Assembly: GCF_001513785.1 (NCBI RefSeq) | Contig: NZ_LNQS01000008.1 | Coordinates: 496,001 to 560,000 of the forward strand | Reading direction: 5' to 3' | Length of the DNA stretch: 64,000 nucleotides | Source: Rheinheimera sp. EpRS3 | GTDB taxonomy: Bacteria > Pseudomonadota > Gammaproteobacteria > Enterobacterales > Alteromonadaceae | In this document: one piece after another, positions 1-64,000 of the stretch | Position numbering within the stretch: position 1 is the first letter of the stretch | Layout of the letters: each line of letters begins with the position of its first letter | Translations under genes and position numbers: made by a program | The notes under the pieces: model-generated | What the model saw: only the letters and a program-made list of their open reading frames with translations | Database searches by the model: none | What the model was told of the DNA's origin: nothing

Positions 1-18
1 TGGCTGCAAGCCTTTTGT

Positions 19-37
19 AAATTGGTATTACCAATTT
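19..37. promoter_or_regulatory. PdhR-type operator at left edge
   Basis: A perfect inverted repeat, AAATTGGT-ATT-ACCAATTT, contains the known PdhR core ATTGGT-N3-ACCAAT (GntR-family pyruvate sensor). In many gammaproteobacteria pdhR-aceEF-lpd lies beside ampE. The operator therefore suggests that the pyruvate dehydrogenase operon starts just left of this window and runs leftwards. The match is seen directly; the identity of the off-window genes is inferred. Confidence 0.8.
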
Positions 38-380
38 ATTTTTAGTGCCGATAAGGTAACAGTTTCTGCTTAGCAAGTAAATAAAGCAGAGATTACCGGC
101 AAAGGCAAAAGCAGAAAATAGTTAGAGTAATAACTCAGTGTAAAGTGGCTAATAAAGCTGCTGAAAAAATTGGTCTGACCAGAATTGAAATATTGGGAGC
201 GGTAGGTTACAACAGCCACATCGCAGCCACAGACCACTTTCGCGCCAGCGAAGGCGGGCAAGTCATTCGCAGGGAGCGAATGGCGTAAGCATAGCTGGGT
301 TGAGGGCAGGACGCCCGAAACCCCGCTGTGGCGAGTAAGTGGCTTTTGCAACCGGTGGGCTACCCACCAGCAAAGGTCAG
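38..380. other. Hairpin-rich non-coding spacer
   Basis: No convincing gene is present; the one open frame on the minus strand has no family resemblance. The right part holds successive inverted repeats: CATTCGC at 264-270 with 276-282; a long stem at 297-323 (GGGTT-GA-GGGC pairing with GCCC-GA-AACCC, leaving tandem G-A mismatches in the helix); and GGTGGG at 354-359 with 363-368. This could be a structured intergenic repeat or a small RNA. No copy of it was noticed elsewhere in the window. Confidence 0.45.
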
Positions 381-412
381 AAAAAATGTCCTTAGCGCAA
401 GCGCGCTAAGGA
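381..412 (-). terminator. Rho-independent terminator of ampDE
   Basis: A 10-bp perfect stem (389-398 with 403-412) and a 4-base loop are followed on the minus strand by CA and six T residues. It lies 22 bases beyond the ampE stop codon. Confidence 0.85.
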
Positions 413-434
413 GTACCATCGTTGCCCAGCCAAA

Positions 435-1292
435 TTACCCCAACCAGCCGGTTAAGGTTAAAATAGCCGTAAAGGCTAAAAAGAACAGCATATTACGTTT
501 AGCCAGCTGCACCATATAGCTGGTGTCGTCCAGCGTATTAATGCTTTCAGCCGGCAATGGCTCTGCGGCTGTAGCAACATCTACTACTACCTGCTCATTG
601 CTGGCGGTAAAATCAAGAAAGTAGCCCAGCAAGGCGGTAGACGCGCGGGAGAAATGCCCCACCAGCGCAAACCCCAAACCAAATAACCGTGCCGGAAACC
701 AGTTAGCCCAGTGCGCCACATAATGTACTGCTTTGTTGTCGCCGCCCAGGCAGGCGGCGTAATTGGCGGCGTCTTCTTCTGCTACAGCTTCCTGTAAATG
801 CCGCACCAGAGCATAAGTAATTACACCAAAAGCACCCAACAGTAAAAACCAGAACACCACAGCGGCATAATAGCGAAAATTCAGCCAGATCAGTAACTGG
901 CCATAACTGCTTTGCTCGCGTGTGCTACCCATATCAGTGCGTATTTGCTGCATGGTAATAAAAGCTGCTTCTTCGTCGCCTCTGTCCATCGCATTTAAAT
1001 ACTGCTTATACAGCTGGCGGTAATGCCAGCAACCAATAGCCACCAACAATAGCAGGGTGTTAACCACTAAGCTCAGTAAATGGCTGTCTACCAAACACAG
1101 CACCAACATTACCAGCGCGCCGGGCAGTGCAAGCCACAAATATTGCCCCAGGCTATGCGCAGATAACTTGCTTAACGCCGACCCGGCGGTAAAGCGCACA
1201 TAAGCACGGCAATAGCCGCTGGCTTGCCATTTATTGCTGCGCACAGCCAGGCGCTCAATAATTAATGCCAGCAACATACTGATTAACGTCAT
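435..1292 (-). CDS. ampE: AmpE-type inner membrane protein
   Basis: 285-residue multi-pass membrane protein of the AmpE family, encoded after ampD as in enterics. AmpE has been proposed to act as a membrane sensor in beta-lactamase induction, but its biochemical role is not settled. Hydrophobic segments occur near residues 1-15, 50-90, 140-165 and at the C-terminus; the central part is soluble and charged. The start codon lies inside the end of ampD (4-base ATGA overlap), so the two genes are translationally coupled. A strong terminator follows. Assignment rests on overall sequence character and on the ampD context, which is conserved. Confidence 0.9.
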   Translation of the reverse strand: MTLISMLLALIIERLAVRSNKWQASGYCRAYVRFTAGSALSKLSAHSLGQYLWLALPGALVMLVLCLVDSHLLSLVVNTLLLLVAIGCWHYRQLYKQYLNAMDRGDEEAAFITMQQIRTDMGSTREQSSYGQLLIWLNFRYYAAVVFWFLLLGAFGVITYALVRHLQEAVAEEDAANYAACLGGDNKAVHYVAHWANWFPARLFGLGFALVGHFSRASTALLGYFLDFTASNEQVVVDVATAAEPLPAESINTLDDTSYMVQLAKRNMLFFLAFTAILTLTGWLG

Positions 1293-1858
1293 TTAGAAAA
1301 CTCCTTGATCGCACTTTTTATCTTATTGCGGTAGCGCATCCAGTCAAAAGCGATGCCGGGGTCGGTTTTACGCCCCGGCGCAATATCACAATGGCCAACA
1401 ATACGGTCTGGCGTAATAGCCGGATGTTGCTGCATTAAAAAATATGTCAGCGTAATAAGGCTCTGATATTGCTGCTCAGTATAAGGCAAATTGTCTGTGC
1501 CTTCTAATTCAATACCAATGGAAAAATCGTTACAGCGTTCGCGGCCATCAAACTGGCTTACGCCGGCATGCCAGGCGCGCTGGGTAAAAGGTACGTAGTT
1601 AAAAATGCGGCCATCGCGCCAGATCACGCAGTGCGCCGACACTCTAAGCCCCCGCAAACCGGCAAAGCTGCTATGCGCGCTGCAATCTAAGTTACCCATA
1701 AATAAGGCGTCAACAAAGCTTTGCTCGGGTGCGGCAGCAAACTGCCCGGCCGGCAGGCTGATATTATGAATAACCAGTAAACTGATGGTTTCAGCATCCG
1801 GGCGCGCATCACAATGCGGGCTGGGGCGGGTTAACATGGCTGGCGGTTTAGCGCTCAT
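1289..1858 (-). CDS. ampD: 1,6-anhydro-N-acetylmuramyl-L-alanine amidase AmpD
   Basis: 189-residue cytoplasmic zinc amidase (Amidase_2 fold) that removes the stem peptide from anhydro-MurNAc during peptidoglycan recycling and so lowers the AmpR-activating muropeptide pool. Visible zinc ligands are His31 (in LLVIHN) and the His and Asp of GHCDIAPGRKTDPG near residues 155-167. The SIGIELEG segment matches the family's central strand. Length is normal. It is the first gene of the ampD-ampE pair and is divergent from the protease gene that follows it on the map. Loss of this enzyme in relatives derepresses chromosomal beta-lactamase; no ampC is visible here. Confidence 0.95.
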   Translation of the reverse strand: MSAKPPAMLTRPSPHCDARPDAETISLLVIHNISLPAGQFAAAPEQSFVDALFMGNLDCSAHSSFAGLRGLRVSAHCVIWRDGRIFNYVPFTQRAWHAGVSQFDGRERCNDFSIGIELEGTDNLPYTEQQYQSLITLTYFLMQQHPAITPDRIVGHCDIAPGRKTDPGIAFDWMRYRNKIKSAIKEFSK

Positions 1859-1926
1859 CAGAAGTTTTGCCTTTGCAGGTCTGTGCCAGTAAGCTATGGG
1901 CCTATTGTCAATGCTGGAGCCTTTTA

Positions 1927-2448
1927 ATGCAAGCGCCTGAGCCCACGAACAAATATGGTAAGACCTTTGCTATTATCGCCTGGCTTATTTTAATGGCGCT
2001 GCTGTTTGTATTTTTTCAGGACACCATCAGCAAGCAGCTTAACCCCAACCAACAGTTAAGCAGTGTGCAGGGCAGCGCCGGTGAAGTACGCACCGTGCTT
2101 ATCCGTAATAAAAGCGGCCACTACGTTGGCACGGCTCTGGTTAATAACAGCCCGGTCGACTTTATGCTGGACACTGGCGCTACCACTGTTGCCATAGCAG
2201 CCAGCGCGGCAGAAAAACTCGGTATGCCGTTTGGTGCAGCTATACAGGTAAACACCGCCAATGGCTTAACCACTGCTTATCGCAGCCGCATTGACCAACT
2301 ACAACTGGGCGACATAGTGCTGACCAATATTCCCGCCAGCATTGTGCCCAACCTTAGCGGTACCGAGATATTGCTGGGCATGAGCGCGCTTAAACAGTTA
2401 GAATTCCACCAACAGGGCAACCAGCTCACCCTGATCCAGCATAACTAA
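1927..2448 (+). CDS. Membrane-anchored retropepsin-like aspartic protease
   Basis: 173-residue protein with one N-terminal transmembrane segment (about residues 13-30) and a periplasmic retropepsin-like domain of the clan AA / TIGR02281 type. The catalytic signature is VDFMLDTGATT near residue 80, followed by the flap-like region and a C-terminal GTEILLGMSAL strand. One such domain supplies half of an active site, so it should dimerise. I chose ATG 1927 over an in-frame TTG at 1867 because GGAG lies 8 bases upstream of the ATG and because the longer N-terminus would precede the membrane anchor without need. The substrate is unknown. It is divergent from ampD and lies 30 bases upstream of nadC. 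Confidence 0.85.
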   Translation: MQAPEPTNKYGKTFAIIAWLILMALLFVFFQDTISKQLNPNQQLSSVQGSAGEVRTVLIRNKSGHYVGTALVNNSPVDFMLDTGATTVAIAASAAEKLGMPFGAAIQVNTANGLTTAYRSRIDQLQLGDIVLTNIPASIVPNLSGTEILLGMSALKQLEFHQQGNQLTLIQHN

Positions 2449-3369
<921 letters not shown>

Positions 3370-3473
3370 TATCACGCATTAAGTTTAATCGCAGGTTCAG
3401 TTGTTGCTGGTTAAACTTATTGCTCCTTGTTACAGTCACAGCTGTAATCAACCCCAGAGTTTACCCAACTACC

Positions 3474-4133
3474 ATGCAGTTAACCGGTAAAGTGGTGTTC
3501 TGGCGCGACGATAAAGGCTTTGGCTTTGTGGTATGCGATCAGACCCAGCAAAAACTGTTTTTCCATATCCGCGATCATGCCGGCACCGAAGGCCGTCCGC
3601 AAATGGGTGACACACTGCAATTTAGCGTAAAACAGGATAAACAAAGCCGTGACATTGCCGCCCCCTGGCAATTTGCTACCGCCAAAACCACCACATCAGC
3701 ACCGCCATATAAAGCCACCGTGCACTCTGACAGCCTCAGCATTCAATACGCTAACCAGATAGCCCTGCTGTTTCGTATCAGTTTTCTTATAGCCGTTATT
3801 ATCGCCCTGCTGTTTGGCCGCCTGCTGTATATTTTGCCGCTGCTATACCTTGAAGCCAGCTTATTTACCTACTGGCTATACAAAACCGATAAAGAAGCCG
3901 CCATCGCCCGCCACGGCAACCGTCTTACTGAAGAAAGCCTGCAGCTATTTAGCTTAATTGGTGGCTGGCCCGGTGCTTATCTTGCCCAGCAACAACTGGC
4001 ACACAAACGCAGCAAACAATCGTTCAGGCGTGAATTTGGCTTTGTTATTTTGGGTAATACCTTACTGGTTATCTGGCTGTTATCGCCCTGGGGGGAGCAA
4101 TTTTTAGCCCGTATGGCACTTTGGGCCGGGTAA
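3474..4133 (+). CDS. Cold-shock domain plus DUF1294 membrane protein
   Basis: 219-residue two-domain protein. Residues 1-70 form a cold-shock OB fold with the RNP1-like element DKGFGFV and the FFHI element. The rest is a DUF1294 membrane region with about four hydrophobic segments and the conserved GGWPGAYLAQQ-H-K signature, in which Gly-Gly-x-Pro-Gly-Ala is typical. The function of this fusion family is unknown; binding of nucleic acid near the membrane is a guess from the domains. I preferred ATG 3474 to an upstream in-frame TTG at 3420 because the domain begins right at it. The reading frame stays open for 51 codons after the stop (see findings). Confidence 0.85.
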   Translation: MQLTGKVVFWRDDKGFGFVVCDQTQQKLFFHIRDHAGTEGRPQMGDTLQFSVKQDKQSRDIAAPWQFATAKTTTSAPPYKATVHSDSLSIQYANQIALLFRISFLIAVIIALLFGRLLYILPLLYLEASLFTYWLYKTDKEAAIARHGNRLTEESLQLFSLIGGWPGAYLAQQQLAHKRSKQSFRREFGFVILGNTLLVIWLLSPWGEQFLARMALWAG

Positions 4134-4613
4134 GATGCAGTAAAACTGGCCTGGCTTGCCGCAAACACTTCACCACAAGAGCAGCGATTAAAAGAACAGC
4201 TATTAATTGCTGCCATATACCGCACGGTAATTGAAATATGGCTTCCGATAAAAACCTGCATAGCAGTGGCCAGCAACTTTGGCCAATAAACAGCAACCCC
4301 ACTACTTTATTTCCGCCAAACTTCCCGGCCTTTATTACCTGATAAATGCACTATACTGTCGATGGTTACACAGTAAATTGCGATAAGTAAAAACGGATTT
4401 AGCTGCGTAATCACTTTATTAGAGCTGTAAAACTAGTACTTTATTACTAATAAATATGGCGACAACCTTTATTAGAAACAACTAAAATCTGTTTTAATTT
4501 AATTAGTTATGCATTTAAATTAAATTTAGCTACATTTCACTTGCGGCTCTAAATAAATTGCTCAAAATAGCATCTAGCCTTAAAGGCTAAATAAAAAATC
4601 AGGAGAAGTTAAA
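4134..4613. other. Spacer upstream of pilA
   Basis: 480 bases without an assignable gene. The first 153 bases continue the frame of the upstream gene as a 51-codon open stretch with no start codon. The remainder is AT-rich and should hold the pilA promoter. A perfect palindrome, TAGCCTT-A-AAGGCTA (4575-4589), lies in the presumed pilA leader, just before the ribosome binding site. I found no sigma-54 -24/-12 element here. Confidence 0.5.
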
Positions 4614-5015
4614 ATGAAACGTACACAACAAGGTTTTACCTTAATTGAATTAATGATCGTAGTAGCGATCATCGGTATTTTGGCTGCAGTAGCATTGCCA
4701 GCTTACCGTGAATATGTAGCCACCTCTTATGGTGGTCAGGCAATGAAAGGTATCTCTGCTTATGTAAGCAAAATGCAAGCTTGCGTTCAAACCGGCATTG
4801 GTTGTGAGACATTAAACAGCGAAGTTACTGCCGATCCAAAAATTGCCTCTACCGCAGCAATCGCTGAAGCTGTGGATGGTGATTTAATTTGGACGAACCA
4901 AGGTTGCATATTGACAGCTGATTTAACCGCTGCCGGTGTGTTAACTTATTCCATGGCTGGCGTAGGCACAACTACTGTCGAACAATGCGAAAAAGGTGCA
5001 GGCTTAGACAGCTAA
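4614..5015 (+). CDS. pilA: Type IV major pilin PilA
   Basis: 133-residue type IVa prepilin, the subunit of the pilus fibre. A short leader (MKRTQQG) is cut by PilD before Phe8; the mature N-terminus [20 protein letters not shown] has the invariant Glu5 and the hydrophobic assembly helix. Four cysteines in the globular part (near residues 57, 64, 97 and 124) can form two disulphides, the last enclosing the C-terminal D-region. AGGAG lies 9 bases upstream. A terminator separates it from the next gene, so pilA is probably the most abundant transcript of the cluster. The neighbouring pilBCD genes supply the assembly ATPase, platform and peptidase. Confidence 0.96.
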
Positions 5016-5030
5016 TGTCTACCTGACTGA

Positions 5031-5060
5031 AAAGCACTTCGCTAAGCGAAGTGCTTTTTT
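5031..5060 (+). terminator. Terminator downstream of pilA
   Basis: A 12-bp stem (5031-5042 with 5046-5057) has a 3-base loop and runs into a T tract. It lies 16 bases after the pilA stop and 26 bases before the next gene, so the latter is probably expressed at low level by read-through or from its own weak promoter. Confidence 0.93.
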
Positions 5061-5085
5061 CTTTACCCAACGGCGTAACTTAAAA

Positions 5086-6465
5086 GTGCATAACCTCCGC
5101 ATAAAATACCTTAAGCCCATTTTTTACCTGCTTATTTTACCCAATGTATTTTTATTCTCAGTAGCGGCTTATCTTAACCTCGGCAGGTCACCGGTTAATA
5201 TTGATTATTTATTTGCAGCGTTATTTGTTTATTCACGTGTTCCGATTATTGGTTATGTTGCTTTTGCTGTATTTTTATTACTGGATGTTTTAGCGCTGGT
5301 AGTACAGGTATTCCAATTCGCACGACTTGATCATCTAATGTATTTGTCTAGCTTTTTGCCCGAAGCACCTGTGGCTTATCAGATTGCTACTGCCTGTACC
5401 GTGCTCTGGCTGATCTTTTTTATGTTTTATGCAGTAACACTACGTAAAAATACAAATTTAACTCAAGCGTTGGCGCTATTTAATATCGCGCTTGGTATAT
5501 ATACCATAGGTGTCTATTCAGCGCCTGCCGATAATACTGAACGTATCTGGCGCATAGATAATGCTGCATTTGTTGGCAGCCCAACACTGCATACCGTTAA
5601 ACACCGCACCAGACTGTTTCATCAATACTTTTACGCCGATGGAGAGGCATTTAGCAAATATATCCCTCCAAGTGCTACCAGCGAAAACGCCTCTACGTTT
5701 GGTTATAACGATGATGAGAAGCTACTATTAATTATAAATGAATCATGGGGAGTAACGGCCAACCCAGGTATTACTGAGCAACTGCTTCAGTCTGTCGTTC
5801 ATCTAAATGAGCATGTAACAGAAATTGATTCGGGACAAATAAACTTTACCGGCGCCACGGTTGCAGGTGAGCTGCGTGAATTGTGTCAATTATCCCCCAA
5901 TCATTTTAATTTAAAAGACGTCACCGCCGGGTTTGAAAACTGTCTTCCTAATAAACTTAAACAGCGTGGCTACACTACTTCCGCTTTTCATGCTGCGTCT
6001 GGCGTGATGTATGACAGAATCTACTGGTATAGCCAAGCAGGATTCCAGAATAGTAACTTTTTTGAAAACTTTGAATGGTCACGGCGCTGTTACTCTTATC
6101 CCGGCGGCTGTGATTTTGAGCTGATCAATAAGGTTGTCGAAGAGCTGGCAAACCCCGGTAAAAGATTTGCCTACTGGCTAACATTAAATTCTCATGCCAT
6201 TTATGATGAAAGAGATTTAATCACCAACCAGTTCGATTGCCAACGCTTTGCTGTAGACCCAAGTACACAGTCATGCCGAAATTTAAAACTGCAGGCGCAA
6301 TTCTTTTATGTTCTGGCGCAGCAAATAGCTGAACACAAACTGCAGGGTGTTAGAGTTATTGTGGTGTCAGATCACGCACCTGTAATAACCGATAAGAAGG
6401 AAAAAAATACCTACTTTGTTGACAATCGCATTAACTGGGTGAGTTTTAAAGTGGCTGCATACTAA
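5086..6465 (+). CDS. Alkaline-phosphatase-superfamily phosphotransferase next to pilA
   Basis: 459-residue inner membrane protein. About four hydrophobic segments lie in residues 10-160, followed by a periplasmic sulfatase/LTA-synthase-like domain. The metal site can be traced: Glu in IINESWG, the Thr nucleophile in FTGATVAGELREL, and Asp-His in VVSDHAP. These match the LtaS/OpgB-type phosphoglycerol or phosphoethanolamine transferases. Eight or so cysteines in the catalytic domain suggest disulphides. Its position directly after pilA suggests modification of the pilin, as the Neisseria pilin phosphotransferases PptA and PptB do; this is inference. The start is GTG 5086 with a poor ribosome binding site, so translation may be weak or the start may differ. 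Confidence 0.75.
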   Translation: MHNLRIKYLKPIFYLLILPNVFLFSVAAYLNLGRSPVNIDYLFAALFVYSRVPIIGYVAFAVFLLLDVLALVVQVFQFARLDHLMYLSSFLPEAPVAYQIATACTVLWLIFFMFYAVTLRKNTNLTQALALFNIALGIYTIGVYSAPADNTERIWRIDNAAFVGSPTLHTVKHRTRLFHQYFYADGEAFSKYIPPSATSENASTFGYNDDEKLLLIINESWGVTANPGITEQLLQSVVHLNEHVTEIDSGQINFTGATVAGELRELCQLSPNHFNLKDVTAGFENCLPNKLKQRGYTTSAFHAASGVMYDRIYWYSQAGFQNSNFFENFEWSRRCYSYPGGCDFELINKVVEELANPGKRFAYWLTLNSHAIYDERDLITNQFDCQRFAVDPSTQSCRNLKLQAQFFYVLAQQIAEHKLQGVRVIVVSDHAPVITDKKEKNTYFVDNRINWVSFKVAAY

Positions 6466-6475
6466 TCTTTGGAGG

Positions 6476-6530
6476 AACCTTGGGGGGCAGATCCAATTGT
6501 TAATGACCTTCGGGGTCAAATCCATATTAC
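6476..6530 (+). repeat. Two tandem copies of a short repeat, left of ccdAB
   Basis: Two related units, 6476-6502 (AACCTTGGGGGGCAGATCCA...) and 6505-6530 (GACCTTCGGGGTCAAATCCA...), resemble a third unit at 7205-7232 on the other side of the toxin-antitoxin genes. The second unit forms a small hairpin, TGACC-TTCGG-GGTCA. Confidence 0.6.
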
Positions 6531-6560
6531 AAAAGCCAGCTAAACATGCTGGCTTTTTCT
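6531..6560 (+). terminator. Terminator downstream of the phosphotransferase
   Basis: A 10-bp stem (6531-6540 with 6548-6557) and a 7-base loop are followed by T residues. It closes the pilA-linked transcript ahead of the ccdAB promoter. Confidence 0.9.
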
Positions 6561-6585
6561 TTTAATGCCATGCCACGCCACACCC

Positions 6586-6623
6586 TTGAACCACAACTTA
6601 ATGATGTGTATATTTAATACACA
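6586..6623 (+). promoter_or_regulatory. ccdAB promoter with overlapping operator
   Basis: TTGAAC (6586-6591) and TATATT (6609-6614) are 17 bases apart. A perfect inverted repeat, TGTGTAT-ATTTA-ATACACA (6605-6623), covers the -10 element. It is the expected site of autorepression by the ribbon-helix-helix antitoxin, alone or with the toxin. Confidence 0.8.
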
Positions 6624-6644
6624 ACTCCGCGGCGGGATACAACT

Positions 6645-6890
6645 ATGTTAGGCACTGGCCCTGAAGCAACTCACAAAAAACGCACAAATCTCTCTATCGA
6701 CAGTCAGTTATTGCAAGAGGCAAAACAACTGGGTATTAATGTGTCGCAATCCGCCGAGGCCGGGCTTGCACAAGCAGTTAGTCAGCAAAAACAGCAGCGC
6801 TGGCTGCAAGAGAACAACCAGGCAATTGAAAGCTCAAACGATTTTGTTGCCCATCATGGCTTACCGCTCGCACAGTACCAGCATTTCTAA
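6645..6890 (+). CDS. ccdA: CcdA-family antitoxin
   Basis: 81-residue antitoxin of a type II module. The N-terminal half (KKRTNLSIDSQLLQEAKQLG) is a ribbon-helix-helix DNA-binding domain; the C-terminal half, ending in WLQENNQAIESSNDFVAHHG and a short tail, is the flexible toxin-binding segment of CcdA. It should neutralise the gyrase poison CcdB and repress its own promoter through the palindrome upstream. It overlaps ccdB by one base (TAATG), which ties their translation. The module sits between pilus genes, as an insert in an otherwise core region. Confidence 0.9.
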   Translation: MLGTGPEATHKKRTNLSIDSQLLQEAKQLGINVSQSAEAGLAQAVSQQKQQRWLQENNQAIESSNDFVAHHGLPLAQYQHF

Positions 6891-7186
6891 TGGCTCGCTT
6901 TGACGTTTATCTATCAGGTAGCCCTGGCCTTTTACTTGATGTCCAGACAAATTTATTAGCAGGCCTGAACACCCGAGTGGTTGTACCTCTATTACCTCTG
7001 GGCACAGCGCCAAAAGCAGCGAAACGCTTAAACCCTATTTTTGACATTGAAAATCAATCGTATCTGATGGCGACTCAGTTTATGGCAGCCATTCCAGAAA
7101 CCGAGTTAAAGCAGAAAATAGGCAGCCTGATTGAGCAGCAACAGGAAGTATCCGAAGCACTGGATATGCTGCTTGTTGGTTTCTAG
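6890..7186 (+). CDS. ccdB: CcdB-family gyrase toxin
   Basis: 98-residue CcdB-like toxin (family length about 101). It keeps the family layout: an N-terminal strand MARFDVYLS, LLLDVQTNLL near residues 15-24, the TRVVVPLLPL strand, a mid region with the SYLMATQFMAAIP strand, and a C-terminal helix that contacts GyrA. The plasmid F toxin ends in Trp-Gly-Ile, the residues most important for gyrase poisoning. Here the end is Val-Gly-Phe, so Trp is absent. Some chromosomal CcdB proteins also lack it, so activity is uncertain but not excluded. Confidence 0.88.
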   Translation: MARFDVYLSGSPGLLLDVQTNLLAGLNTRVVVPLLPLGTAPKAAKRLNPIFDIENQSYLMATQFMAAIPETELKQKIGSLIEQQQEVSEALDMLLVGF

Positions 7187-7204
7187 AACCTTTAGAATCT
7201 TCGT

Positions 7205-7232
7205 AACCTTCGGGGGCAACTCCAGATGTTAC
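7205..7232 (+). repeat. Third copy of the short repeat, right of ccdAB
   Basis: AACCTTCGGGGGCAACTCCA... matches the unit at 6476-6502 in most positions and in the same orientation. The ccdAB genes thus lie between direct repeats, which suggests insertion or duplication of the segment. Confidence 0.6.
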
Positions 7233-7283
7233 AGACTATTAAACCACCTTTTTACTACAACTGTCCCTTAGCCGCTGTTTAAC

Positions 7284-7311
7284 TTGAATAACCGGCATTT
7301 AGTGGCATAAT
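7284..7311 (+). promoter_or_regulatory. Candidate sigma-70 promoter of pilB
   Basis: TTGAAT (7284-7289) and CATAAT (7306-7311) are separated by 16 bases, 49 bases before the pilB start. This would drive pilBCD independently of pilA. Confidence 0.5.
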
Positions 7312-7360
7312 CAAGCAATTCAGAAAAATCTTATTAGCAAAATCAGGATGTTTTCGTTTA

Positions 7361-9058
7361 ATGGCCGTTACCACTACCTCAACTCTTTTTAGGCGCCTGG
7401 TACAACTGGGTTTGCTAAATAGCGAACGTGCCACTAAAGCGGTAGCCGACAAAGGTGGCCAGTATAAAAACCTGCCTGAATTACTGATTAACGAAAAGCT
7501 TATTACCGCCACAGTATTAGCGCAGGCTGCCGCCAGCATTAGCCAGGCAATTAGCCTGGATTTGGAACACTATGACGCGACAAGTATTCCAGAAGACTTA
7601 CGTAACGAAAAACTGATCCGTAAAACCGATATGCTGCCGCTGGGTAAACGTGGCCGTAATATTTTTTTGGCAGTGGTCGACCCTACCAATATTCAAACCA
7701 TTGAAGATTTTGAATTTAACACCGGCTTAAATGCCGAGGTAGTGGTAGTTGAATACGACAAACTGCATAAGCTAATTGATAAAATATTTGATAGCAGCCT
7801 GGGCGGTGACTTTGCCGAAAGTGACTGGGATTTAGGCTCTATGGGCATCGTTGAAACCGACGACGATGACGGCCCGGGCGCTATGCCCGATAAAGAAGAC
7901 CAGCCGATCATTGCCTTTATTAATAAAATGCTGCTGGATGCCATACGCAAAGGCGCGTCCGACTTACACTTTGAACCCTACGAAAAAATTTACCGCATTC
8001 GCTTTCGTATTGACGGCATTTTACATGAAGTTGCCAACCCGCCGGTGGCACTGGCTACCCGGTTATCAGCCCGGTTAAAGGTTATGTCGCGGCTGGATAT
8101 TGCCGAAAAGCGCGTACCGCAGGATGGCCGCATTAAATTAAAGTTGTCGGCGAAAAAGTCGATTGATTTTCGTGTTAGCACCCTGCCCACCTTGTGGGGC
8201 GAAAAAGTGGTAATGCGTATTCTGGATTCTGACAGCGCCATGCTGGGCATAGATATATTAGGTTATGAAGAACATCAGAAAAAGCTGTATTTAGAAGCGC
8301 TGGCCCAGCCACAGGGTATGATTTTAGTAACCGGCCCGACAGGCTCTGGTAAAACGGTATCGCTGTATACCGGTTTGGCTATTTTAAATACCAGCGAAAC
8401 TAATATTTCTACCGCTGAAGACCCGGTAGAAATTAACCTGCCCGGCGTGAACCAGGTACAGGTTAACCCGCGCGCAGGCTTAACCTTTGCATCGGCGTTA
8501 AAAGCCTTTTTACGGCAAGACCCCGACGTAGTAATGGTTGGTGAGGTACGCGATTTAGAAACTGCCGAAATTGCCATTAAAGCCGCACAAACCGGCCACC
8601 TGGTGTTATCTACCCTGCACACTAACTCGGCACCGGAAACCCTTACCCGTTTACTGAATATGGGCGTGCCGTCTTATAACGTGGCAAGCTCAGTGTCGTT
8701 AATTATTGCCCAGCGCCTGGCGCGGCGGCTATGTAGTTACTGCAAGCAACAAGAAATACTGCCCGAGCAGGAACTGCTAAAGCAGGGCTTTACACCACAG
8801 CAACTGCCAACAGTTAAAGTGTTTAAACCTGTAGGTTGCGACCACTGCACCAATGGTTACAAAGGCAGGGTAGGTATTTATGAAGTCATGCCGGTGAGCG
8901 GCAAAATGGCCGATATTATTATGCAGGGCGGTAACTCGCTGGATATTGCTACCCAGGCCCAGTTAGAAGGGGTAAATAACCTGCGCCAGTCTGGCCTTAT
9001 TAAAGCGGCAGCCGGTTTAACCAGCCTGGCCGAAATAAACAGGGTGACAAAAGGCTGA
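7361..9058 (+). CDS. pilB: Type IV pilus extension ATPase PilB
   Basis: 565-residue hexameric secretion ATPase that powers pilus assembly at the inner membrane. The N-terminal MshEN/T2SSE-N domain (about 1-150) precedes the N2 domain (RKGASDLHFEPYE) and the RecA-like core. The core has Walker A GPTGSGKT near residue 325, the Asp box, Walker B DPDVVMVGEVRD and the His box GHLVLSTLHTN. A tetracysteine zinc motif (CSYC...CDHC, about residues 461-493) is typical of PilB/GspE and is absent from PilT. The MshEN region can bind c-di-GMP in some relatives; this was not checked here. It is first in pilB-pilC-pilD. Confidence 0.96.
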   Translation: MAVTTTSTLFRRLVQLGLLNSERATKAVADKGGQYKNLPELLINEKLITATVLAQAAASISQAISLDLEHYDATSIPEDLRNEKLIRKTDMLPLGKRGRNIFLAVVDPTNIQTIEDFEFNTGLNAEVVVVEYDKLHKLIDKIFDSSLGGDFAESDWDLGSMGIVETDDDDGPGAMPDKEDQPIIAFINKMLLDAIRKGASDLHFEPYEKIYRIRFRIDGILHEVANPPVALATRLSARLKVMSRLDIAEKRVPQDGRIKLKLSAKKSIDFRVSTLPTLWGEKVVMRILDSDSAMLGIDILGYEEHQKKLYLEALAQPQGMILVTGPTGSGKTVSLYTGLAILNTSETNISTAEDPVEINLPGVNQVQVNPRAGLTFASALKAFLRQDPDVVMVGEVRDLETAEIAIKAAQTGHLVLSTLHTNSAPETLTRLLNMGVPSYNVASSVSLIIAQRLARRLCSYCKQQEILPEQELLKQGFTPQQLPTVKVFKPVGCDHCTNGYKGRVGIYEVMPVSGKMADIIMQGGNSLDIATQAQLEGVNNLRQSGLIKAAAGLTSLAEINRVTKG

Positions 9059-9069
9059 CGCTGGCGCTG

Positions 9070-9125
9070 AGTGGTTAATGCTTAGTGTTTAGTGGTGAGT
9101 GTTTAGTTGTGAGTGATAAGTGATA
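9070..9125 (+). repeat. Degenerate short direct repeats between pilB and pilC
   Basis: About 56 bases made of irregular repetitions of words such as TTAGTG, GTTTAG and GTGAGTG, quite unlike the flanking coding sequence. It separates pilB from pilC, which in many relatives are adjacent or overlapping. Confidence 0.5.
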
Positions 9126-9172
9126 GCAGATTTTGACTTTTATGCGCTAAGGCGCTGCAACAGGAAACCAAC

Positions 9173-10402
9173 ATGGCTCAGGCACAACAATTTAAAATAA
9201 AAGAGCTGGAAGCATTTACCTATAAAGGCGTTAACCGGCGCGGTAAAAAAGTTGACGGTGAAATAAAAGGCACCAGTATTGCCGAAGTAAAAGCGCTGCT
9301 GCGCCAACAGGGTATTACCCCGTCAGGCGTAAAGAAAAAGCCTAAATCGTTATTTGGCGACGGTAAAAAAATTACCGCGTTGGATATTGCTATTTTTACC
9401 CGGCAAATTGCCACTATGCTGGGCGCCGGGGTACCACTGGTACAATCGATCGACTTAATTGCCAATGGCGCGGAAAATAAAAGCCTGCGCACTTTAATGC
9501 AAAAAATTTCGGTTAAAGTTCAGGCCGGTTTGCCCTTATCAGAAACCCTGCGCGAGCACCCAAAATACTTTGATGAATTATACTGCGATTTAGTGAAATC
9601 GGGCGAAGCCTCGGGCGCGTTAGATGCCATTTTTGACCGCTTAGCCATTTATAAAGAAAAGGCCGAAGCGCTAAAATCTAAAATTAAAAAGGCAATGTTT
9701 TACCCGATAGCCGTTTTAGTGATAGCCGGTATAGTCACTTCTATTTTACTTGTTTTTGTCGTGCCGCAGTTTGCCGAAATTTTTGCTGGCTTTGGTGCCG
9801 AATTACCCGCCTTTACGCAGTTTGTACTGGGTATTTCCGAGCTGATGCAGGCTTATTGGTGGGTAGTGCTGGTAGGTTTGATAGCCACTTTTTTTATAGT
9901 TAAAAAAGCTTATGGTAGTAACCTGACGTTTCGTACCTGGGCAGACGGGCTTATTATTAAACTGCCGGTAATCGGCAATATTTTAAATAAAGCCGCGGTA
10001 GCGCGTTATGCCCGCACGCTATCTACCACCTTTGCTGCCGGTGTGCCGTTAATTGAAGCGCTGGAGTCAGCCGCTGGCGCCTCGGGCAACGAGGTGTATA
10101 AGAATGCCATTTTATTTATTCGTGAAGAAGTCTCCTCCGGTAACCAGATGCATATAGCTATGAAACAAACTAAGCAGTTCCCGGAAATGGTGATCCAAAT
10201 GGTGGCCATTGGTGAGGAATCCGGCGCGTTAGACAGTATGCTGGCCAAAGTGGCTAATATTTATGAGCAGGAAGTAGACGACGCCGTAGATGGTTTAACA
10301 GCGCTACTGGAGCCAATGATAATGGCGGTACTGGGTGTGGTAATAGGCGGCCTGATTATTGCCATGTATTTACCAATTTTCAAGATGGGTTCAATAATCT
10401 GA
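9173..10402 (+). CDS. pilC: Type IV pilus inner membrane platform protein PilC
   Basis: 409-residue platform protein (T2SSF family) on which PilB acts. Two homologous cytoplasmic helical domains (about residues 75-195 and 275-400) are each followed by membrane segments. The first carries FTRQIATMLGAGVPLVQ and LCDLVKSGEASG-like signatures; the second carries ARTLSTTFAAGVPLIEAL and AIGEESGALDSML. Length is normal. The stop overlaps the pilD start by one base (TGATG), so the two are co-translated. Confidence 0.96.
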   Translation: MAQAQQFKIKELEAFTYKGVNRRGKKVDGEIKGTSIAEVKALLRQQGITPSGVKKKPKSLFGDGKKITALDIAIFTRQIATMLGAGVPLVQSIDLIANGAENKSLRTLMQKISVKVQAGLPLSETLREHPKYFDELYCDLVKSGEASGALDAIFDRLAIYKEKAEALKSKIKKAMFYPIAVLVIAGIVTSILLVFVVPQFAEIFAGFGAELPAFTQFVLGISELMQAYWWVVLVGLIATFFIVKKAYGSNLTFRTWADGLIIKLPVIGNILNKAAVARYARTLSTTFAAGVPLIEALESAAGASGNEVYKNAILFIREEVSSGNQMHIAMKQTKQFPEMVIQMVAIGEESGALDSMLAKVANIYEQEVDDAVDGLTALLEPMIMAVLGVVIGGLIIAMYLPIFKMGSII

Positions 10403-11280
10403 TGCAGCAGTTAACAGAATTATTCAGCCTGTACCCGGCGTTATTTATTACTGCCACGGCAATATTAAGCCTGATTATTGGCAGTTTTTTAAATGTGGTA
10501 ATTTACCGCTTGCCAAAGATGATGGAAAACGAATGGCAGCAAGAATATAAAGCCTATTTTTTATCTGCTGCTACAGCCGCAGCACCGGCTAAGTTTAACC
10601 TGGCGGTGCCGCGCTCAAGCTGCCCCAGCTGTAATTCACCGGTGTTGGCGCGTGACAATATCCCCGTACTTAGCTGGTTGCTGCTAAAAGGCAAATGCCG
10701 CAGTTGCAGCACACCAATAAGCATACGCTACCCGGTGGTAGAAGCCTTAACCGCGGTACTGTCGGCGTTAGTGGCCTGGAAGCTGGGTTTTGGTTTGCCT
10801 GCCGCGGTGCTGATAGTTACCACCTGGACACTTATCGCCCTTACCTTTATTGATATAGATAAAATGCTGTTGCCTGATCAGCTAACCCTGCCATTGCTGT
10901 GGCTGGCGCTGTTATTCAGCCTTAGTAGTTCAGCCTTTGTTAATCCGGGGCAGGCTATTGTTGGCGCCGCTGCCGGTTACCTCAGTTTATGGAGCGTATA
11001 CTGGCTGTTTAAATTGCTTACCGGCAAAGAGGGCATGGGCTACGGCGACTTTAAGTTGCTGGCTGTTTTTGGTGCCCTGCTGGGCTGGCAACAATTACCG
11101 CTTATTATTCTACTGTCGTCCTGTGTGGGTGCCATAGTAGGCGTAATATTGCTAAGTGTGCAGGGTAAAAACAAAGCTACTCCGATACCCTTTGGCCCTT
11201 ATATTGCCGCTGCCGGCTGGATAGCCCTGTTATGGGGCGAGCAAATAACAAGTGCGTATTTACGCTATTTAGGCCTGTAA
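10402..11280 (+). CDS. pilD: Prepilin peptidase / N-methyltransferase PilD
   Basis: 292-residue bifunctional membrane enzyme that cleaves prepilin leaders and methylates the new N-terminal Phe. The cytoplasmic zinc-binding loop has two CxxC pairs (CPSCNSP and CRSCSTP, near residues 75 and 100). The two catalytic aspartates lie in DIDKMLLPD and GYGDFKLL. Eight or so membrane helices are present. It should process PilA and any minor pilins or type II secretion pseudopilins elsewhere. It overlaps coaE by one base. Confidence 0.96.
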   Translation: MQQLTELFSLYPALFITATAILSLIIGSFLNVVIYRLPKMMENEWQQEYKAYFLSAATAAAPAKFNLAVPRSSCPSCNSPVLARDNIPVLSWLLLKGKCRSCSTPISIRYPVVEALTAVLSALVAWKLGFGLPAAVLIVTTWTLIALTFIDIDKMLLPDQLTLPLLWLALLFSLSSSAFVNPGQAIVGAAAGYLSLWSVYWLFKLLTGKEGMGYGDFKLLAVFGALLGWQQLPLIILLSSCVGAIVGVILLSVQGKNKATPIPFGPYIAAAGWIALLWGEQITSAYLRYLGL

Positions 11281-11885
11281 TGTCAGCTGTTGTTGTTGGC
11301 CTTACCGGTGGCATTGGTTGTGGTAAAAGCACGGTAACAGAGCTGTTTGCCAGCCATGGCGTACAATATGTAGACGCCGACATTGTAGCGCGTGAAGTCG
11401 TGATGCCCGGTACGCCGTGCCTGGCAGCCATAAGCGCGCATTTTGGTGCAGATATTTTGCAAACCAATGGCGAGCTTAACCGCGCCAGTTTACGCCAGCG
11501 TGTATTTAGTAACAGTGCAGACAAACTCTGGTTAGAGCAACTGTTACACCCGGCGATACGGCAGGAATTATTAACGCAACTGGCCGCGCTGACATCGCCT
11601 TATGCGTTATTAGTGGCGCCTTTGCTTTTAGAGAATAAACTTAACCAGTATGTGCAGCGGGTACTGGTGATAGATTTACCCGAAAGCCTGCAGCTACAAC
11701 GTGCCATGGCGCGTGACAGCGCCAACGAGCAGCAGATAAAAGCCATTATGGCGGCGCAAATTTCGCGGCCAGAGCGGCTAAAACTGGCTGATGATATTAT
11801 TAAAAACGACAGCAGTATTGCTGATTTAACTCCCCGCGTTGCCGCCTTGCATCAACAGTATCTGCAACTGGCCGCCGCACAGTAA
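11280..11885 (+). CDS. coaE: Dephospho-CoA kinase
   Basis: 201-residue CoaE, the last step of coenzyme A synthesis (phosphorylation of dephospho-CoA at the ribose 3' position). The P-loop GGIGCGKS is at residues 9-16; VDADIVAREV and the LID region (RPERLK) follow. ATG 11280 shares its first base with the pilD stop codon; a longer in-frame form starting within pilD is unlikely because the P-loop domain starts at once. The pilD-coaE-zapD-yacG order is conserved in gammaproteobacteria. Confidence 0.96.
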   Translation: MSAVVVGLTGGIGCGKSTVTELFASHGVQYVDADIVAREVVMPGTPCLAAISAHFGADILQTNGELNRASLRQRVFSNSADKLWLEQLLHPAIRQELLTQLAALTSPYALLVAPLLLENKLNQYVQRVLVIDLPESLQLQRAMARDSANEQQIKAIMAAQISRPERLKLADDIIKNDSSIADLTPRVAALHQQYLQLAAAQ

Positions 11886-11932
11886 ACGGGGCCTTCAGTC
11901 TGCTGTCACAACAGGTGTGATACAGCAAACTC

Positions 11933-12679
11933 ATGACAGAACTTATCTACGAACATCCGCTTAATGAGAAACTGCGCACTTATCTGCGTCTGGAATATTT
12001 ACTGGCACAGCTGCACAACCTCAACGATCTGGATTCTGAGTGGCAGCAACAGGCATTCTTTAATGCGCTGTTTGATCTGGTAGAAGTGCTGGACCGCAAC
12101 GATATTCGCCCCGATTTAATCAAAGACTGCGAGCGCTGTGAAAGCGCACTGGTGGCCTGGGCTAATCACCCTTCGGTGTCTGGCGACAAGCTAAAACCGG
12201 TACTGCAAAAGGCGGTGCGCTTACAAAGCGAGCTGCTGCGCAGCGGCAAGTTTGTCGGTAACTTAAAAGAAGATAAGTTTCTGGCACCACTACGCCAGCG
12301 TTTTTCTATTCCCGGTGGCACCTGCTATTTTGATGTACCCCAATTGCACTACTGGTTTAACTTACCACTGGAACAACGCCAGCAAATGGCCGCCGGCTGG
12401 TGCCATGAATTTGGCCTGCTGTTAGAGGCAATAAGCTTTGTGTTAGGTTTTAGCCGGGAAAAAGGCCAGTTTACTGCTGTCGTTGCCGATAACGGTTTTT
12501 ATCAAAGCAATACTGATCAGCACGAGTTACTGCGTATCCGCTATCCGATAGACGCAGGAGTTTACCCTACCGTGAGTGGCAATAAGTACCGCTATGCTAT
12601 CCGCTTTATGCAGCTGTGTGATGACGCCGGGCGCAGCAACAGCGACCAAAGCATCAGCTTCGAGCTGGCCTGCTGCTAA
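11933..12679 (+). CDS. zapD: Z-ring associated protein ZapD
   Basis: 248-residue ZapD (YacF), a cytoplasmic protein that bundles FtsZ protofilaments by binding the FtsZ C-terminal tail. The N-terminal helical part begins YEHPLNEKLRTYLRLEYL and the C-terminal part is beta-rich, with YPIDAGVYPTVSGNKYRY; both are diagnostic. Length matches the family. It lies about 50 bases after coaE. A matching FtsZ with an intact C-terminal peptide is encoded in this window. Confidence 0.95.
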   Translation: MTELIYEHPLNEKLRTYLRLEYLLAQLHNLNDLDSEWQQQAFFNALFDLVEVLDRNDIRPDLIKDCERCESALVAWANHPSVSGDKLKPVLQKAVRLQSELLRSGKFVGNLKEDKFLAPLRQRFSIPGGTCYFDVPQLHYWFNLPLEQRQQMAAGWCHEFGLLLEAISFVLGFSREKGQFTAVVADNGFYQSNTDQHELLRIRYPIDAGVYPTVSGNKYRYAIRFMQLCDDAGRSNSDQSISFELACC

Positions 12680-12762
12680 CAGTAAGCATCTTTGCTGTAA
12701 GTTGCCGTGCCGTGACAGCCTGAAAATGCTAACATTGGCGCAAATTAAGCCGGAGCTCACGC

Positions 12763-12990
12763 ATGAATGTAAAATGCCCAACCTGTGATAAAGATGTAGT
12801 CTGGTCGGCTGCTTCACCGTTTCGCCCTTTTTGTTCTGAGCGCTGTAAATTAATTGATTTAGGCGATTGGGCAGCAGAAAACCACCGCATACCCGACAAA
12901 GCGCCGATAGACGCGGCCTTGTCAGAAGAATATCTGGCCGAGCTGGAACAAGAATTTATCGCGCAGGATAATGAGTTTTTTAAGCATTAA
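12763..12990 (+). CDS. yacG: YacG, zinc-binding gyrase inhibitor
   Basis: 75-residue protein with one zinc finger made of CPTC (residues 4-7) and CSERC (about 24-28), then IDLGDWAAE and an acidic C-terminal tail. In E. coli YacG binds GyrB and inhibits DNA gyrase. It usually follows zapD, as here. The 83-base spacer after zapD holds no clear terminator. Convergent with mutT. Confidence 0.93.
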
Positions 12991-13023
12991 GCCGCTAACC
13001 AACAAGCTGGCGTTACGGCGATA

Positions 13024-13440
13024 TTACTCTGGCGCAAATAACTGCTGAATACGCGCGACGATTGGCTGGTTAGCATCCGGAAACGGAATTTCTGTTAGCT
13101 CTGCCACTGTCGCCCAGCGCAGTGGCTGGCCTTCACGGCCGTGCGGTTCGCCGCTAAATTCGGTTACCAGCCAAATATCCAGCAGCACGGTTTTTTCCGG
13201 ATAAGCGTATTCTAACTGCATTAATGGGCTGCTTTGGCTAACACTTATTGCCACCTCTTCCTGCAGCTCACGGTTAAGCGCCTGCGGCACTGTTTCGCCC
13301 GCCTCTACCTTACCACCGGGAAACTCCCATTTGCCGCCCTGATGCTGTTTGCTGCTGCGCAGCGCCAGTAAAATTTGTTGCTGGCGTACTATTACGCCAA
13401 CCGCCACATGCACGACTTTATTTTGCACTGTTGTTTGCAT
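13024..13440 (-). CDS. mutT: 8-oxo-dGTP diphosphatase MutT
   Basis: 138-residue Nudix hydrolase that removes 8-oxo-dGTP from the nucleotide pool. The Nudix box runs from GGKVEAGE to REL-EEV (about residues 43-65) with all catalytic Glu residues. The N-terminal VAVGVIVRQQQILLALR strand and the WEFPGGK motif match MutT rather than other Nudix enzymes. It lies downstream of secA on the same strand, as in E. coli, but a terminator-like hairpin separates the two. Confidence 0.93.
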   Translation of the reverse strand: MQTTVQNKVVHVAVGVIVRQQQILLALRSSKQHQGGKWEFPGGKVEAGETVPQALNRELQEEVAISVSQSSPLMQLEYAYPEKTVLLDIWLVTEFSGEPHGREGQPLRWATVAELTEIPFPDANQPIVARIQQLFAPE

Positions 13441-13460
13441 TATTACCTACCTGCCTGACA

Positions 13461-13492
13461 CCAAAACAAAAGAGTCAGCCTAAGCTGACTCT
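13461..13492 (-). terminator. Terminator downstream of secA
   Basis: A 9-bp stem AGAGTCAGC (13471-13479 with 13484-13492) and a 4-base loop are followed on the minus strand by TTTGTTTT. It lies between the secA stop and the mutT start, so it may attenuate read-through into mutT. Confidence 0.8.
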
Positions 13493-13515
13493 GTATTGAT
13501 ACTGTTGTGTAACAG

Positions 13516-16233
13516 TTAAACCAGTTTACCGTGGCACTGCTTATACTTTTTACCTGAGCCACAAGGACAAGGGTCGTTACGGCCTACTTTATCCTGGTCA
13601 CGAAATACCGGAGCGCGTGGGGCATCCTCTGGGATCTCGCCACCAACATGCTCTGCTTCTGCGTGCTGGTAATCGTGCGGTACCGCATCGGCTTTACGGC
13701 GTTGGTCTTCTACGGCTTCTACGTCTTCTGCTGCACGTACCTGCACGCGGCTTAATACGCCGACAACGTCAACTTTCAGGTTTTCCAGCATGGTAGAAAA
13801 CAGTTCAAAGGCCTCGCGCTTGTATTCCTGTTTTGGGTTCTTCTGGGCATAACCGCGCAGGTTAATGCCCTGACGCAGATGGTCCATCGCTGCCAGATGC
13901 TCTTTCCAGTGCGTGTCCAGGCTTTGCAGCATAATGGCTTTTTCAAACTGACGCAGTACCTGCGGGCCAACCATTTGTTCTTTATGGCTGTAGGCCTGCT
14001 CAACTTCCTGCTGAATACGCTCGCGCAGTTTTTCCTCGAACAGTTTTTTGTCGTCAGCCAGCCATTGCGTAATAGGCAGCTCAAGGTTGAAATCGGCTTT
14101 TAAACGTTGCTCTAAACCCGGTATATCCCACATTTCGTCAAGCGACTGTGGCGGAATATACTGGCTGATCACGCCTTCGATAACATCTGTACGGATAGCG
14201 CTAATGGTTTCGCTGATATCGGTAGCGTCCAGTAGTTCATTACGTTGCTCGTACACAACTTTACGCTGATCGTTGGCAACATCGTCAAATTCAAGCAGTT
14301 GTTTACGAATATCAAAGTTACGCGCTTCTACTTTACGCTGCGCGTTTTCAATGGCGCGGCTCACCCATGGGTGTTCAATGGCTTCGCCTTTTTCCATGCC
14401 CAGGCGGCGCATCATGCCTGCCATACGATCTGAAGCAAAAATACGCATCAACGCATCGTCCAGCGACAGATAAAAACGGCTGGAACCCGGATCGCCCTGG
14501 CGGCCTGAACGACCACGTAACTGGTTGTCGATACGGCGTGATTCGTGGCGCTCAGTACCGATAATATGCAAACCACCAGAACTGATCACGGCATCGTGCT
14601 GCACCTGCCAGTCGGCTTTAACTTTAGCAATTTGCTCAGCACTGGCGTCTTCACCCAGTGCAGTCAGTTCAGCTTGTAAACTGCCCCCCAACACAATATC
14701 AGTACCACGACCGGCCATATTGGTGGCGATAGTTACCGTACCTGGCTGACCGGCCTGAGCAATAATCTGGGCTTCGTTGGCGTGGAATTTGGCGTTTAAC
14801 ACCTGGTGTTTAATTTTGGCTTTGTTAAGCAGGCCGGATAAATACTCTGAGCTTTCAATTGAAGCCGTACCTACCAGCACCGGACGGCCGGCATCACGGG
14901 TTTGAATAATGTCTTCAATAATGGCCTGGTATTTATCTTCGGCATTTAAATACACCAAATCGGCCATATCTTTACGAACCATAGGCCGGTTAGTTGGCAA
15001 TACTATAGTTTCCAGGCCATAAATTTGCTGGAATTCAAAGGCTTCGGTATCTGCAGTACCTGTCATGCCCGACAGTTTGTCGTACAGACGGAAATAATTC
15101 TGGAAGGTAATAGAGGCAAGCGTTTGGTTTTCGTTCTGAATTTTCATCCCTTCTTTGGCTTCTACTGCCTGGTGTAAACCTTCAGACCAGCGGCGGCCTT
15201 CCATAGTACGGCCGGTATGTTCATCAACAATAACGATGTCGCCGTCTTTTACTACGTAATCCACATCGCGCTTAAACAGCTGGTGCGCACGTAAGGCCGC
15301 ATACACATGGTGCAACAAGGTAATATTAGCAGCAGAGAACAGAGTGTCGTGCTCGCCTATCATACCTTGCTCGCGCAGCATGTCTTCTACTTTAATCTGG
15401 CCTTGTTCAGTTAAATATACCTGACGGGCTTTTTCATCTACGGTGAAGTGGCCATCGCCATGCGCGCCCTCTTCGTCTTCTTTTTCTTGCTTAACTAACT
15501 GCGGTACCAGCAGGTTAATTTGTTTGTACAGTTCTGAGCTGTCTTCGGCCGGGCCAGAGATAATAAGTGGGGTACGGGCTTCGTCAATTAAGATTGAATC
15601 CACTTCATCGATAATGGCAAACGCCTGATCACGCTGCACGCGGTCCTGCGGTGAAAATGCCATATTGTCGCGCAGGTAATCAAAGCCAAACTCGTTGTTA
15701 GTGCCGTAGGTAATATCAGCGGCGTAAGCTTTGTGCTTTTCAGGGTGCGCCATGCCAGGTACGTTAACGCCAACGCTTAAACCAAGGAAAGAAAATAACG
15801 GCGCGTTAGTTTGGGCGTCGCGCCGGGCCAGATAGTCGTTTACGGTAATAACATGTACGCCTTTACCGCTTAACGCATTTAGATAAGCCGGCAAGGTGGC
15901 CGTTAAGGTTTTACCTTCACCGGTACGCATTTCAGCAATTTTGCCCTGATGCAGCACAATACCGCCCAGCAATTGCACATCAAAGTGGCGCATGCCAAAT
16001 ACACGCTTACTGGCTTCACGCACAGTGGCAAAGGCTTGCGGCAAAATGCTTTCAAGCGTGCTGCCATTGGCCAGTTGCTGTTTAAATTCTGCGGTTTTTT
16101 GTTTCAGCTGGTCGTCGGATAAGGCTTCAAGTTCTGCCTCTAACGCATTGATCTGCTGTACTTGTTTTTCTAGTTTTTTTAAGAAGCGGTCGTTGCGGCT
16201 ACCAAATAATTTGGTAAAAAGTTTTCCAAACAT
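13516..16233 (-). CDS. secA: Preprotein translocase ATPase SecA
   Basis: 905-residue motor of the Sec pathway that drives unfolded preproteins through SecYEG. NBD1 has the Walker A MRTGEGKT near residue 105 and the DEVD box (IDEVDSIL near 210). NBD2 has GTASIESSE and the [10 protein letters not shown] and [11 protein letters not shown] motifs. The helical scaffold and wing follow. The extreme C-terminus carries the SecB- and lipid-binding zinc motif [14 protein letters not shown]. Length is that of E. coli SecA (901). Divergent from dciA. Confidence 0.98.
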
Positions 16234-16433
16234 TATCCAAATACCATGTTAAGTTAAAACTGCAGTGCAGCCCCGGCGGCGCTATGCCCGGCCAGTAAAA
16301 AGTGTGAAAGCTTCAGCATCTTACGCCAGATATGGTGCCCCATGCCAACGCTTTCAAGGTGCAACATTCTCTGCATCTGAAGAAGCTGTTACACTGCACA
16401 GATGTTTTTACTTGTTGCAGGTGCTTAAAGGCA

Positions 16434-16922
16434 ATGGCCCGCTATACACAAAAGCCTCTGGATATCAGCAAAGTGCTGGCCCACAGTACTCTGGCATCAA
16501 AGCAACAACAGGTAAGCCTGGTGCAACAGCTGAACCGGGTATTAGCCGAGGTATTACAACTGGAGCAACTTAGTTTCTGTCAGGTCAGCTGTATTCGTGA
16601 CGGCCGGGCGGTGATCTTGTGTGCCTCAGCGCCCTGGCTGACCAGTTTAAAAATGCAGCGCGACGCCATTCTAGACAATTTTCGCCGAAAAATCTTGCCT
16701 GATTTAGCCGGAATTGAGATAGAAGCCTCACCTAACGGCCAGATCACCAAACTGCAACTGCCGGTAGCGCAGAAAAACAGCCATCAGCTGTCTGACAATG
16801 CCGCTTCAGCGCTGCGCTCGGTAGCGCAAAACAGCGAAGGGGCGTTAAAACAAGCATTGTTAAAACTGGCGCAGAACGCTGATACACAACAGCCAAATAG
16901 CGGAAAAACAAAACCCGGCTAA
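16434..16922 (+). CDS. dciA: DUF721 protein, DciA-type helicase loader
   Basis: 162-residue DUF721 protein. The family includes DciA, which loads the replicative helicase DnaB in bacteria without DnaC. The KH-like core spans about residues 12-100 (VQQLNRVLAEVL ... APWLTSLKMQRDAIL), followed by a variable, polar tail rich in Gln and Lys. Position between secA and lpxC is the usual place of dciA. ATG 16434 was chosen because the conserved part follows at once and AAAGG precedes it; a longer frame from 16332 has a non-conserved, Cys-rich start. Family assignment is firm; function comes from the family. Confidence 0.85.
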   Translation: MARYTQKPLDISKVLAHSTLASKQQQVSLVQQLNRVLAEVLQLEQLSFCQVSCIRDGRAVILCASAPWLTSLKMQRDAILDNFRRKILPDLAGIEIEASPNGQITKLQLPVAQKNSHQLSDNAASALRSVAQNSEGALKQALLKLAQNADTQQPNSGKTKPG

Positions 16923-16936
16923 ACCGGGTTTGTTTG
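16903..16936. terminator. Bidirectional terminator between dciA and lpxC
   Basis: The stem AAACCCGG (16911-16918 with 16924-16931) has a 5-base loop, with T-rich sequence on the plus side (GTTTG) and TGTTTTT on the minus side. It overlaps the dciA stop codon and serves the convergent genes. Confidence 0.85.
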
Positions 16937-16952
16937 TAGCTTAAGTTGTCAC

Positions 16953-17864
16953 TCAGGCCAGCTGAGGTGCCAGATAAGATATTGGCATTTGGGCTTTGTC
17001 TTCAAAGGTAACAAATTCCCAGTTTTCCTGCTTAGCCAGCACAGCGCATAACAGCTGATTATTCAGGGCATGCCCGGTTTTGAAGGCTTTAAACTCGCCC
17101 AGAATGCTGTAACCTGCCATATATAAATCGCCGATAGCATCGAGGATTTTATGTTTAATAAATTCGTCTTCGTAGCGCAGTCCGTCCTGGTTTAATACCC
17201 GGTATTCGTCCAGTACTACGGCGTTGTCAAAACTGCCGCCCAATGCCAGGTTATTTGCACGCAGGTACTCTACTTCATGCAAAAAACCAAAGGTGCGGGC
17301 ACGGCTGATATCTTTAATAAAACCAGCGGCGGAGAAATCCATTTGCATATGCTGCGTGGTTTCTGCAATCACCGGGTGGTTAAATTCAATGGCAAAATCA
17401 ATTTTAAAGCCATGATGCGGCTTAAATTCGGCCCATTTGTCGCCGTCTTCTACCCGTACAGACTTTTTAATGCGGATAAACTTTTTCGCCTGGCGCTGCT
17501 CTGCCACACCGGCTTCAAGCAGCAAATAAACGAACGGGTTGGCACTGCCATCCATAATAGGAATTTCAGCTGAGTCAACTTCAACCACCAGGTTGTCGAT
17601 CCCCAGCCCGGCAATGGCCGCCATCAGGTGTTCAGTGGTAGATAAGCGCACGCCATTTTCATTGATTAAACAGGTACACATCACCGTATCACCTACTAAC
17701 TCAGGTGTTACTTTGAAATCGACCACAGGATCGAGATCAACACGACGGAACACGATACCCGTGTTGTCCGGCGCAGGTCGGAGAGTAAGCGTAACCTTTT
17801 CGCCTTTGTGCAATCCCACTCCAATGGAGCTGACTGTTTTGTCGATGGTACGTTGTTTAATCAT
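16953..17864 (-). CDS. lpxC: UDP-3-O-acyl-GlcNAc deacetylase LpxC
   Basis: 303-residue zinc deacetylase, the committed step of lipid A synthesis. Zinc ligands are the His of TTEHLMAAI (near 79) and the His and Asp of [10 protein letters not shown] (near 237-241). The N-terminus [20 protein letters not shown] matches the family exactly. ATG 17864 was chosen because it has GGAAG upstream; a 40-codon in-frame extension is not family sequence. Located directly after ftsZ, the usual end of the dcw cluster, but with its own promoter. Confidence 0.97.
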
Positions 17865-17909
17865 AATTTCTTCCTGCTCAAATAATAAGCAATCACAAAA
17901 TGGTGGCGA

Positions 17910-17938
17910 AGCATAGCATAATGTGGCAATTATGCCAA
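17910..17938 (-). promoter_or_regulatory. Sigma-70 promoter of lpxC
   Basis: On the minus strand TTGGCA (17938-17933) and TATGCT (17915-17910) are 17 bases apart and 46 bases upstream of the lpxC start codon. This gives lpxC expression separate from the dcw operon. Confidence 0.75.
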
Positions 17939-18007
17939 ATTCCACTGAACAGCAGCTTAACCCTGCTGTCGGCCCTGCCTGCAACTAAAACTATACTGAG
18001 TATAGAC

Positions 18008-19168
18008 TTAGTCGGCTTGTTTGCGTAAAAACGCCGGAATATCAAAAATATCGATATTCGCTTTGCTTTCTGGCTGTGCTTTCACGGCAGCGGTTGGCTG
18101 TTCTTCACGCATGGCCTGCGGTGCAGGTTTTTGCATGGTGTTACCGTGTTGTACGTACACAGGCATTGGCTCAGCGCGGTGATTTTGCACCAGGCTGATG
18201 TCCGGCCGGCGGTCTGCACCAATACCGGTGGCAACTACCGTTACACGCAGTTCGTCATGCATGTTAGGGTCGATTACCGCACCTACTACTACAGTGGCAT
18301 TTTCAGACGCAAAAGCTTTTACTGCGTTACCGACAATTTCAAACTCTTCGATGCTGATATCTAAACCGGCTGTGATATTAACCAGAATACCCTTGGCACC
18401 TGATAAATCAATATCTTCCAGCAGTGGGCTGGAAATAGCCTGCTCAGCAGCTTCTTCTGCCCGATCCGGGCCAGAAGCACGGCCACTACCCATCATGGCG
18501 GTGCCCATTTCTGACATCACGGTACGTACGTCGGCAAAGTCGACGTTGATCAAACCCGGACGGGTAATTAATTCAGCGATACCCTGCACAGCGCCCAGCA
18601 ACACGTTGTTGGCGGCTTTAAACGCATCCAGCAAACTAGTGCCTTTACCCAGCACTTTTAACAGCTTGTCGTTTGGAATGGTGATCAAGGAATCAACATG
18701 CTTGCTCAGCTCCAGAATACCTTCGTCAGCATAAGCGGTACGCTTTTTACCTTCGAACGGGAATGGTTTGGTTACCACTGCCACGGTTAAGATACCCAGT
18801 TCACGCGCCACTTCGGCCACGATTGGTGCTGCACCGGTACCTGTACCACCGCCCATACCGGCTGCGATAAAAATCATATCAGCGCCCTGCAGGGTTTTCT
18901 TGATGGTTTCGCGGTCTTCCTCGGCTGAACGGCGGCCGATTTCCGGGTTGGCACCAGCACCTAAACCTTTAGTAACATTTGCGCCTAACTGCAGCGTAAT
19001 GTTGGCTGATGAATTACGCAGAGCCTGAGCGTCGGTATTGGCCGCAACAAACTCTACACCTTCGATATTGCTGGCAACCATGTACTCAACAGCGTTACCG
19101 CCGCCGCCACCAACACCTATTACTTTAATAACAGCTTCTTCGCTGTGGTTTTCCATTAATTCAAACAT
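18008..19168 (-). CDS. ftsZ: Cell division tubulin homologue FtsZ
   Basis: 386-residue GTPase that forms the Z ring. The tubulin signature GGGTGTGAAP lies near residues 106-115, the synergy-loop region with NVDFADVRTVM near 205, and the conserved C-terminal peptide DIFDIPAFLRKQAD, which docks FtsA, ZipA and ZapD, closes the protein after a variable linker. Length is typical. It follows ftsA after 30 bases in the dcw order. Confidence 0.98.
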   Translation of the reverse strand: MFELMENHSEEAVIKVIGVGGGGGNAVEYMVASNIEGVEFVAANTDAQALRNSSANITLQLGANVTKGLGAGANPEIGRRSAEEDRETIKKTLQGADMIFIAAGMGGGTGTGAAPIVAEVARELGILTVAVVTKPFPFEGKKRTAYADEGILELSKHVDSLITIPNDKLLKVLGKGTSLLDAFKAANNVLLGAVQGIAELITRPGLINVDFADVRTVMSEMGTAMMGSGRASGPDRAEEAAEQAISSPLLEDIDLSGAKGILVNITAGLDISIEEFEIVGNAVKAFASENATVVVGAVIDPNMHDELRVTVVATGIGADRRPDISLVQNHRAEPMPVYVQHGNTMQKPAPQAMREEQPTAAVKAQPESKANIDIFDIPAFLRKQAD

Positions 19169-19198
19169 AGCTCTCTCTCCGTTTCTACGCTTACTAAC

Positions 19199-20434
19199 TT
19201 AAAATTCGCCTTTGAACCAGCTGCTGATCCGTTTGACGAAGCTACTTACTGAATCGCGCACATCAACATTTTTTTTCTGCTGGGTGCGTGCATCTTTACC
19301 GTACAACAACAGCCCTACCACGCTGGCATAAGCCGGGTCCTGTACGTACTCTTTTAAACCAGTAACATGCATAGGCTGCCCTACCCGCACCGGCATCTGA
19401 AAAATGTCTTCGGCAAATTCCACCGCGCCTTCCATCTTGGCGGTGCCCCCGGTAAGTACGACACCGGCAGCGATTTGCTCTTCCAGGCCAGAGCTGCGAA
19501 TTTCTTCCAGCACCAGCTCAAATAATTCCTGATAACGTGGCTCTACTACTTCAGCCAGGGTATGGCGCGACATAGACCTTGCCGGCCTGCCACCAACACT
19601 TGGTACTTCAATGCTTTCTTCTTTACCCACCATGCTGCGCAGCGCACAGGCATACTGCACTTTGATGTCTTCAGCATGGCTTAGCGGCGTACGGAAGATT
19701 TTGGCAATATCACTGGTAACCTGATTACCGGCTACCGGGATCACGGCGGTGTGGCGCAGCGCACCATTGGTATAAATAGAGATATCAATAGTACCGCCGC
19801 CCATATCCACTACGCAGACGCCAAGCTCTTTTTCATCGTCGGTCAGCACGGCGAAACTGGAGGCCAGCGAAGTAAAAATAAGTTGATCGACTTGCAGGCC
19901 ACAGCGCTCAACGCACTTTTCAATGTTCTTTGCCATGTCGTTGGCGCAGGTAATAATGTGCGCGCGGGCTTCCATCCGCACACCAGACATGCCCACCGGG
20001 CTTTTAATGCCTTCCTGCATATCTACCGAGAACTCCTGCGGCAGCACGTGCAGCATGCGCCGCTCGGCCGAAATAGGTACGGATTTAGCAGCGTGGATCA
20101 CATTGGCGACGTCTTCTGCAGTCACTTCAGTGTCGTTAATCGGTACCATGCCGCTTTCGTTCTGGCAGCGGATATGTTTACCGGTAATGCCTAAATACAC
20201 TGAGGATACGCGGCAATCTGCCATCAGCTCGGCTTCGTCAATGGCGCGCTGCACAGCCTGCACCACCAGATTCAAATCGTTAACGCCGCCTTTATCCATA
20301 CCGCGGGATACATGAGTACCCACGCCGACAATGCTAAGCTTGTCATCAGCAGTAATTTCGCCCACCACCGCTTTTATCTGGGCAGTGCCGATATCCAGGC
20401 CAACAATCAGATCTCTATCCAACGACTTAGTCAT
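19199..20434 (-). CDS. ftsA: Cell division actin homologue FtsA
   Basis: 411-residue actin-fold ATPase that tethers FtsZ to the inner membrane. The N-terminal phosphate-1 motif is VGLDIGTAQIKAVVGE; the phosphate-2 strand is VVDMGGGTIDISIY and the adenosine motif VLTGGTAKMEG. The C-terminus VKRISSWFKGEF is the amphipathic membrane-targeting helix. It overlaps the ftsQ stop by 4 bases. Confidence 0.97.
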   Translation of the reverse strand: MTKSLDRDLIVGLDIGTAQIKAVVGEITADDKLSIVGVGTHVSRGMDKGGVNDLNLVVQAVQRAIDEAELMADCRVSSVYLGITGKHIRCQNESGMVPINDTEVTAEDVANVIHAAKSVPISAERRMLHVLPQEFSVDMQEGIKSPVGMSGVRMEARAHIITCANDMAKNIEKCVERCGLQVDQLIFTSLASSFAVLTDDEKELGVCVVDMGGGTIDISIYTNGALRHTAVIPVAGNQVTSDIAKIFRTPLSHAEDIKVQYACALRSMVGKEESIEVPSVGGRPARSMSRHTLAEVVEPRYQELFELVLEEIRSSGLEEQIAAGVVLTGGTAKMEGAVEFAEDIFQMPVRVGQPMHVTGLKEYVQDPAYASVVGLLLYGKDARTQQKKNVDVRDSVSSFVKRISSWFKGEF

Positions 20435-21183
20435 GCTTTTCTCTTTTGTTCAGTGCTGTAACGCACCGCTATACCGGTGTCGTAGCGCAAATCTACTTCG
20501 GCTACGGCTTCGGTTTTGTGTTTACTGATAACCGGATACAGCTCGATAAAGCGCTGTAGCCGTTTTAAGGTGTCTTCTCGCCCCAGCTTTAGTGCAACAC
20601 CGTTGCTCAGGCTTACCTGCCAGGAAAAACGCTCGGTTAAACCCAGCGCCACGGCATTAAATTTATGCAGGGCCAATAAGCCCTGCATATGGCGGAACAT
20701 GGCAAGTGCATCCTGTTGGCTGCCTTCGGGGCCGGTTAACATTGGCAATGCTGTTTTCAGCTGTTCTACGGGCGCCTGAAAAACCTCGCCCTGTGTATTA
20801 AGTAATTGCTGCTGATTCCAGATTGCTACCGGTCGTTGTTCTGTTACCACCACAACCAGAGCATCAGGCCATTGTTTGCGCACGGCCACCTGATATACCC
20901 AGGGTTGCTGTAACAGGAACTGCTGCACCTGATCCACGTTCACGCTAAAAAAGTTACCGACGTACTGCTGTTGCAGAGTCTGGTGCAGTACGGTGGCATC
21001 GATATGATGAAAATCACCGTATAAGCGCACCTGACGCACCGGCGCACTTTGCTGGCTTTGCATCCAGTCGCTGATTTTTGCCCCTGTCCATGCCAGCGCT
21101 GCTACCGCGACAATAAAAAACAGCACTCCGGCATAAAATGCCGGGCGTTGTTTAAATTGCAGCTGAGGCAGGCGCCAGTTCAT
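20431..21183 (-). CDS. ftsQ: Divisome protein FtsQ
   Basis: 250-residue bitopic protein that binds FtsB and FtsL and links early and late divisome parts. One N-terminal membrane segment (about residues 16-35) is followed by a POTRA domain (VRQVRLYGDFHHID ... WVYQVAVRKQWPDALVVVVTEQRPVA) and the FtsQ beta domain ending EVDLRYDTGIAVRY. The gap to ddlB is 2 bases. Confidence 0.95.
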   Translation of the reverse strand: MNWRLPQLQFKQRPAFYAGVLFFIVAVAALAWTGAKISDWMQSQQSAPVRQVRLYGDFHHIDATVLHQTLQQQYVGNFFSVNVDQVQQFLLQQPWVYQVAVRKQWPDALVVVVTEQRPVAIWNQQQLLNTQGEVFQAPVEQLKTALPMLTGPEGSQQDALAMFRHMQGLLALHKFNAVALGLTERFSWQVSLSNGVALKLGREDTLKRLQRFIELYPVISKHKTEAVAEVDLRYDTGIAVRYSTEQKRKA

Positions 21184-21185
21184 AG

Positions 21186-22115
21186 TTATTTTGTTCCTTC
21201 GGTCTGGTTAAGTATTGCCAGAACTAATTGCTGAAAACTCAGACCAGCGGCTTTAGCGGCCATAGGTACCAGCGATTTTTCTGTCATACCCGGCACAGTG
21301 TTTACTTCCAGTAAATAGTGCTGGCCGCTTTGGTCCAGCATAATGTCTACCCGGCCCCAACCTGATGCACCCACTGCATTAAAAGCCTTAAGCGCAGTGT
21401 CTTGCATCGCGGCGGTTTGCTCTGCGCTTAATGGCGCCGGGCATAAGTATTCAGTGCTGTTGGCCTGGTATTTGGCTTCGTAGTCGTAAAAGGCGCGTGG
21501 TGTGCGCATTTCCACTACCGGCAGTACCTGGCCATTTAACATAGCGACAGTAAACTCGCGGCCGTTTATCCAGCGTTCAACTAAAATTTCGCTGTCGTAT
21601 TTCAGTGCCGCGCGAATGGCCTGCTCCAGCTCTTCTGCTGTGCTGGCGGCACTCATGCCAATGCTGGAGCCTTCATTGGCTGGCTTAACCATTACTTTGC
21701 CGCCAAGGCTGGCCAGCAAACCGGCAAAATCGGTGTCGTTGTTGTGTACTACGGCAAAAGGAGCCGTTGGTAATTGCTGCGCCTGAAACAGCCATTTACA
21801 GCGGATTTTGTCCATCGCCAGAGCAGAACCCAGTACACCGCTGCCGGTGTAAGGTAAGCCCAGTTGTTGCAGTGCGCCTTGCATGCTGCCATCTTCACCA
21901 CCACGGCCATGTAACACAATAAATACCCGTTGCGCTGCGGTGGCCGCTAACTCAGCCAGTGACTGGGTTTGTGGATCAAAAGCAAAGGCATTTACACCTG
22001 CATCTTGCAGGGCTTTTAATACCGCAGTGCCAGAGCGCAGCGACACTTCGCGCTCGGCAGAGTTACCGCCAAACATTACGGCGACTTTGCCAAAAGCATT
22101 TACATTGCTAGTCAT
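21186..22115 (-). CDS. ddlB: D-alanine--D-alanine ligase
   Basis: 309-residue ATP-grasp enzyme that makes the D-Ala-D-Ala used by MurF. Key segments are [17 protein letters not shown] at the N-terminus, [13 protein letters not shown], the ATP-binding [12 protein letters not shown], and the C-terminal metal site [15 protein letters not shown]. The short length and the location between murC and ftsQ identify it as DdlB rather than DdlA. It overlaps murC by 4 bases. Confidence 0.96.
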
Positions 22116-23581
22116 GCCTGTACTCCTGCGCTGGCTTTAAGTTGGTCAATATTCAGCTGCATAGCCGCCAGCTTTTTAACTAAAGCGCCGATATTGCCGG
22201 CACCTTGTGTCAGCACTACATCGCCATCCTGCAGCACACCAGCCAGGCTGGCAGCAAGCTCGGCAGGCTCGGCAACATAAATTGGGTCCAGCGTGCCACG
22301 GGCGCGGATAGAGCGGCATAAACTGCGGCTGTCGGCACCGGCAATCGGCGCTTCTCCGGCTGAATACACTTCCAACAGCAATAGCTTATCTACCGTAGAC
22401 AGCACTTTGGCAAAGTCTTCGTACAAATCACGGGTACGGGTAAAACGGTGTGGCTGATAAGCCATAACCAACCGGCGCTGTGGCCAGGCAGCCCGCGCCG
22501 CAGCAATAGTGGCAGCCACTTCGGTTGGGTGATGGCCGTAGTCGTCCAGCAGCAGTACTTTGCCGTTACCGGTATCAAATTCACCGTACTGCTGAAAACG
22601 CCGGCCTATACCTTCAAACTTGCTCAGCGCAGCCAGTATGGCCTGCTCGCTGATGCCTTCATCCAGCGCCAGCGCAAAGGCGGCAGTGGCATTTAACGCA
22701 TTATGTTTGCCGGGTAAATTCAGTACCACTTCGCGTTGATTACCGCTGTTATCGCCAATAGTGTTGTCGGTGATCACAAACCGGCTTTGGGTGCCGCTTT
22801 GGCTGAATTCACTGATGACAAAATCAGCGTCGTCACTAAAGCCGTACGTCAGCACGGTGCGGCCAATTTGCGGGATCAGCGCGCGCAGCACCGGATCGTC
22901 GATACATACCACTACCACGCCATAAAATGGCAGGTTGTGGCAAAATTCCAGATAGGTGGCTTTTAGCTTTTCAAAGTCGCCCTGATAGGTGTCCATGTGA
23001 TCAGCTTCGATATTGGTGATCACTGTAGCCAGGGGTTGCAGGTGCAGGAAAGATGCGTCGCTCTCGTCGGCTTCAGCAATTAAATAACGTCCGCTGCCCA
23101 ACCGGGCGTTAGAACCGGCTGAATTAAGCAGACCACCAATAACAAAAGTAGGGTCGGTACCGGCTTCAGCGAAAATAGACGCCAACAAACTGGTGGTAGT
23201 GGTTTTACCGTGCGTACCAGCAACGGCGATACCATGGCGAAAGCGCATTAGCTCGCCAAGCATTTCTGCGCGGCGCACTACAGGAATACGTAACTCACGA
23301 GCGGCAGCTACTTCAGGGTTATTGCTGTTAATAGCACTTGAAACCACTACTACGCTGGCGCCATTAACATGGCCGGCATCATGGCCAAACAGCACGCTGG
23401 CACCCAGCGTAATTAAGCGTTCAGTAACAGCATTAGGCGCAATGTCGGAGCCCGATACGTTATAACCTTCATTAACCAGCACTTCGGCAATACCGCCCAT
23501 ACCGGCACCACCAATGCCGACAAAGTGAATACGCTCAACGCGGCGCATTGCCAGTTTTTTCTGTTGCGGTGTACTTATCAT
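22112..23581 (-). CDS. murC: UDP-N-acetylmuramate--L-alanine ligase MurC
   Basis: 489-residue Mur ligase that adds L-Ala to UDP-MurNAc. The nucleotide-sugar Rossmann start is [19 protein letters not shown]; the ATP loop is [15 protein letters not shown] near residue 120; domain 3 contains [13 protein letters not shown] 23581 overlaps the murG stop (ATGA) and begins MISTPQQKK; a 14-codon upstream extension lies inside murG and was not used. Confidence 0.96.
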
Positions 23582-24678
23582 AAATTCTGTCCTGCTACTT
23601 GCTGACCTACTACCTGCTGACATAGCGCCACTACCTGTGCGGTTGCATGATCCAAGGCACAGGCACGCGCTTTGACGGCCATTTGCTGTAACGGTGCTTT
23701 ACTGTGTAACCATTGCTGCAGCAGCGGCAGCAAGCGTTGTTCTGTTAACTCGTGCTGCGCCAGCAACAAGGCAGCACCCTGTTCTGTTAACCAGCGGGCG
23801 TTAGCACTCTGGTGATCGTCTATTGCGCTTGGCAGCGGCACAAACACCGCCGCCACACCGGCACACGCCAGCTCACTGACGGTGGAAGCACCGGCGCGGC
23901 AAATTACTACGTCGGCCCAGGCATAGGCTTGCGCCATATCGTCAATAAATGCGCTGGCCTGCGCGGTTAAATTGGCATTGCCCAGTTGCTGATACTGCTG
24001 TTCAGTTTGCAGTTGCATGGCTTTACCGGTTTGGTGGCGCACTTCAAGCACACCAGCCTGCGCCGCTTTGGCAAAAATGGCTGGCAATTTATCGTTTAAT
24101 GCCTGAGCCCCCAAACTGCCGCCCACGACTAATACTTTTAAACTGCCGCTGTAATCGTGCGCTGCGGCAATATTAATAAGCTCTGCCCGTACCGGGTTAC
24201 CCACCAGCTGTTGTTTGGCATGGCCAGCAAAAGCCGCAGGAAAGGCTACCAGTACCTTGCGGGCCAGCTTAGCCAGCAGCCGGTTGGTGCTGCCTGCAAC
24301 GGCATTTTGCTCGTGAATAAACAGCGGTAGCCGTTTTAACCAGGCGGCCACGCCACCAGGGCCACTGGCATAACCGCCAAAACCCAGTACCAGATCAGGT
24401 TGCACCGTATTAAACACCTGGCGCGCCTGCAATAGTGATTTAACCAGCATCCAGGGTGCGGTTAGCAAAGACAGCACACCTTTACCGCGCAGCCCGGCAA
24501 CGTTGATAGCATGAAATGGCCAGCCGAATTGCGGCACCAACGTCGCTTCCATCCGGTTAGCCGTGCCCAGCCAGTGAATTTGCCATCCGGCAGCAGACAG
24601 TGCAGTCGCTACCGCCTGCGCCGGGAAAATATGACCGCCGGTGCCGCCTGCCATAATCAGAATGCGCGGTTTAGTCAT
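23578..24678 (-). CDS. murG: Lipid II-forming GlcNAc transferase MurG
   Basis: 366-residue GT-B glycosyltransferase on the inner leaflet that adds GlcNAc to lipid I. The G-loop [16 protein letters not shown] is at the N-terminus, and the second glycine-rich loop [12 protein letters not shown] and the donor-binding [16 protein letters not shown] motif are intact. The start overlaps the end of ftsW by 8 bases. Confidence 0.96.
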
Positions 24679-25882
24679 TACGGCCTCCGCTGATGGCGTG
24701 CTTGCCTTTTAGCCGCACTTCAAAATCTATCCGCAGTAACAGCGCGGCAGTGGCCAGCATAATAATTAAACTACTACCGCCAGAGCTGACAAAAGGCAGC
24801 GTTAAGCCTTTGGTAGGTAAAGCGCCGGTAGCTACACCAATGTTTACTGCCGACTGAAAACCAATCCAGATTGCCAGTGCATAAGCTAAAAAGCCGTGGA
24901 AGCTCATATTTTTTGCCAGAGCGCGCTGGCCAATCCACAGGGCGCGGTACACCAGCATAAAGATCAGCGCCAGTAACAACGCAACACCGATAAAGCCGGT
25001 TTCTTCGGCAATAACGGCCAGAATAAAATCGGTATGAGCTTCGGGCAAATATTCCAGTTTCTGAATGCTGTTACCCAGGCCCTGGCCAAACCAGCCGCCG
25101 CGACCAAATGCCATTAACGACTGCGTTAACTGATAACCACTACCAAAAGGGTCAGCCCAGGGATCCAGAAATGCGGTTACCCGTTTCCAGCGGTATTCGC
25201 TGTATACAATCAGTACACCAATCGCCATCAAGCCGGTAAAAATAAGGCCGAAGAACTGCCATAACTTGGCACCTGCCAAAAACAGCAAAGCCACAGCCGT
25301 GGCAAACATCACAATGACCGTGCCTAAATCTGGCTGCATCAGTAGTAACACCGCAAAGGCAAATAACACCAGCAAGGGTTTTAGGAAGCCTTTTAAGTTC
25401 TCGCGCACTTCTTCATGGCGCCGCACCAGATAACTGGACAGATAAACAAAGAAGAACAGCTTGGCGGGCTCAGCCGACTGCAAACCAATAGGGCCAATGG
25501 ATAACCAGCGGGTACTGCCGTTAACGTTACGGCCAAACAGCAATACCGCGACCAACAGCGCCAGCCCGGTAAACAGCAGTAACATATTGCTGTTGTGCCA
25601 CCATTGCACCGGAATATTAATCACCACCAGTGCGGCAGAAAACCCCAGCGCCAGATACACCAGATGCCGGATAGTAAAATGCAGTTCGTTGCCGTGCAGC
25701 CTGGCGGCAACCGGCACCGACGCGCTGGTAACCATGACCACGCCCACCGCCAGAATAAGCAGCAGCAAGGTAAGAAACAGCTTGTCGTAGGCAGCGCCAT
25801 CATCGGCATTCCACCAGTTGGTAATAATGTGCAGCGGGTTTTGCAGCTGAGTTCTCAGCGTATCCAGTGCCAGCTGTTTCAT
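24671..25882 (-). CDS. ftsW: Septal peptidoglycan glycosyltransferase FtsW
   Basis: 403-residue SEDS protein with about ten membrane helices that polymerises septal glycan together with FtsI. The family signatures LQSAEPAKLFFFVYLSSYL (with the catalytic-region Glu-Pro-x-Lys), MQPDLGT, AHTDFILAVIAEE and FVSSGGSS are present. The N-terminal cytoplasmic extension of about 40 residues is usual for FtsW. Confidence 0.96.
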   Translation of the reverse strand: MKQLALDTLRTQLQNPLHIITNWWNADDGAAYDKLFLTLLLLILAVGVVMVTSASVPVAARLHGNELHFTIRHLVYLALGFSAALVVINIPVQWWHNSNMLLLFTGLALLVAVLLFGRNVNGSTRWLSIGPIGLQSAEPAKLFFFVYLSSYLVRRHEEVRENLKGFLKPLLVLFAFAVLLLMQPDLGTVIVMFATAVALLFLAGAKLWQFFGLIFTGLMAIGVLIVYSEYRWKRVTAFLDPWADPFGSGYQLTQSLMAFGRGGWFGQGLGNSIQKLEYLPEAHTDFILAVIAEETGFIGVALLLALIFMLVYRALWIGQRALAKNMSFHGFLAYALAIWIGFQSAVNIGVATGALPTKGLTLPFVSSGGSSLIIMLATAALLLRIDFEVRLKGKHAISGGRND

Positions 25883-27231
25883 AGCACCTCCGCCTTAACA
25901 GCGGCGGCAAATTGCTCGCCACGGTCTGCATAACTTTTAAACATATCCAGGCTGGCACAGGCCGGTGACAGCAATACCATATCGCCAGGCGCAGCCAGCT
26001 TTGCCGCCGTTTTTACCGCCTCTTGTATCGTTTTTACCTGAATACTGCCGGCTTTAAGCGCGGCTATCACCGGGCCGTCCTGCCCCAGGGTAATCAGCTG
26101 CTGTACGTCGCTGTCTAGCACGGGTTTTAGCTCGGCCATGTCGGCGCCTTTACCATCACCACCGGCAATTAAAATCAGCTTGCCGCTTACCGCCGGGCGC
26201 AAACCGGCAATAGCCGCCAGCGTAGCGCCGATGTTGGTGGCTTTAGAGTCGTTGATCCAGCGCACGGCGTTTTTCTCGGCCACTAAAATGCAGCGATGCG
26301 GCAAAGACACAAACTGTTTTAGCGCGCTGATTAAACCTGCCCGGCTGGCACCGGCCGCCAGTGCTAAGGCGCAGGCTACCAGGGCATTAAATTCGTTATG
26401 AGCACCAAACAGTGTCATTTCGCTAATGGGTAACAGCGGCTCACCGGCAACATTTAACCAGCGGTTACCGTCAATAACGGCAATGCCGTAGGCGGAATCG
26501 GCCAGTTTAATGCCCAGCGTATGCGCACTGATTGAAGGTGTGGTGGCACTGTCAGCTAAATTAAATACCGCCAGTTGGCTATGCTGATATACCCGCTGTT
26601 TAGACGCGGCATAAGCCGCCATATCACGGTAGCGATCTAAGTGATCGGCGCTTACATTTAAAATGCAGCTGGCCACACTATGCAGGCCTGTTGTGGTGTC
26701 AAGCTGAAAGCTGGACAGTTCAAGCACAAACACATCGGTGTCTTGTTGTGCTATGGCATCGAGTACCGGCAAGCCGATATTGCCTGCCGCCAGTGCTTTT
26801 ACACCACTGCATTTGAGCATGGCTTCTACCAGCATCGTCACGGTAGATTTGCCGTTAGAGCCGGTAATCGCCACCACCGGCTTATGATTAAAGCGGGCAA
26901 ATAACTCAACATCGCCCAGCAGCTCTACGCCTTGTGCCACCGCAAAGCGGATAGCCGGATGCGTTGGCGATAACCCCGGGCTTAAGATAATCATGTCCAT
27001 CTTGGCCAGCCGGTTGGCGTCCAGCTCGCCTAAGTAAATGCCATCTACCTTTTCAGCGGCAATTTGTTCAATACCGGCGGGTTTGCTGCGGCTGTCCATC
27101 AGCACAGGTTTAACGCCCAGGCTTAACAAAAAACGCACAGTGGCCAGACCCGACAGGCCCAGCCCCACAACTGCAATGCGTTTCTTCGCTAAATGCTGCA
27201 TCATTAAACTCTGTGTCTCCGTTAACGTCAT
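25879..27231 (-). CDS. murD: UDP-MurNAc-L-Ala--D-glutamate ligase MurD
   Basis: 450-residue Mur ligase. The Rossmann start is IAVVGLGLSGLATVRFL, the ATP loop is VAITGSNGKSTVTMLV near residue 120, and the central NVSADHLDRY and WINDSKATN motifs fit MurD. It adds D-Glu to the nucleotide precursor. The stop overlaps the ftsW start by 4 bases and the start lies 2 bases from the mraY stop. Confidence 0.96.
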   Translation of the reverse strand: MTLTETQSLMMQHLAKKRIAVVGLGLSGLATVRFLLSLGVKPVLMDSRSKPAGIEQIAAEKVDGIYLGELDANRLAKMDMIILSPGLSPTHPAIRFAVAQGVELLGDVELFARFNHKPVVAITGSNGKSTVTMLVEAMLKCSGVKALAAGNIGLPVLDAIAQQDTDVFVLELSSFQLDTTTGLHSVASCILNVSADHLDRYRDMAAYAASKQRVYQHSQLAVFNLADSATTPSISAHTLGIKLADSAYGIAVIDGNRWLNVAGEPLLPISEMTLFGAHNEFNALVACALALAAGASRAGLISALKQFVSLPHRCILVAEKNAVRWINDSKATNIGATLAAIAGLRPAVSGKLILIAGGDGKGADMAELKPVLDSDVQQLITLGQDGPVIAALKAGSIQVKTIQEAVKTAAKLAAPGDMVLLSPACASLDMFKSYADRGEQFAAAVKAEVL

Positions 27232-27233
27232 CG

Positions 27234-28316
27234 TTATCTCAGTTTCAAGGTGGCAAGGCCCACCAGCACAAAGATGATGGATAAAATCCAGAACCGCACA
27301 ATCACGCGCGGCTCAGGCCAGCCTTTTAATTCATAGTGATGGTGGATAGGCGCCATGCGGAAAATACGCTGGCCGCGCAATTTGTAAGAGCCTACCTGCA
27401 GGATCACTGACAGCGTTTCCATGACAAAGACGCCGCCCATAATAAACAGCACTATTTCCTGCCGCACCAGAATGGCGATAACGCCCAGCACCGCACCCAG
27501 CGCCAGTGAGCCAACATCGCCCATAAATACCTGCGCCGGATAGGTGTTAAACCATAAAAAGCCTAAGCCTGCGCCGACTAAAGCGGCACACACCACCACC
27601 AGCTCACCGGCGTAGGGCAGATAAGGAATATTCAGATAACCGGAAAAATTCACGTTGCCGCTGGCGTAAGCAATAATGGCAAACGCCGATGCCACCATAA
27701 TGGTAGGCACTATGGCCAGGCCGTCGAGGCCGTCGGTCAGGTTGACGGCATTACTGGTGCCGACAATGACAAAATAACTTAACGCGATAAACAATAAGCC
27801 CAGTTGTGGCATAACGTCTTTAAGAAACGGTACCAGCAGCGCGGTTTCGGCCGGACGCTCGGCGGTAAAATACAAAAAGGCCGCAGTAGCAATGGCAAAC
27901 AGCGATTGCCAGAAGTATTTCCAGCGGGCAATCAGGCCTTTGGGATCTTTGCGGATCACTTTACGGTAATCATCAACAAAGCCAATCCAGCCAAAACTTA
28001 TCAGCACAAACAGCACTACCCAGACATACTTGTTGTCCAGATCTGCCCATAACAAGGTGCTTAGCAATACTGAGCCTAAGATCAGCAGGCCACCCATCGT
28101 CGGTGTGCCTTTTTTCGAGAAGTGGCTTTGCGGGCCGTCGTTACGTACCACCTGGCCAATTTGCATCAGTTGCAAACGCGCAATAAGCTTAGGCCCTAAA
28201 TACAGGCTTAATAGTAACGACGTTAAAATACCCAGTATGGCGCGAAACGTCAGGTAACTGAATACATTAAAAAAGCTGAAGTATTGGGTTAAATACTCGG
28301 CCAACCAAACTAGCAT
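27234..28316 (-). CDS. mraY: Phospho-MurNAc-pentapeptide translocase MraY
   Basis: 360-residue ten-helix membrane enzyme that makes lipid I from UDP-MurNAc-pentapeptide and undecaprenyl phosphate. Signatures: [19 protein letters not shown], the [10 protein letters not shown] loop with catalytic aspartates, and [11 protein letters not shown] near the end. ATG 28316 has AGGAG at a good distance; an upstream in-frame ATG within murF was rejected. The overlap with murF is 7 bases. Confidence 0.97.
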
Positions 28317-29686
28317 GGGCTGTTCTCCTGCTGACATCTTTCTAGCAAGTCTTGCACGACTAATTCCATTTTCGCGCTACGCGAACCTTTCACTAGCAGG
28401 GTGACTTCCTGTTGTTCTGACACTATCGGCAACAGCCGCTGTAACAGCGTCTGGCGCGAACTGAAATGAGCGCCTTGTCCATTGAACAAGTCACTGGCGC
28501 TCTGTGATAACACGCCAAGGGTGAACAACAGATTAATACCTGATTTTTTTGCGTATAAACCAATCTCTTCGTGGTATAAACGGGCATCTGCGCCCAGTTC
28601 GCCCATGTCGCCGAACACCAGCACCCGGTAACCGGAATACGACGCCAGTAAGTCAATTGCCGCCTTTACCGACTCGACATTAGCGTTGTAGGTATCATCA
28701 ATAATACGCAGCTGCGGGTTAACCATTTTGACATTGGTGCGGCCTTTTACCGCCTGCATTTGTGCCAGCCCCAGCTGCACATCGGTCAGCGTGGCGCCAA
28801 CAGCGATACAGGCAGCTGCAGCGGCCAGCGCATTGACAACATTGTGCCGGCCAGGAATAGTCAGCTGAATAAACTGGCGGCCTGTCGGGCAGATAAGCTC
28901 AAAAGCGGCACAGCCCTCTGTGTCCAGTACGATACCTTCGGCATAATAATCGGCCGGCCCGGTAGCGGAAAACTGCATAACTTGTTTGCCTTCAAGCCGT
29001 TTTAACCAGTAATCACGGTATTCACTGTCCCCAGGCAATATGGCAAGGCCGTTTGCTGACAAACCATTAAAAATTTCGCCTTTGGCGCGTGCTACGCCGG
29101 ATACATCACCAAAGCCTTCTAAATGCGACGCCGCCACATTGGTAATAATGGCGACATCCGGCTTAGCCAGTGAGGTGGTGTAGGCAATTTCGCCCTGATG
29201 ATTCGCGCCCAGCTCCAGCACGGCAAAATTGTGCTTTTCTGTCAGGCGCAGCATAGTTAGCGGCACACCGATATCGTTATTAAAATTGCCCTGAGTTGAT
29301 AACACCTGGCCACGACGGCTTAAAATGGCGGCCATCATTTCTTTAACGGTAGTTTTACCGGCACTGCCGGTAACCGCGATGGTTTTTGGTACCAGCCGGG
29401 CTTTTACGGCCGCAGCCAGTTGCCCCAGCGCCAGGCGGGTGTCTTTTACCACAATCTGGCTGATCGCCTCAGATACCTGTTGCTCAGTGACTACTGCAAT
29501 GGCGCCTTTGGCTTTCACTTCGGCGACAAAAGCTGTGCCGTCAAAGTTCGGCCCTTTTAAAGCTATAAACAGCTCGCCGGCACTGATACTGCGGCTGTCG
29601 GTGCTGACAGAGGTTACAGTGACATCGTCACCGTGCAGGCTGCCATGCAGAATTTCAGTTATGTCGGAACAGCGTAAGCTAATCAT
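28310..29686 (-). CDS. murF: UDP-MurNAc-tripeptide--D-Ala-D-Ala ligase MurF
   Basis: 458-residue Mur ligase that completes the UDP-MurNAc pentapeptide. Domain 1 ([13 protein letters not shown] ... [17 protein letters not shown]), the ATP loop [14 protein letters not shown] near residue 107, and the [15 protein letters not shown] motif of domain 3 are diagnostic. It is coupled with murE by a 4-base overlap. Confidence 0.96.
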
Positions 29687-31140
29687 AGTGACATCTCCGC
29701 AACCAGTTGTTGCAAATAAGCGCGCTCGTCGTACTGCCGTACTTCTGCGCCAACAATCTGTACTGTTTCATGCCCTTTACCGGCAACCAACACTATGTCG
29801 CCGGGCTGCGCACTGACCAGTGCCAGCTTAATGGCAGCCTTGCGATCAGGCTCTATCTGATAACTGGCATCCGGGCTCATGCCTGCGGCAATTTCTTCGC
29901 AAATTGCCACTATATCTTCGCTGCGCGGATTATCGGCAGTAACAATAATATGGTCGGCAAACAGCTCTGCCAGTTGGCCCATTAGCGGCCGTTTACCGCG
30001 ATCTCTGTCGCCACCGCAGCCAAAAACACACCACAGGCGGCTGGCACAATGCATACGCAATGACTGTAATGCCTGCTGCAGCGCATCCGGGGTGTGGGCA
30101 TAGTCGATAACTGCGGTAAACTGTTGCGGAAATAAAAACTGTTCCATGCGACCAGGTACGGCTTTTAACTGCTCAGCAGAGGCAATAAGCATACCCAGTG
30201 GATGGCCCAGCATGTATAGGGCGCCAATAGCGGCCAGTACGTTTTGAATATTAAACTCACCCAGCAGTGGCAACTGCAGACTGAACTCGCCCAAATGGCT
30301 GCTAAGACGAACCTGATAACCATTTACCATTGGCACAACATCTGAGTACGCCAGATAGCGTTCAAAACCATTGCAGTCTTCTGCTTTGCCATAAACAAAC
30401 AGTGGATTGACACACTGCGCAGCCAAAGCACGGCCAAATTCATCGGACACATTAATAACTGCGGCCTGGCTCAGCTCTGGTTTAAACAGTAAGGCTTTGG
30501 CAGCGCCGTATTCAGCCATAGTGCCGTGGTAATCAAGATGGTCGCGGGTCAGGTTGGTAAACACCGCCACATTGAAATTTAACCCGGCAACCCGTTGCTG
30601 CACCAACGCATGGGATGACACTTCCATCGCCGCCAGCTTAATATCTGAGCTAACAAATTCTGAAAAAATACGTTGTAAATCAACAAAGTGAGGTGTTGTA
30701 TTAGGCAGCGTGGTCAGCTTTTGATAATAGCCATAGCCCAGAGTACCGATAACCGCAGCATTGGTCGCCAACAGCTCTGCCAGCTGATTAATAAAAAACG
30801 CTATGCTGGATTTACCGTTAGTACCGGTAATTCCAACAAGTTGCAGTTGCGCAGCCGGTTGCTGATAAAACGCACTAACCAGCTGTGGCAATATTTGGTT
30901 TAACTGCGGCAACACAATAATGCGTTCGTCGGTATAGTTGCCGCTGTCAGTCAGTATCAGAGCTGCGCCCTGTGTCAGCGCTTTAGCAATAAACTGGTTA
31001 CCATGCTGCTGCACACCCGGTATAGCCAGAAACACATCACCTGCGCCAACTTTACGGCTATCCAACTGCAGTTGCTGCACCTGAACATCGGGTGCGCTGA
31101 TACCATAAGCAGCTAGCCAACTGCGGGCATTAACCGGCAT
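29683..31140 (-). CDS. murE: UDP-MurNAc-dipeptide--meso-DAP ligase MurE
   Basis: 485-residue Mur ligase that adds the third amino acid. ATP loop GITGTNGKSSIAFF is near residue 110. The DNPR motif (TADNPRSED, near residue 405) marks selection of meso-diaminopimelate rather than lysine, so the wall is DAP-type. The start lies within the last 11 bases of ftsI. Confidence 0.96.
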   Translation of the reverse strand: MPVNARSWLAAYGISAPDVQVQQLQLDSRKVGAGDVFLAIPGVQQHGNQFIAKALTQGAALILTDSGNYTDERIIVLPQLNQILPQLVSAFYQQPAAQLQLVGITGTNGKSSIAFFINQLAELLATNAAVIGTLGYGYYQKLTTLPNTTPHFVDLQRIFSEFVSSDIKLAAMEVSSHALVQQRVAGLNFNVAVFTNLTRDHLDYHGTMAEYGAAKALLFKPELSQAAVINVSDEFGRALAAQCVNPLFVYGKAEDCNGFERYLAYSDVVPMVNGYQVRLSSHLGEFSLQLPLLGEFNIQNVLAAIGALYMLGHPLGMLIASAEQLKAVPGRMEQFLFPQQFTAVIDYAHTPDALQQALQSLRMHCASRLWCVFGCGGDRDRGKRPLMGQLAELFADHIIVTADNPRSEDIVAICEEIAAGMSPDASYQIEPDRKAAIKLALVSAQPGDIVLVAGKGHETVQIVGAEVRQYDERAYLQQLVAEMSL

Positions 31141-32881
31141 GGCGGCCTCCCGTTACGGCAGAGAGTTTAGGCTGGCTGTCACTGTCTGGTGCCAGATTAA
31201 GTAGTTGCATGGTCGCCCCCATAATGTTGGCAAACACCGGTGCGGCAATTTCACCGCCGTGGTAAAAATCACCCGCTGGTTCGTTAATGACTACTACACA
31301 TGCCAGCCGCGGGTTAGAAACAGGCCCGACACCGGCAAAGGAAGCGACATAGTCGTCACCGTAACCACCGGCAATGGCTTTACGCGAAGTACCGGTTTTG
31401 CCGCCAACACGATAACCTTTCACCTTCGCTCTGGTGGCGGTGCCACCGGGCATAATATTGGCTTCCATCATTTCCAGCATGGCCGCAGCATGTTCCGGAG
31501 CCAGCACTTGCTCGCCCGGATAAGGTTGATCTGATTTTAAAATGGTCAGCGGCCGGCTGATGCCGCCATTGGCCATGGTGGAATACACTTTTGCCAGTTG
31601 GGCTGCAGTAACTGATAAGCCATAACCAAAGGATAAGGTGGCACGCTCAAAATCAGACCAGCGCCGGCGATGGCTCAACATGCCGCCACTTTCGCCATTC
31701 AGGCCAAGGCCGGTATCCATGCCCAGCCCCATATTGGCGTACAGGCCAATAACATGCTCTACCGGCATATCCAGCACCAGCTTGCTCACACCGATATTGC
31801 TCGATTTCTGAATAATGCCGGTCAGGCTGAGGTTGTTGTAATTGTTTGCATCGCGCACCCAGCTGCCGCCAATGCGCATATAACCGGGCGAAGTATTAAC
31901 AACCTCGTCCAGTTTGGCCGAGCCGAACTCCAGCGCACTGAGCACCGCCAGCGGCTTCATGGTTGAACCTGGCTCAAAGGTGTCAGCAATGGCACGATTA
32001 CGAAACAGGTAAGACGGCGTATTGCGGCGGTTATTCGGGTTAAACGACGGGCTGTTCACCATCGCCAGCACTTCACCGGTTAACACATCAACAACGATTG
32101 CCGAGCCGGACGTGGCACCATGGGATAACACAGCTTTTTTCAGCTCACGGTAGGTTACCGACTGAATACGCTGATCAATACTGAGTTGTACATTGCCTGG
32201 CGCCTGCGCCTGAGCGCGCTCAATTACTTCAATTTCACGGCCTTTGGCATCTTTGCGATATACTTTGCGCCCTGCTGTACCGGTAAGCAGCTCGTCAAAG
32301 CGTTTTTCGATGCCTTCTACGCCAACATCGTCAACATTAGTAAAGCCCAGCAGCTGTGCGGTAACTTCGCCTGCCGGATAATAACGGCGCGATTCCTGAC
32401 GGAAATAAATGCCCGGTACTTTGAGTTTTTTGACATAGTCGACCACCGCCGGGTTAACCTGACGCTGCAGGTAAACGAAACGGCGCTGCGGGTTATCGCC
32501 AATCCGGTTTAGTAATTGCGCCGGAGTCAGCTGCAGTATTTCTGCCAGAGCATGCCAGCGACGTTCATCAGCGGCAGCGTTGCGTTCAATAACCACTTTC
32601 GGATCAGCCCAGATGGCTTCTACCCCAACACTGACTGCCAGCTCTTCGCCGTTGCGATCAACTATCATGCCGCGCAGTACGCTGTCCGACTCTACCCGCA
32701 GGCTGCGCGCATCGCCCTGGCTTACCAGCATGTCAGGCTCTATTACCTGCAGCCAGGCAGCACGCACAACCAAAGCGGTAAATACGGCCGTTAAGCTCAG
32801 CAAAACAAACGCAAAACGCCAGCCCAGCACTGAAGGTGATGTTCTGGCTTTAGCCTGAGGTGTTTTCTTTGCCCGGCTCAT
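31130..32881 (-). CDS. ftsI: Septal transpeptidase FtsI (PBP3)
   Basis: 583-residue monofunctional class B penicillin-binding protein that cross-links septal peptidoglycan. One membrane anchor near residues 22-42, the pedestal domain, then the transpeptidase domain with the three active-site motifs: STMK (near 305), SSN (SSNIGVSK, near 360) and KTGT (near 495). The overlap with ftsL is 4 bases. Confidence 0.96.
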   Translation of the reverse strand: MSRAKKTPQAKARTSPSVLGWRFAFVLLSLTAVFTALVVRAAWLQVIEPDMLVSQGDARSLRVESDSVLRGMIVDRNGEELAVSVGVEAIWADPKVVIERNAAADERRWHALAEILQLTPAQLLNRIGDNPQRRFVYLQRQVNPAVVDYVKKLKVPGIYFRQESRRYYPAGEVTAQLLGFTNVDDVGVEGIEKRFDELLTGTAGRKVYRKDAKGREIEVIERAQAQAPGNVQLSIDQRIQSVTYRELKKAVLSHGATSGSAIVVDVLTGEVLAMVNSPSFNPNNRRNTPSYLFRNRAIADTFEPGSTMKPLAVLSALEFGSAKLDEVVNTSPGYMRIGGSWVRDANNYNNLSLTGIIQKSSNIGVSKLVLDMPVEHVIGLYANMGLGMDTGLGLNGESGGMLSHRRRWSDFERATLSFGYGLSVTAAQLAKVYSTMANGGISRPLTILKSDQPYPGEQVLAPEHAAAMLEMMEANIMPGGTATRAKVKGYRVGGKTGTSRKAIAGGYGDDYVASFAGVGPVSNPRLACVVVINEPAGDFYHGGEIAAPVFANIMGATMQLLNLAPDSDSQPKLSAVTGGRHAG

Positions 32882-33186
32882 GGTTGTGTCACCGCAACGT
32901 CCTGCTCACCGGCAGGACGTAACATGTGTAATTGATTACGGGCAATGTCTTCCACCCGGCTGTGTTCAGACAACGCCCGCTGCTCCAGCAGCAGGTTGCG
33001 CCATTCTATATCCAGTTGATCGCGTTGCTGGTACAGGCCATCCTGCGCTATGGTTAGCTGGCGGTTTAAATGGGCAAAATGTACCACTGTCAACGCCGAG
33101 GCAATACACGCCAACAGCATCAGCGCCAGCCACTTTTGTGCACGCCAGTCCTGGCCAATTAAGCGATGCAGGCTGATATTACTCAT
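32878..33186 (-). CDS. ftsL: Cell division protein FtsL
   Basis: 102-residue bitopic protein with a membrane helix near residues 18-38, then a coiled-coil heptad region ([22 protein letters not shown]) and the conserved [16 protein letters not shown] end. It forms the FtsQLB complex. It lies between rsmH and ftsI with overlaps on both sides, as is standard in dcw clusters. Confidence 0.92.
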
Positions 33187-34123
33187 GGCGCTGCTTCTCT
33201 GCTATACGCAGCACTGCACTGCGCGCCCTGGGGTTAGCTTCCAGTTCTTGCTCAGACGGCATAATGGCTTTGCCAATCAGCGTAAGTTCGGTGCGCTGTT
33301 GCATCTGGGCCGCTGTCAGCGGTATACCGCGTGGTACAGGTTCACCTTTGGCATAGCGGCGCATAAACTGCTTAACCAGCCTATCTTCCAGTGAATGAAA
33401 GCTGATCACCACCAAACGGCCACCGGGTTTTAACACCTGCATTGCTGCCTGCAAGGCCTGGTTTACCTGCTCCAGCTCGCTGTTAATATAAATACGGATC
33501 GCCTGAAAACTGCGCGTAGCCGGGTGTTTTTTCTCTTTATTGCTTTTAGGCACGCTGTCGCTTATCAGCTTTGCCAGCTGTGCCGTACGGGTTATTGATG
33601 TTTCTGCACGCGCAGCGACTATGGCCTGCGCTATGCGCCAGGCAAACTTTTCTTCGCCGTATTCACGCAACACAAAACTGATGTCTTCCACGTCGGCCTC
33701 AGCCAGCCATTTAGCTGCACTGATGCCTGAGCTGGGGTCCATCCGCATATCCAGCGGGCCGTCGCGCATAAAACTAAAACCACGATCGGCGTCGTCCAGT
33801 TGTGGGGAGGACACGCCAAGATCGAGTAAAATGCCATCAAGTGCACCGGTGATGTGCAGCTGCTCAGCGATAGTTGCCAGGGCGGCAAAGGGGCTGTGGG
33901 TGATATGAAAACGGGGGTCTGCCTTAAGTAACTCGGCAGCTGCTATCGCGGTGGGGTCGCGATCTATAGCAAATAAACGGCCTTGTGGGCCTAATAAGGA
34001 TAGAATAGCCCGGCTGTGGCCACCGCGGCCGAAAGTACCGTCCAGGTAGCAGCCGTCAGGTTTTATTGCTAGCCCGTCCAGTGCTTCTTGCAGCAGAACG
34101 GAAATATGCGCCACAGTAGTCAT
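33179..34123 (-). CDS. rsmH: 16S rRNA m4C1402 methyltransferase RsmH
   Basis: 314-residue SAM-dependent methyltransferase that methylates N4 of C1402 in 16S rRNA; RsmI, which modifies the 2'-OH of the same nucleotide, is also encoded in this window. Motifs: [13 protein letters not shown], the SAM loop [30 protein letters not shown] and the [11 protein letters not shown] segment. ATG 34123 lies one base from the mraZ stop; a longer frame that starts inside mraZ was not used. Confidence 0.97.
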
Positions 34124-34124
34124 T

Positions 34125-34589
34125 TTACAGTGCAAAGTCCTGTAATCGTTCTGACAATTCAACATCACCGGCCTGAGCCTGCTCTAATGCAATATCTGCA
34201 GCAAGCCGCTCATGCCAGGCTGTTTCATCCCAGATTTCAAATTTATTTAACTGGCCAACCAAACGAATACCCTTGGTCAGGCCAGCGTGTTGCCGTAAAG
34301 GAGCCGGCAATAAAATACGGCCACTTTTGTCCATATCACAATCAGTGGCATTACCCAGCAATACGCGCTGTAAGCGGCGTTCCTGCGGGTTTAAGCTGGA
34401 TAGGCGTTTAAGTTTTTCTTCTATTTCTTCCCACTCTGCCAGCGGGTACAACAATAAGCAGGGGTCGTGCAGGTCAATTGTGCATATCAGATGGCCCTGA
34501 CAATCAGACAGCAGAAATTCACGGTAGCGCGCGGGTAGCGCTAACCGGCCTTTCTCGTCCAGTGTCAACGTAAATGAGCCACGAAACAT
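34125..34589 (-). CDS. mraZ: Transcriptional regulator MraZ
   Basis: 154-residue MraZ with two SpoVT/AbrB-like half domains: [13 protein letters not shown] (near residues 11-23) and [13 protein letters not shown] (near 86-98). MraZ forms ring-like oligomers, binds direct repeats in front of its own gene and represses the dcw operon in E. coli. Four such repeats occur upstream here. First gene of the 17-kb division and wall operon that ends at ftsZ. Confidence 0.97.
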
Positions 34590-34634
34590 TAAGCTTCCTG
34601 AGTATGTTATTTAACAGCTTTGGCTTAGGGGTAA

Positions 34635-34669
34635 CCCAACTTGATCCACTATTACCCACAAATCCCCAC
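34635..34669 (-). promoter_or_regulatory. MraZ boxes (four repeats, 10-bp period)
   Basis: On the minus strand three GTGG words and one TTGG word recur exactly every 10 bases (34669, 34659, 34649 and 34639 as their first bases), just downstream of the promoter. This is the known MraZ operator pattern of GTGG-type repeats one helical turn apart. Three copies are perfect and the fourth is degenerate. Confidence 0.88.
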
Positions 34670-34677
34670 AACGACAC

Positions 34678-34707
34678 AGTTTAGGGTGCCGCTTTCCCCC
34701 TTGTCAA
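34678..34707 (-). promoter_or_regulatory. Sigma-70 promoter of the dcw operon
   Basis: A consensus TTGACA (34707-34702) and TAAACT (34683-34678) are 18 bases apart on the minus strand. Transcription would start near 34671, immediately in front of the MraZ boxes, so bound MraZ would block the start region. Confidence 0.75.
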
Positions 34708-34870
34708 GGTAAAAACAGTGCCGATTGATCGATTGCAACCACAGTAAAAATAAGCTCTGTAGCAAAGATGATGATTTTGGTGGAAAAAAGTGGGGTGTAG
34801 ATCAAACAGTAAGATCAAAACAGCGTAAATGTGGCCCGGCCGATATTGTGTTAGTGCTTTTTGCAACAGT

Positions 34871-34916
34871 GACTTGCCAAGTCAGAATAAATTATTCAAT
34901 ACTGAAGCTAAGTATT
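34871..34916. promoter_or_regulatory. Cluster of inverted repeats upstream of the RpiR-type gene
   Basis: Three adjacent inverted repeats: GACTT-GCC-AAGTC (34871-34883), GAATAAATTATTC (34885-34897) and AATACT-N7-AGTATT (34898-34916). The middle one has the GAAT-N5-ATTC form also found at 38387-38399, in the promoter region of the wall-peptide genes. They are candidate operators for the regulator itself. Confidence 0.5.
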
Positions 34917-34967
34917 AATAACAAATTCCCGCTCAATGCAGCAGCCGGCAAAAAGGAAGATCGTACT

Positions 34968-35813
34968 ATGGTGTGTTTACTGAAAATTCGCGGCATGCTG
35001 GAGCAAATGTCAGTAATTGAACGTAAGCTGGCAGATTTTATATTAGACAACGCGCACTTACTGCGCGATTACTCCTCACAGCAGTTGGCCGATGCCGTGG
35101 GGATCAGCCAGTCGAGCGTGGTAAAGTTTTGCCAGAAGCTAGGTTATAAAGGTTACCCGGATTTAAAACTGGCGGTAAGTGAAGCCGTTATTACGGCATC
35201 GACCCTGCAGCGTGACACCAATGAACATCAGCCTCAGCCTAATACATTGCTGACACTGGTAGAACAGTTGCAGTTTAGCCTGCAGCATCATTTTCGCGCC
35301 TTACTGGAAATTAATGCCGAAAAAACCTTGCTGGATGTAGCCGACTTGCTGTCGCAGGCAGATAAAATTCTGATCGCGGGTTTTGGCCAGTCCGGCATCG
35401 TAGCCCATGATATGCAATTCCGTTTGTTGCAGCTGGGTAAGCTGGCACTGACCAACAGTGATCCGGCCGTCACCTTGCAGCTAACCAGTATGCTTAGCAG
35501 CAACAGTGTATTACTGCTGGTGTCCGAGTCTGGCCAGAATAACGATTTACTGAAACTGGCCAAATTTGCCCGCCAGCGGCAAATTCGTATTATCAGCCTT
35601 ACCAGTTATAAAACCAATGCGCTGAGCCTGGCGGCAGATTTAGCGCTATTTGTGTTACATGGCGATGAAAACGTGCGGCTTAACCCGATATTGGTGCAAC
35701 TGGCACAGCAGCACCTGTGCCATATTGTCTACTTATTGCTGTGCCAGCAGCTGAATAATGATTACCAGCTGGAAGAAAACAGCAAGCTGCCGGATTTGCT
35801 GGAAAACCTGTAG
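34968..35813 (+). CDS. RpiR-family transcriptional regulator
   Basis: 281-residue regulator. The N-terminal HTH_6 domain (about 1-77; LADAVGISQSSVVKFCQKLGYKGY is the recognition region, written here only in part of its length) precedes a SIS phosphosugar-binding domain (about 110-240; ILIAGFGQSGIVAHDMQFR). RpiR proteins such as MurR and HexR sense sugar phosphates. Adjacent murein-peptide genes suggest a MurNAc-phosphate-like or related ligand, which is inference. ATG 34968 with AGGAAG was preferred; the open frame extends 81 codons upstream but that part is not domain-like. Convergent with the epimerase, 5 bases apart. Confidence 0.88.
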   Translation: MVCLLKIRGMLEQMSVIERKLADFILDNAHLLRDYSSQQLADAVGISQSSVVKFCQKLGYKGYPDLKLAVSEAVITASTLQRDTNEHQPQPNTLLTLVEQLQFSLQHHFRALLEINAEKTLLDVADLLSQADKILIAGFGQSGIVAHDMQFRLLQLGKLALTNSDPAVTLQLTSMLSSNSVLLLVSESGQNNDLLKLAKFARQRQIRIISLTSYKTNALSLAADLALFVLHGDENVRLNPILVQLAQQHLCHIVYLLLCQQLNNDYQLEENSKLPDLLENL

Positions 35814-35818
35814 CAGCC

Positions 35819-36913
35819 TTATGGCAGCATTTCCAGCCCTTCTATAGCGGTAATGCCCAGCCCCGGTGCATCTTCAATGGTAATATCCGCATCATTAAAC
35901 TTCACACTGCTTTTTACCGGGTCAAACAAGCACAGCGACGGCCCGTCCAGATCAATTTTGGTAATAACATCTGATTTTGCTACCGCCACATGCACTGCAG
36001 CTGCAACGCTGATACTGCCTTCGAGCATGCAGCCTATCATGCACTGCATATCGTAAAACGAGCAGATATCGGCAATTTTAATAGCATTGGCAATACCGCC
36101 GGTTTTCATCAGCTTAATATTAATAATGTCGGCAGCACGCATCTTAATAAGGTCAATTACCTCGCGCGGGCCAAAGCTGCTCTCGTCGGCCATTACCGGC
36201 GTATGTACGCGCTCGGTAATGTATTTCAAACCGTCTAAATCATAAGCTTTCACCGGTTGCTCTACCAGTTCCAGCCGTACTCCGGCATCTTCGAGTTTAT
36301 GCAGCGCATATACCGCCTCTTTTGCTGTCCAGCCCTGATTTGCATCCAGCCGGATTAACGCTTTGCCTTCCACTGCAGCATAAATAGCTTTAACCCGCTC
36401 AATGTCGACACCAATATCTTTGCCTACTTTTACTTTTAAAGTTTCAAAGCCCCGATCAATCGCGCTTAACGAGTCGGCCACCATTTTGTCGATGTAATCC
36501 ACGCTGATGGTAATATCTGTGGTTATTTTAGGCACGCCGCCGCCAAGTATTTTATATAGTGGTGCTTTATATAACTGCGCGAACAAGTCATACACTGCCA
36601 TTTCTACCGCCGCCTTGGCGCTGTAGTTTTTCATAATACAATTTTGAATAAGGCGGATAATATGATTTAAATCAGCTACTTCCTGCCCAACAATTTTAGG
36701 TTTAATCACCGTGCGGATAGCTTCAATGATAGAGCCATGAATATCGCCGGTAATCACCGCGGTGGCGGGTGCTGAGCCATAACCAAGGTGGCCGGTGTCA
36801 GTTTCCACCATCACCACCACATCTTCGATGGTATTTACGGTGCGCAGTGCAGTTTTAAACGGGGTTTTCAGAGGCACACGTAACATACCCAGTCTGATAT
36901 CAGTTATTTTCAT
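35819..36913 (-). CDS. Dipeptide epimerase (L-Ala-D/L-Glu type)
   Basis: 364-residue enolase-superfamily enzyme of the muconate-lactonizing subgroup. Catalytic parts visible: KVKVGK (Lys-x-Lys, near 160), metal ligands in LDANQGW, VEQP and ADESS, and the opposite base Lys in NIKLMKTGG (near 265). This pattern matches dipeptide epimerases such as YcjG and YkfB, which convert L-Ala-D-Glu from murein peptides to L-Ala-L-Glu. Substrate range cannot be read from sequence alone. It lies 11 bases after the NlpC/P60 gene, in an operon like Bacillus ykfBC. Confidence 0.87.
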   Translation of the reverse strand: MKITDIRLGMLRVPLKTPFKTALRTVNTIEDVVVMVETDTGHLGYGSAPATAVITGDIHGSIIEAIRTVIKPKIVGQEVADLNHIIRLIQNCIMKNYSAKAAVEMAVYDLFAQLYKAPLYKILGGGVPKITTDITISVDYIDKMVADSLSAIDRGFETLKVKVGKDIGVDIERVKAIYAAVEGKALIRLDANQGWTAKEAVYALHKLEDAGVRLELVEQPVKAYDLDGLKYITERVHTPVMADESSFGPREVIDLIKMRAADIINIKLMKTGGIANAIKIADICSFYDMQCMIGCMLEGSISVAAAVHVAVAKSDVITKIDLDGPSLCLFDPVKSSVKFNDADITIEDAPGLGITAIEGLEMLP

Positions 36914-36924
36914 AGTTGCCTCTG

Positions 36925-38316
36925 TTAACGCAGTGATTTAATAGCATAGAGCGCATCCAGATAAGATTGCTCCGGATTGGCATTTAATGGCAGTAACGGC
37001 GTAACCACTACACCGTTGAGGGTACCGACATAAAGCCCGCCATTGGTTGTCGGATACACCAGGGTATTTACATCGTGGATCATAAAAGGCTGCTCATCCT
37101 GCATGCCCAGATACAGTGATACATGGCCGGGGAAATACAGTAAATCGCCAACCTGTGCCTGCTGTATCGCAGTTAGCTTGTCATCTTTACTGCTTTGGCT
37201 GTCAAACCTGACATTGCTGCCATAAGTGCCATTACCCTGCTGGCCGGAATTGCGAGGCATTAAAAAGCCAAAGCTGCGAAAAATTTCTGAAATAAAGCCG
37301 GTGCAGTCCCTGCCATTGTAATCATGGCCCCAGCCGTAGCGCTCGCCTAAAAACTTAAACGCCTGTGCCACAATATTATTGGCTGTAAACGGCAAATATC
37401 CCTGATGTACATCCTCGGAGCGTGGAATAAGCGCAGCCGTAAAGGTCAGGCTGCCATCGTTGCGGCGCAGCGGTAACTGCACTATGTAGCTCGCCGCCGG
37501 GTTCTGGCCATGCACTTTAAAACCGGTTTCTGCTGCGCCAATTTCTGCGGCGTTAAGTTGCGGCAAACGGATGCCCATATCCAGCTGCAGTTCAGAAATA
37601 GCCTCTAATTCAGGATTGTAGGCAGTGCGCACCTTAGCCCCGGTAGTTACCAGAAAAGGTGTCTTAGCGGTGTAGGCAAATACCTGCTCTTTGCTGCCAA
37701 TAGCAATATCAGCGGCTTTCACCCAGCCGGTATAATTAAAACTGCGTACCAACAGCCATGTTTTATCGCGGCTCTGATGCAACACAGCCACGGCATCGGC
37801 CACAAACAGTGCGGTTTCAGCAAAGCGATCAAGATCGGTATTTAATTGTGCATTAAAAACCCTGTCATCTGTAGGAAAAGCACGCAGCGCGGTGCGTTTA
37901 ACCACCAAACCAAACTGCACTGCAGTTTGTGGTTTAATCTGTTTTTGCGCCAGCAATGCCGTGTAGCCTTGCCACTGCTTTGGCGTTACCTCACTGCCAT
38001 CTGCATAAAAGCGTGGCGCTTCAGGTACGCTGCTGACAGCCTGTAAAATAGCCGTCAGCTCATTTTTACTGTAATGCGCGGGCAGGTTTTGCAATAGCTG
38101 CATTTCGCTCTGCTGGTTAAAAGTTTGCTGGTTACGCCCGGCTATTTGCTCAGTACTTAACAGCAGTTTGTCGGCACCGGTGAGTTTCGTCTGCCAAAAA
38201 GTGCTGTTCAGCTGTTCCTGCCGCAGCAATGGCACATCGGTACTAAACTGTTCTTCAGCAAAGGCTGCAACAGTAGCACTGCACCAGCAACACAGCAGTA
38301 ATAACAGCTTTCTCAT
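36925..38316 (-). CDS. Secreted SH3 and NlpC/P60 endopeptidase, YkfC-like
   Basis: 463-residue protein with a cleavable signal peptide (cut near AFA-EEQ, residue 21), one or two bacterial SH3-type domains in the middle (around residues 145-260), and a C-terminal NlpC/P60 domain. The catalytic Cys lies in GRDCTGFISEIF (near 335), the His in GHVSLYLG and the third polar residue in MIHDVN. YkfC-type enzymes cut the gamma-D-Glu to diamino acid bond of free murein peptides. Together with the epimerase gene this gives a two-step path from murein tripeptide to L-Ala-L-Glu. Periplasmic location is inferred from the signal peptide. Confidence 0.87.
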   Translation of the reverse strand: MRKLLLLLCCWCSATVAAFAEEQFSTDVPLLRQEQLNSTFWQTKLTGADKLLLSTEQIAGRNQQTFNQQSEMQLLQNLPAHYSKNELTAILQAVSSVPEAPRFYADGSEVTPKQWQGYTALLAQKQIKPQTAVQFGLVVKRTALRAFPTDDRVFNAQLNTDLDRFAETALFVADAVAVLHQSRDKTWLLVRSFNYTGWVKAADIAIGSKEQVFAYTAKTPFLVTTGAKVRTAYNPELEAISELQLDMGIRLPQLNAAEIGAAETGFKVHGQNPAASYIVQLPLRRNDGSLTFTAALIPRSEDVHQGYLPFTANNIVAQAFKFLGERYGWGHDYNGRDCTGFISEIFRSFGFLMPRNSGQQGNGTYGSNVRFDSQSSKDDKLTAIQQAQVGDLLYFPGHVSLYLGMQDEQPFMIHDVNTLVYPTTNGGLYVGTLNGVVVTPLLPLNANPEQSYLDALYAIKSLR

Positions 38317-38385
38317 TCAGACTCCTTCAAATACGTTGTTTTTCAGGCTTTTTTCACTCATCAATTGGCATAACCATACTGCCAA

Positions 38386-38437
38386 GGAATGAAATATTCC
38401 AATTATTTTGAAAAATCAGCATAAATTATTTTCAAAA
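38386..38437. promoter_or_regulatory. Inverted repeats in the divergent wall-peptide promoter region
   Basis: GGAATGAAATATTCC (38386-38400) has the GAAT-N5-ATTC form seen upstream of the RpiR gene. A second inverted repeat, TTTTGAAAA/TTTTCAAAA (38406-38414 with 38429-38437), follows. The region lies between the divergent NlpC/P60-epimerase operon and the TonB receptor gene, so a bound protein could control both. Confidence 0.5.
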
Positions 38438-38573
38438 GAAATAAAATATTGCTATGTTAATTTTGAGCAGAAAATAAACATCTGCCAACAAACATCAGAA
38501 ACGGGCGAACAGAACCCGACAAACGGATAGCGATAAAAAATAAGACACAATTGTAAATCCAGGAGAGAAAGTG

Positions 38574-41500
38574 ATGAAGTCAACACAGCATACCCTGGCT
38601 AAAAGCCGCTTAGCCTGCGCAACGCAGCGCGCTTTTAGCTCACCGAAAACAGTATCGGCGTTTGTACTTGCTGGCATGTTAGCTTGTGCTCCGGCCTTAG
38701 CTCAGCAAGCAGGCGGTATCAGAGGTAAAGTAACGACCGAGCAAACAGGCACCTCAGTTGAAGGCGTTACCGTTGTAGCATCCAGCCCGGTACTACCCCG
38801 TCCGCGTACTGTACAAACCCGTGAAGACGGCAGTTTTAACTTGCCACTGCTGATCCCCGGCCGCTACACGCTAACCATTACCGCAGCCGACGGCTCTGTC
38901 AGAACCATGGAAGTAGACGTACTGCTGGACCAAACGTCCAACGTGAACGTGGATCTGCAACCGCAAACGTCTGATATTGAAACAATCCAGATTGTGGGCT
39001 CACCGTTTTTCGCTCAGCAAGGCAATTCTTCCCTGAGTAACTCACTAGGCTCAGATGTGGTTGAAGCTTTGCCTGTTGGTCAGACTTTCCGCGACATGCT
39101 AAAAATTATTCCGGGTGTCCAATATACCGAAAACGGTACCTTAGGCCCGTCTGCCGGTGGCTCTGGTGCTCACAATAAATATGGTTTCGATGGCGTTGAT
39201 GTTTCAATGCCGTTGTTCGGTAACCTGGCTTCTGAACCCTCAACGCACGACATTGAAATGGTGTCGATGGAGCGTGGCGGTGCCAAAGCGGTTGGCTTTA
39301 ACCGCTCTGGTGGTTTTGCCATTAACACTAAAACGAAATCTGGTACCAACGAGTTTAAAGGCTCTGTTGAGTACAAAATAGAAAATAAAAACTTCAGCGC
39401 TTCACCTGAAGATGGTGTTGAGCAAGACGTTGATAAAACCTGGATAACAGCGGCGGTGAGCGGCCCACTTATTCAGGATCAGTTATTTTTCTACGGCTCT
39501 TACTATGGCCCGGAAGAAAAAGGCTCTAACAAAGTTACCGCTTATGGCCCAACCAAGGCCTATAAGAGCGACCGCGATGAATACTTTGGTAAATTAACCT
39601 GGGCACCTACCGACGACTTACTGCTAAACCTCAGCTACCGTGATTCAGACCGTATTGTAACGGGCGGCAGTATCGGTGAGTTTGAAGCAGATTCTGTTTC
39701 TGTTGGCGATCAGGCAACCCAGAAAATCTTTACCTTTGACGGTTCCTATATTTTGGGCGACTACACCACCTTAAGTTTTAACATTAATAAATTTGACTAT
39801 AAAACCGGTGGCAAACCTGACGTAGAGCTAGGCTTGGTGCCTCAGTTGGGGGCATCACTGGACATAGCTAACCTGGAGCAAATGGGTTACTTCAATGTAC
39901 CTGATTTGCTGGCAGATACTGAAGTTGATGCCGCCAGCTTTAATGTCGGTGCACAACAGCTGATTAATCGCTACGGCTATACTGAAAATGGCGTGATGAC
40001 AGGCGGCGGCGGTGTTGGTGCTTACTTCCAGTATAATAACCAGAATTTCTTCCGTGATGGCTTTGAGCTAGCACTAGACCATGAAATTATTGGTGATACT
40101 CTGGTTCACTCCATTCACGTTGGTTTGAAATATTCTGAAGCAGAAGAAGAATTAAGCCGCTTCTCTAATGGCTGGGGCTCTATCAGTTATCACGGAGGCC
40201 GCAATGTAGCTCTGGACGGTAGCTTAGCTGACCTAGACCCGACCTCTGTATATTACATTACCACAACTGAACAGATGAGCTTTGTGAATGAGTCTGGCCA
40301 AGCTGTGTCGGCTATCAGCTCGATCTCGGAATCATGGAACCTGGAAATTAACGACACCATTGAACATGGCGACTTTACCTACAACATTGGCGTGCTGATT
40401 AGCAAAGACACCCTGTATGGCCAGGGCTTACGCGCGAATGCTGCCAATGGTTCAGGCTGGGAAGTTGCTATGGGCGAGAAGTACAAGATGTACTCTTTTG
40501 ACTGGAAAGATATGATTCAGCCGCGCCTGGGCATTGACTGGAAATACGATGGCCAAAACTCCGTATTTGCGAACTACGCCAGCTATAACCCTGAAGCCAG
40601 TTCATTGGCCCGTGCTGCATCCTGGGATCGTAATACCCAGCAGTCGTTAAAAGTGTACTTTGACGAAGACGGTAATTACCTGGATTCAGGTGCTGCCAGT
40701 GGTTCATCCGGTAAATTATTTGCCGATAATTTGAAGCCACACCGTATCGATGAAATCACGCTTGGTACCACTAAGGCAATTACAGACCGCTTGCAGTTGC
40801 GTGGCCATACCCGTTACCGTTATGGCTCTCATTTCTTAGAGGATATGCCAAATAATGGCCGTATTGCTGCCTACCCAGAAAGCAGCCAGGCACCGGGCGT
40901 ACCTGCACATATCGCTGATAGAGGCTTATATATACCCGATTTAGCAGAGCGCTACGACGGTATTGGCACTCCATCAGGTGGCACCTATGTGATTGCCGAG
41001 ATAGACGATGGCCAGACCAAATACTGGGAAGTGAGCCTGGAAGCTGAATATTTTGGTGACCGCACCTACTTCAATGCGTCATATGTATGGAGCCACTACT
41101 ACGGTAACTTTGACCAGGACAACACCACTACAGGGAATGACGCCAATATTTTTATCGGCTCTTCAAACTATGGCGATGGTCCTGGCCGTTATTCCTGGGA
41201 CAACAAGTACGGTAAGCTAGCGGGCGATAAACCGCATCTGTTTAAAGCCTTTGGTTACTACACCACAGACTGGGAAGCCAATATTGGTGCTTACTTTGTG
41301 TATCAATCAGGCCAACCATGGGAGACCTGGGACGGTAACTACTACGGTTACAGCGCTGGCACCATCCGTTATTCTGAACCTGCCGGCAGCCGTCGCAGTG
41401 CCAGCCATTGGCAGTTGGACCTGAGCTATAACCAGAACTTTACCTTTGCAGATAAATACGTACTGAAGTTCCGTGCTGATTTGTTCAACGTGTTTGATCG

Positions 41501-41609
41501 TCAAACAGGTTATCGGATAAATCAACTTGCTACCTCAACCACGTATGGCGAGCCAACACGTTACTACAACCCGCGTCGCCTGCAGTTATCTGTCGGTTTC
41601 GATTTCTAA
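38574..41609 (+). CDS. Oar-like TonB-dependent outer membrane receptor
   Basis: 1011-residue receptor. A long signal peptide (cut after ACAPALA, near residue 44) is followed by a carboxypeptidase regulatory-like beta-sandwich (about 50-130), a TonB plug (SLGSDVVEALPVGQTFRDML, about 150-270) and a large beta barrel that ends in Phe (LSVGFDF), as required for BamA recognition. The Oar/CarboxypepD class imports large or peptide-like substrates in marine gammaproteobacteria. Divergence from the endopeptidase-epimerase pair suggests uptake of wall fragments or peptides, which is inference. ATG 38574 with AGGAGAG was used; a GTG lies one codon earlier. Confidence 0.92.
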   Translation: MKSTQHTLAKSRLACATQRAFSSPKTVSAFVLAGMLACAPALAQQAGGIRGKVTTEQTGTSVEGVTVVASSPVLPRPRTVQTREDGSFNLPLLIPGRYTLTITAADGSVRTMEVDVLLDQTSNVNVDLQPQTSDIETIQIVGSPFFAQQGNSSLSNSLGSDVVEALPVGQTFRDMLKIIPGVQYTENGTLGPSAGGSGAHNKYGFDGVDVSMPLFGNLASEPSTHDIEMVSMERGGAKAVGFNRSGGFAINTKTKSGTNEFKGSVEYKIENKNFSASPEDGVEQDVDKTWITAAVSGPLIQDQLFFYGSYYGPEEKGSNKVTAYGPTKAYKSDRDEYFGKLTWAPTDDLLLNLSYRDSDRIVTGGSIGEFEADSVSVGDQATQKIFTFDGSYILGDYTTLSFNINKFDYKTGGKPDVELGLVPQLGASLDIANLEQMGYFNVPDLLADTEVDAASFNVGAQQLINRYGYTENGVMTGGGGVGAYFQYNNQNFFRDGFELALDHEIIGDTLVHSIHVGLKYSEAEEELSRFSNGWGSISYHGGRNVALDGSLADLDPTSVYYITTTEQMSFVNESGQAVSAISSISESWNLEINDTIEHGDFTYNIGVLISKDTLYGQGLRANAANGSGWEVAMGEKYKMYSFDWKDMIQPRLGIDWKYDGQNSVFANYASYNPEASSLARAASWDRNTQQSLKVYFDEDGNYLDSGAASGSSGKLFADNLKPHRIDEITLGTTKAITDRLQLRGHTRYRYGSHFLEDMPNNGRIAAYPESSQAPGVPAHIADRGLYIPDLAERYDGIGTPSGGTYVIAEIDDGQTKYWEVSLEAEYFGDRTYFNASYVWSHYYGNFDQDNTTTGNDANIFIGSSNYGDGPGRYSWDNKYGKLAGDKPHLFKAFGYYTTDWEANIGAYFVYQSGQPWETWDGNYYGYSAGTIRYSEPAGSRRSASHWQLDLSYNQNFTFADKYVLKFRADLFNVFDRQTGYRINQLATSTTYGEPTRYYNPRRLQLSVGFDF

Positions 41610-41633
41610 ACCCACCGTTCCTGGTGATTTTTC

Positions 41634-41658
41634 AGCCCGCTTTATGCGGGCTTTTTTA
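41634..41658 (+). terminator. Terminator of the TonB receptor gene
   Basis: The stem GCCCGC (41635-41640 with 41646-41651) and a 5-base loop are followed by six or more T residues, 26 bases after the stop. Confidence 0.93.
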
Positions 41659-41673
41659 GACCAATTTCGACAG

Positions 41674-43143
<1,470 letters not shown>

Positions 43144-43316
43144 TTTTTACTCTCCATGCAAAAAAAATCATCCGATGCGCTCTGGCACCAATGGCAAACC
43201 AAATGAAGAAGCCGTGATGGCTGCGCCACACGACGAATAAAGACAGACGGCATAGATAGGCATAATCGGATAACGGTAAAGTACCGCCATGATTGACATC
43301 AAACAGATGTGACTAA

Positions 43317-43420
43317 GCTAATGCAACCACTGCCATCATTAACATTCGTAACGAACACTATTAGACCAGCGGCTTTGCGTCCTGACCTTTCGGTACAGTT
43401 TGCCTTTTAATTGTATTAGC
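43317..43420 (-). ncRNA. c-di-GMP-I (GEMM-I) riboswitch
   Basis: Read on the minus strand, the leader shows the GEMM-I core: AAGGCAAAC, a P2 hairpin capped by a GAAA tetraloop (ACCGAAAGGT), then GGACGCAAAGCC, a P3 arm starting GCTGGTCTAA with an inner TTCG-TTA-CGAA stem, and GGCAGTGGTTGC. The outer P1 pairs GCTAAT (43420-43415) with ATTAGC (43322-43317). All of these correspond in order to the V. cholerae Vc2 aptamer. The start codon of the Pro-Thr lipoprotein lies 173 bases downstream. The expression platform is less clear: ATCCGAT and ATCGGAT can pair across about 80 bases ahead of eight T residues, which would be a terminator just before the ribosome binding site. Confidence 0.9.
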
Positions 43421-43681
43421 TTGAAACGAGAACTGGGCTACATTAACTCAAGCTGAACGGACAGCAAGATATACAAATAATTACAAATTCACAAGTTGTT
43501 TTTTCGCCAATTTTGCAACAAGCTTTACAAATCAAGCGCTAAGTAGTGATAATTGTTCCGGGAAGAGGAAAGCAGAAAAGCAGGGGGAAGAGTTGCTTTA
43601 AAGCAGAGCAGTAGCACAACAAGTTGCACCACTGCAGCCAGTTACTTGATACGACCAGCTACCGCATTATTGGCGAAATGC
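43421..43681. other. Spacer upstream of the riboswitch
   Basis: About 260 bases without a gene, AT-rich near the riboswitch, which should hold the promoter of the riboswitch-lipoprotein transcript. No strong -35/-10 pair stands out, and no terminator for the gene at 43682-44395 is evident. Confidence 0.4.
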
Positions 43682-44395
43682 TCATGATCCCCCTGACAAC
43701 TCATAACCCGGCTTGTTATTTTTTTCCAAAATAAAATCAATAGTTATTGTATTTGTAACTTCCGCCCCCGTGGGGCATACCGTTGAGCGGTTAAATAACC
43801 TCTCCGCTGTCCTGGAAAACACTCTTTCAGGAGTACTGACAATTTCAACAAACTCTTTATGAAAACCGGCGTCATCAAATAATTGAGTAACGACCACCTT
43901 CCCCTCAATCCCATCCCGGGCAGCTTGAATAGGATATCTTGACATTCTGGGGAGGTATAAGAATTTTTCTGGCGCAATTGCCAGTTGCTGACACAAGTCC
44001 AGTGCCAAAGGCACATACAATCCCTTTTTATGTAACCATAGCGCACTGTCCAGCCAAAGAGCTGATGCTTTTAGTTCCAGGACAACTGCCTTGTGGAAGC
44101 CCTCTTCATCCAAGTCGGCTCTAAACTCACGCATGCATGTCTGGTAGGCACCTTCTAATAATTCACTTCTTCTCGATTGCCATGACAGCTCCGCTAAGCC
44201 AAACTTGCAATCAGCGATATAGCTTTCATAGTTTTTTCTTTCCTGCTCCTGTCGCAAAATACTCAGCTGTTTGTAGTAGTCTGCTACAGTGCTTGCATCT
44301 TTTTTATTGTTGCCTTGTCCGGAGTTTTCAGCTGCACAAGCTGAAATACCTGCCAATAACACCAAAAGACACAACCGCGATTTTAATTGATACAT
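43682..44395 (-). CDS. Lipoprotein with TonB C-terminal-like domain
   Basis: 237-residue predicted lipoprotein: signal peptide with lipobox ISAC (Cys near residue 21), a helical charged middle (YKQLSILRQEQERKNYESY and following) with several cysteines, and a C-terminal TonB-like domain that begins SRYPIQAARDGIEGKVVV. That domain normally belongs to an energy transducer with a membrane helix, but no helix beyond the signal peptide and no Pro-rich spanner is present, so it is not a classical TonB. ATG 44395 has GGAGG 7 bases upstream; an upstream in-frame ATG at 44407 overlaps that site. Function unknown. Confidence 0.8.
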   Translation of the reverse strand: MYQLKSRLCLLVLLAGISACAAENSGQGNNKKDASTVADYYKQLSILRQEQERKNYESYIADCKFGLAELSWQSRRSELLEGAYQTCMREFRADLDEEGFHKAVVLELKASALWLDSALWLHKKGLYVPLALDLCQQLAIAPEKFLYLPRMSRYPIQAARDGIEGKVVVTQLFDDAGFHKEFVEIVSTPERVFSRTAERLFNRSTVCPTGAEVTNTITIDFILEKNNKPGYELSGGS

Positions 44396-44487
44396 AAAAT
44401 CCTCCAAGACAACGTAACGTCAAAACATATCACTATAGTATCTGATTCCGGCAATAATTGGGGTCTGATAATCAGGGACAGATAAAA

Positions 44488-44523
44488 CAAAAAAACCGCA
44501 GCCTGTTACAGCTGCGGTTTTTG
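44488..44523 (-). terminator. Terminator of rnpB
   Basis: A 12-bp stem (44491-44502 with 44511-44522) and an 8-base loop end in a T tract on the minus strand, beginning 10 bases beyond the mature RNA end. Confidence 0.92.
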
Positions 44524-44532
44524 TGGTGTTTG

Positions 44533-44901
<369 letters not shown>

Positions 44902-44908
44902 GGCGGCG

Positions 44909-44914
44909 ATTATA
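44909..44914 (-). promoter_or_regulatory. -10 element of rnpB
   Basis: A perfect TATAAT on the minus strand lies 7 bases before the rnpB 5' end predicted from helix P1. The -35 is weak (CTGGTG, 17 bases upstream) and lies inside the 3' end of rsmI. Confidence 0.7.
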
Positions 44915-44920
44915 CCGGTT

Positions 44921-45772
44921 TTATCCGGTTTCACCAGACAATTGCAGTGCCACTTTATATAAAGCGTTTTTCTTGCCGCCATGAATTTGTGCCGTTAACG
45001 CCGCAGCCTTTTTTAGCGGCAACTCGGTTAACAACAGTTTAAGTGTGCCAAGTTCAGCATCGCTTACTTCACTTTCGGCTTTGGGTGTTGGCGCTATCAT
45101 TAATACCATTTCACCCTGGCAGCGCTGCGGATCAGCTTCGAGCCAGGCAGTAATTTGTGCTGCGGTGCCATATTCCAGATGCTCAAAAGTTTTGGTCAGC
45201 TCTTTGGCCAGTACCAGCTCGCGCTCAGGTCCGAACACAGCAGCTACATCCTGTAGCGTATCTTTTATCCGTCTGGCCGTGTCATAGCAAATAATGGTGC
45301 CGACACCGGCCGGAATATCTGCCAATTGGTTTTGCCGCTGCTGGCTTTTCGGCAATAAAAAGCCGATAAAATGAAATTTGTCGGTCGGTAAACCAGCGGC
45401 GCACAGCGCGGTAATCAGCGCACAAGGGCCGGGAATGGGAATTACCCGTACACCGGCGTCGCGGCACTGGCGCACTAAGCTGTAGCCGGGGTCGCTGATC
45501 AGCGGCGTACCTGCGTCTGATACCAGCGCCACGTGCTCTCCGGCCAAACATTTCTGGATAATACTGGCGGCACGCTGCTTTTCGTTGTGATCATGCAGTG
45601 CTATGGTTTTGGCACTGATACCAAGATGCGATAACAAGCGCCCGGTATGGCGCGTGTCTTCAGCAGCTATCCAATCGGCCTGCTTTAAGGTGTCAACAGC
45701 GCGCTGGCTGATGTCGTCCAGATTGCCTATTGGCGTCGCCACTACATATAAAAAACCGTTATCTTTTGCCAT
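44921..45772 (-). CDS. rsmI: 16S rRNA 2'-O-methyltransferase RsmI
   Basis: 283-residue tetrapyrrole-methylase-fold enzyme that methylates the ribose of C1402 in 16S rRNA. N-terminus FLYVVATPIGNLDDIS, then ALVSDAGTPLISDPG (SAM site), IPIPGPCALITAL and FIGFLLPK are all characteristic. It is divergent from lpoA, the standard arrangement. Its last 7 codons or so precede the rnpB promoter. Confidence 0.96.
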   Translation of the reverse strand: MAKDNGFLYVVATPIGNLDDISQRAVDTLKQADWIAAEDTRHTGRLLSHLGISAKTIALHDHNEKQRAASIIQKCLAGEHVALVSDAGTPLISDPGYSLVRQCRDAGVRVIPIPGPCALITALCAAGLPTDKFHFIGFLLPKSQQRQNQLADIPAGVGTIICYDTARRIKDTLQDVAAVFGPERELVLAKELTKTFEHLEYGTAAQITAWLEADPQRCQGEMVLMIAPTPKAESEVSDAELGTLKLLLTELPLKKAAALTAQIHGGKKNALYKVALQLSGETG

Positions 45773-45843
45773 TTGATGATTAATGTACGCTATTTAATTG
45801 AGCTTAACCGGCAGTCTCAGTAAGATAAGACCATTGTTTCGCT

Positions 45844-47691
45844 ATGGTACTGTGCATTGTGACTTCCAGCAAATTAAAGCCTTTGTTATTTCTCTGCGCC
45901 GCAGGCGTGCTAAGCAGCTGCGCGCAAAGCCCGCAACAACGCCCGGCAGATACGGTATCTCAAAGTGAAGAGCCAGCCAAAGATACCGCTCAACCTGGTG
46001 TTGCTGCCCGTCAGCTATACCAACTGGCGGCGAATTATCAGGCCGAGCCGCAACATTATCATTTGCTTAAAGCGGCGCGTCAGGCGCTGATTGAGCAGGA
46101 TTACCTATTGGCGCTGGCCATATGTGAAAACCTGAAGCAAAGCCCGTTTCCACTGATCCGCCAGCAAAACCTGCTGCCATTGCTGCATGCATATATTGCT
46201 ACCGGCCAGCAGGCAAACCTGAGCAACTTGCTGGAAAAAACCGACATAAAAGATGTTGCCCGTGCCGATCAGGCCGAATTTCTCTGGCTAACTGCCAGCT
46301 ATCACAGTGAGCAACGCCGCTATCTGGCCGCAAGCCGCAGCTTGTTGCAACTGGAACAGTACGCCGATATCAGCGCCAACTACCCACAGTACAATGATTT
46401 GCTCTGGCGCAATCTGAGCGCCCTTAGCGACAGCCAACTGGAAAGCCTGCGGGTAAATGCCCGGCAAAATACACTGGCCTGGCTTAATCTGGCGCAGCTA
46501 AGCCGGCGTCATATTGGTGAGCCTGAAGTATTGCAGCAGGCTTTTACTGACTGGCAACGCCGCTACAGCAATATGCCGCCATTGCAACAGCTACCCGAAG
46601 CCGTGCAGCAGCTGTTTAGCTTGCAACCGTTTCAGCCAGCAAAAATTGCCGTGTTGCTGCCGCTGCAAGGTCAATTCCGCCAGCATGCACAGGCTATTCA
46701 GTACGGTATTCTGGCCGCAGCCGGTGCCAACAATGCCGAGTTAGTGTTTATCGACAGCCAACAACCAGCCGCAGCACTGCGTGAGCAAATCAGCGCCTTG
46801 CAGGCAGAGTTTGTCATCGGGCCTTTATTAAAAGATCAGGTCGACACCATTAGCAACGAAGCTGACTGGCCCTGGCCAACGCTGTTTTTGAATACCCACG
46901 ACACCAACAAAACTGATGCTAAAGATAAATTTTATTTTGCCCTTAGCATGGAAGACGAAGCAACACAGGTGGCCGAACTGTTTCAACAAAAAAGTTACCG
47001 CCGCCCGGTGGTGATCAGTGCAGCGAATAACATTGCTGTGCGGATGCAGCAGCACTTTAGCCGCCAGTGGCAGCAACTGGGCCATCCACCAGCAGAAAGC
47101 TATCAGTTTAACAGCAAAGAAGATCTGGAAGCGCTGATTGCCAGTTTGCTGGAAACCGACCGCAGCCGTGAGCGCTTAAAACAAATTAATAGCCTGGTGC
47201 CGCAAAAACTGGAAACCGAACCACACAGCCGGTTAGATATTGATGCCATCTACCTGATTGCCGATCCGGTGCAAACCCAGTTGTTTAAACCCTTTGTCGA
47301 TGTGTCTGTCAGCCCCACAGCACCACGGCTGCCTATTTATGCCAGTTCGCGCAGCCACAGTACCAGCCTTAGCAGCACAGATTTACGTGATTTAAACGGC
47401 CTTACTTTTACTGAAATGCCCTGGATGCTGGGCGAGCAAAGTTCAGTCGAGTTGCGGGCGCAATACCAGCAATTGTTTAAAGAACAGGACGAAACTCTGC
47501 AGCGTTTGTTCGCCATGGGGTATGATGCCTTCAAACTGGTGGGCAGCCTGCGCCAGCAGCAGCAATTACCGTCTGCCGTTTTTCCTGGCCTGACCGGCCA
47601 ATTGCGGCTTAGCCCGGATGGCAGCATAGTGCGCCAGTTAAGCTGGGCCAGTTACCGTAATAGCCGATTATCGGCGGTGCAGGAGCCCTGA
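45844..47691 (+). CDS. lpoA: Outer membrane lipoprotein activator of PBP1a, LpoA
   Basis: 615-residue lipoprotein. The signal peptide ends in the lipobox LSSC (Cys near 26); a TPR-like helical N-domain covers about 50-260, and a periplasmic-binding-protein-like C-domain (KIAVLLPLQGQFRQHAQAIQ ... FVIGPLLKDQVD) covers about 270-610. LpoA reaches from the outer membrane to stimulate the transpeptidase of PBP1a. The annotated ATG gives a slightly long signal peptide; an in-frame GTG five codons later is possible. Starts an operon with yraN, diaA and dolP. Confidence 0.94.
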   Translation: MVLCIVTSSKLKPLLFLCAAGVLSSCAQSPQQRPADTVSQSEEPAKDTAQPGVAARQLYQLAANYQAEPQHYHLLKAARQALIEQDYLLALAICENLKQSPFPLIRQQNLLPLLHAYIATGQQANLSNLLEKTDIKDVARADQAEFLWLTASYHSEQRRYLAASRSLLQLEQYADISANYPQYNDLLWRNLSALSDSQLESLRVNARQNTLAWLNLAQLSRRHIGEPEVLQQAFTDWQRRYSNMPPLQQLPEAVQQLFSLQPFQPAKIAVLLPLQGQFRQHAQAIQYGILAAAGANNAELVFIDSQQPAAALREQISALQAEFVIGPLLKDQVDTISNEADWPWPTLFLNTHDTNKTDAKDKFYFALSMEDEATQVAELFQQKSYRRPVVISAANNIAVRMQQHFSRQWQQLGHPPAESYQFNSKEDLEALIASLLETDRSRERLKQINSLVPQKLETEPHSRLDIDAIYLIADPVQTQLFKPFVDVSVSPTAPRLPIYASSRSHSTSLSSTDLRDLNGLTFTEMPWMLGEQSSVELRAQYQQLFKEQDETLQRLFAMGYDAFKLVGSLRQQQQLPSAVFPGLTGQLRLSPDGSIVRQLSWASYRNSRLSAVQEP

Positions 47692-47698
47692 TTAACTG

Positions 47699-48046
47699 AT
47701 GAATAAGCTGGGCCAGCTGTATGAGCAACTTGCTATGGCGTATCTGCAACGCCAGGGATTACAGCTGGTGCAGCAAAATTATCAGTGTAAAGCCGGTGAA
47801 ATAGATTTAGTTATGCGTGACAGCACCACACTGGTATTTGTTGAAGTAAAATACCGCGCCAGCACTGCTTTTGGCGGTGCTATTGCGGCCGTTACAGCAG
47901 CCAAACAGCAAAAGCTGCTGCGCGCCAGCCGTTGGTATTTACACCAACACAAATTAAGCGATACCGCCTGCAGGCTTGATGTGCTGGCGATTGAAGGCCA
48001 GCCGCCATATCAGTATCAATGGATAAAAAATGCGATTACGCAGTAG
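47699..48046 (+). CDS. yraN: UPF0102 endonuclease-like protein YraN
   Basis: 115-residue PD-(D/E)XK-fold protein of the UPF0102 family. The nuclease-type motif is seen as GEIDLVMRD followed by VFVEVKYR. The biological role of the family is not established. It sits 7 bases after lpoA and before diaA, as in E. coli. Confidence 0.93.
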   Translation: MNKLGQLYEQLAMAYLQRQGLQLVQQNYQCKAGEIDLVMRDSTTLVFVEVKYRASTAFGGAIAAVTAAKQQKLLRASRWYLHQHKLSDTACRLDVLAIEGQPPYQYQWIKNAITQ

Positions 48047-48067
48047 TACAACAAGCAGGATACCCTG

Positions 48068-48649
48068 ATGCAAGAGCATATTCGCCAGCTGTTTAGCGAA
48101 AATATTCAAACCATGATAGCCACTGGCGAAAGCCTAGCAGGCCCACTGGAAAATGCCGCCTGTGTTATTGTGAATAACCTGATTAGCGGCGGCAAAATTA
48201 TTTGTTGCGGCGAAGGCGCCACCAGTGCACTGGCAAACCATTTTGCCCAGTTGCTGCTGGACCAGTTTGAAACCGAACGCCCGACACTGCCGGCACTGGC
48301 ATTATTACCGCATAACCACAGCCTGCAGCATTGCCATCAGCAGGATTATCTGGCCCGGCAAATCAAAGCGCTGGGGCAAAGTAACGACGTACTGCTGGTT
48401 ATTTCACTTACCGGCGCCGAACCAAGTTTAATAAAAGCCGTCGAAGCAGCATTAACTAACGACATGAAAGTGATAGCCCTGACGGTAGACACCAGTGGCG
48501 AGCTGTCTGGTTTACTGAATCAACAAGATGTTGAGCTGAAAGTGCCGGTACACCGGCCAGCCCGGATTTTTGAATGCTATACCTTTTTACTGCACAGTCT
48601 GTGCGAACTGATCGATATGACGTTGTTCCCACAACAAGGAGATTTATGA
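48068..48649 (+). CDS. diaA: DnaA initiator-associating protein DiaA
   Basis: 193-residue SIS-domain protein. In E. coli DiaA forms tetramers that bind several DnaA molecules at oriC and time initiation. The N-terminus (MQEHIRQLFSENIQTMIATG) and the strand GGKIICCGEGATSALANHFA fit DiaA. It is a relative of GmhA, but the yraN-diaA-dolP context decides in favour of DiaA. It overlaps dolP by 4 bases. Confidence 0.92.
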   Translation: MQEHIRQLFSENIQTMIATGESLAGPLENAACVIVNNLISGGKIICCGEGATSALANHFAQLLLDQFETERPTLPALALLPHNHSLQHCHQQDYLARQIKALGQSNDVLLVISLTGAEPSLIKAVEAALTNDMKVIALTVDTSGELSGLLNQQDVELKVPVHRPARIFECYTFLLHSLCELIDMTLFPQQGDL

Positions 48650-49221
48650 ATACGCTAAAGTTAGTCTGTGCCTGTACACTGCTGGCGTTATTGCAAGGTT
48701 GTGCCGCTGCTGTGGTTGCCGGCGGCGCCACTGCGGTAACATCAGCCAATGACAGACGCACTCTGGGTGCGCAAATTGATGATAAAAATGTGGTACTAAA
48801 AGCTAAGCGCGCTTTATCTGATGATGCCAGCACAGCTGAGGGCAGCAATATCAACGTAACCAGTTATAACGGTGTGTTGCTGCTTACCGGCCAAACGTCA
48901 AGCGAAGCCATACGCCAGAAAGCCCAGGCACTGGTTGGCAACATTGATGGTGTACGCGATGTACAAAACCAGATCCGCCTGGGTAACAACACCGCCATGA
49001 CCACCCGCACCCGCGACAGCTGGATCTCCACCAAAGTAAAAACGCAATTACTGGCGGATGAGCAGGTAAGCGGCCTGAATATCAAAGTGGTAACAGAAAA
49101 CGCTGAAGTGTTTTTAATGGGTTTGGTTACCGAACAAGAAGCGGCGAAAGCAGTAGATATTGCCCGCCATGTTGATGGCGTATCGCGCGTAGTGCGCGCT
49201 TTTGAAACCCGCCAGAACTAA
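48646..49221 (+). CDS. dolP: Outer membrane lipoprotein DolP, two BON domains
   Basis: 191-residue lipoprotein (formerly YraP). The lipobox is LQGC (Cys near residue 19). Two BON domains follow (about 45-115 and 120-190), each with the pattern V-x-G-x-V-T-x-x-E/S-A. DolP binds anionic phospholipids and supports outer membrane integrity and BamA function. ATG 48646 follows AAGGAG; a longer in-frame start lies inside diaA and was not used. Confidence 0.95.
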   Translation: MNTLKLVCACTLLALLQGCAAAVVAGGATAVTSANDRRTLGAQIDDKNVVLKAKRALSDDASTAEGSNINVTSYNGVLLLTGQTSSEAIRQKAQALVGNIDGVRDVQNQIRLGNNTAMTTRTRDSWISTKVKTQLLADEQVSGLNIKVVTENAEVFLMGLVTEQEAAKAVDIARHVDGVSRVVRAFETRQN

Positions 49222-49254
49222 ACAGGTTAAGCTGACTAACGGCTTAGTTTGTTC

Positions 49255-49290
49255 AAATGCCCGGGGTTGCAGTTGCAGCCCCGGGCATTT
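49255..49290. terminator. Bidirectional terminator between dolP and the DUF599 gene
   Basis: A 12-bp GC-rich stem (49255-49266 with 49279-49290), extendable into the loop through TGCA pairs, with A- and T-rich ends on both sides; it lies between convergent genes. Confidence 0.88.
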
Positions 49291-49301
49291 TGCATCTTAA
49301 C

Positions 49302-49982
49302 TCAGCATTCCTGCAAGGCTTTGAGCACTTTAGAATGAAACTCACGGTGCTTCATTACCATCATCACGACAACGGATGCCACCATAAACATTATCGGATC
49401 GATAAACCAGGTTAACGCCGATAATGAAAAATAGATCGAACGCAAACCGTAGTTAAACGAGTGGCCGGCCTGATCAATTACTTTAGCAGCGCGGTTGGCA
49501 TATAACTTTTGGTCATCAGCAGTCATATCGCGGCCATCCGGTGCGGCACCAATTAATACGCCACAAAAACCATACTGGCGTAATGACCAGGTAAACTGGA
49601 AAAAAGCAAACACAAAGATAAACGCCAGCAATAATAGCTTCAGTTGTACCGCGCTTTCGCTGTAGCTGGCCCATGGCACCAGATTAGATAACATCAGGCT
49701 CAGCTTGTCTGCGGCTGTCATTACCGTTAGCAAACCCGCCAGGATCAGTAAGGTACTGGATGCAAAAAAAGTGACATTGCGCTCCAGCGTAGAAATAAGC
49801 CCGACATCGGCCATTTTGTTATCGCGCAGCAGCATCTTTTGCATCCAGTCGTTACGTTTACGCCGCAGCTCAAACGACAAACAAGACACCACTTTTGCAC
49901 GGCGTTTGGCAAATAATGTATAACCAATCCATAAGCCAAAAAACCAGATAACAGCAATTAAATCAATGGTACCGGCCATCAT
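49302..49982 (-). CDS. DUF599 family membrane protein
   Basis: 226-residue membrane protein with about four hydrophobic helices and a charged cytoplasmic loop (KRRAKVVSCLSFELRRKRND) typical of DUF599. Function unknown. Two consecutive ATG codons exist at the start; the second (49979) is better spaced from AGGAG. It lies 34 bases after rarD and may be in one transcript with it. Confidence 0.85.
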   Translation of the reverse strand: MMAGTIDLIAVIWFFGLWIGYTLFAKRRAKVVSCLSFELRRKRNDWMQKMLLRDNKMADVGLISTLERNVTFFASSTLLILAGLLTVMTAADKLSLMLSNLVPWASYSESAVQLKLLLLAFIFVFAFFQFTWSLRQYGFCGVLIGAAPDGRDMTADDQKLYANRAAKVIDQAGHSFNYGLRSIYFSLSALTWFIDPIMFMVASVVVMMVMKHREFHSKVLKALQEC

Positions 49983-50016
49983 AATGCTCCTTTATTGTGC
50001 CCGTTTTAAGCTTACG

Positions 50017-50925
50017 CTATTTTAGTTTTGCCTGCAGCCGGCGCTGGCGGTTAAATTGCCAGGCATCGGCGGTATACAGCAATAACGCCAGCCAAATTAA
50101 ACCAAAGGTAACAAAACGCTCTGCCGCAAACGGCTCGTGATACAGCCAGACACCAAACACAAACATAAAGCTTGGGCCTATGTACTGGAAAAAGCCCATA
50201 GTAGATAATTGCAAACGCCGGGCACCAGCAATAAAACACAATAACGGTACAGTGGTAACCAAACCCGCCGCCATCATATAGCCATTTAGCTGCCAGTTAT
50301 TGGCTAATAAATTTGCCGCACTGCTGTCGGCAAACTGCCACCAGTACCATAACGCCAACGGTAACAATAACAAAGACTCATAAAACAAGCCGGTAATCGC
50401 ATCTACCGCCAGTTTTTTACGCATCAAACCATAAATAGCAAAAGAGCCAGCCAATGTCAGCGCTATCCACGGCAGTGAGCCAAAGGTGATCAGCTGGATC
50501 AGCACGCCACTGGTGGCAAGCGCTACCGCCGCCCATTGCATTTTGCGCAGCCGCTCACCTAAAAACATCATACCCAGCAGCACATTAAGCAGCGGATTAA
50601 TGTAGTACCCCAGGCTGGCATCCAACATGTGGTGATTATTTACCGACCAGATAAACAGGCCCCAGTTGCCGCCCAGCAATAAAGCCGACAGCAACAGCCA
50701 GCCAAGCATTTTAGGCTGACGCAAAATAGCCAGTACTTTATCGCCCTGACGCAGCGCCAGCACAACCAGTAGCAACAAAACAAAAGACCAGACAATGCGG
50801 TGCAGCAGAATTTCTGTTGCCGGAATAAAATCAATCTGTTTAAAGTAAAGCGGGGCGACACCCCATAAACTGTAAGCACTGGCGGCGAAAATGCCCCCCA
50901 GTTTTTGTTCGCGACTTAACGACAT
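50017..50925 (-). CDS. rarD: RarD, EamA-type permease
   Basis: 302-residue drug/metabolite transporter superfamily protein with ten predicted helices and the RarD start (GGIFAASAYSLWGVAPLYFK). RarD proteins were linked to chloramphenicol tolerance, but the substrate is unknown. ATG 50925 was chosen since family sequence starts there; the longer frame has an unrelated Cys- and Pro-rich start. Divergent from recQ. Confidence 0.92.
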   Translation of the reverse strand: MSLSREQKLGGIFAASAYSLWGVAPLYFKQIDFIPATEILLHRIVWSFVLLLLVVLALRQGDKVLAILRQPKMLGWLLLSALLLGGNWGLFIWSVNNHHMLDASLGYYINPLLNVLLGMMFLGERLRKMQWAAVALATSGVLIQLITFGSLPWIALTLAGSFAIYGLMRKKLAVDAITGLFYESLLLLPLALWYWWQFADSSAANLLANNWQLNGYMMAAGLVTTVPLLCFIAGARRLQLSTMGFFQYIGPSFMFVFGVWLYHEPFAAERFVTFGLIWLALLLYTADAWQFNRQRRLQAKLK

Positions 50926-51108
50926 GCAGGCAGGCTCCGGTAAATGAGTCACTATTATACGCCCAAATAAGCACGGCCAGCATCTCACTTAACGGCTAAA
51001 ATTAGTCAGCCAACTAAACCATTGCAGCGGATAAGCTGAATTTATTGTTTCTGAGCACCGCGTTTGCCATTAGAATGGCGGCTTATTTTCGTTACCCGAT
51101 GGTATTAA

Positions 51109-52932
51109 GTGATAGACGATCTGCTGCCCCTGTTAAAACAAGCCTTTGGATACAGTGAATTCCGTGATGGCCAACTGGATGTGATCCAGGCTGCCTTGCA
51201 AGGTCAGGACAGCTTTGTGCTCATGCCAACCGGTGGTGGTAAATCGTTGTGCTATCAATTACCGGCATTATTGCTGCCGCAGATCACCTTAGTGGTATCC
51301 CCGCTGATGTCACTGATGAAAGACCAGGTTGATGCACTTCAGGCCAATGGTATTGCCGCTGAATTTATTAACAGCAGCCAAAGCCGCGAAGAAATACTGC
51401 AGGTATTTGCCCGGCTGCGCCGTGGTGAGCTAAAACTGCTGTACGTTGCCCCCGAGCGCCTGTTACAACCGCAATTTCTCGACCGCCTGCAAGATTTGGG
51501 TGTCAGCCTGTTTGCCATTGATGAAGCGCACTGTATTTCACAGTGGGGCCATGATTTTAGGCCAGACTATATGGCGCTGGCATTATTAAAGCAGCGTTTC
51601 CCAACCGTACCGGTAATGGCATTAACCGCCACAGCAGATGGCGCCACACGCCAGGATATTCTGCAACAGCTGAACCTGCAGCAGCCGTTAGTGCATCTGG
51701 GCAGCTTTGACCGGCCCAATATCCGCTACACGGTACAGGAAAAGTTTCGCCCGGTGGAACAACTGGTCAGCTATCTGCAACAGCAAGACGGCGCCAGCGG
51801 CATAGTGTATTGCGGCTCAAGACGTAAAGTAGATGAGCTTACCGAACAACTAAAACAGCGCGGTTTTAACGCTGCTGCTTACCACGCCGGCCTTAGCAGC
51901 GACGAGCGCAATAACGTACAGGATGCCTTTAAACGCGACGATTACCAGTTAATTGTCGCCACTGTCGCCTTTGGTATGGGGGTAAATAAATCGAATATTC
52001 GTTACGTGGTGCACTTTGAGCTACCCCGTACCATTGAAGCCTATTACCAGGAAACCGGTCGCGCCGGGCGTGATGGTGTGGCAGCCGAAGCCATGCTGTT
52101 ATTTGATCCGGCAGACATAGGCCGGATGAAACGCTGGCTGGACGCTGAAGAAAACGCCCAACGCGCTGAAGTGACCTGGCAGCGCTTTTTAGCCATGGCC
52201 GCCTTTGCCGAAGCGCAAACCTGTCGCCGCCTGGTGTTACTAAACTACTTTGGCGAAGCCCGGCAAACCCGCTGTGGCAACTGCGATATTTGCCTGCAGC
52301 CACCACAGCAATTTAACGGCACTGAACTGGCGCAAAAAGCCCTGTCCTGTGTTTACCGTGTTGGCCAGAGTTTTGGTATGCATCATGTTATTGATGTACT
52401 GCGCGGCGGCCAGAGCCAAAAAGTGCTGGAACTGGGCCACGACAAACTGTCAACCTGGGGTATTGGTAAAGAATTAAGCCATGATTACTGGCTGAGCATT
52501 TTGCGTCAGCTTATTCATTTTGGCTTGCTGCAGCAGGATATTACTGCGCATTCAGTATTAAAACTGCAACCGGCAGCCCGCCCGGTGCTGCGCGGCGAAA
52601 CCGAATTGTCGCTGGCCGTACCCAGATTGCAAAGCGTAAAACGCGAACCAGAGCGCCTGAGTAAACAGCAATATGACCGGGCTCTATTTGCCCGGCTTAA
52701 AACCCTGCGTAAACATATTGCCCAGCGCGACGATGTGCCACCTTTTGTGGTGTTCAGCGATGCCAGTTTAATTGAAATGTGCCAGCAGTTGCCAACAGAC
52801 AACCGCAGCCTGTTGGCGATATCAGGCGTTGGCCAGACAAAGCTGGCCCGTTATGGTGCTGACTTTATTGATGAGATCAGTGATTATCTGGCAGCTGATA
52901 ATCAGCCACCGGCCGGTAAGCTGGCAAAATAA
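51109..52932 (+). CDS. recQ: ATP-dependent DNA helicase RecQ
   Basis: 607-residue 3'-5' helicase. Helicase motifs: motif 0 [10 protein letters not shown], Walker [17 protein letters not shown] ([18 protein letters not shown]), TATAD, and [10 protein letters not shown]. The zinc-binding RQC region has [12 protein letters not shown] and CGNCDIC, and a C-terminal HRDC domain (about 525-600) is present. Start codon is GTG 51109. Its last 31 bases overlap the end of the cytochrome gene on the other strand. Confidence 0.96.
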
Positions 52933-53207
52933 GCGGCGATATTCGCCACATCAGCATCGGTTAACCCTGATGCCATTGGTGACATAATCGGGTTTTTCCG
53001 CTCACCATCGCGATAAGCCTTGATAGAGCTTTCCAGATATTTCACTTTTTGCCCGGCCAGGTTAGGGTAATCAGGAATAATCGAAATACCATTCGCGCCA
53101 TGGCAGGCGGCACATACTGCAGCCTTGGTTTTGCCGGCAGCGATGTCAGCCGCACTGGCCGCTCCTGCCAGCAAAAAAAGCCCGCATATCAGTATCAGTG
53201 GTTTCAT
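52902..53207 (-). CDS. Periplasmic class I cytochrome c
   Basis: 101-residue small cytochrome. Signal peptide is cut after AASA (near residue 19). The single heme site is CAACH (near 32-36), and the Met ligand is in NPIMSPMA (near 73-77). Size and the [16 protein letters not shown]-terminal helix fit the c5/c553 group that shuttles electrons to terminal oxidases or reductases. The gene converges on recQ and overlaps it by 31 bases. A possible FNR-like box lies about 80 bases upstream. Confidence 0.92.
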
Positions 53208-53286
53208 AATGTCTCCGTGTTGTTGTTTTCTTATCTAGTTATAACCTAAGTTGCTGCGTGCTCAAACCGGATAAACCACTCTTTAG

Positions 53287-53300
53287 CTGATCCGCATCAA
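53287..53300. promoter_or_regulatory. FNR-like box between cytochrome c and the GGDEF-EAL gene
   Basis: CTGAT-CCGC-ATCAA matches the FNR/ANR consensus TTGAT-N4-ATCAA at 9 of 10 fixed positions, in a 196-base divergent promoter region. Oxygen-dependent control of the cytochrome gene would be sensible, but one mismatch makes it tentative. Confidence 0.4.
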
Positions 53301-53403
53301 AACCACGCCAAACAATGTTTTTTGCTGACACCATAGCGTGGCATATGTTACTGTTCACAGCTCATTTCATTAACATTCCAACCTGCTGCGGAGAAAGCTG
53401 TCA

Positions 53404-56268
53404 GTGAGAACAGGCACTTACTGCTTATTGCTATTGATCTGGCTGTTTACCCTGCCTGCACATGCTTTTCATGCTGAAGTTAACATGCTAAACAGCCCGC
53501 TGCCAGAACAGCAGCAGTTGCAGCAGGTCTATTTTCAGGTTACGCCGTTGCAACTGGGCCTGGACGATATTTTAGCCGATCCGGAAAAACAGCATGCGTT
53601 TAGCTTACTGGCACCTTCACAACAGGTGTTGTTTGCCGAACATCAGGTAGTATGGCTATTTGCCCGCCTGCAAAATAACAGCCATCTGAAGCGACAAATG
53701 CTGCTGGAATATGACTTTCCGATGGCAGATAAAATTGAAATCTACCAGCGCAATAGCCAGACACAAGACATCCGCCTGCTTAGCCGCTCAGGCAATGATT
53801 ACCCCTACACAGAAAGGGCGTTACCCTATCGCAGCTATGCGGTTAGCCTGAACCTTGCCGCCCATGAGCAAACCGATATTTTTATCCGTATACAGGACGC
53901 CGCTATAGTACCCAGTGATTTACTGCTGTGGCGCTATACCAGCTTTATTGCCTACTCGCAAAAAGACGCCATACTGGATGGCCTGTTACAAGGCGTGCTG
54001 TTGCTGCTGGCATTTTATAATCTGGTACAGTTTTTCCGCTTAAAAGCAAAAAACTATCTGTACTACAGCGCCTTTTTTGTCAGCTTCGCACTGGTTATTG
54101 CCGTACTTAACGGCATGGCATTTGCGATGCTATGGCCCGGCCACCCCGAAGTAAACCAGGCCATTTTATATATCAGCGTGGGTACAGCACTATTGTGCCT
54201 GAACCTGTTTATTCATCATGCTTTACAGCATTTATACAGCCCGTTGTGGCGCTGGCTTAGCTACGCCAGCAGCTTTGCGGCTATGTTGCTGTTATTCAGC
54301 CCGTTATACGCCTCTGGCCCGTTGCGGATAGTGCTGTTGTTTCTGGCTTTGGCCTGGGTGCTTGGCAGCAATATTGTGCTGGCTGTCCGCTTTACTCTGG
54401 CCGGCCAGCCACAAGCCAGATCCTTTGTCTGGGCCTGTGTATTCACACTGTGCAGTGCGTTATTACTGACACTGAGCCAGGCCGGTTATCTGAACACCGG
54501 CTTTGACTGGCTATACCTGCTGCAACTATTAATGCTGTTCAGTCTGGCATTAACCAGCTTTGGCTTGCAAAAAATACCGCGCCAGTCCGACGCAAACTAC
54601 CTAACTCTCAGCCAGTTACAGCAGTATCATGATATTTTTCATAATGCTGTTGAGGGCATGTTTACCACCACTTTGGATGGCAAACTGTTAAATGCCAACA
54701 ACGCCCTGCTGAATATTCTGGGTTACCACACTCTGGATGAACTGAAGCAGGCCGTGAGCGACAGTGGTATGGCACGCTTTTATGCCGATCCAGCCGAGCG
54801 GCAAATGCTGATACGGCAGTTAGAGCTGGGCAGTAACAAAGGTTTTGAAATTCAGGGCTTACGCGCAGACAACAGCCCGTTCTGGGCGTTGATGTCGGCC
54901 AGGCTGGCCCGCTCAGTTAATGATCGCGATGCATTTGTGCACGGCTCTGTTATTGATATTACCGAACAAAAGCTGGCCCATGAACAACTGGCCTATCTGG
55001 CGAATCACGACAGCCTTACTGCACTGTACAACCGTTTTTACTTTGAACAGCAGCTACAGGCACTATGTCAGCAAGGCGGCGCTACGGCAGGCTGCATGCT
55101 GTATATCGATATAGATCAGTTTAAACTGATCAACAACAACTGCAGCCATAGTGCCGGTAATGCTTTGTTAAAGCAGCTCAGCGAAGTATTTAAACGCACT
55201 GTAGGTCATAACGGCCCGCTTGCCCGGCTCGACAGTGACGAGTTTGGTGTCTTGCTAACCGGCAAAAATGCCAATGAAGCCTTTGCTCTGGCTTACCGTA
55301 TGCTGGATGCGGTTAAAGAATTCCGTTTTATCTGGCAGGACAGCATTTACCCGATCAGTATCAGCATTGGTATTGCTGAAATCAGCGGTAATGATGTTGT
55401 CGCCGATGATGTGATTAAACAGGCCAATGCCGCCTGCAGTATCGCCAAAGACAAAGGCCGTAACCGTATTCAGCTGTTTGACAGCAACGATCTGGAAACC
55501 CAGCGCCATCAGGCAGAAATGCAATGGGTAGCGCAACTGCGTGATGCAATAGCACAAGACCGTTTTGTCCTGTATCAGCAACCTATTCAGTCGTTAAAGC
55601 AACAAAACAGTGGCATGCATTACGAAGTGTTGTTACGTCTGCACGGTGACGATAATACCCTGATCGGCCCCGGCAGCTTTCTTAGCTCTGCTGAGCGCTT
55701 CGGTTTAATGCCGCAAATCGACCTGTGGGTTATCCGCCATTACTTCCGCTGGTTGCAGCAAAATCCGCAGCATCTGCAACAACTGGAGCTTTGCTGTATT
55801 AATTTGTCTGGCAGCTCGCTGGTCGACAGTGGTTTTAAAGAACAGGTGCAGCAACTCTTTGCCGATTATCAAATCCCCTATCAGCGCATCTGTTTTGAAA
55901 TAACTGAAAGCGTGGCCATAGTGAACCTGCAAAACACGCTGAGCTTTATTCAGTTCTTCCGCGAGCAGGGCTGTTTATTTGCGCTGGATGATTTCGGCAG
56001 TGGCTTTTCATCTTACAGTTACCTGAAGCACTTTCCGGCCGATTTTATAAAAATTGACGGTCACTTTGTGCGTGACTTGCTGGACGACCAATACGACAAA
56101 GCCATAGTGAAATCTATCCATGAAGTAGCCAAAGCTGTGGGGATGCGAACTATTGCTGAATATGTTGAAACCGAAGCCGTACGCGACGCCCTGCAACTGC
56201 TGGGAGTAGATTATGTGCAAGGCTACGCCATAGCGCGCCCCTCGCCCCTGCTGACATTATCCATTTAA
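53404..56268 (+). CDS. 7TM-DISM, PAS, GGDEF and EAL signalling protein
   Basis: 954-residue c-di-GMP enzyme. Domains in order: signal peptide (cut near PAHA), periplasmic 7TMR-DISMED2 sensor (about 30-170), 7TM region (190-390), PAS (405-530), GGDEF (535-690) and EAL (705-950). The GGDEF signature is DSDEF (RLDSDEFGVLL), which makes cyclase activity doubtful. The phosphodiesterase part has EVLLRL in place of EALLRL, with later motifs intact (NLSGSS, ITES, DDFGSGFSSY, KIDG), so it is probably an active phosphodiesterase with a regulatory GGDEF. Start is GTG 53404. With the GEMM riboswitch in this window it points to c-di-GMP control. Confidence 0.93.
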   Translation: MRTGTYCLLLLIWLFTLPAHAFHAEVNMLNSPLPEQQQLQQVYFQVTPLQLGLDDILADPEKQHAFSLLAPSQQVLFAEHQVVWLFARLQNNSHLKRQMLLEYDFPMADKIEIYQRNSQTQDIRLLSRSGNDYPYTERALPYRSYAVSLNLAAHEQTDIFIRIQDAAIVPSDLLLWRYTSFIAYSQKDAILDGLLQGVLLLLAFYNLVQFFRLKAKNYLYYSAFFVSFALVIAVLNGMAFAMLWPGHPEVNQAILYISVGTALLCLNLFIHHALQHLYSPLWRWLSYASSFAAMLLLFSPLYASGPLRIVLLFLALAWVLGSNIVLAVRFTLAGQPQARSFVWACVFTLCSALLLTLSQAGYLNTGFDWLYLLQLLMLFSLALTSFGLQKIPRQSDANYLTLSQLQQYHDIFHNAVEGMFTTTLDGKLLNANNALLNILGYHTLDELKQAVSDSGMARFYADPAERQMLIRQLELGSNKGFEIQGLRADNSPFWALMSARLARSVNDRDAFVHGSVIDITEQKLAHEQLAYLANHDSLTALYNRFYFEQQLQALCQQGGATAGCMLYIDIDQFKLINNNCSHSAGNALLKQLSEVFKRTVGHNGPLARLDSDEFGVLLTGKNANEAFALAYRMLDAVKEFRFIWQDSIYPISISIGIAEISGNDVVADDVIKQANAACSIAKDKGRNRIQLFDSNDLETQRHQAEMQWVAQLRDAIAQDRFVLYQQPIQSLKQQNSGMHYEVLLRLHGDDNTLIGPGSFLSSAERFGLMPQIDLWVIRHYFRWLQQNPQHLQQLELCCINLSGSSLVDSGFKEQVQQLFADYQIPYQRICFEITESVAIVNLQNTLSFIQFFREQGCLFALDDFGSGFSSYSYLKHFPADFIKIDGHFVRDLLDDQYDKAIVKSIHEVAKAVGMRTIAEYVETEAVRDALQLLGVDYVQGYAIARPSPLLTLSI

Positions 56269-56393
56269 GCCTAACTATATTTCACCGCGCCTATTGCTGA
56301 TAGATTGAACAACTCAGTACAATGGCTCGGCGACATTTCGTCGCTCCTTAACAGGCAAACCCAAATTTATACTTATTTCGTTCGGAGTCTTTA

Positions 56394-56999
56394 ATGCAAC
56401 GGCTGCGTGAATTATCGCGTCGTGTTGAGGCTGTGTATGGCGAAATAGCGACAACGTTTTCAGCTTATCAGCAACAGCGTGGCTTAAATTGCCGCAGCGG
56501 CTGCGGTGAATGCTGCTTGCAACCGACGATAGAAGCGACGGTGCTGGAAATGTTGCCGCTGGCATTACACTTGTTTGATCAAGGTAAAGCAGAACAAACA
56601 CTGACACAACTCGAAGAGTTAACAGAGCCTCAGGGCTGTTTTTTTTATCAGAAGCTGTCCTTTGATGGCAAACAGGGCCAGTGCAGTGTGTATCAGCAGC
56701 GCCCCAGTATTTGCCGCTTGTTTGGCGCCTCAGGCTATCGTGATAAACAGGGTAAAACCTCTTTGTCGGTGTGCAAGGTCATTAAAACTGATCGGCCGGT
56801 GCCGTATCAGGACACACTGATAGCGTTGGAATCTGATCCGCCACCGATGATGATCATGGCCAAAGAGCAGGTAAACGAACTGGATTATGAACTGGGTAAG
56901 CAACATTTGCCTATTAACGACGCGTTGCAACAGGCGCTTGAAAGAGTGTTATTTAAAGCCTGGTATAGCGGTATGAATGACGATCAGCAAATTGCCTGA
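56394..56999 (+). CDS. YkgJ-family cysteine cluster protein
   Basis: 201-residue protein with the YkgJ (CxxxCxxCC-type) cluster: CRSGCGECC near residues 34-42, CSVYQQRPSICRLFG near 101-115 and a later Cys in LSVCKV. These cysteines are thought to bind zinc or iron-sulphur; the function of the family is unknown. It follows the GGDEF-EAL gene after 125 bases, within which a small hairpin GCGAC/GTCGC occurs. Confidence 0.87.
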   Translation: MQRLRELSRRVEAVYGEIATTFSAYQQQRGLNCRSGCGECCLQPTIEATVLEMLPLALHLFDQGKAEQTLTQLEELTEPQGCFFYQKLSFDGKQGQCSVYQQRPSICRLFGASGYRDKQGKTSLSVCKVIKTDRPVPYQDTLIALESDPPPMMIMAKEQVNELDYELGKQHLPINDALQQALERVLFKAWYSGMNDDQQIA

Positions 57000-57007
57000 C
57001 CCGACGA

Positions 57008-57039
57008 TGTAACAGCAGCCAGATTTGGCTGCTGTTACA
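57008..57039. terminator. Perfect inverted repeat between convergent genes
   Basis: A 14-bp perfect stem (57008-57021 with 57026-57039) with a 4-base loop lies between the YkgJ-like gene and the oxidoreductase gene. It lacks a T tract, so it may end transcripts poorly or act as a transcript 3' stabiliser. Confidence 0.55.
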
Positions 57040-57049
57040 GCTTAACCTG

Positions 57050-58072
57050 TTAGTTCCAGCCTTCCAGCACCACTTTACCAATAGCGGTACCGCTTTCCAG
57101 CAGCAAGTGAGCCTGACGTAAATTATCGGCGTTAATACTGCCCATGGTTTGTTTTAGCGTGGTTTTAATCTGGCCCTGCTGAATAAGCCGGCTTAAATCG
57201 CTTAGCAGCTGATGCTGTGCGCTCATATCCGGCGTGCCGAACATGGCCCGGGTAAACATAAACTCCCAGTGCAGCGAAATACTTTTTTGCTTTAACGGCA
57301 TAATATCAATGCCGCCAACCGGATCGTCTATCAGCGCCAGCTTGCCCTGCGGCGCCAGCAATTGCACCAGCTCAGCATAATGCTGGTCGGTGTGGGTTAA
57401 ACTGGCAACATGGCTTACGCAGCTTAAATCCAGCGCTTTTAGCTGTGGCAGCAACGGCTGGCTGTGATCCAGCACGTAGTGGGCACCCAGCCCGGTTACC
57501 CATTGTTTGGTTTCCGGCCGGGATGCCGTAGCAATAATGGTTGCTGTGGTTAATTGCCGGGCCAGTTGCACCAGCACTGAGCCTACGCCACCGGCAGCAC
57601 CTGTTATCAGCAGCACAGGGCGCGGGTGCTTTAAACTGGGTTGCTGAATTTCCAGCCGGTCAAACAACAGCTCCCAGGCGGTAATAGCGGTTAATGGCAA
57701 GGCCGCGGCTTCAGCATAGCTTAAGTTCTCGGGCATTACTGCGGCCAGGCGTTCGTCCACCAGTTGCAGCTCGCTGTTGCTGCCAGGGCGGGTAAGTGAA
57801 CCGGCATAAAACACTTTGTCGCCCACTTTAAATAAACTGACGTCTTCGCCCACCGCGACTACTTCGCCTGCTGCGTCCCAGCCCAGCACTTTGTATTGAC
57901 CGGCTTCAGGCTGAACCCGCGTTCTGATTTTAGTATCTACCGGGTTAACTGATATTGCCTGCACCCGCACCAGAATATCCTGGCCACTGGCTAGCGGATC
58001 CGGCAGCTCAATATCAACCAGGGCTTGTGGATCGGTTGCCGCTAGTGACTGCTGATAACCTACTGCTTTCAT
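57050..58072 (-). CDS. Quinone oxidoreductase-like MDR protein
   Basis: 340-residue medium-chain dehydrogenase/reductase of the zinc-type alcohol dehydrogenase-like (TIGR02817) group. The N-terminal GroES-like domain has SVNPVDTKIR; the Rossmann motif is LITGAAGGVGSVLVQLAR (near 155). The usual catalytic zinc ligands are not evident, so it is likely an NADPH-dependent quinone or enone reductase. ATG 58072 begins the family sequence; an 18-codon upstream extension was dropped. It lies 28 bases after the response regulator gene, so it may share its transcript. Confidence 0.85.
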   Translation of the reverse strand: MKAVGYQQSLAATDPQALVDIELPDPLASGQDILVRVQAISVNPVDTKIRTRVQPEAGQYKVLGWDAAGEVVAVGEDVSLFKVGDKVFYAGSLTRPGSNSELQLVDERLAAVMPENLSYAEAAALPLTAITAWELLFDRLEIQQPSLKHPRPVLLITGAAGGVGSVLVQLARQLTTATIIATASRPETKQWVTGLGAHYVLDHSQPLLPQLKALDLSCVSHVASLTHTDQHYAELVQLLAPQGKLALIDDPVGGIDIMPLKQKSISLHWEFMFTRAMFGTPDMSAQHQLLSDLSRLIQQGQIKTTLKQTMGSINADNLRQAHLLLESGTAIGKVVLEGWN

Positions 58073-58100
58073 TTTTATTCTCCAAGTTTTGCTGCCTACC

Positions 58101-59471
58101 TTAATCTGCCAGTTGGTAGCGGTCAATTTTCTTTAGTAACCCCTGCCGGGATAACCCCAGTTGGCGTGCGGCCTGGCTCTTGTTACCGTTACATTGTTCA
58201 AGTGCTTGTTTAATCATGCGTATTTCTAATTGCTGCACTGCCTGGTCTAACAATTGTATCCCTGTTTCTGTTACCGCTTGAGTAGTGCCCGCAGTGCCGG
58301 CTTCGGGATGCAGCAAGCTGATATCAGCCATGCTGATAACTCCACCCTGTGCCACAGCAGCTACGCTTTCCAGCGTGTTTTTCAGCTCACGGATATTACC
58401 CGGCCAGTCGCGCTGTAAAAACCAGCTTAGTGCAGTGCTGTCCAGTTTTAAACGCTGGCCCTGCTGTTGCGATAACTGTTCAAGAAAGAACTGTAGCAGC
58501 AGCGGTATATCCTGGCTACGGCTGCTAAGCGCTACCGTTTCCAGCGTAATGCCTTTAATGCGGTAATATAAATCTTCGCGAAACAGCCCTTTTTGTACCA
58601 GTTGTGGCAAATTAGCATTGGTGGCAGAAATAAGCCGTAAATCAATTTTCTGTTGCTCACGGCCGCCAACCGGAAAAAAGGTGCCTTCCTGCAATACCCG
58701 CAATAGCTTAACCTGCATTGGCAAAGGCATCTCGCCAATTTCATCCAGAAATAAAGTACCGCCATCGGCCAGTTTCAGCAGGCCCGGCCGGTCTTTATCG
58801 GCACCGGTAAAGGCACCTTTAACATAACCAAACAGCTCGCTTTCCAGCAAGTCGGCCGGAATAGCGCCGCAATGCACAGACACAAAGGCCTGCTCCGCAC
58901 GCCGGCTCAGCTCATGCAGTGCGCGTGATACTACCTCTTTACCGGTACCGGATGGCCCGGTTACCAGTACCCGCACATCAGTGGGGGCAATACGTTGGAT
59001 CAGTGTACGCATAGCCTCCATTGCCGGTGATACGCCAATTAAGCGCTGCACAGCAGTGTTGGCCTGACGCTGCTGTTTTAGCTGGCTCAGCTCTTGCTCC
59101 AGCTGATGCTTACCCAATGCCCGTTTTATTACCACAGCCAGTAAATCCGGATCGACCGGCTTGGCAATAAAATCCCAGGCACCCAGCGCTATGGCATCCA
59201 GTGCCAGTTGCCGCTCGGCATGGCCGGTTAAAATAATTACCGGCCTTGAAATAAGCTCGGGCAAGGCCTGTAGTGTATGTTGCGGGTTAAATTCGGGCGG
59301 TAATGATAAATCCAGCAAAATTAAGTCAGCATCAAATTGCTGTAGGTGCTGGCGGGCAACGGTTAAATCGGCCGCCGTCACCACCTGATAACCGCTGTTT
59401 TCCAACCAGCTTTGTGCCAGTTGGCGAAATGCCGGTTCATCGTCAATCAGTAAAATACGGCCTTTATTCAT
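58101..59471 (-). CDS. NtrC-family sigma-54 response regulator
   Basis: 456-residue activator: receiver domain (about 1-120; acidic pair DDE near 10-12, phospho-acceptor Asp54 in ILLDLSLP), sigma-54 AAA+ domain (about 145-375; Walker A GPSGTGKE, the sigma-54 contact loop GAFTGA, GGTLFLDEIGEMP) and a Fis-type HTH (GNKSQAARQLGLSRQGLLKK) at the end. It needs phosphorylation and RpoN. The cognate kinase overlaps it by 8 bases. A sigma-54 promoter with paired upstream palindromes sits about 2 kb away in front of the bd oxidase genes, the most obvious target. Confidence 0.94.
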   Translation of the reverse strand: MNKGRILLIDDEPAFRQLAQSWLENSGYQVVTAADLTVARQHLQQFDADLILLDLSLPPEFNPQHTLQALPELISRPVIILTGHAERQLALDAIALGAWDFIAKPVDPDLLAVVIKRALGKHQLEQELSQLKQQRQANTAVQRLIGVSPAMEAMRTLIQRIAPTDVRVLVTGPSGTGKEVVSRALHELSRRAEQAFVSVHCGAIPADLLESELFGYVKGAFTGADKDRPGLLKLADGGTLFLDEIGEMPLPMQVKLLRVLQEGTFFPVGGREQQKIDLRLISATNANLPQLVQKGLFREDLYYRIKGITLETVALSSRSQDIPLLLQFFLEQLSQQQGQRLKLDSTALSWFLQRDWPGNIRELKNTLESVAAVAQGGVISMADISLLHPEAGTAGTTQAVTETGIQLLDQAVQQLEIRMIKQALEQCNGNKSQAARQLGLSRQGLLKKIDRYQLAD

Positions 59472-61341
59472 TTGCGGAGTCTTCTGTATTTAAGTTAAAG
59501 CGTAATTCAAAGCTGACCGGCCAACCCAGATCGGTGCGGTGGTTAATCTCACCACCGTGTGCCTGCATAATACGTCGCACTATCGCCAGCCCCAGGCCAC
59601 TGCCACCGGCCCGTTTGCTAACAAAAGGCTGAAACAGGCTGCTATGCTGCTCGCTGGCAATAGCCGGGCCGTTATTGTGTACATACAGCAGCAACTGCGT
59701 ACCCTGCTGCTGCGCCTGCAGTTTAATAATGGCGCCGCTCTGGTTACGGCAAAATGCCAGCGCATTATCCAGCAGGTTTACGATCACCTGCTGCAAACGG
59801 TATACGTCAGCGGTGATCAGCAGTTGTTCATCTACATCCAACTGGCAGCTTACCCCTTGCCAGTTGTGTTGCTGCACTAAGCTTTGTAGCAGGGCATTCA
59901 GTGGCACTGTGGTTAATTGCAACTGCAACTGGCCGGAATAACTCAGTAAATCGGCAATCAGCCGGTCGGCGCGTTTTAACTGTTGCTGAATATGCTGGCG
60001 GGTTTCATCTGCCGTGCTTGCTGCTGCCATGGCAATAATATTTAGCGGGTTTCTAAGCTCATGCGCCATCGCGGCCGACAATGCGCCAAGCTCAACCAGA
60101 TGCTGTTGATCCAGCCTTTTACGCTCCGCTTCAGCCAGTTTTAACGATTGCTCCAGAATACGGCAACTGCTTAGCAATAAGGCAGCAAACACCTCGCCCT
60201 GCAGCCGGTAACCCGGCGTAACATCATCCCAGCCTTTAAGCTCATAATGCCAGCCTTCGGCCCCGCGCTGGCAGTGAATTTGCAGCTGTGCCGCCGCTGC
60301 CTGAGTTTGTGGCAAATGCACGGCAACACGCATGCGTAACTGTTGCGATAACAACTTGCTGCCAAGGGCCGCCAGCTCCGTCCAGCTTTCGGTTTGCTGC
60401 AACTGCAAACGCCAGCGTTCCAGCAAAGCTTCATTTAACGTAACACCGGGGTATATTAATCGCCTGGCCAGCGCGGCTACCGGCTGGTAACAGGCTGCAG
60501 ACAGTAACAGCAGCAAGGCCGAATACAGCCAAAGCTGCAATGCCGGAACCGCCGACAACGCCTGCATACCAAACTGCCCCAGCATGGCACTGACCAGCGC
60601 CATCAGTGCCAGCACCACCAACAGCATGCAAAACCATAACAGCGCTTTATTGGCAAAAGCATTAATCGCCAGTACCTGATACCGCACTACCCCATACACC
60701 AGCAATAACAGATAGCTGGGTAACAACAGCATTGGATACGGATACCAGGTCAGGCCAAGTGATGGGAAAATAAAACTGGTAGCCAGCAACAAGCCCCAGC
60801 CACCGGCAATAAACATGGCGCCAATAGAACGCCTGCGGTTACCGGAATGATGGCGCCAGCCATACAGCAGCACGCCATGGGCAGCAATACCCAGTAATAC
60901 TGTGTACACCAGGTTTAACCAACCCAGCCCCTGAAAAGCAAAAAATGCACTGAAACCGGTAGTAGCAATGATTTTGCCACCATTAAATTGCCAGCTCAGC
61001 GCTATTAGCACAAAAGTGAAACCATATAGTAACGGCATCTGCCGTTGTAAGGTCTGCAACCGTGACGATAATGGCCGGCCTGCTGCGACAAACTGCAGCG
61101 CAAAGTGTAAAAAGCACATTGGCATCAGCGGGTTTGCCAGTACCAATGCAATACCCAATTGCGGCCACTGATGCAAAATTGCGATATGACCGGCGCACCA
61201 CAGTGCCATCATAGCGGCAAAACCGGCCAAGGCCGGCATACCTGGCTGGCGCTGGCCCTGCCACAGCAACCAGCCAGCCAGTAACACCGCGCAGCAACTG
61301 GTTAGCAGCATGCTTATTTCAAATACTAAGTACAGTGGCAC
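59464..61341 (-). CDS. Membrane sensor histidine kinase
   Basis: 625-residue kinase. The N-terminal half has eight or so hydrophobic helices (residues 1-300) without a sizeable periplasmic domain, which suits sensing of a membrane or redox cue. A GAF-like stretch (about 310-400) precedes the phospho-acceptor His in AMAHELRNPL (near 426), the N box NLLDNALAF and the G boxes GSGLGLAIVRRI. The start is GTG 61341, and its GAGG ribosome binding site lies inside palindrome 61342-61358, so a protein bound there could also limit kinase expression. Layout resembles PrsK-type kinases, but no exosortase genes are seen. Confidence 0.9.
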   Translation of the reverse strand: MPLYLVFEISMLLTSCCAVLLAGWLLWQGQRQPGMPALAGFAAMMALWCAGHIAILHQWPQLGIALVLANPLMPMCFLHFALQFVAAGRPLSSRLQTLQRQMPLLYGFTFVLIALSWQFNGGKIIATTGFSAFFAFQGLGWLNLVYTVLLGIAAHGVLLYGWRHHSGNRRRSIGAMFIAGGWGLLLATSFIFPSLGLTWYPYPMLLLPSYLLLLVYGVVRYQVLAINAFANKALLWFCMLLVVLALMALVSAMLGQFGMQALSAVPALQLWLYSALLLLLSAACYQPVAALARRLIYPGVTLNEALLERWRLQLQQTESWTELAALGSKLLSQQLRMRVAVHLPQTQAAAAQLQIHCQRGAEGWHYELKGWDDVTPGYRLQGEVFAALLLSSCRILEQSLKLAEAERKRLDQQHLVELGALSAAMAHELRNPLNIIAMAAASTADETRQHIQQQLKRADRLIADLLSYSGQLQLQLTTVPLNALLQSLVQQHNWQGVSCQLDVDEQLLITADVYRLQQVIVNLLDNALAFCRNQSGAIIKLQAQQQGTQLLLYVHNNGPAIASEQHSSLFQPFVSKRAGGSGLGLAIVRRIMQAHGGEINHRTDLGWPVSFELRFNLNTEDSANE

Positions 61342-61393
61342 TGTAAACCTCGTTTACATCAACTCAGAACGCGAATCGTAAACCTTGTTTACA
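61342..61393. promoter_or_regulatory. Paired palindromes, candidate upstream activator sites
   Basis: TGTAAAC-CTC-GTTTACA (61342-61358) and GTAAAC-CTT-GTTTAC (61378-61392) have the same arms and nearly the same centre and are 35 bases apart. They lie about 95-140 bases upstream of the expected start from the sigma-54 promoter, the usual place for NtrC-type enhancer sites. The first one touches the kinase start codon. Confidence 0.75.
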
Positions 61394-61417
61394 CACCAAA
61401 CAAGATAAATATAAAAA

Positions 61418-61431
61418 TTGATATAAATCAT
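61418..61431. promoter_or_regulatory. FNR-like box upstream of the bd oxidase operon
   Basis: TTGAT-ATAA-ATCAT matches TTGAT-N4-ATCAA at 9 of 10 fixed positions, 25 bases upstream of the -24 element. FNR/ANR control of bd oxidases is common in related bacteria. Confidence 0.5.
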
Positions 61432-61455
61432 AAACTAATAAGTATACTGACAAAG

Positions 61456-61471
61456 TGGTAAGCATCTTGCA
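61456..61471 (+). promoter_or_regulatory. Sigma-54 promoter of the bd oxidase operon
   Basis: TGGTAAGCATCTTGCA keeps the invariant GG and GC with exactly 10 bases between them and differs from the TGGCACG-N4-TTGCW consensus only at two tolerated positions. It lies 51 bases upstream of the first small ORF. Confidence 0.85.
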
Positions 61472-61521
61472 AATCTCGCTATATCTAAACTGAACAGATT
61501 TCGCATTAAAGAGAGTAAGTT

Positions 61522-61626
61522 ATGAATAGTAGTTTATTAATCACAGAAGTTCTGGCTTTAAGCCTGATGGTGGCAGTAGCCTTAGCACCTGCTTTATACC
61601 GCTATTTGCAGCAACGGAGACGCTAA
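61522..61626 (+). CDS. 34-residue membrane peptide in front of cydA
   Basis: Small ORF of 34 codons plus stop: a short polar start (MNSSLL), one hydrophobic helix (about residues 5-25, ITEVLALSLMVAVALAPA) and a basic end (YRYLQQRRR). GAGAG lies 8 bases upstream of its ATG and the stop is one base before the cydA ATG, so it would be co-translated. bd oxidases often have a single-helix subunit (CydX, CydS or CydH type), usually encoded after cydB. This could be an analogous subunit encoded ahead of cydA, or a leader peptide. I do not recognise it as a known family. Confidence 0.65.
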   Translation: MNSSLLITEVLALSLMVAVALAPALYRYLQQRRR

Positions 61627-61627
61627 T

Positions 61628-63034
61628 ATGGAACTGGATGCTGCGCTGCTATCCCGTCTGCAGTTTGCTTTTACCGTTAGTTTTCATATTATTTTTCCGT
61701 CTATTACCATCGGCCTGGCAACACTGATTGCGATCTGGGAAGGCTTATGGCTGAAAACCGGCAACCCGGTATATTTGCAACTGGCTAAATTCTGGATCAA
61801 ACCTTTTGCCATTACCTTTGGCATGGGTGTGGTGTCGGGCATAGTGCTGTCGTATGAGTTTGGCACTAACTTTTCTGAGTTTTCCCGCATTACCGGTGCA
61901 GTACTGGGGCCATTAATGGCGTACGAGGTACTGACCGCGTTTTTCCTTGAGGCTGGCTTTTTGGGCATTATGCTGTTTGGCTGGCAACGTGTCGGGCCTA
62001 AGCTGCATTTTATGGCTACGGTAGTGGTGGCAGTTGGTACCTGGATTTCGGCTTTTTGGATTATCGCTGCCAACTCCTGGATGCACACACCGGCAGGCCA
62101 CATTATTGTTGATGGCGTATTTCAGGTAGACAGCTGGTGGCAGGTGATTTTTAACCCATCGATGCCATACCGCTTTACTCATATGTTACTGGCAGCCTTT
62201 ATTACCGGCACTTTTGTCGTGTTAGCCACCAGCGCCTGGCAACTGCGGCACAGCGAGCATAAAAATATGGCTCGCAAAGGCCTATCAATGACGCTGTGGC
62301 TGGCGCTGATTTTAACGCCGCTACAGGCTTATGTCGGCGACTTGCACGGCCTGAATGTAAAAGAGCATCAGCCGGTAAAACTGGCCGCAATGGAAGGTAT
62401 TTGGGCCGAACGTGAAGCCGGTGCACCGCTGTTGTTATTCGCTATTCCTGACAGAGCGGCCGAAAAAAACCATTTTGAAATTGGTATTCCCAAACTGGCC
62501 AGCCTGATTTTAACCCACGATCCCGACGGTGAGCTGATGGGCTTAAAGGCTGTACCAGCTGATGAGCGGCCTAACGTTGCGGTGGTGTTTTTCTCGTTCC
62601 GCGTAATGGTCGGTATTGGCGTGCTGATGATTTTAGTCGCATTTACCGGAGCTTTTTTACGTTGGCGCGGCAGTTTATACCAAAGCCGCTGGTTTTTAAC
62701 CGCCTGCAGCTATCTGGCCCCCAGTGGCATTATTGCCGTATTGGCTGGCTGGTATGTGGTAGAGGTTGGCCGCCAGCCCTGGCTGGTATATGGCCTGGTG
62801 CGCACCATTGATGTGGTGTCGCCCCTGCCGGCCGAACGAGTGCTGTTTTCACTCACCTTGTTTGTCCTGACATACAGCCTGCTGTTTGGTGTTTACCTGT
62901 ACTTTATGCGCAAGCTTATCCGCAAAGGGCCGCCGCCACTGGAAAAACTGTCGCAACAGCTAATTGGTGTAAAAGCGTCAGGCTACGCCGTAGCGTTAGC
63001 CAAAAAAATAAAACCGGAACAGGAGCAACACTAA
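61628..63034 (+). CDS. cydA: Cytochrome bd-type quinol oxidase subunit I
   Basis: 468-residue subunit I with about nine helices. His20 in FTVSFHIIFP matches the heme b595 ligand; GRQPW near residue 380 is the conserved end of the quinol loop. The protein is shorter than E. coli CydA (522), as in the short-Q-loop CioA (cyanide-insensitive) type. The enzyme oxidises quinol, reduces oxygen to water and resists inhibitors of heme-copper oxidases. It follows the small ORF and overlaps cydB by one base. Confidence 0.94.
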   Translation: MELDAALLSRLQFAFTVSFHIIFPSITIGLATLIAIWEGLWLKTGNPVYLQLAKFWIKPFAITFGMGVVSGIVLSYEFGTNFSEFSRITGAVLGPLMAYEVLTAFFLEAGFLGIMLFGWQRVGPKLHFMATVVVAVGTWISAFWIIAANSWMHTPAGHIIVDGVFQVDSWWQVIFNPSMPYRFTHMLLAAFITGTFVVLATSAWQLRHSEHKNMARKGLSMTLWLALILTPLQAYVGDLHGLNVKEHQPVKLAAMEGIWAEREAGAPLLLFAIPDRAAEKNHFEIGIPKLASLILTHDPDGELMGLKAVPADERPNVAVVFFSFRVMVGIGVLMILVAFTGAFLRWRGSLYQSRWFLTACSYLAPSGIIAVLAGWYVVEVGRQPWLVYGLVRTIDVVSPLPAERVLFSLTLFVLTYSLLFGVYLYFMRKLIRKGPPPLEKLSQQLIGVKASGYAVALAKKIKPEQEQH

Positions 63035-64000
63035 TGGAACTGCAAATGGGTTTACCGTTGTTTTACTTCCTGCTGCTGGGTTTTGCCATTCTGATGTACG
63101 TGCTGCTGGATGGCTTTGATTTGGGCATTGGCATTTTGTACCCCTGGTTTAACACTGATGCCGAACACGATCATTTAATGCGCTCTATTTCGCATGTCTG
63201 GGATGGCAACGAAACCTGGCTGGTGTTTGGCGGTGTGATCCTGTTTGGCGCTTTTCCGCTGGCGTATGCCAGCATTGCGTCGTTATTGTACCTGCCGATT
63301 ATGCTGATGTTAATTGGCCTGATCTTTCGCGGTGTGGCGTTTGAATACCGCTTTAAATCTCATACCTCTAAAGTATGGTGGAACCGCGCTTTTGCCATAG
63401 GTTCCAGCCTTGCCGCATTTTGTCAGGGCCTGATGCTGGGTGTATTGGTACAGGGTGTCGACGCAGACAGCGTAGCCTCGTCCAGCCTGCAGTGGTTAAC
63501 GCCGTTTAGCCTGTTTACCGGCTTAGCCGTTATGGCCGGCTATGCTTTGCTGGGCTGTACTTACCTGACGATGAAAAGTCGTGGCGATATTCAGCAAAAA
63601 GCAGCGCGCTATGGCCAGCGCTTGCTGCTATTCGTTATGCTGGCGATGTTGTTAGTGAGTTTATTTACGCTGTACCAACAGCCAGAAATCCGCGAGCGCT
63701 GGTTTGGCGGCGCCCACAGCCTGATATTAATGTTACTGCCACTCATGGCAATACTGGCGGCCAGACTGTTATACCGTGATTTAGGCCGCGTACAGCGCCA
63801 GTTTGCTGCTGAAGCCCATATCAGCATCCGCCACGAAAGCCGCCCGTTCTGGCTGGCGGCCAGTTTATTTTTGCTGGCGTTTGCCGGTTTGGTTGCCGGG
63901 TTATTCCCTTATTTACTGCCGCACCAAATCAGCTTTTATGCCGCAGCGGCACCTGACAGCAGCTTAAGCTTTATGCTACCGGGCATACTGATCTTTTTAC
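63034..64000 (+). CDS. cydB: Cytochrome bd-type quinol oxidase subunit II (partial)
   Basis: First 322 codons of subunit II; the frame is still open at the right edge. The start MELQMGLPLFYFLLLGFAIL and the conserved DGFDLGIG and HVWDGNETWLVFGG segments identify CydB/CioB. About eight helices are visible in this part. The ATG shares a base with the cydA stop codon. It forms the heterodimer with CydA. Confidence 0.94.
   Translation, partial: MELQMGLPLFYFLLLGFAILMYVLLDGFDLGIGILYPWFNTDAEHDHLMRSISHVWDGNETWLVFGGVILFGAFPLAYASIASLLYLPIMLMLIGLIFRGVAFEYRFKSHTSKVWWNRAFAIGSSLAAFCQGLMLGVLVQGVDADSVASSSLQWLTPFSLFTGLAVMAGYALLGCTYLTMKSRGDIQQKAARYGQRLLLFVMLAMLLVSLFTLYQQPEIRERWFGGAHSLILMLLPLMAILAARLLYRDLGRVQRQFAAEAHISIRHESRPFWLAASLFLLAFAGLVAGLFPYLLPHQISFYAAAAPDSSLSFMLPGILIFL

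Follow-up and report, generated by a model that had tools for sequence, protein, structure and literature searches.

Probable sigma-54-dependent control of a bd oxidase operon by an adjacent NtrC-type two-component system in Rheinheimera

RESULTS

A bd oxidase operon in the window (the whole 64,000-nucleotide stretch of Rheinheimera sp. EpRS3 DNA analysed here) is very probably under the control of sigma-54 and of the two-component system encoded next to it, and this explanation takes in the binding of the regulator to a pair of palindromes as well as a second target, ccoG. The palindromes and the special promoter are conserved jointly across long evolutionary distances. Sigma-54 control by the adjacent pair had been proposed in the initial annotation and, judged by comparative sequence evidence, is strongly supported: the arrangement recurs in 34/34 clusters and the sites at ccoG track the kinase within the genus.

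Layout of the locus and gene identities

The source DNA is from Rheinheimera, with a kinase that shares 98% identity with its R. hassiensis LMG 27268 counterpart and 97% with the one from R. pacifica DSM 17616. The features, in window coordinates, are:

57050-58126, minus strand: zinc-type alcohol dehydrogenase (TIGR02817), after the regulator
58101-59471, minus strand: NtrC-type response regulator, 456 aa, in the same direction as the kinase and to its left
59464-61341, minus strand: membrane histidine kinase, 625 aa, GTG start (complement of 61339-61341)
61342-61358, no strand: palindrome 1, distal, putative enhancer site 1, TGTAAACCTCGTTTACA, centre at about -132
61377-61393, no strand: palindrome 2, proximal, putative enhancer site 2, CGTAAACCTTGTTTACA, centre at about -97
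61418-61431, no strand: putative FNR/ANR-type dyad, TTGATATAAATCAT, 9/10 match, centre at about -57.5
61456-61470, plus strand: predicted -24/-12 sigma-54 promoter, TGGTAAGCATCTTGC, GG at 61457-8 and GC at 61469-70
61522-61626, plus strand: single-helix membrane ORF, 34 aa, first gene of the operon, one base 5' of the cydA start codon
61628-63034, plus strand: cydA/cioA, bd oxidase subunit I, 468 aa (PF01654, E 3.8e-170)
63034-64000, plus strand: cydB/cioB, subunit II, continuing to 64077, past the window end
from 64077, outside the window: single-helix CydZ-like ORF, 43 aa, directly after cydB (L188:1078-1209)

The initial annotation had described a divergent kinase and a sigma-54 response regulator beside the oxidase, and the Pfam domains bear this out. 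The kinase has HisKA_7TM (PF16927, E 5.9e-9), HisKA (PF00512) and HATPase_c (PF02518), while the regulator has the complete NtrC-type set of receiver (PF00072), sigma-54 activator AAA+ (PF00158), PF25601 and Fis HTH (PF02954). Oxidase subunit I was assigned by Pfam, and subunit II as the ORF adjoining cydA and by tblastn matches in relatives. As to Q-loop type, CydA aligns in one stretch (residues 4-437) with the 448-aa 5doq_A, whereas its alignment to the E. coli chains splits into two. The same genome contains a second CydA-type gene (532-aa frame, G000:C8:452916-453845, 36% identical), so the organism has two bd-type oxidases. The TIGR02817 dehydrogenase follows the regulator in all nine long-flank Rheinheimera-type loci (L027-L034, L036) and was not found in the Nitrincola locus (L035); it is thus a neighbour within the genus rather than a part of the module.

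The 180 bp between the kinase GTG and the operon hold, from left to right, palindrome 1, palindrome 2, the FNR-like dyad and the -24/-12 element, from whose position a transcript start at about 61482 is predicted. The two palindromes had been placed about 95-140 bases 5' of the start, in agreement with the centres given above. The FNR-like box and the 34-aa ORF had been overlooked.

Chance levels of the palindromes and the promoter element

Both palindromes are 17 bp long. The exact sequence GTAAACNNNGTTTAC is found at three places in the 4.4-Mb genome, two of them at the cyd locus, 35 bp apart, and the third upstream of ccoG. With one mismatch allowed, 20 places were obtained versus 15 for the reversed control, and thus only exact sites are informative. 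When up to two mismatches are allowed, matches to the -24/-12 consensus are not enriched in the window (103 versus 120 expected). Since the match is no better than chance, the promoter call, unlike the exact palindromes, cannot stand alone, and it is conservation that decides. The near-consensus element facing the oxidase genes, as initially annotated, is therefore real in that GG-N10-GC with a TTGC-like -12 is present at 61456-61470, but as a window-wide match it does not rise above chance. A scan of 61300-61640 for the sigma-70 consensus found no site (1.1 expected).

In the window, the distal palindrome covers the GAGG Shine-Dalgarno of the kinase gene and abuts its GTG. Here and in most Rheinheimera, this palindrome includes the GAGG- or GGGG-like part of the kinase ribosome-binding site and ends against the start codon, so that a regulator bound at this site should hinder kinase expression.

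Conservation across kinase-linked clusters

Searches for the kinase gave matches in 18 of 98 relatives and in 21 of 394 genomes of the order; both counts include the genome of origin and the two sets partly share the same genomes. Within 369 genomes of the class only the genome of origin was recovered, in a search that scored few candidates per genome and may miss distant relatives. A GTDB contig search for the kinase matched several named Rheinheimera and added Nitrincola alkalilacustris, which carries the module too (kinase 72% identical in the best segment). The cluster set comprised 34 distinct full-length clusters from genomes of four families.

In all 34 clusters the regulator follows the kinase, which diverges from a close relative of cydA (64-100% identical), and the palindrome pair is present at a spacing of 35 bp in 15 clusters, 34 bp in 13 and 33 bp in 6. 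From the proximal palindrome to the GG of the -24 element there are 61-65 nt in 29 clusters and 54 nt in five. GG-N10-GC is present in 33/34, with GG-N10-GT in the remaining one (L025). The mean palindrome scores of 13.6 and 12.5 of 14 compare with 9.1 and 8.3 in 100 dinucleotide shuffles, and the promoter mean of 8.9 of 10 with 3.2, a figure pulled down by those shuffles that contain no GG/GC pair; as the clusters are related sequences, these contrasts overstate significance and independence. Compared by eye across the 34 clusters, the spacer DNA between the elements has diverged and the elements have been kept. Thus the check that the initial annotation had proposed for its reading, that palindromes and -24/-12 element be retained together in relatives, comes out positive throughout the set, with one GT for the -12 GC. 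RpoN is encoded in 7/7 genomes examined.

As a control set, 12 kinase-less cydA genes with retrieved loci (51-62% identical) were used. None of their promoters carries the palindrome pair (best 8-11 of 14), and at one locus (L079) a GG/GC match of 9 of 10 is found by itself.

ccoG as a second target

The third exact palindrome of the genome precedes an oxidase-maturation (cbb3) gene, ccoG, identified by TIGR02745 (544.6 bits versus a cut-off of 316.7). Its promoter (L003:1440-1520) contains the exact palindrome, a weaker second palindrome 31 bp away and then AGGCATAGATATTGC. Of 31 Rheinheimera genomes, 14 have the kinase at E 1e-30 and 17 do not, and GG-N10-GC with TTGC lies before ccoG in 14/14 kinase-positive versus 0/17 kinase-negative genomes (loci L128-L157), a split that may reflect one event, since the kinase-positive congeners look like one clade by CcoG identity (at least 86% versus at most 84% in the kinase-negative ones). 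The palindrome-pair sums, of a maximum of 28, are 23-26 versus 17-21; the second palindromes are weak, and the spacing is 31-33 bp in 13/14 kinase-positive genomes, no such spacing being recovered in G030. Before ccoG in five kinase-negative congeners there is a poorer GG/GC match (6-7 of 10) that lacks TTGC. In the kinase-negative genome with the closest CcoG (G025, L142, 84%), a degenerate pair survives, again 31 bp apart, along with TTGC but no GG, which reads like decay of the sites after loss of the kinase.

A TATACT-like -10 is present in 18/18 aligned ccoG promoters (14 positive, four negative). In the 14 positives and G025, an FNR-like TTGYN-N4-GTCAA lies about 28 nt before this -10, and by hand count this box falls at about -41 and overlaps the predicted sigma-54 start. 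This layout suggests that the sigma-54 element was added to an older FNR/sigma-70 promoter. Farther from the window's genome, ccoG is without the sites in the three kinase-positive genomes inspected (G049, G096 and G082, the last with two ccoG copies).

Patterns of enhancer plus promoter, allowing no mismatch, were used to search for further targets. In the 14 Rheinheimera genomes they gave 32 matches (11 at cyd, eight at ccoG and 13 others; reversed control 14), and in 19 distant kinase-positive genomes 16 matches in 15 genomes, 15 of them at cyd. The patterns missed cyd in 3/14 and ccoG in 6/14 Rheinheimera and cyd in 4/19 distant genomes, so weaker targets could be missed too. Besides cyd and ccoG, no recurrent intergenic target emerged from these searches of the 14 plus 19 genomes. 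Twelve of the 14 other matches were rejected as targets, being mostly or wholly inside open frames of at least 360 aa, including two that recur in a second genome; the remaining two (L161, L163) lie inside frames of 100-109 aa only. The kinase had been called dedicated to the oxidase. This stands insofar as only the cyd promoter recurs in distant genomes; within Rheinheimera, however, ccoG joins it as a second target.

The palindromes might instead bind an unrelated repressor of the divergent gene pair, their linkage to the -24/-12 element being incidental, and the overlap of the distal palindrome with the kinase ribosome-binding site is indeed a usual place for a repressor. Such a reading is extremely unlikely, given that the distance between palindrome and promoter is held in two narrow classes across the clusters, that ccoG carries the sites without a divergent kinase, and that kinase-negative congeners are without sites at ccoG.

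An FNR-type box between enhancer and promoter

In 30/34 clusters the best match to TTGAT-N4-ATCAA occupies a fixed position 5' of the promoter motif, at a distance of either 27 or 37-38 nt; the two values are about one helical turn apart. The four clusters with the best match elsewhere (L016, L018, L020, L025) belong to the window's family. The dyad scores 9 or 10 of 10 in 19 clusters and is perfect in five (L024, L026, L035, L098, L099), with a mean of 8.59 of 10 versus 6.77 in shuffles (largest shuffle mean 7.0). A related TGATCTGCGWCAA box occurs in six of the 12 kinase-less control promoters, five of which are from congeners. An FNR-type input to these oxidases is thus probably ancient and retained alongside the sigma-54 logic. 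The contention of the initial annotation that sigma-54 control takes the place of FNR-type control finds no support in the fixed position of the dyad; a box fixed between enhancer and promoter means, rather, that sigma-54 probably acts with FNR and not instead of it.

IHF sites are common in sigma-54 promoters, and the fixed element could be such a bending site rather than an FNR box. The stretch is A+T-rich in Rheinheimera, and the mean IHF consensus score, 7.44 of 9, exceeds every one of the 100 shuffle means, which average 7.16 and reach 7.32 at most. This margin is small, however, next to that of the FNR dyad with its five perfect copies at the fixed place, and we consider this identity of the element unlikely. 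An IHF site in the enhancer-promoter gap was set aside, as its signal is much weaker than that of the FNR dyad.

The same dyad raises the question of whether FNR/ANR, acting at a sigma-70 promoter, is what essentially controls the operon, with the two-component system controlling only itself or something else. The fixed position in 30/34 clusters and the related box at half of the kinase-less promoters would fit with this. Nevertheless, it is highly unlikely, since the sigma-70 consensus is absent from 61300-61640, the box is degenerate in several Rheinheimera and less conserved than the palindromes and the -24/-12 element, and, among 31 congeners, the same palindromes accompany a -24/-12 element before ccoG solely in genomes that have the kinase.

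Kinase and regulator: sensor and kinship

Two histidines in the membrane helices of the kinase, His52 and His155, are invariant in 34/34 clusters and, in a distant alignment, are not matched by a histidine in the PrsK of the same genome. They are candidates for contact with a cofactor or quinone. An AlphaFold2 model of the kinase, built from 11 close sequences, reached a pLDDT of 63.8, and the 50 Foldseek matches listed for it are mostly histidine-kinase cores and photoreceptor kinases; with a poor model and such matches, the fold of the sensor is not informed by them.

The recognition helix of the regulator is LGLSRQGLLKK in 8/9 cyd-linked regulators compared and LGISRQGLIKK in the ninth, and in a tree of 11 rows, including two long outside rows, the nine cyd-linked regulators separate (96/96). 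The best NCBIfam match of the regulator is TIGR02915 (PrsR), at 402.9 bits below the cut-off of 502.6, and the kinase scores 65.5 bits against TIGR02916 (PrsK), far under its cut-off of 300; membership of the cyd pair in PrsK/PrsR is ruled out by these cut-offs. A true PrsR (693 bits) is encoded elsewhere in the same genome, together with a PrsK-like kinase (L103, G000:C1:1462563-1463879), and at two PEP-CTERM loci (L117, L119) a TTTACA motif lies about 60 nt before a -24/-12 element. Thus, two look-alike enhancer systems coexist in this genome. A search of viral contigs with the regulator returned distant homologues only.

Small membrane ORFs of the operon

An ORF of 30-39 aa with one hydrophobic helix lies 5' of cydA in 34/34 clusters, with a 17-residue mean hydropathy of 2.1-2.9 in the 33 scored. 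No hydrophobic small ORF precedes the 12 kinase-less cydA genes; three of them have small ORFs there, with hydropathy of at most 0.96. For the 34-aa ORF, close comparisons give a pN/pS of 0.07 and wider ones 0.33-0.36, low values which indicate that selection preserves its protein sequence. No match to this ORF exists in Pfam or NCBIfam, and we propose it as a candidate new small subunit of the bd oxidase. The 43-aa ORF after cydB also has no match in Pfam or NCBIfam (E 1 / 0.1), CydZ (DUF2474) included, and its resemblance to CydZ is one of position and of a Trp-led helix only.

DISCUSSION

The choice of terminal oxidase is usually explained by oxygen- or redox-responsive regulators acting with sigma-70. 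At the locus described here, RNA polymerase with sigma-54 would transcribe the small ORF, cydA, cydB and the CydZ-like ORF from the -24/-12 element. The divergent membrane kinase would phosphorylate the NtrC-type regulator, which in this form may bind both palindromes and drive open-complex formation by DNA looping; bound at the distal site, it probably dampens expression of the kinase and regulator as well. An FNR-family protein between enhancer and promoter would add an oxygen input, helping or blocking the loop. In Rheinheimera, the regulator would also act at ccoG, where the predicted sigma-54 promoter lies upstream of the older FNR/sigma-70-like one. A fully off state until the kinase fires, which had been part of the original proposal, is what general sigma-54 biology leads one to expect.

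What the kinase detects is probably a main respiratory chain that is blocked or works poorly, and it would do so in the membrane, either through the redox state of quinones or through a cofactor held by His52 and His155. Going further, we tentatively suggest, as a possibility that we hold to be somewhat less than even, a switch for respiratory integrity: the kinase, with its two invariant intramembrane histidines, would sense failure of the main oxidases, and sigma-54 would switch on a backup bd oxidase that includes a small subunit, encoded upstream and not described before, together with CcoG in Rheinheimera, FNR inside the loop being a second, oxygen-dependent gate. If true, this would represent a different logic for an oxidase, in the form of an enhancer-dependent module, conserved and portable, that has a membrane kinase of its own. 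It would make the sensing of blocked respiration testable, with one kinase, two promoters and natural pairs of species that have gained or lost the system, and would add a candidate small subunit to the bd oxidases.

In the openly accessible literature searched, no description of sigma-54 control was found for a bd oxidase or for ccoG. Known regulators of bd oxidases include ArcA and FNR for cydAB of E. coli, CydE for cydAB of Alishewanella and a MarR-type repressor for cioRAB of Chromobacterium (PMC11837568). These oxidases are likewise regulated, and an FNR-type box is also present at the Rheinheimera cyd operon; as far as the accessible text of the source goes, however, they are described without sigma-54 or an NtrC-type activator (PMC11837568).

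The small ORFs have their counterparts in CydX, CydY and CydZ, which are likewise single-helix products of small ORFs in cyd operons, and a CydZ-like ORF follows cydB here. In the text available to us, CydY and CydZ are encoded downstream of cydB, and an upstream hydrophobic ORF, left unreported, is mentioned for long-Q-loop operons without CydX (Allen 2014, PMC4325964). In contrast to what that text describes, the 34-aa ORF sits upstream of cydA in an operon that may be of the short-Q-loop type.

In layout, the closest precedent is PrsK/PrsR, a transmembrane kinase and a sigma-54 response regulator with a PEP-CTERM cis-regulatory motif (Haft 2006, PMC1569441), and the PrsR model TIGR02915 is the best NCBIfam match of the cyd regulator. 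According to the accessible part of that study, the motif is 17 nt long, ends in TTTACA, is sometimes repeated and is followed, after a spacer of 62.8 nt on average, by the -24/-12 element (PMC1569441). The cyd pair differs from it by scores under the family cut-offs, a respiratory target and a different recognition helix. With AtoSC, ZraSR and NtrBC the cyd regulator has its architecture in common, and the kinase core is best matched by the AtoS and ZraS profiles and by the ZraS structure. Unlike these systems, the cyd kinase has a multi-helix membrane sensor (HisKA_7TM), and the targets of the pair are an oxidase and, with it, ccoG.
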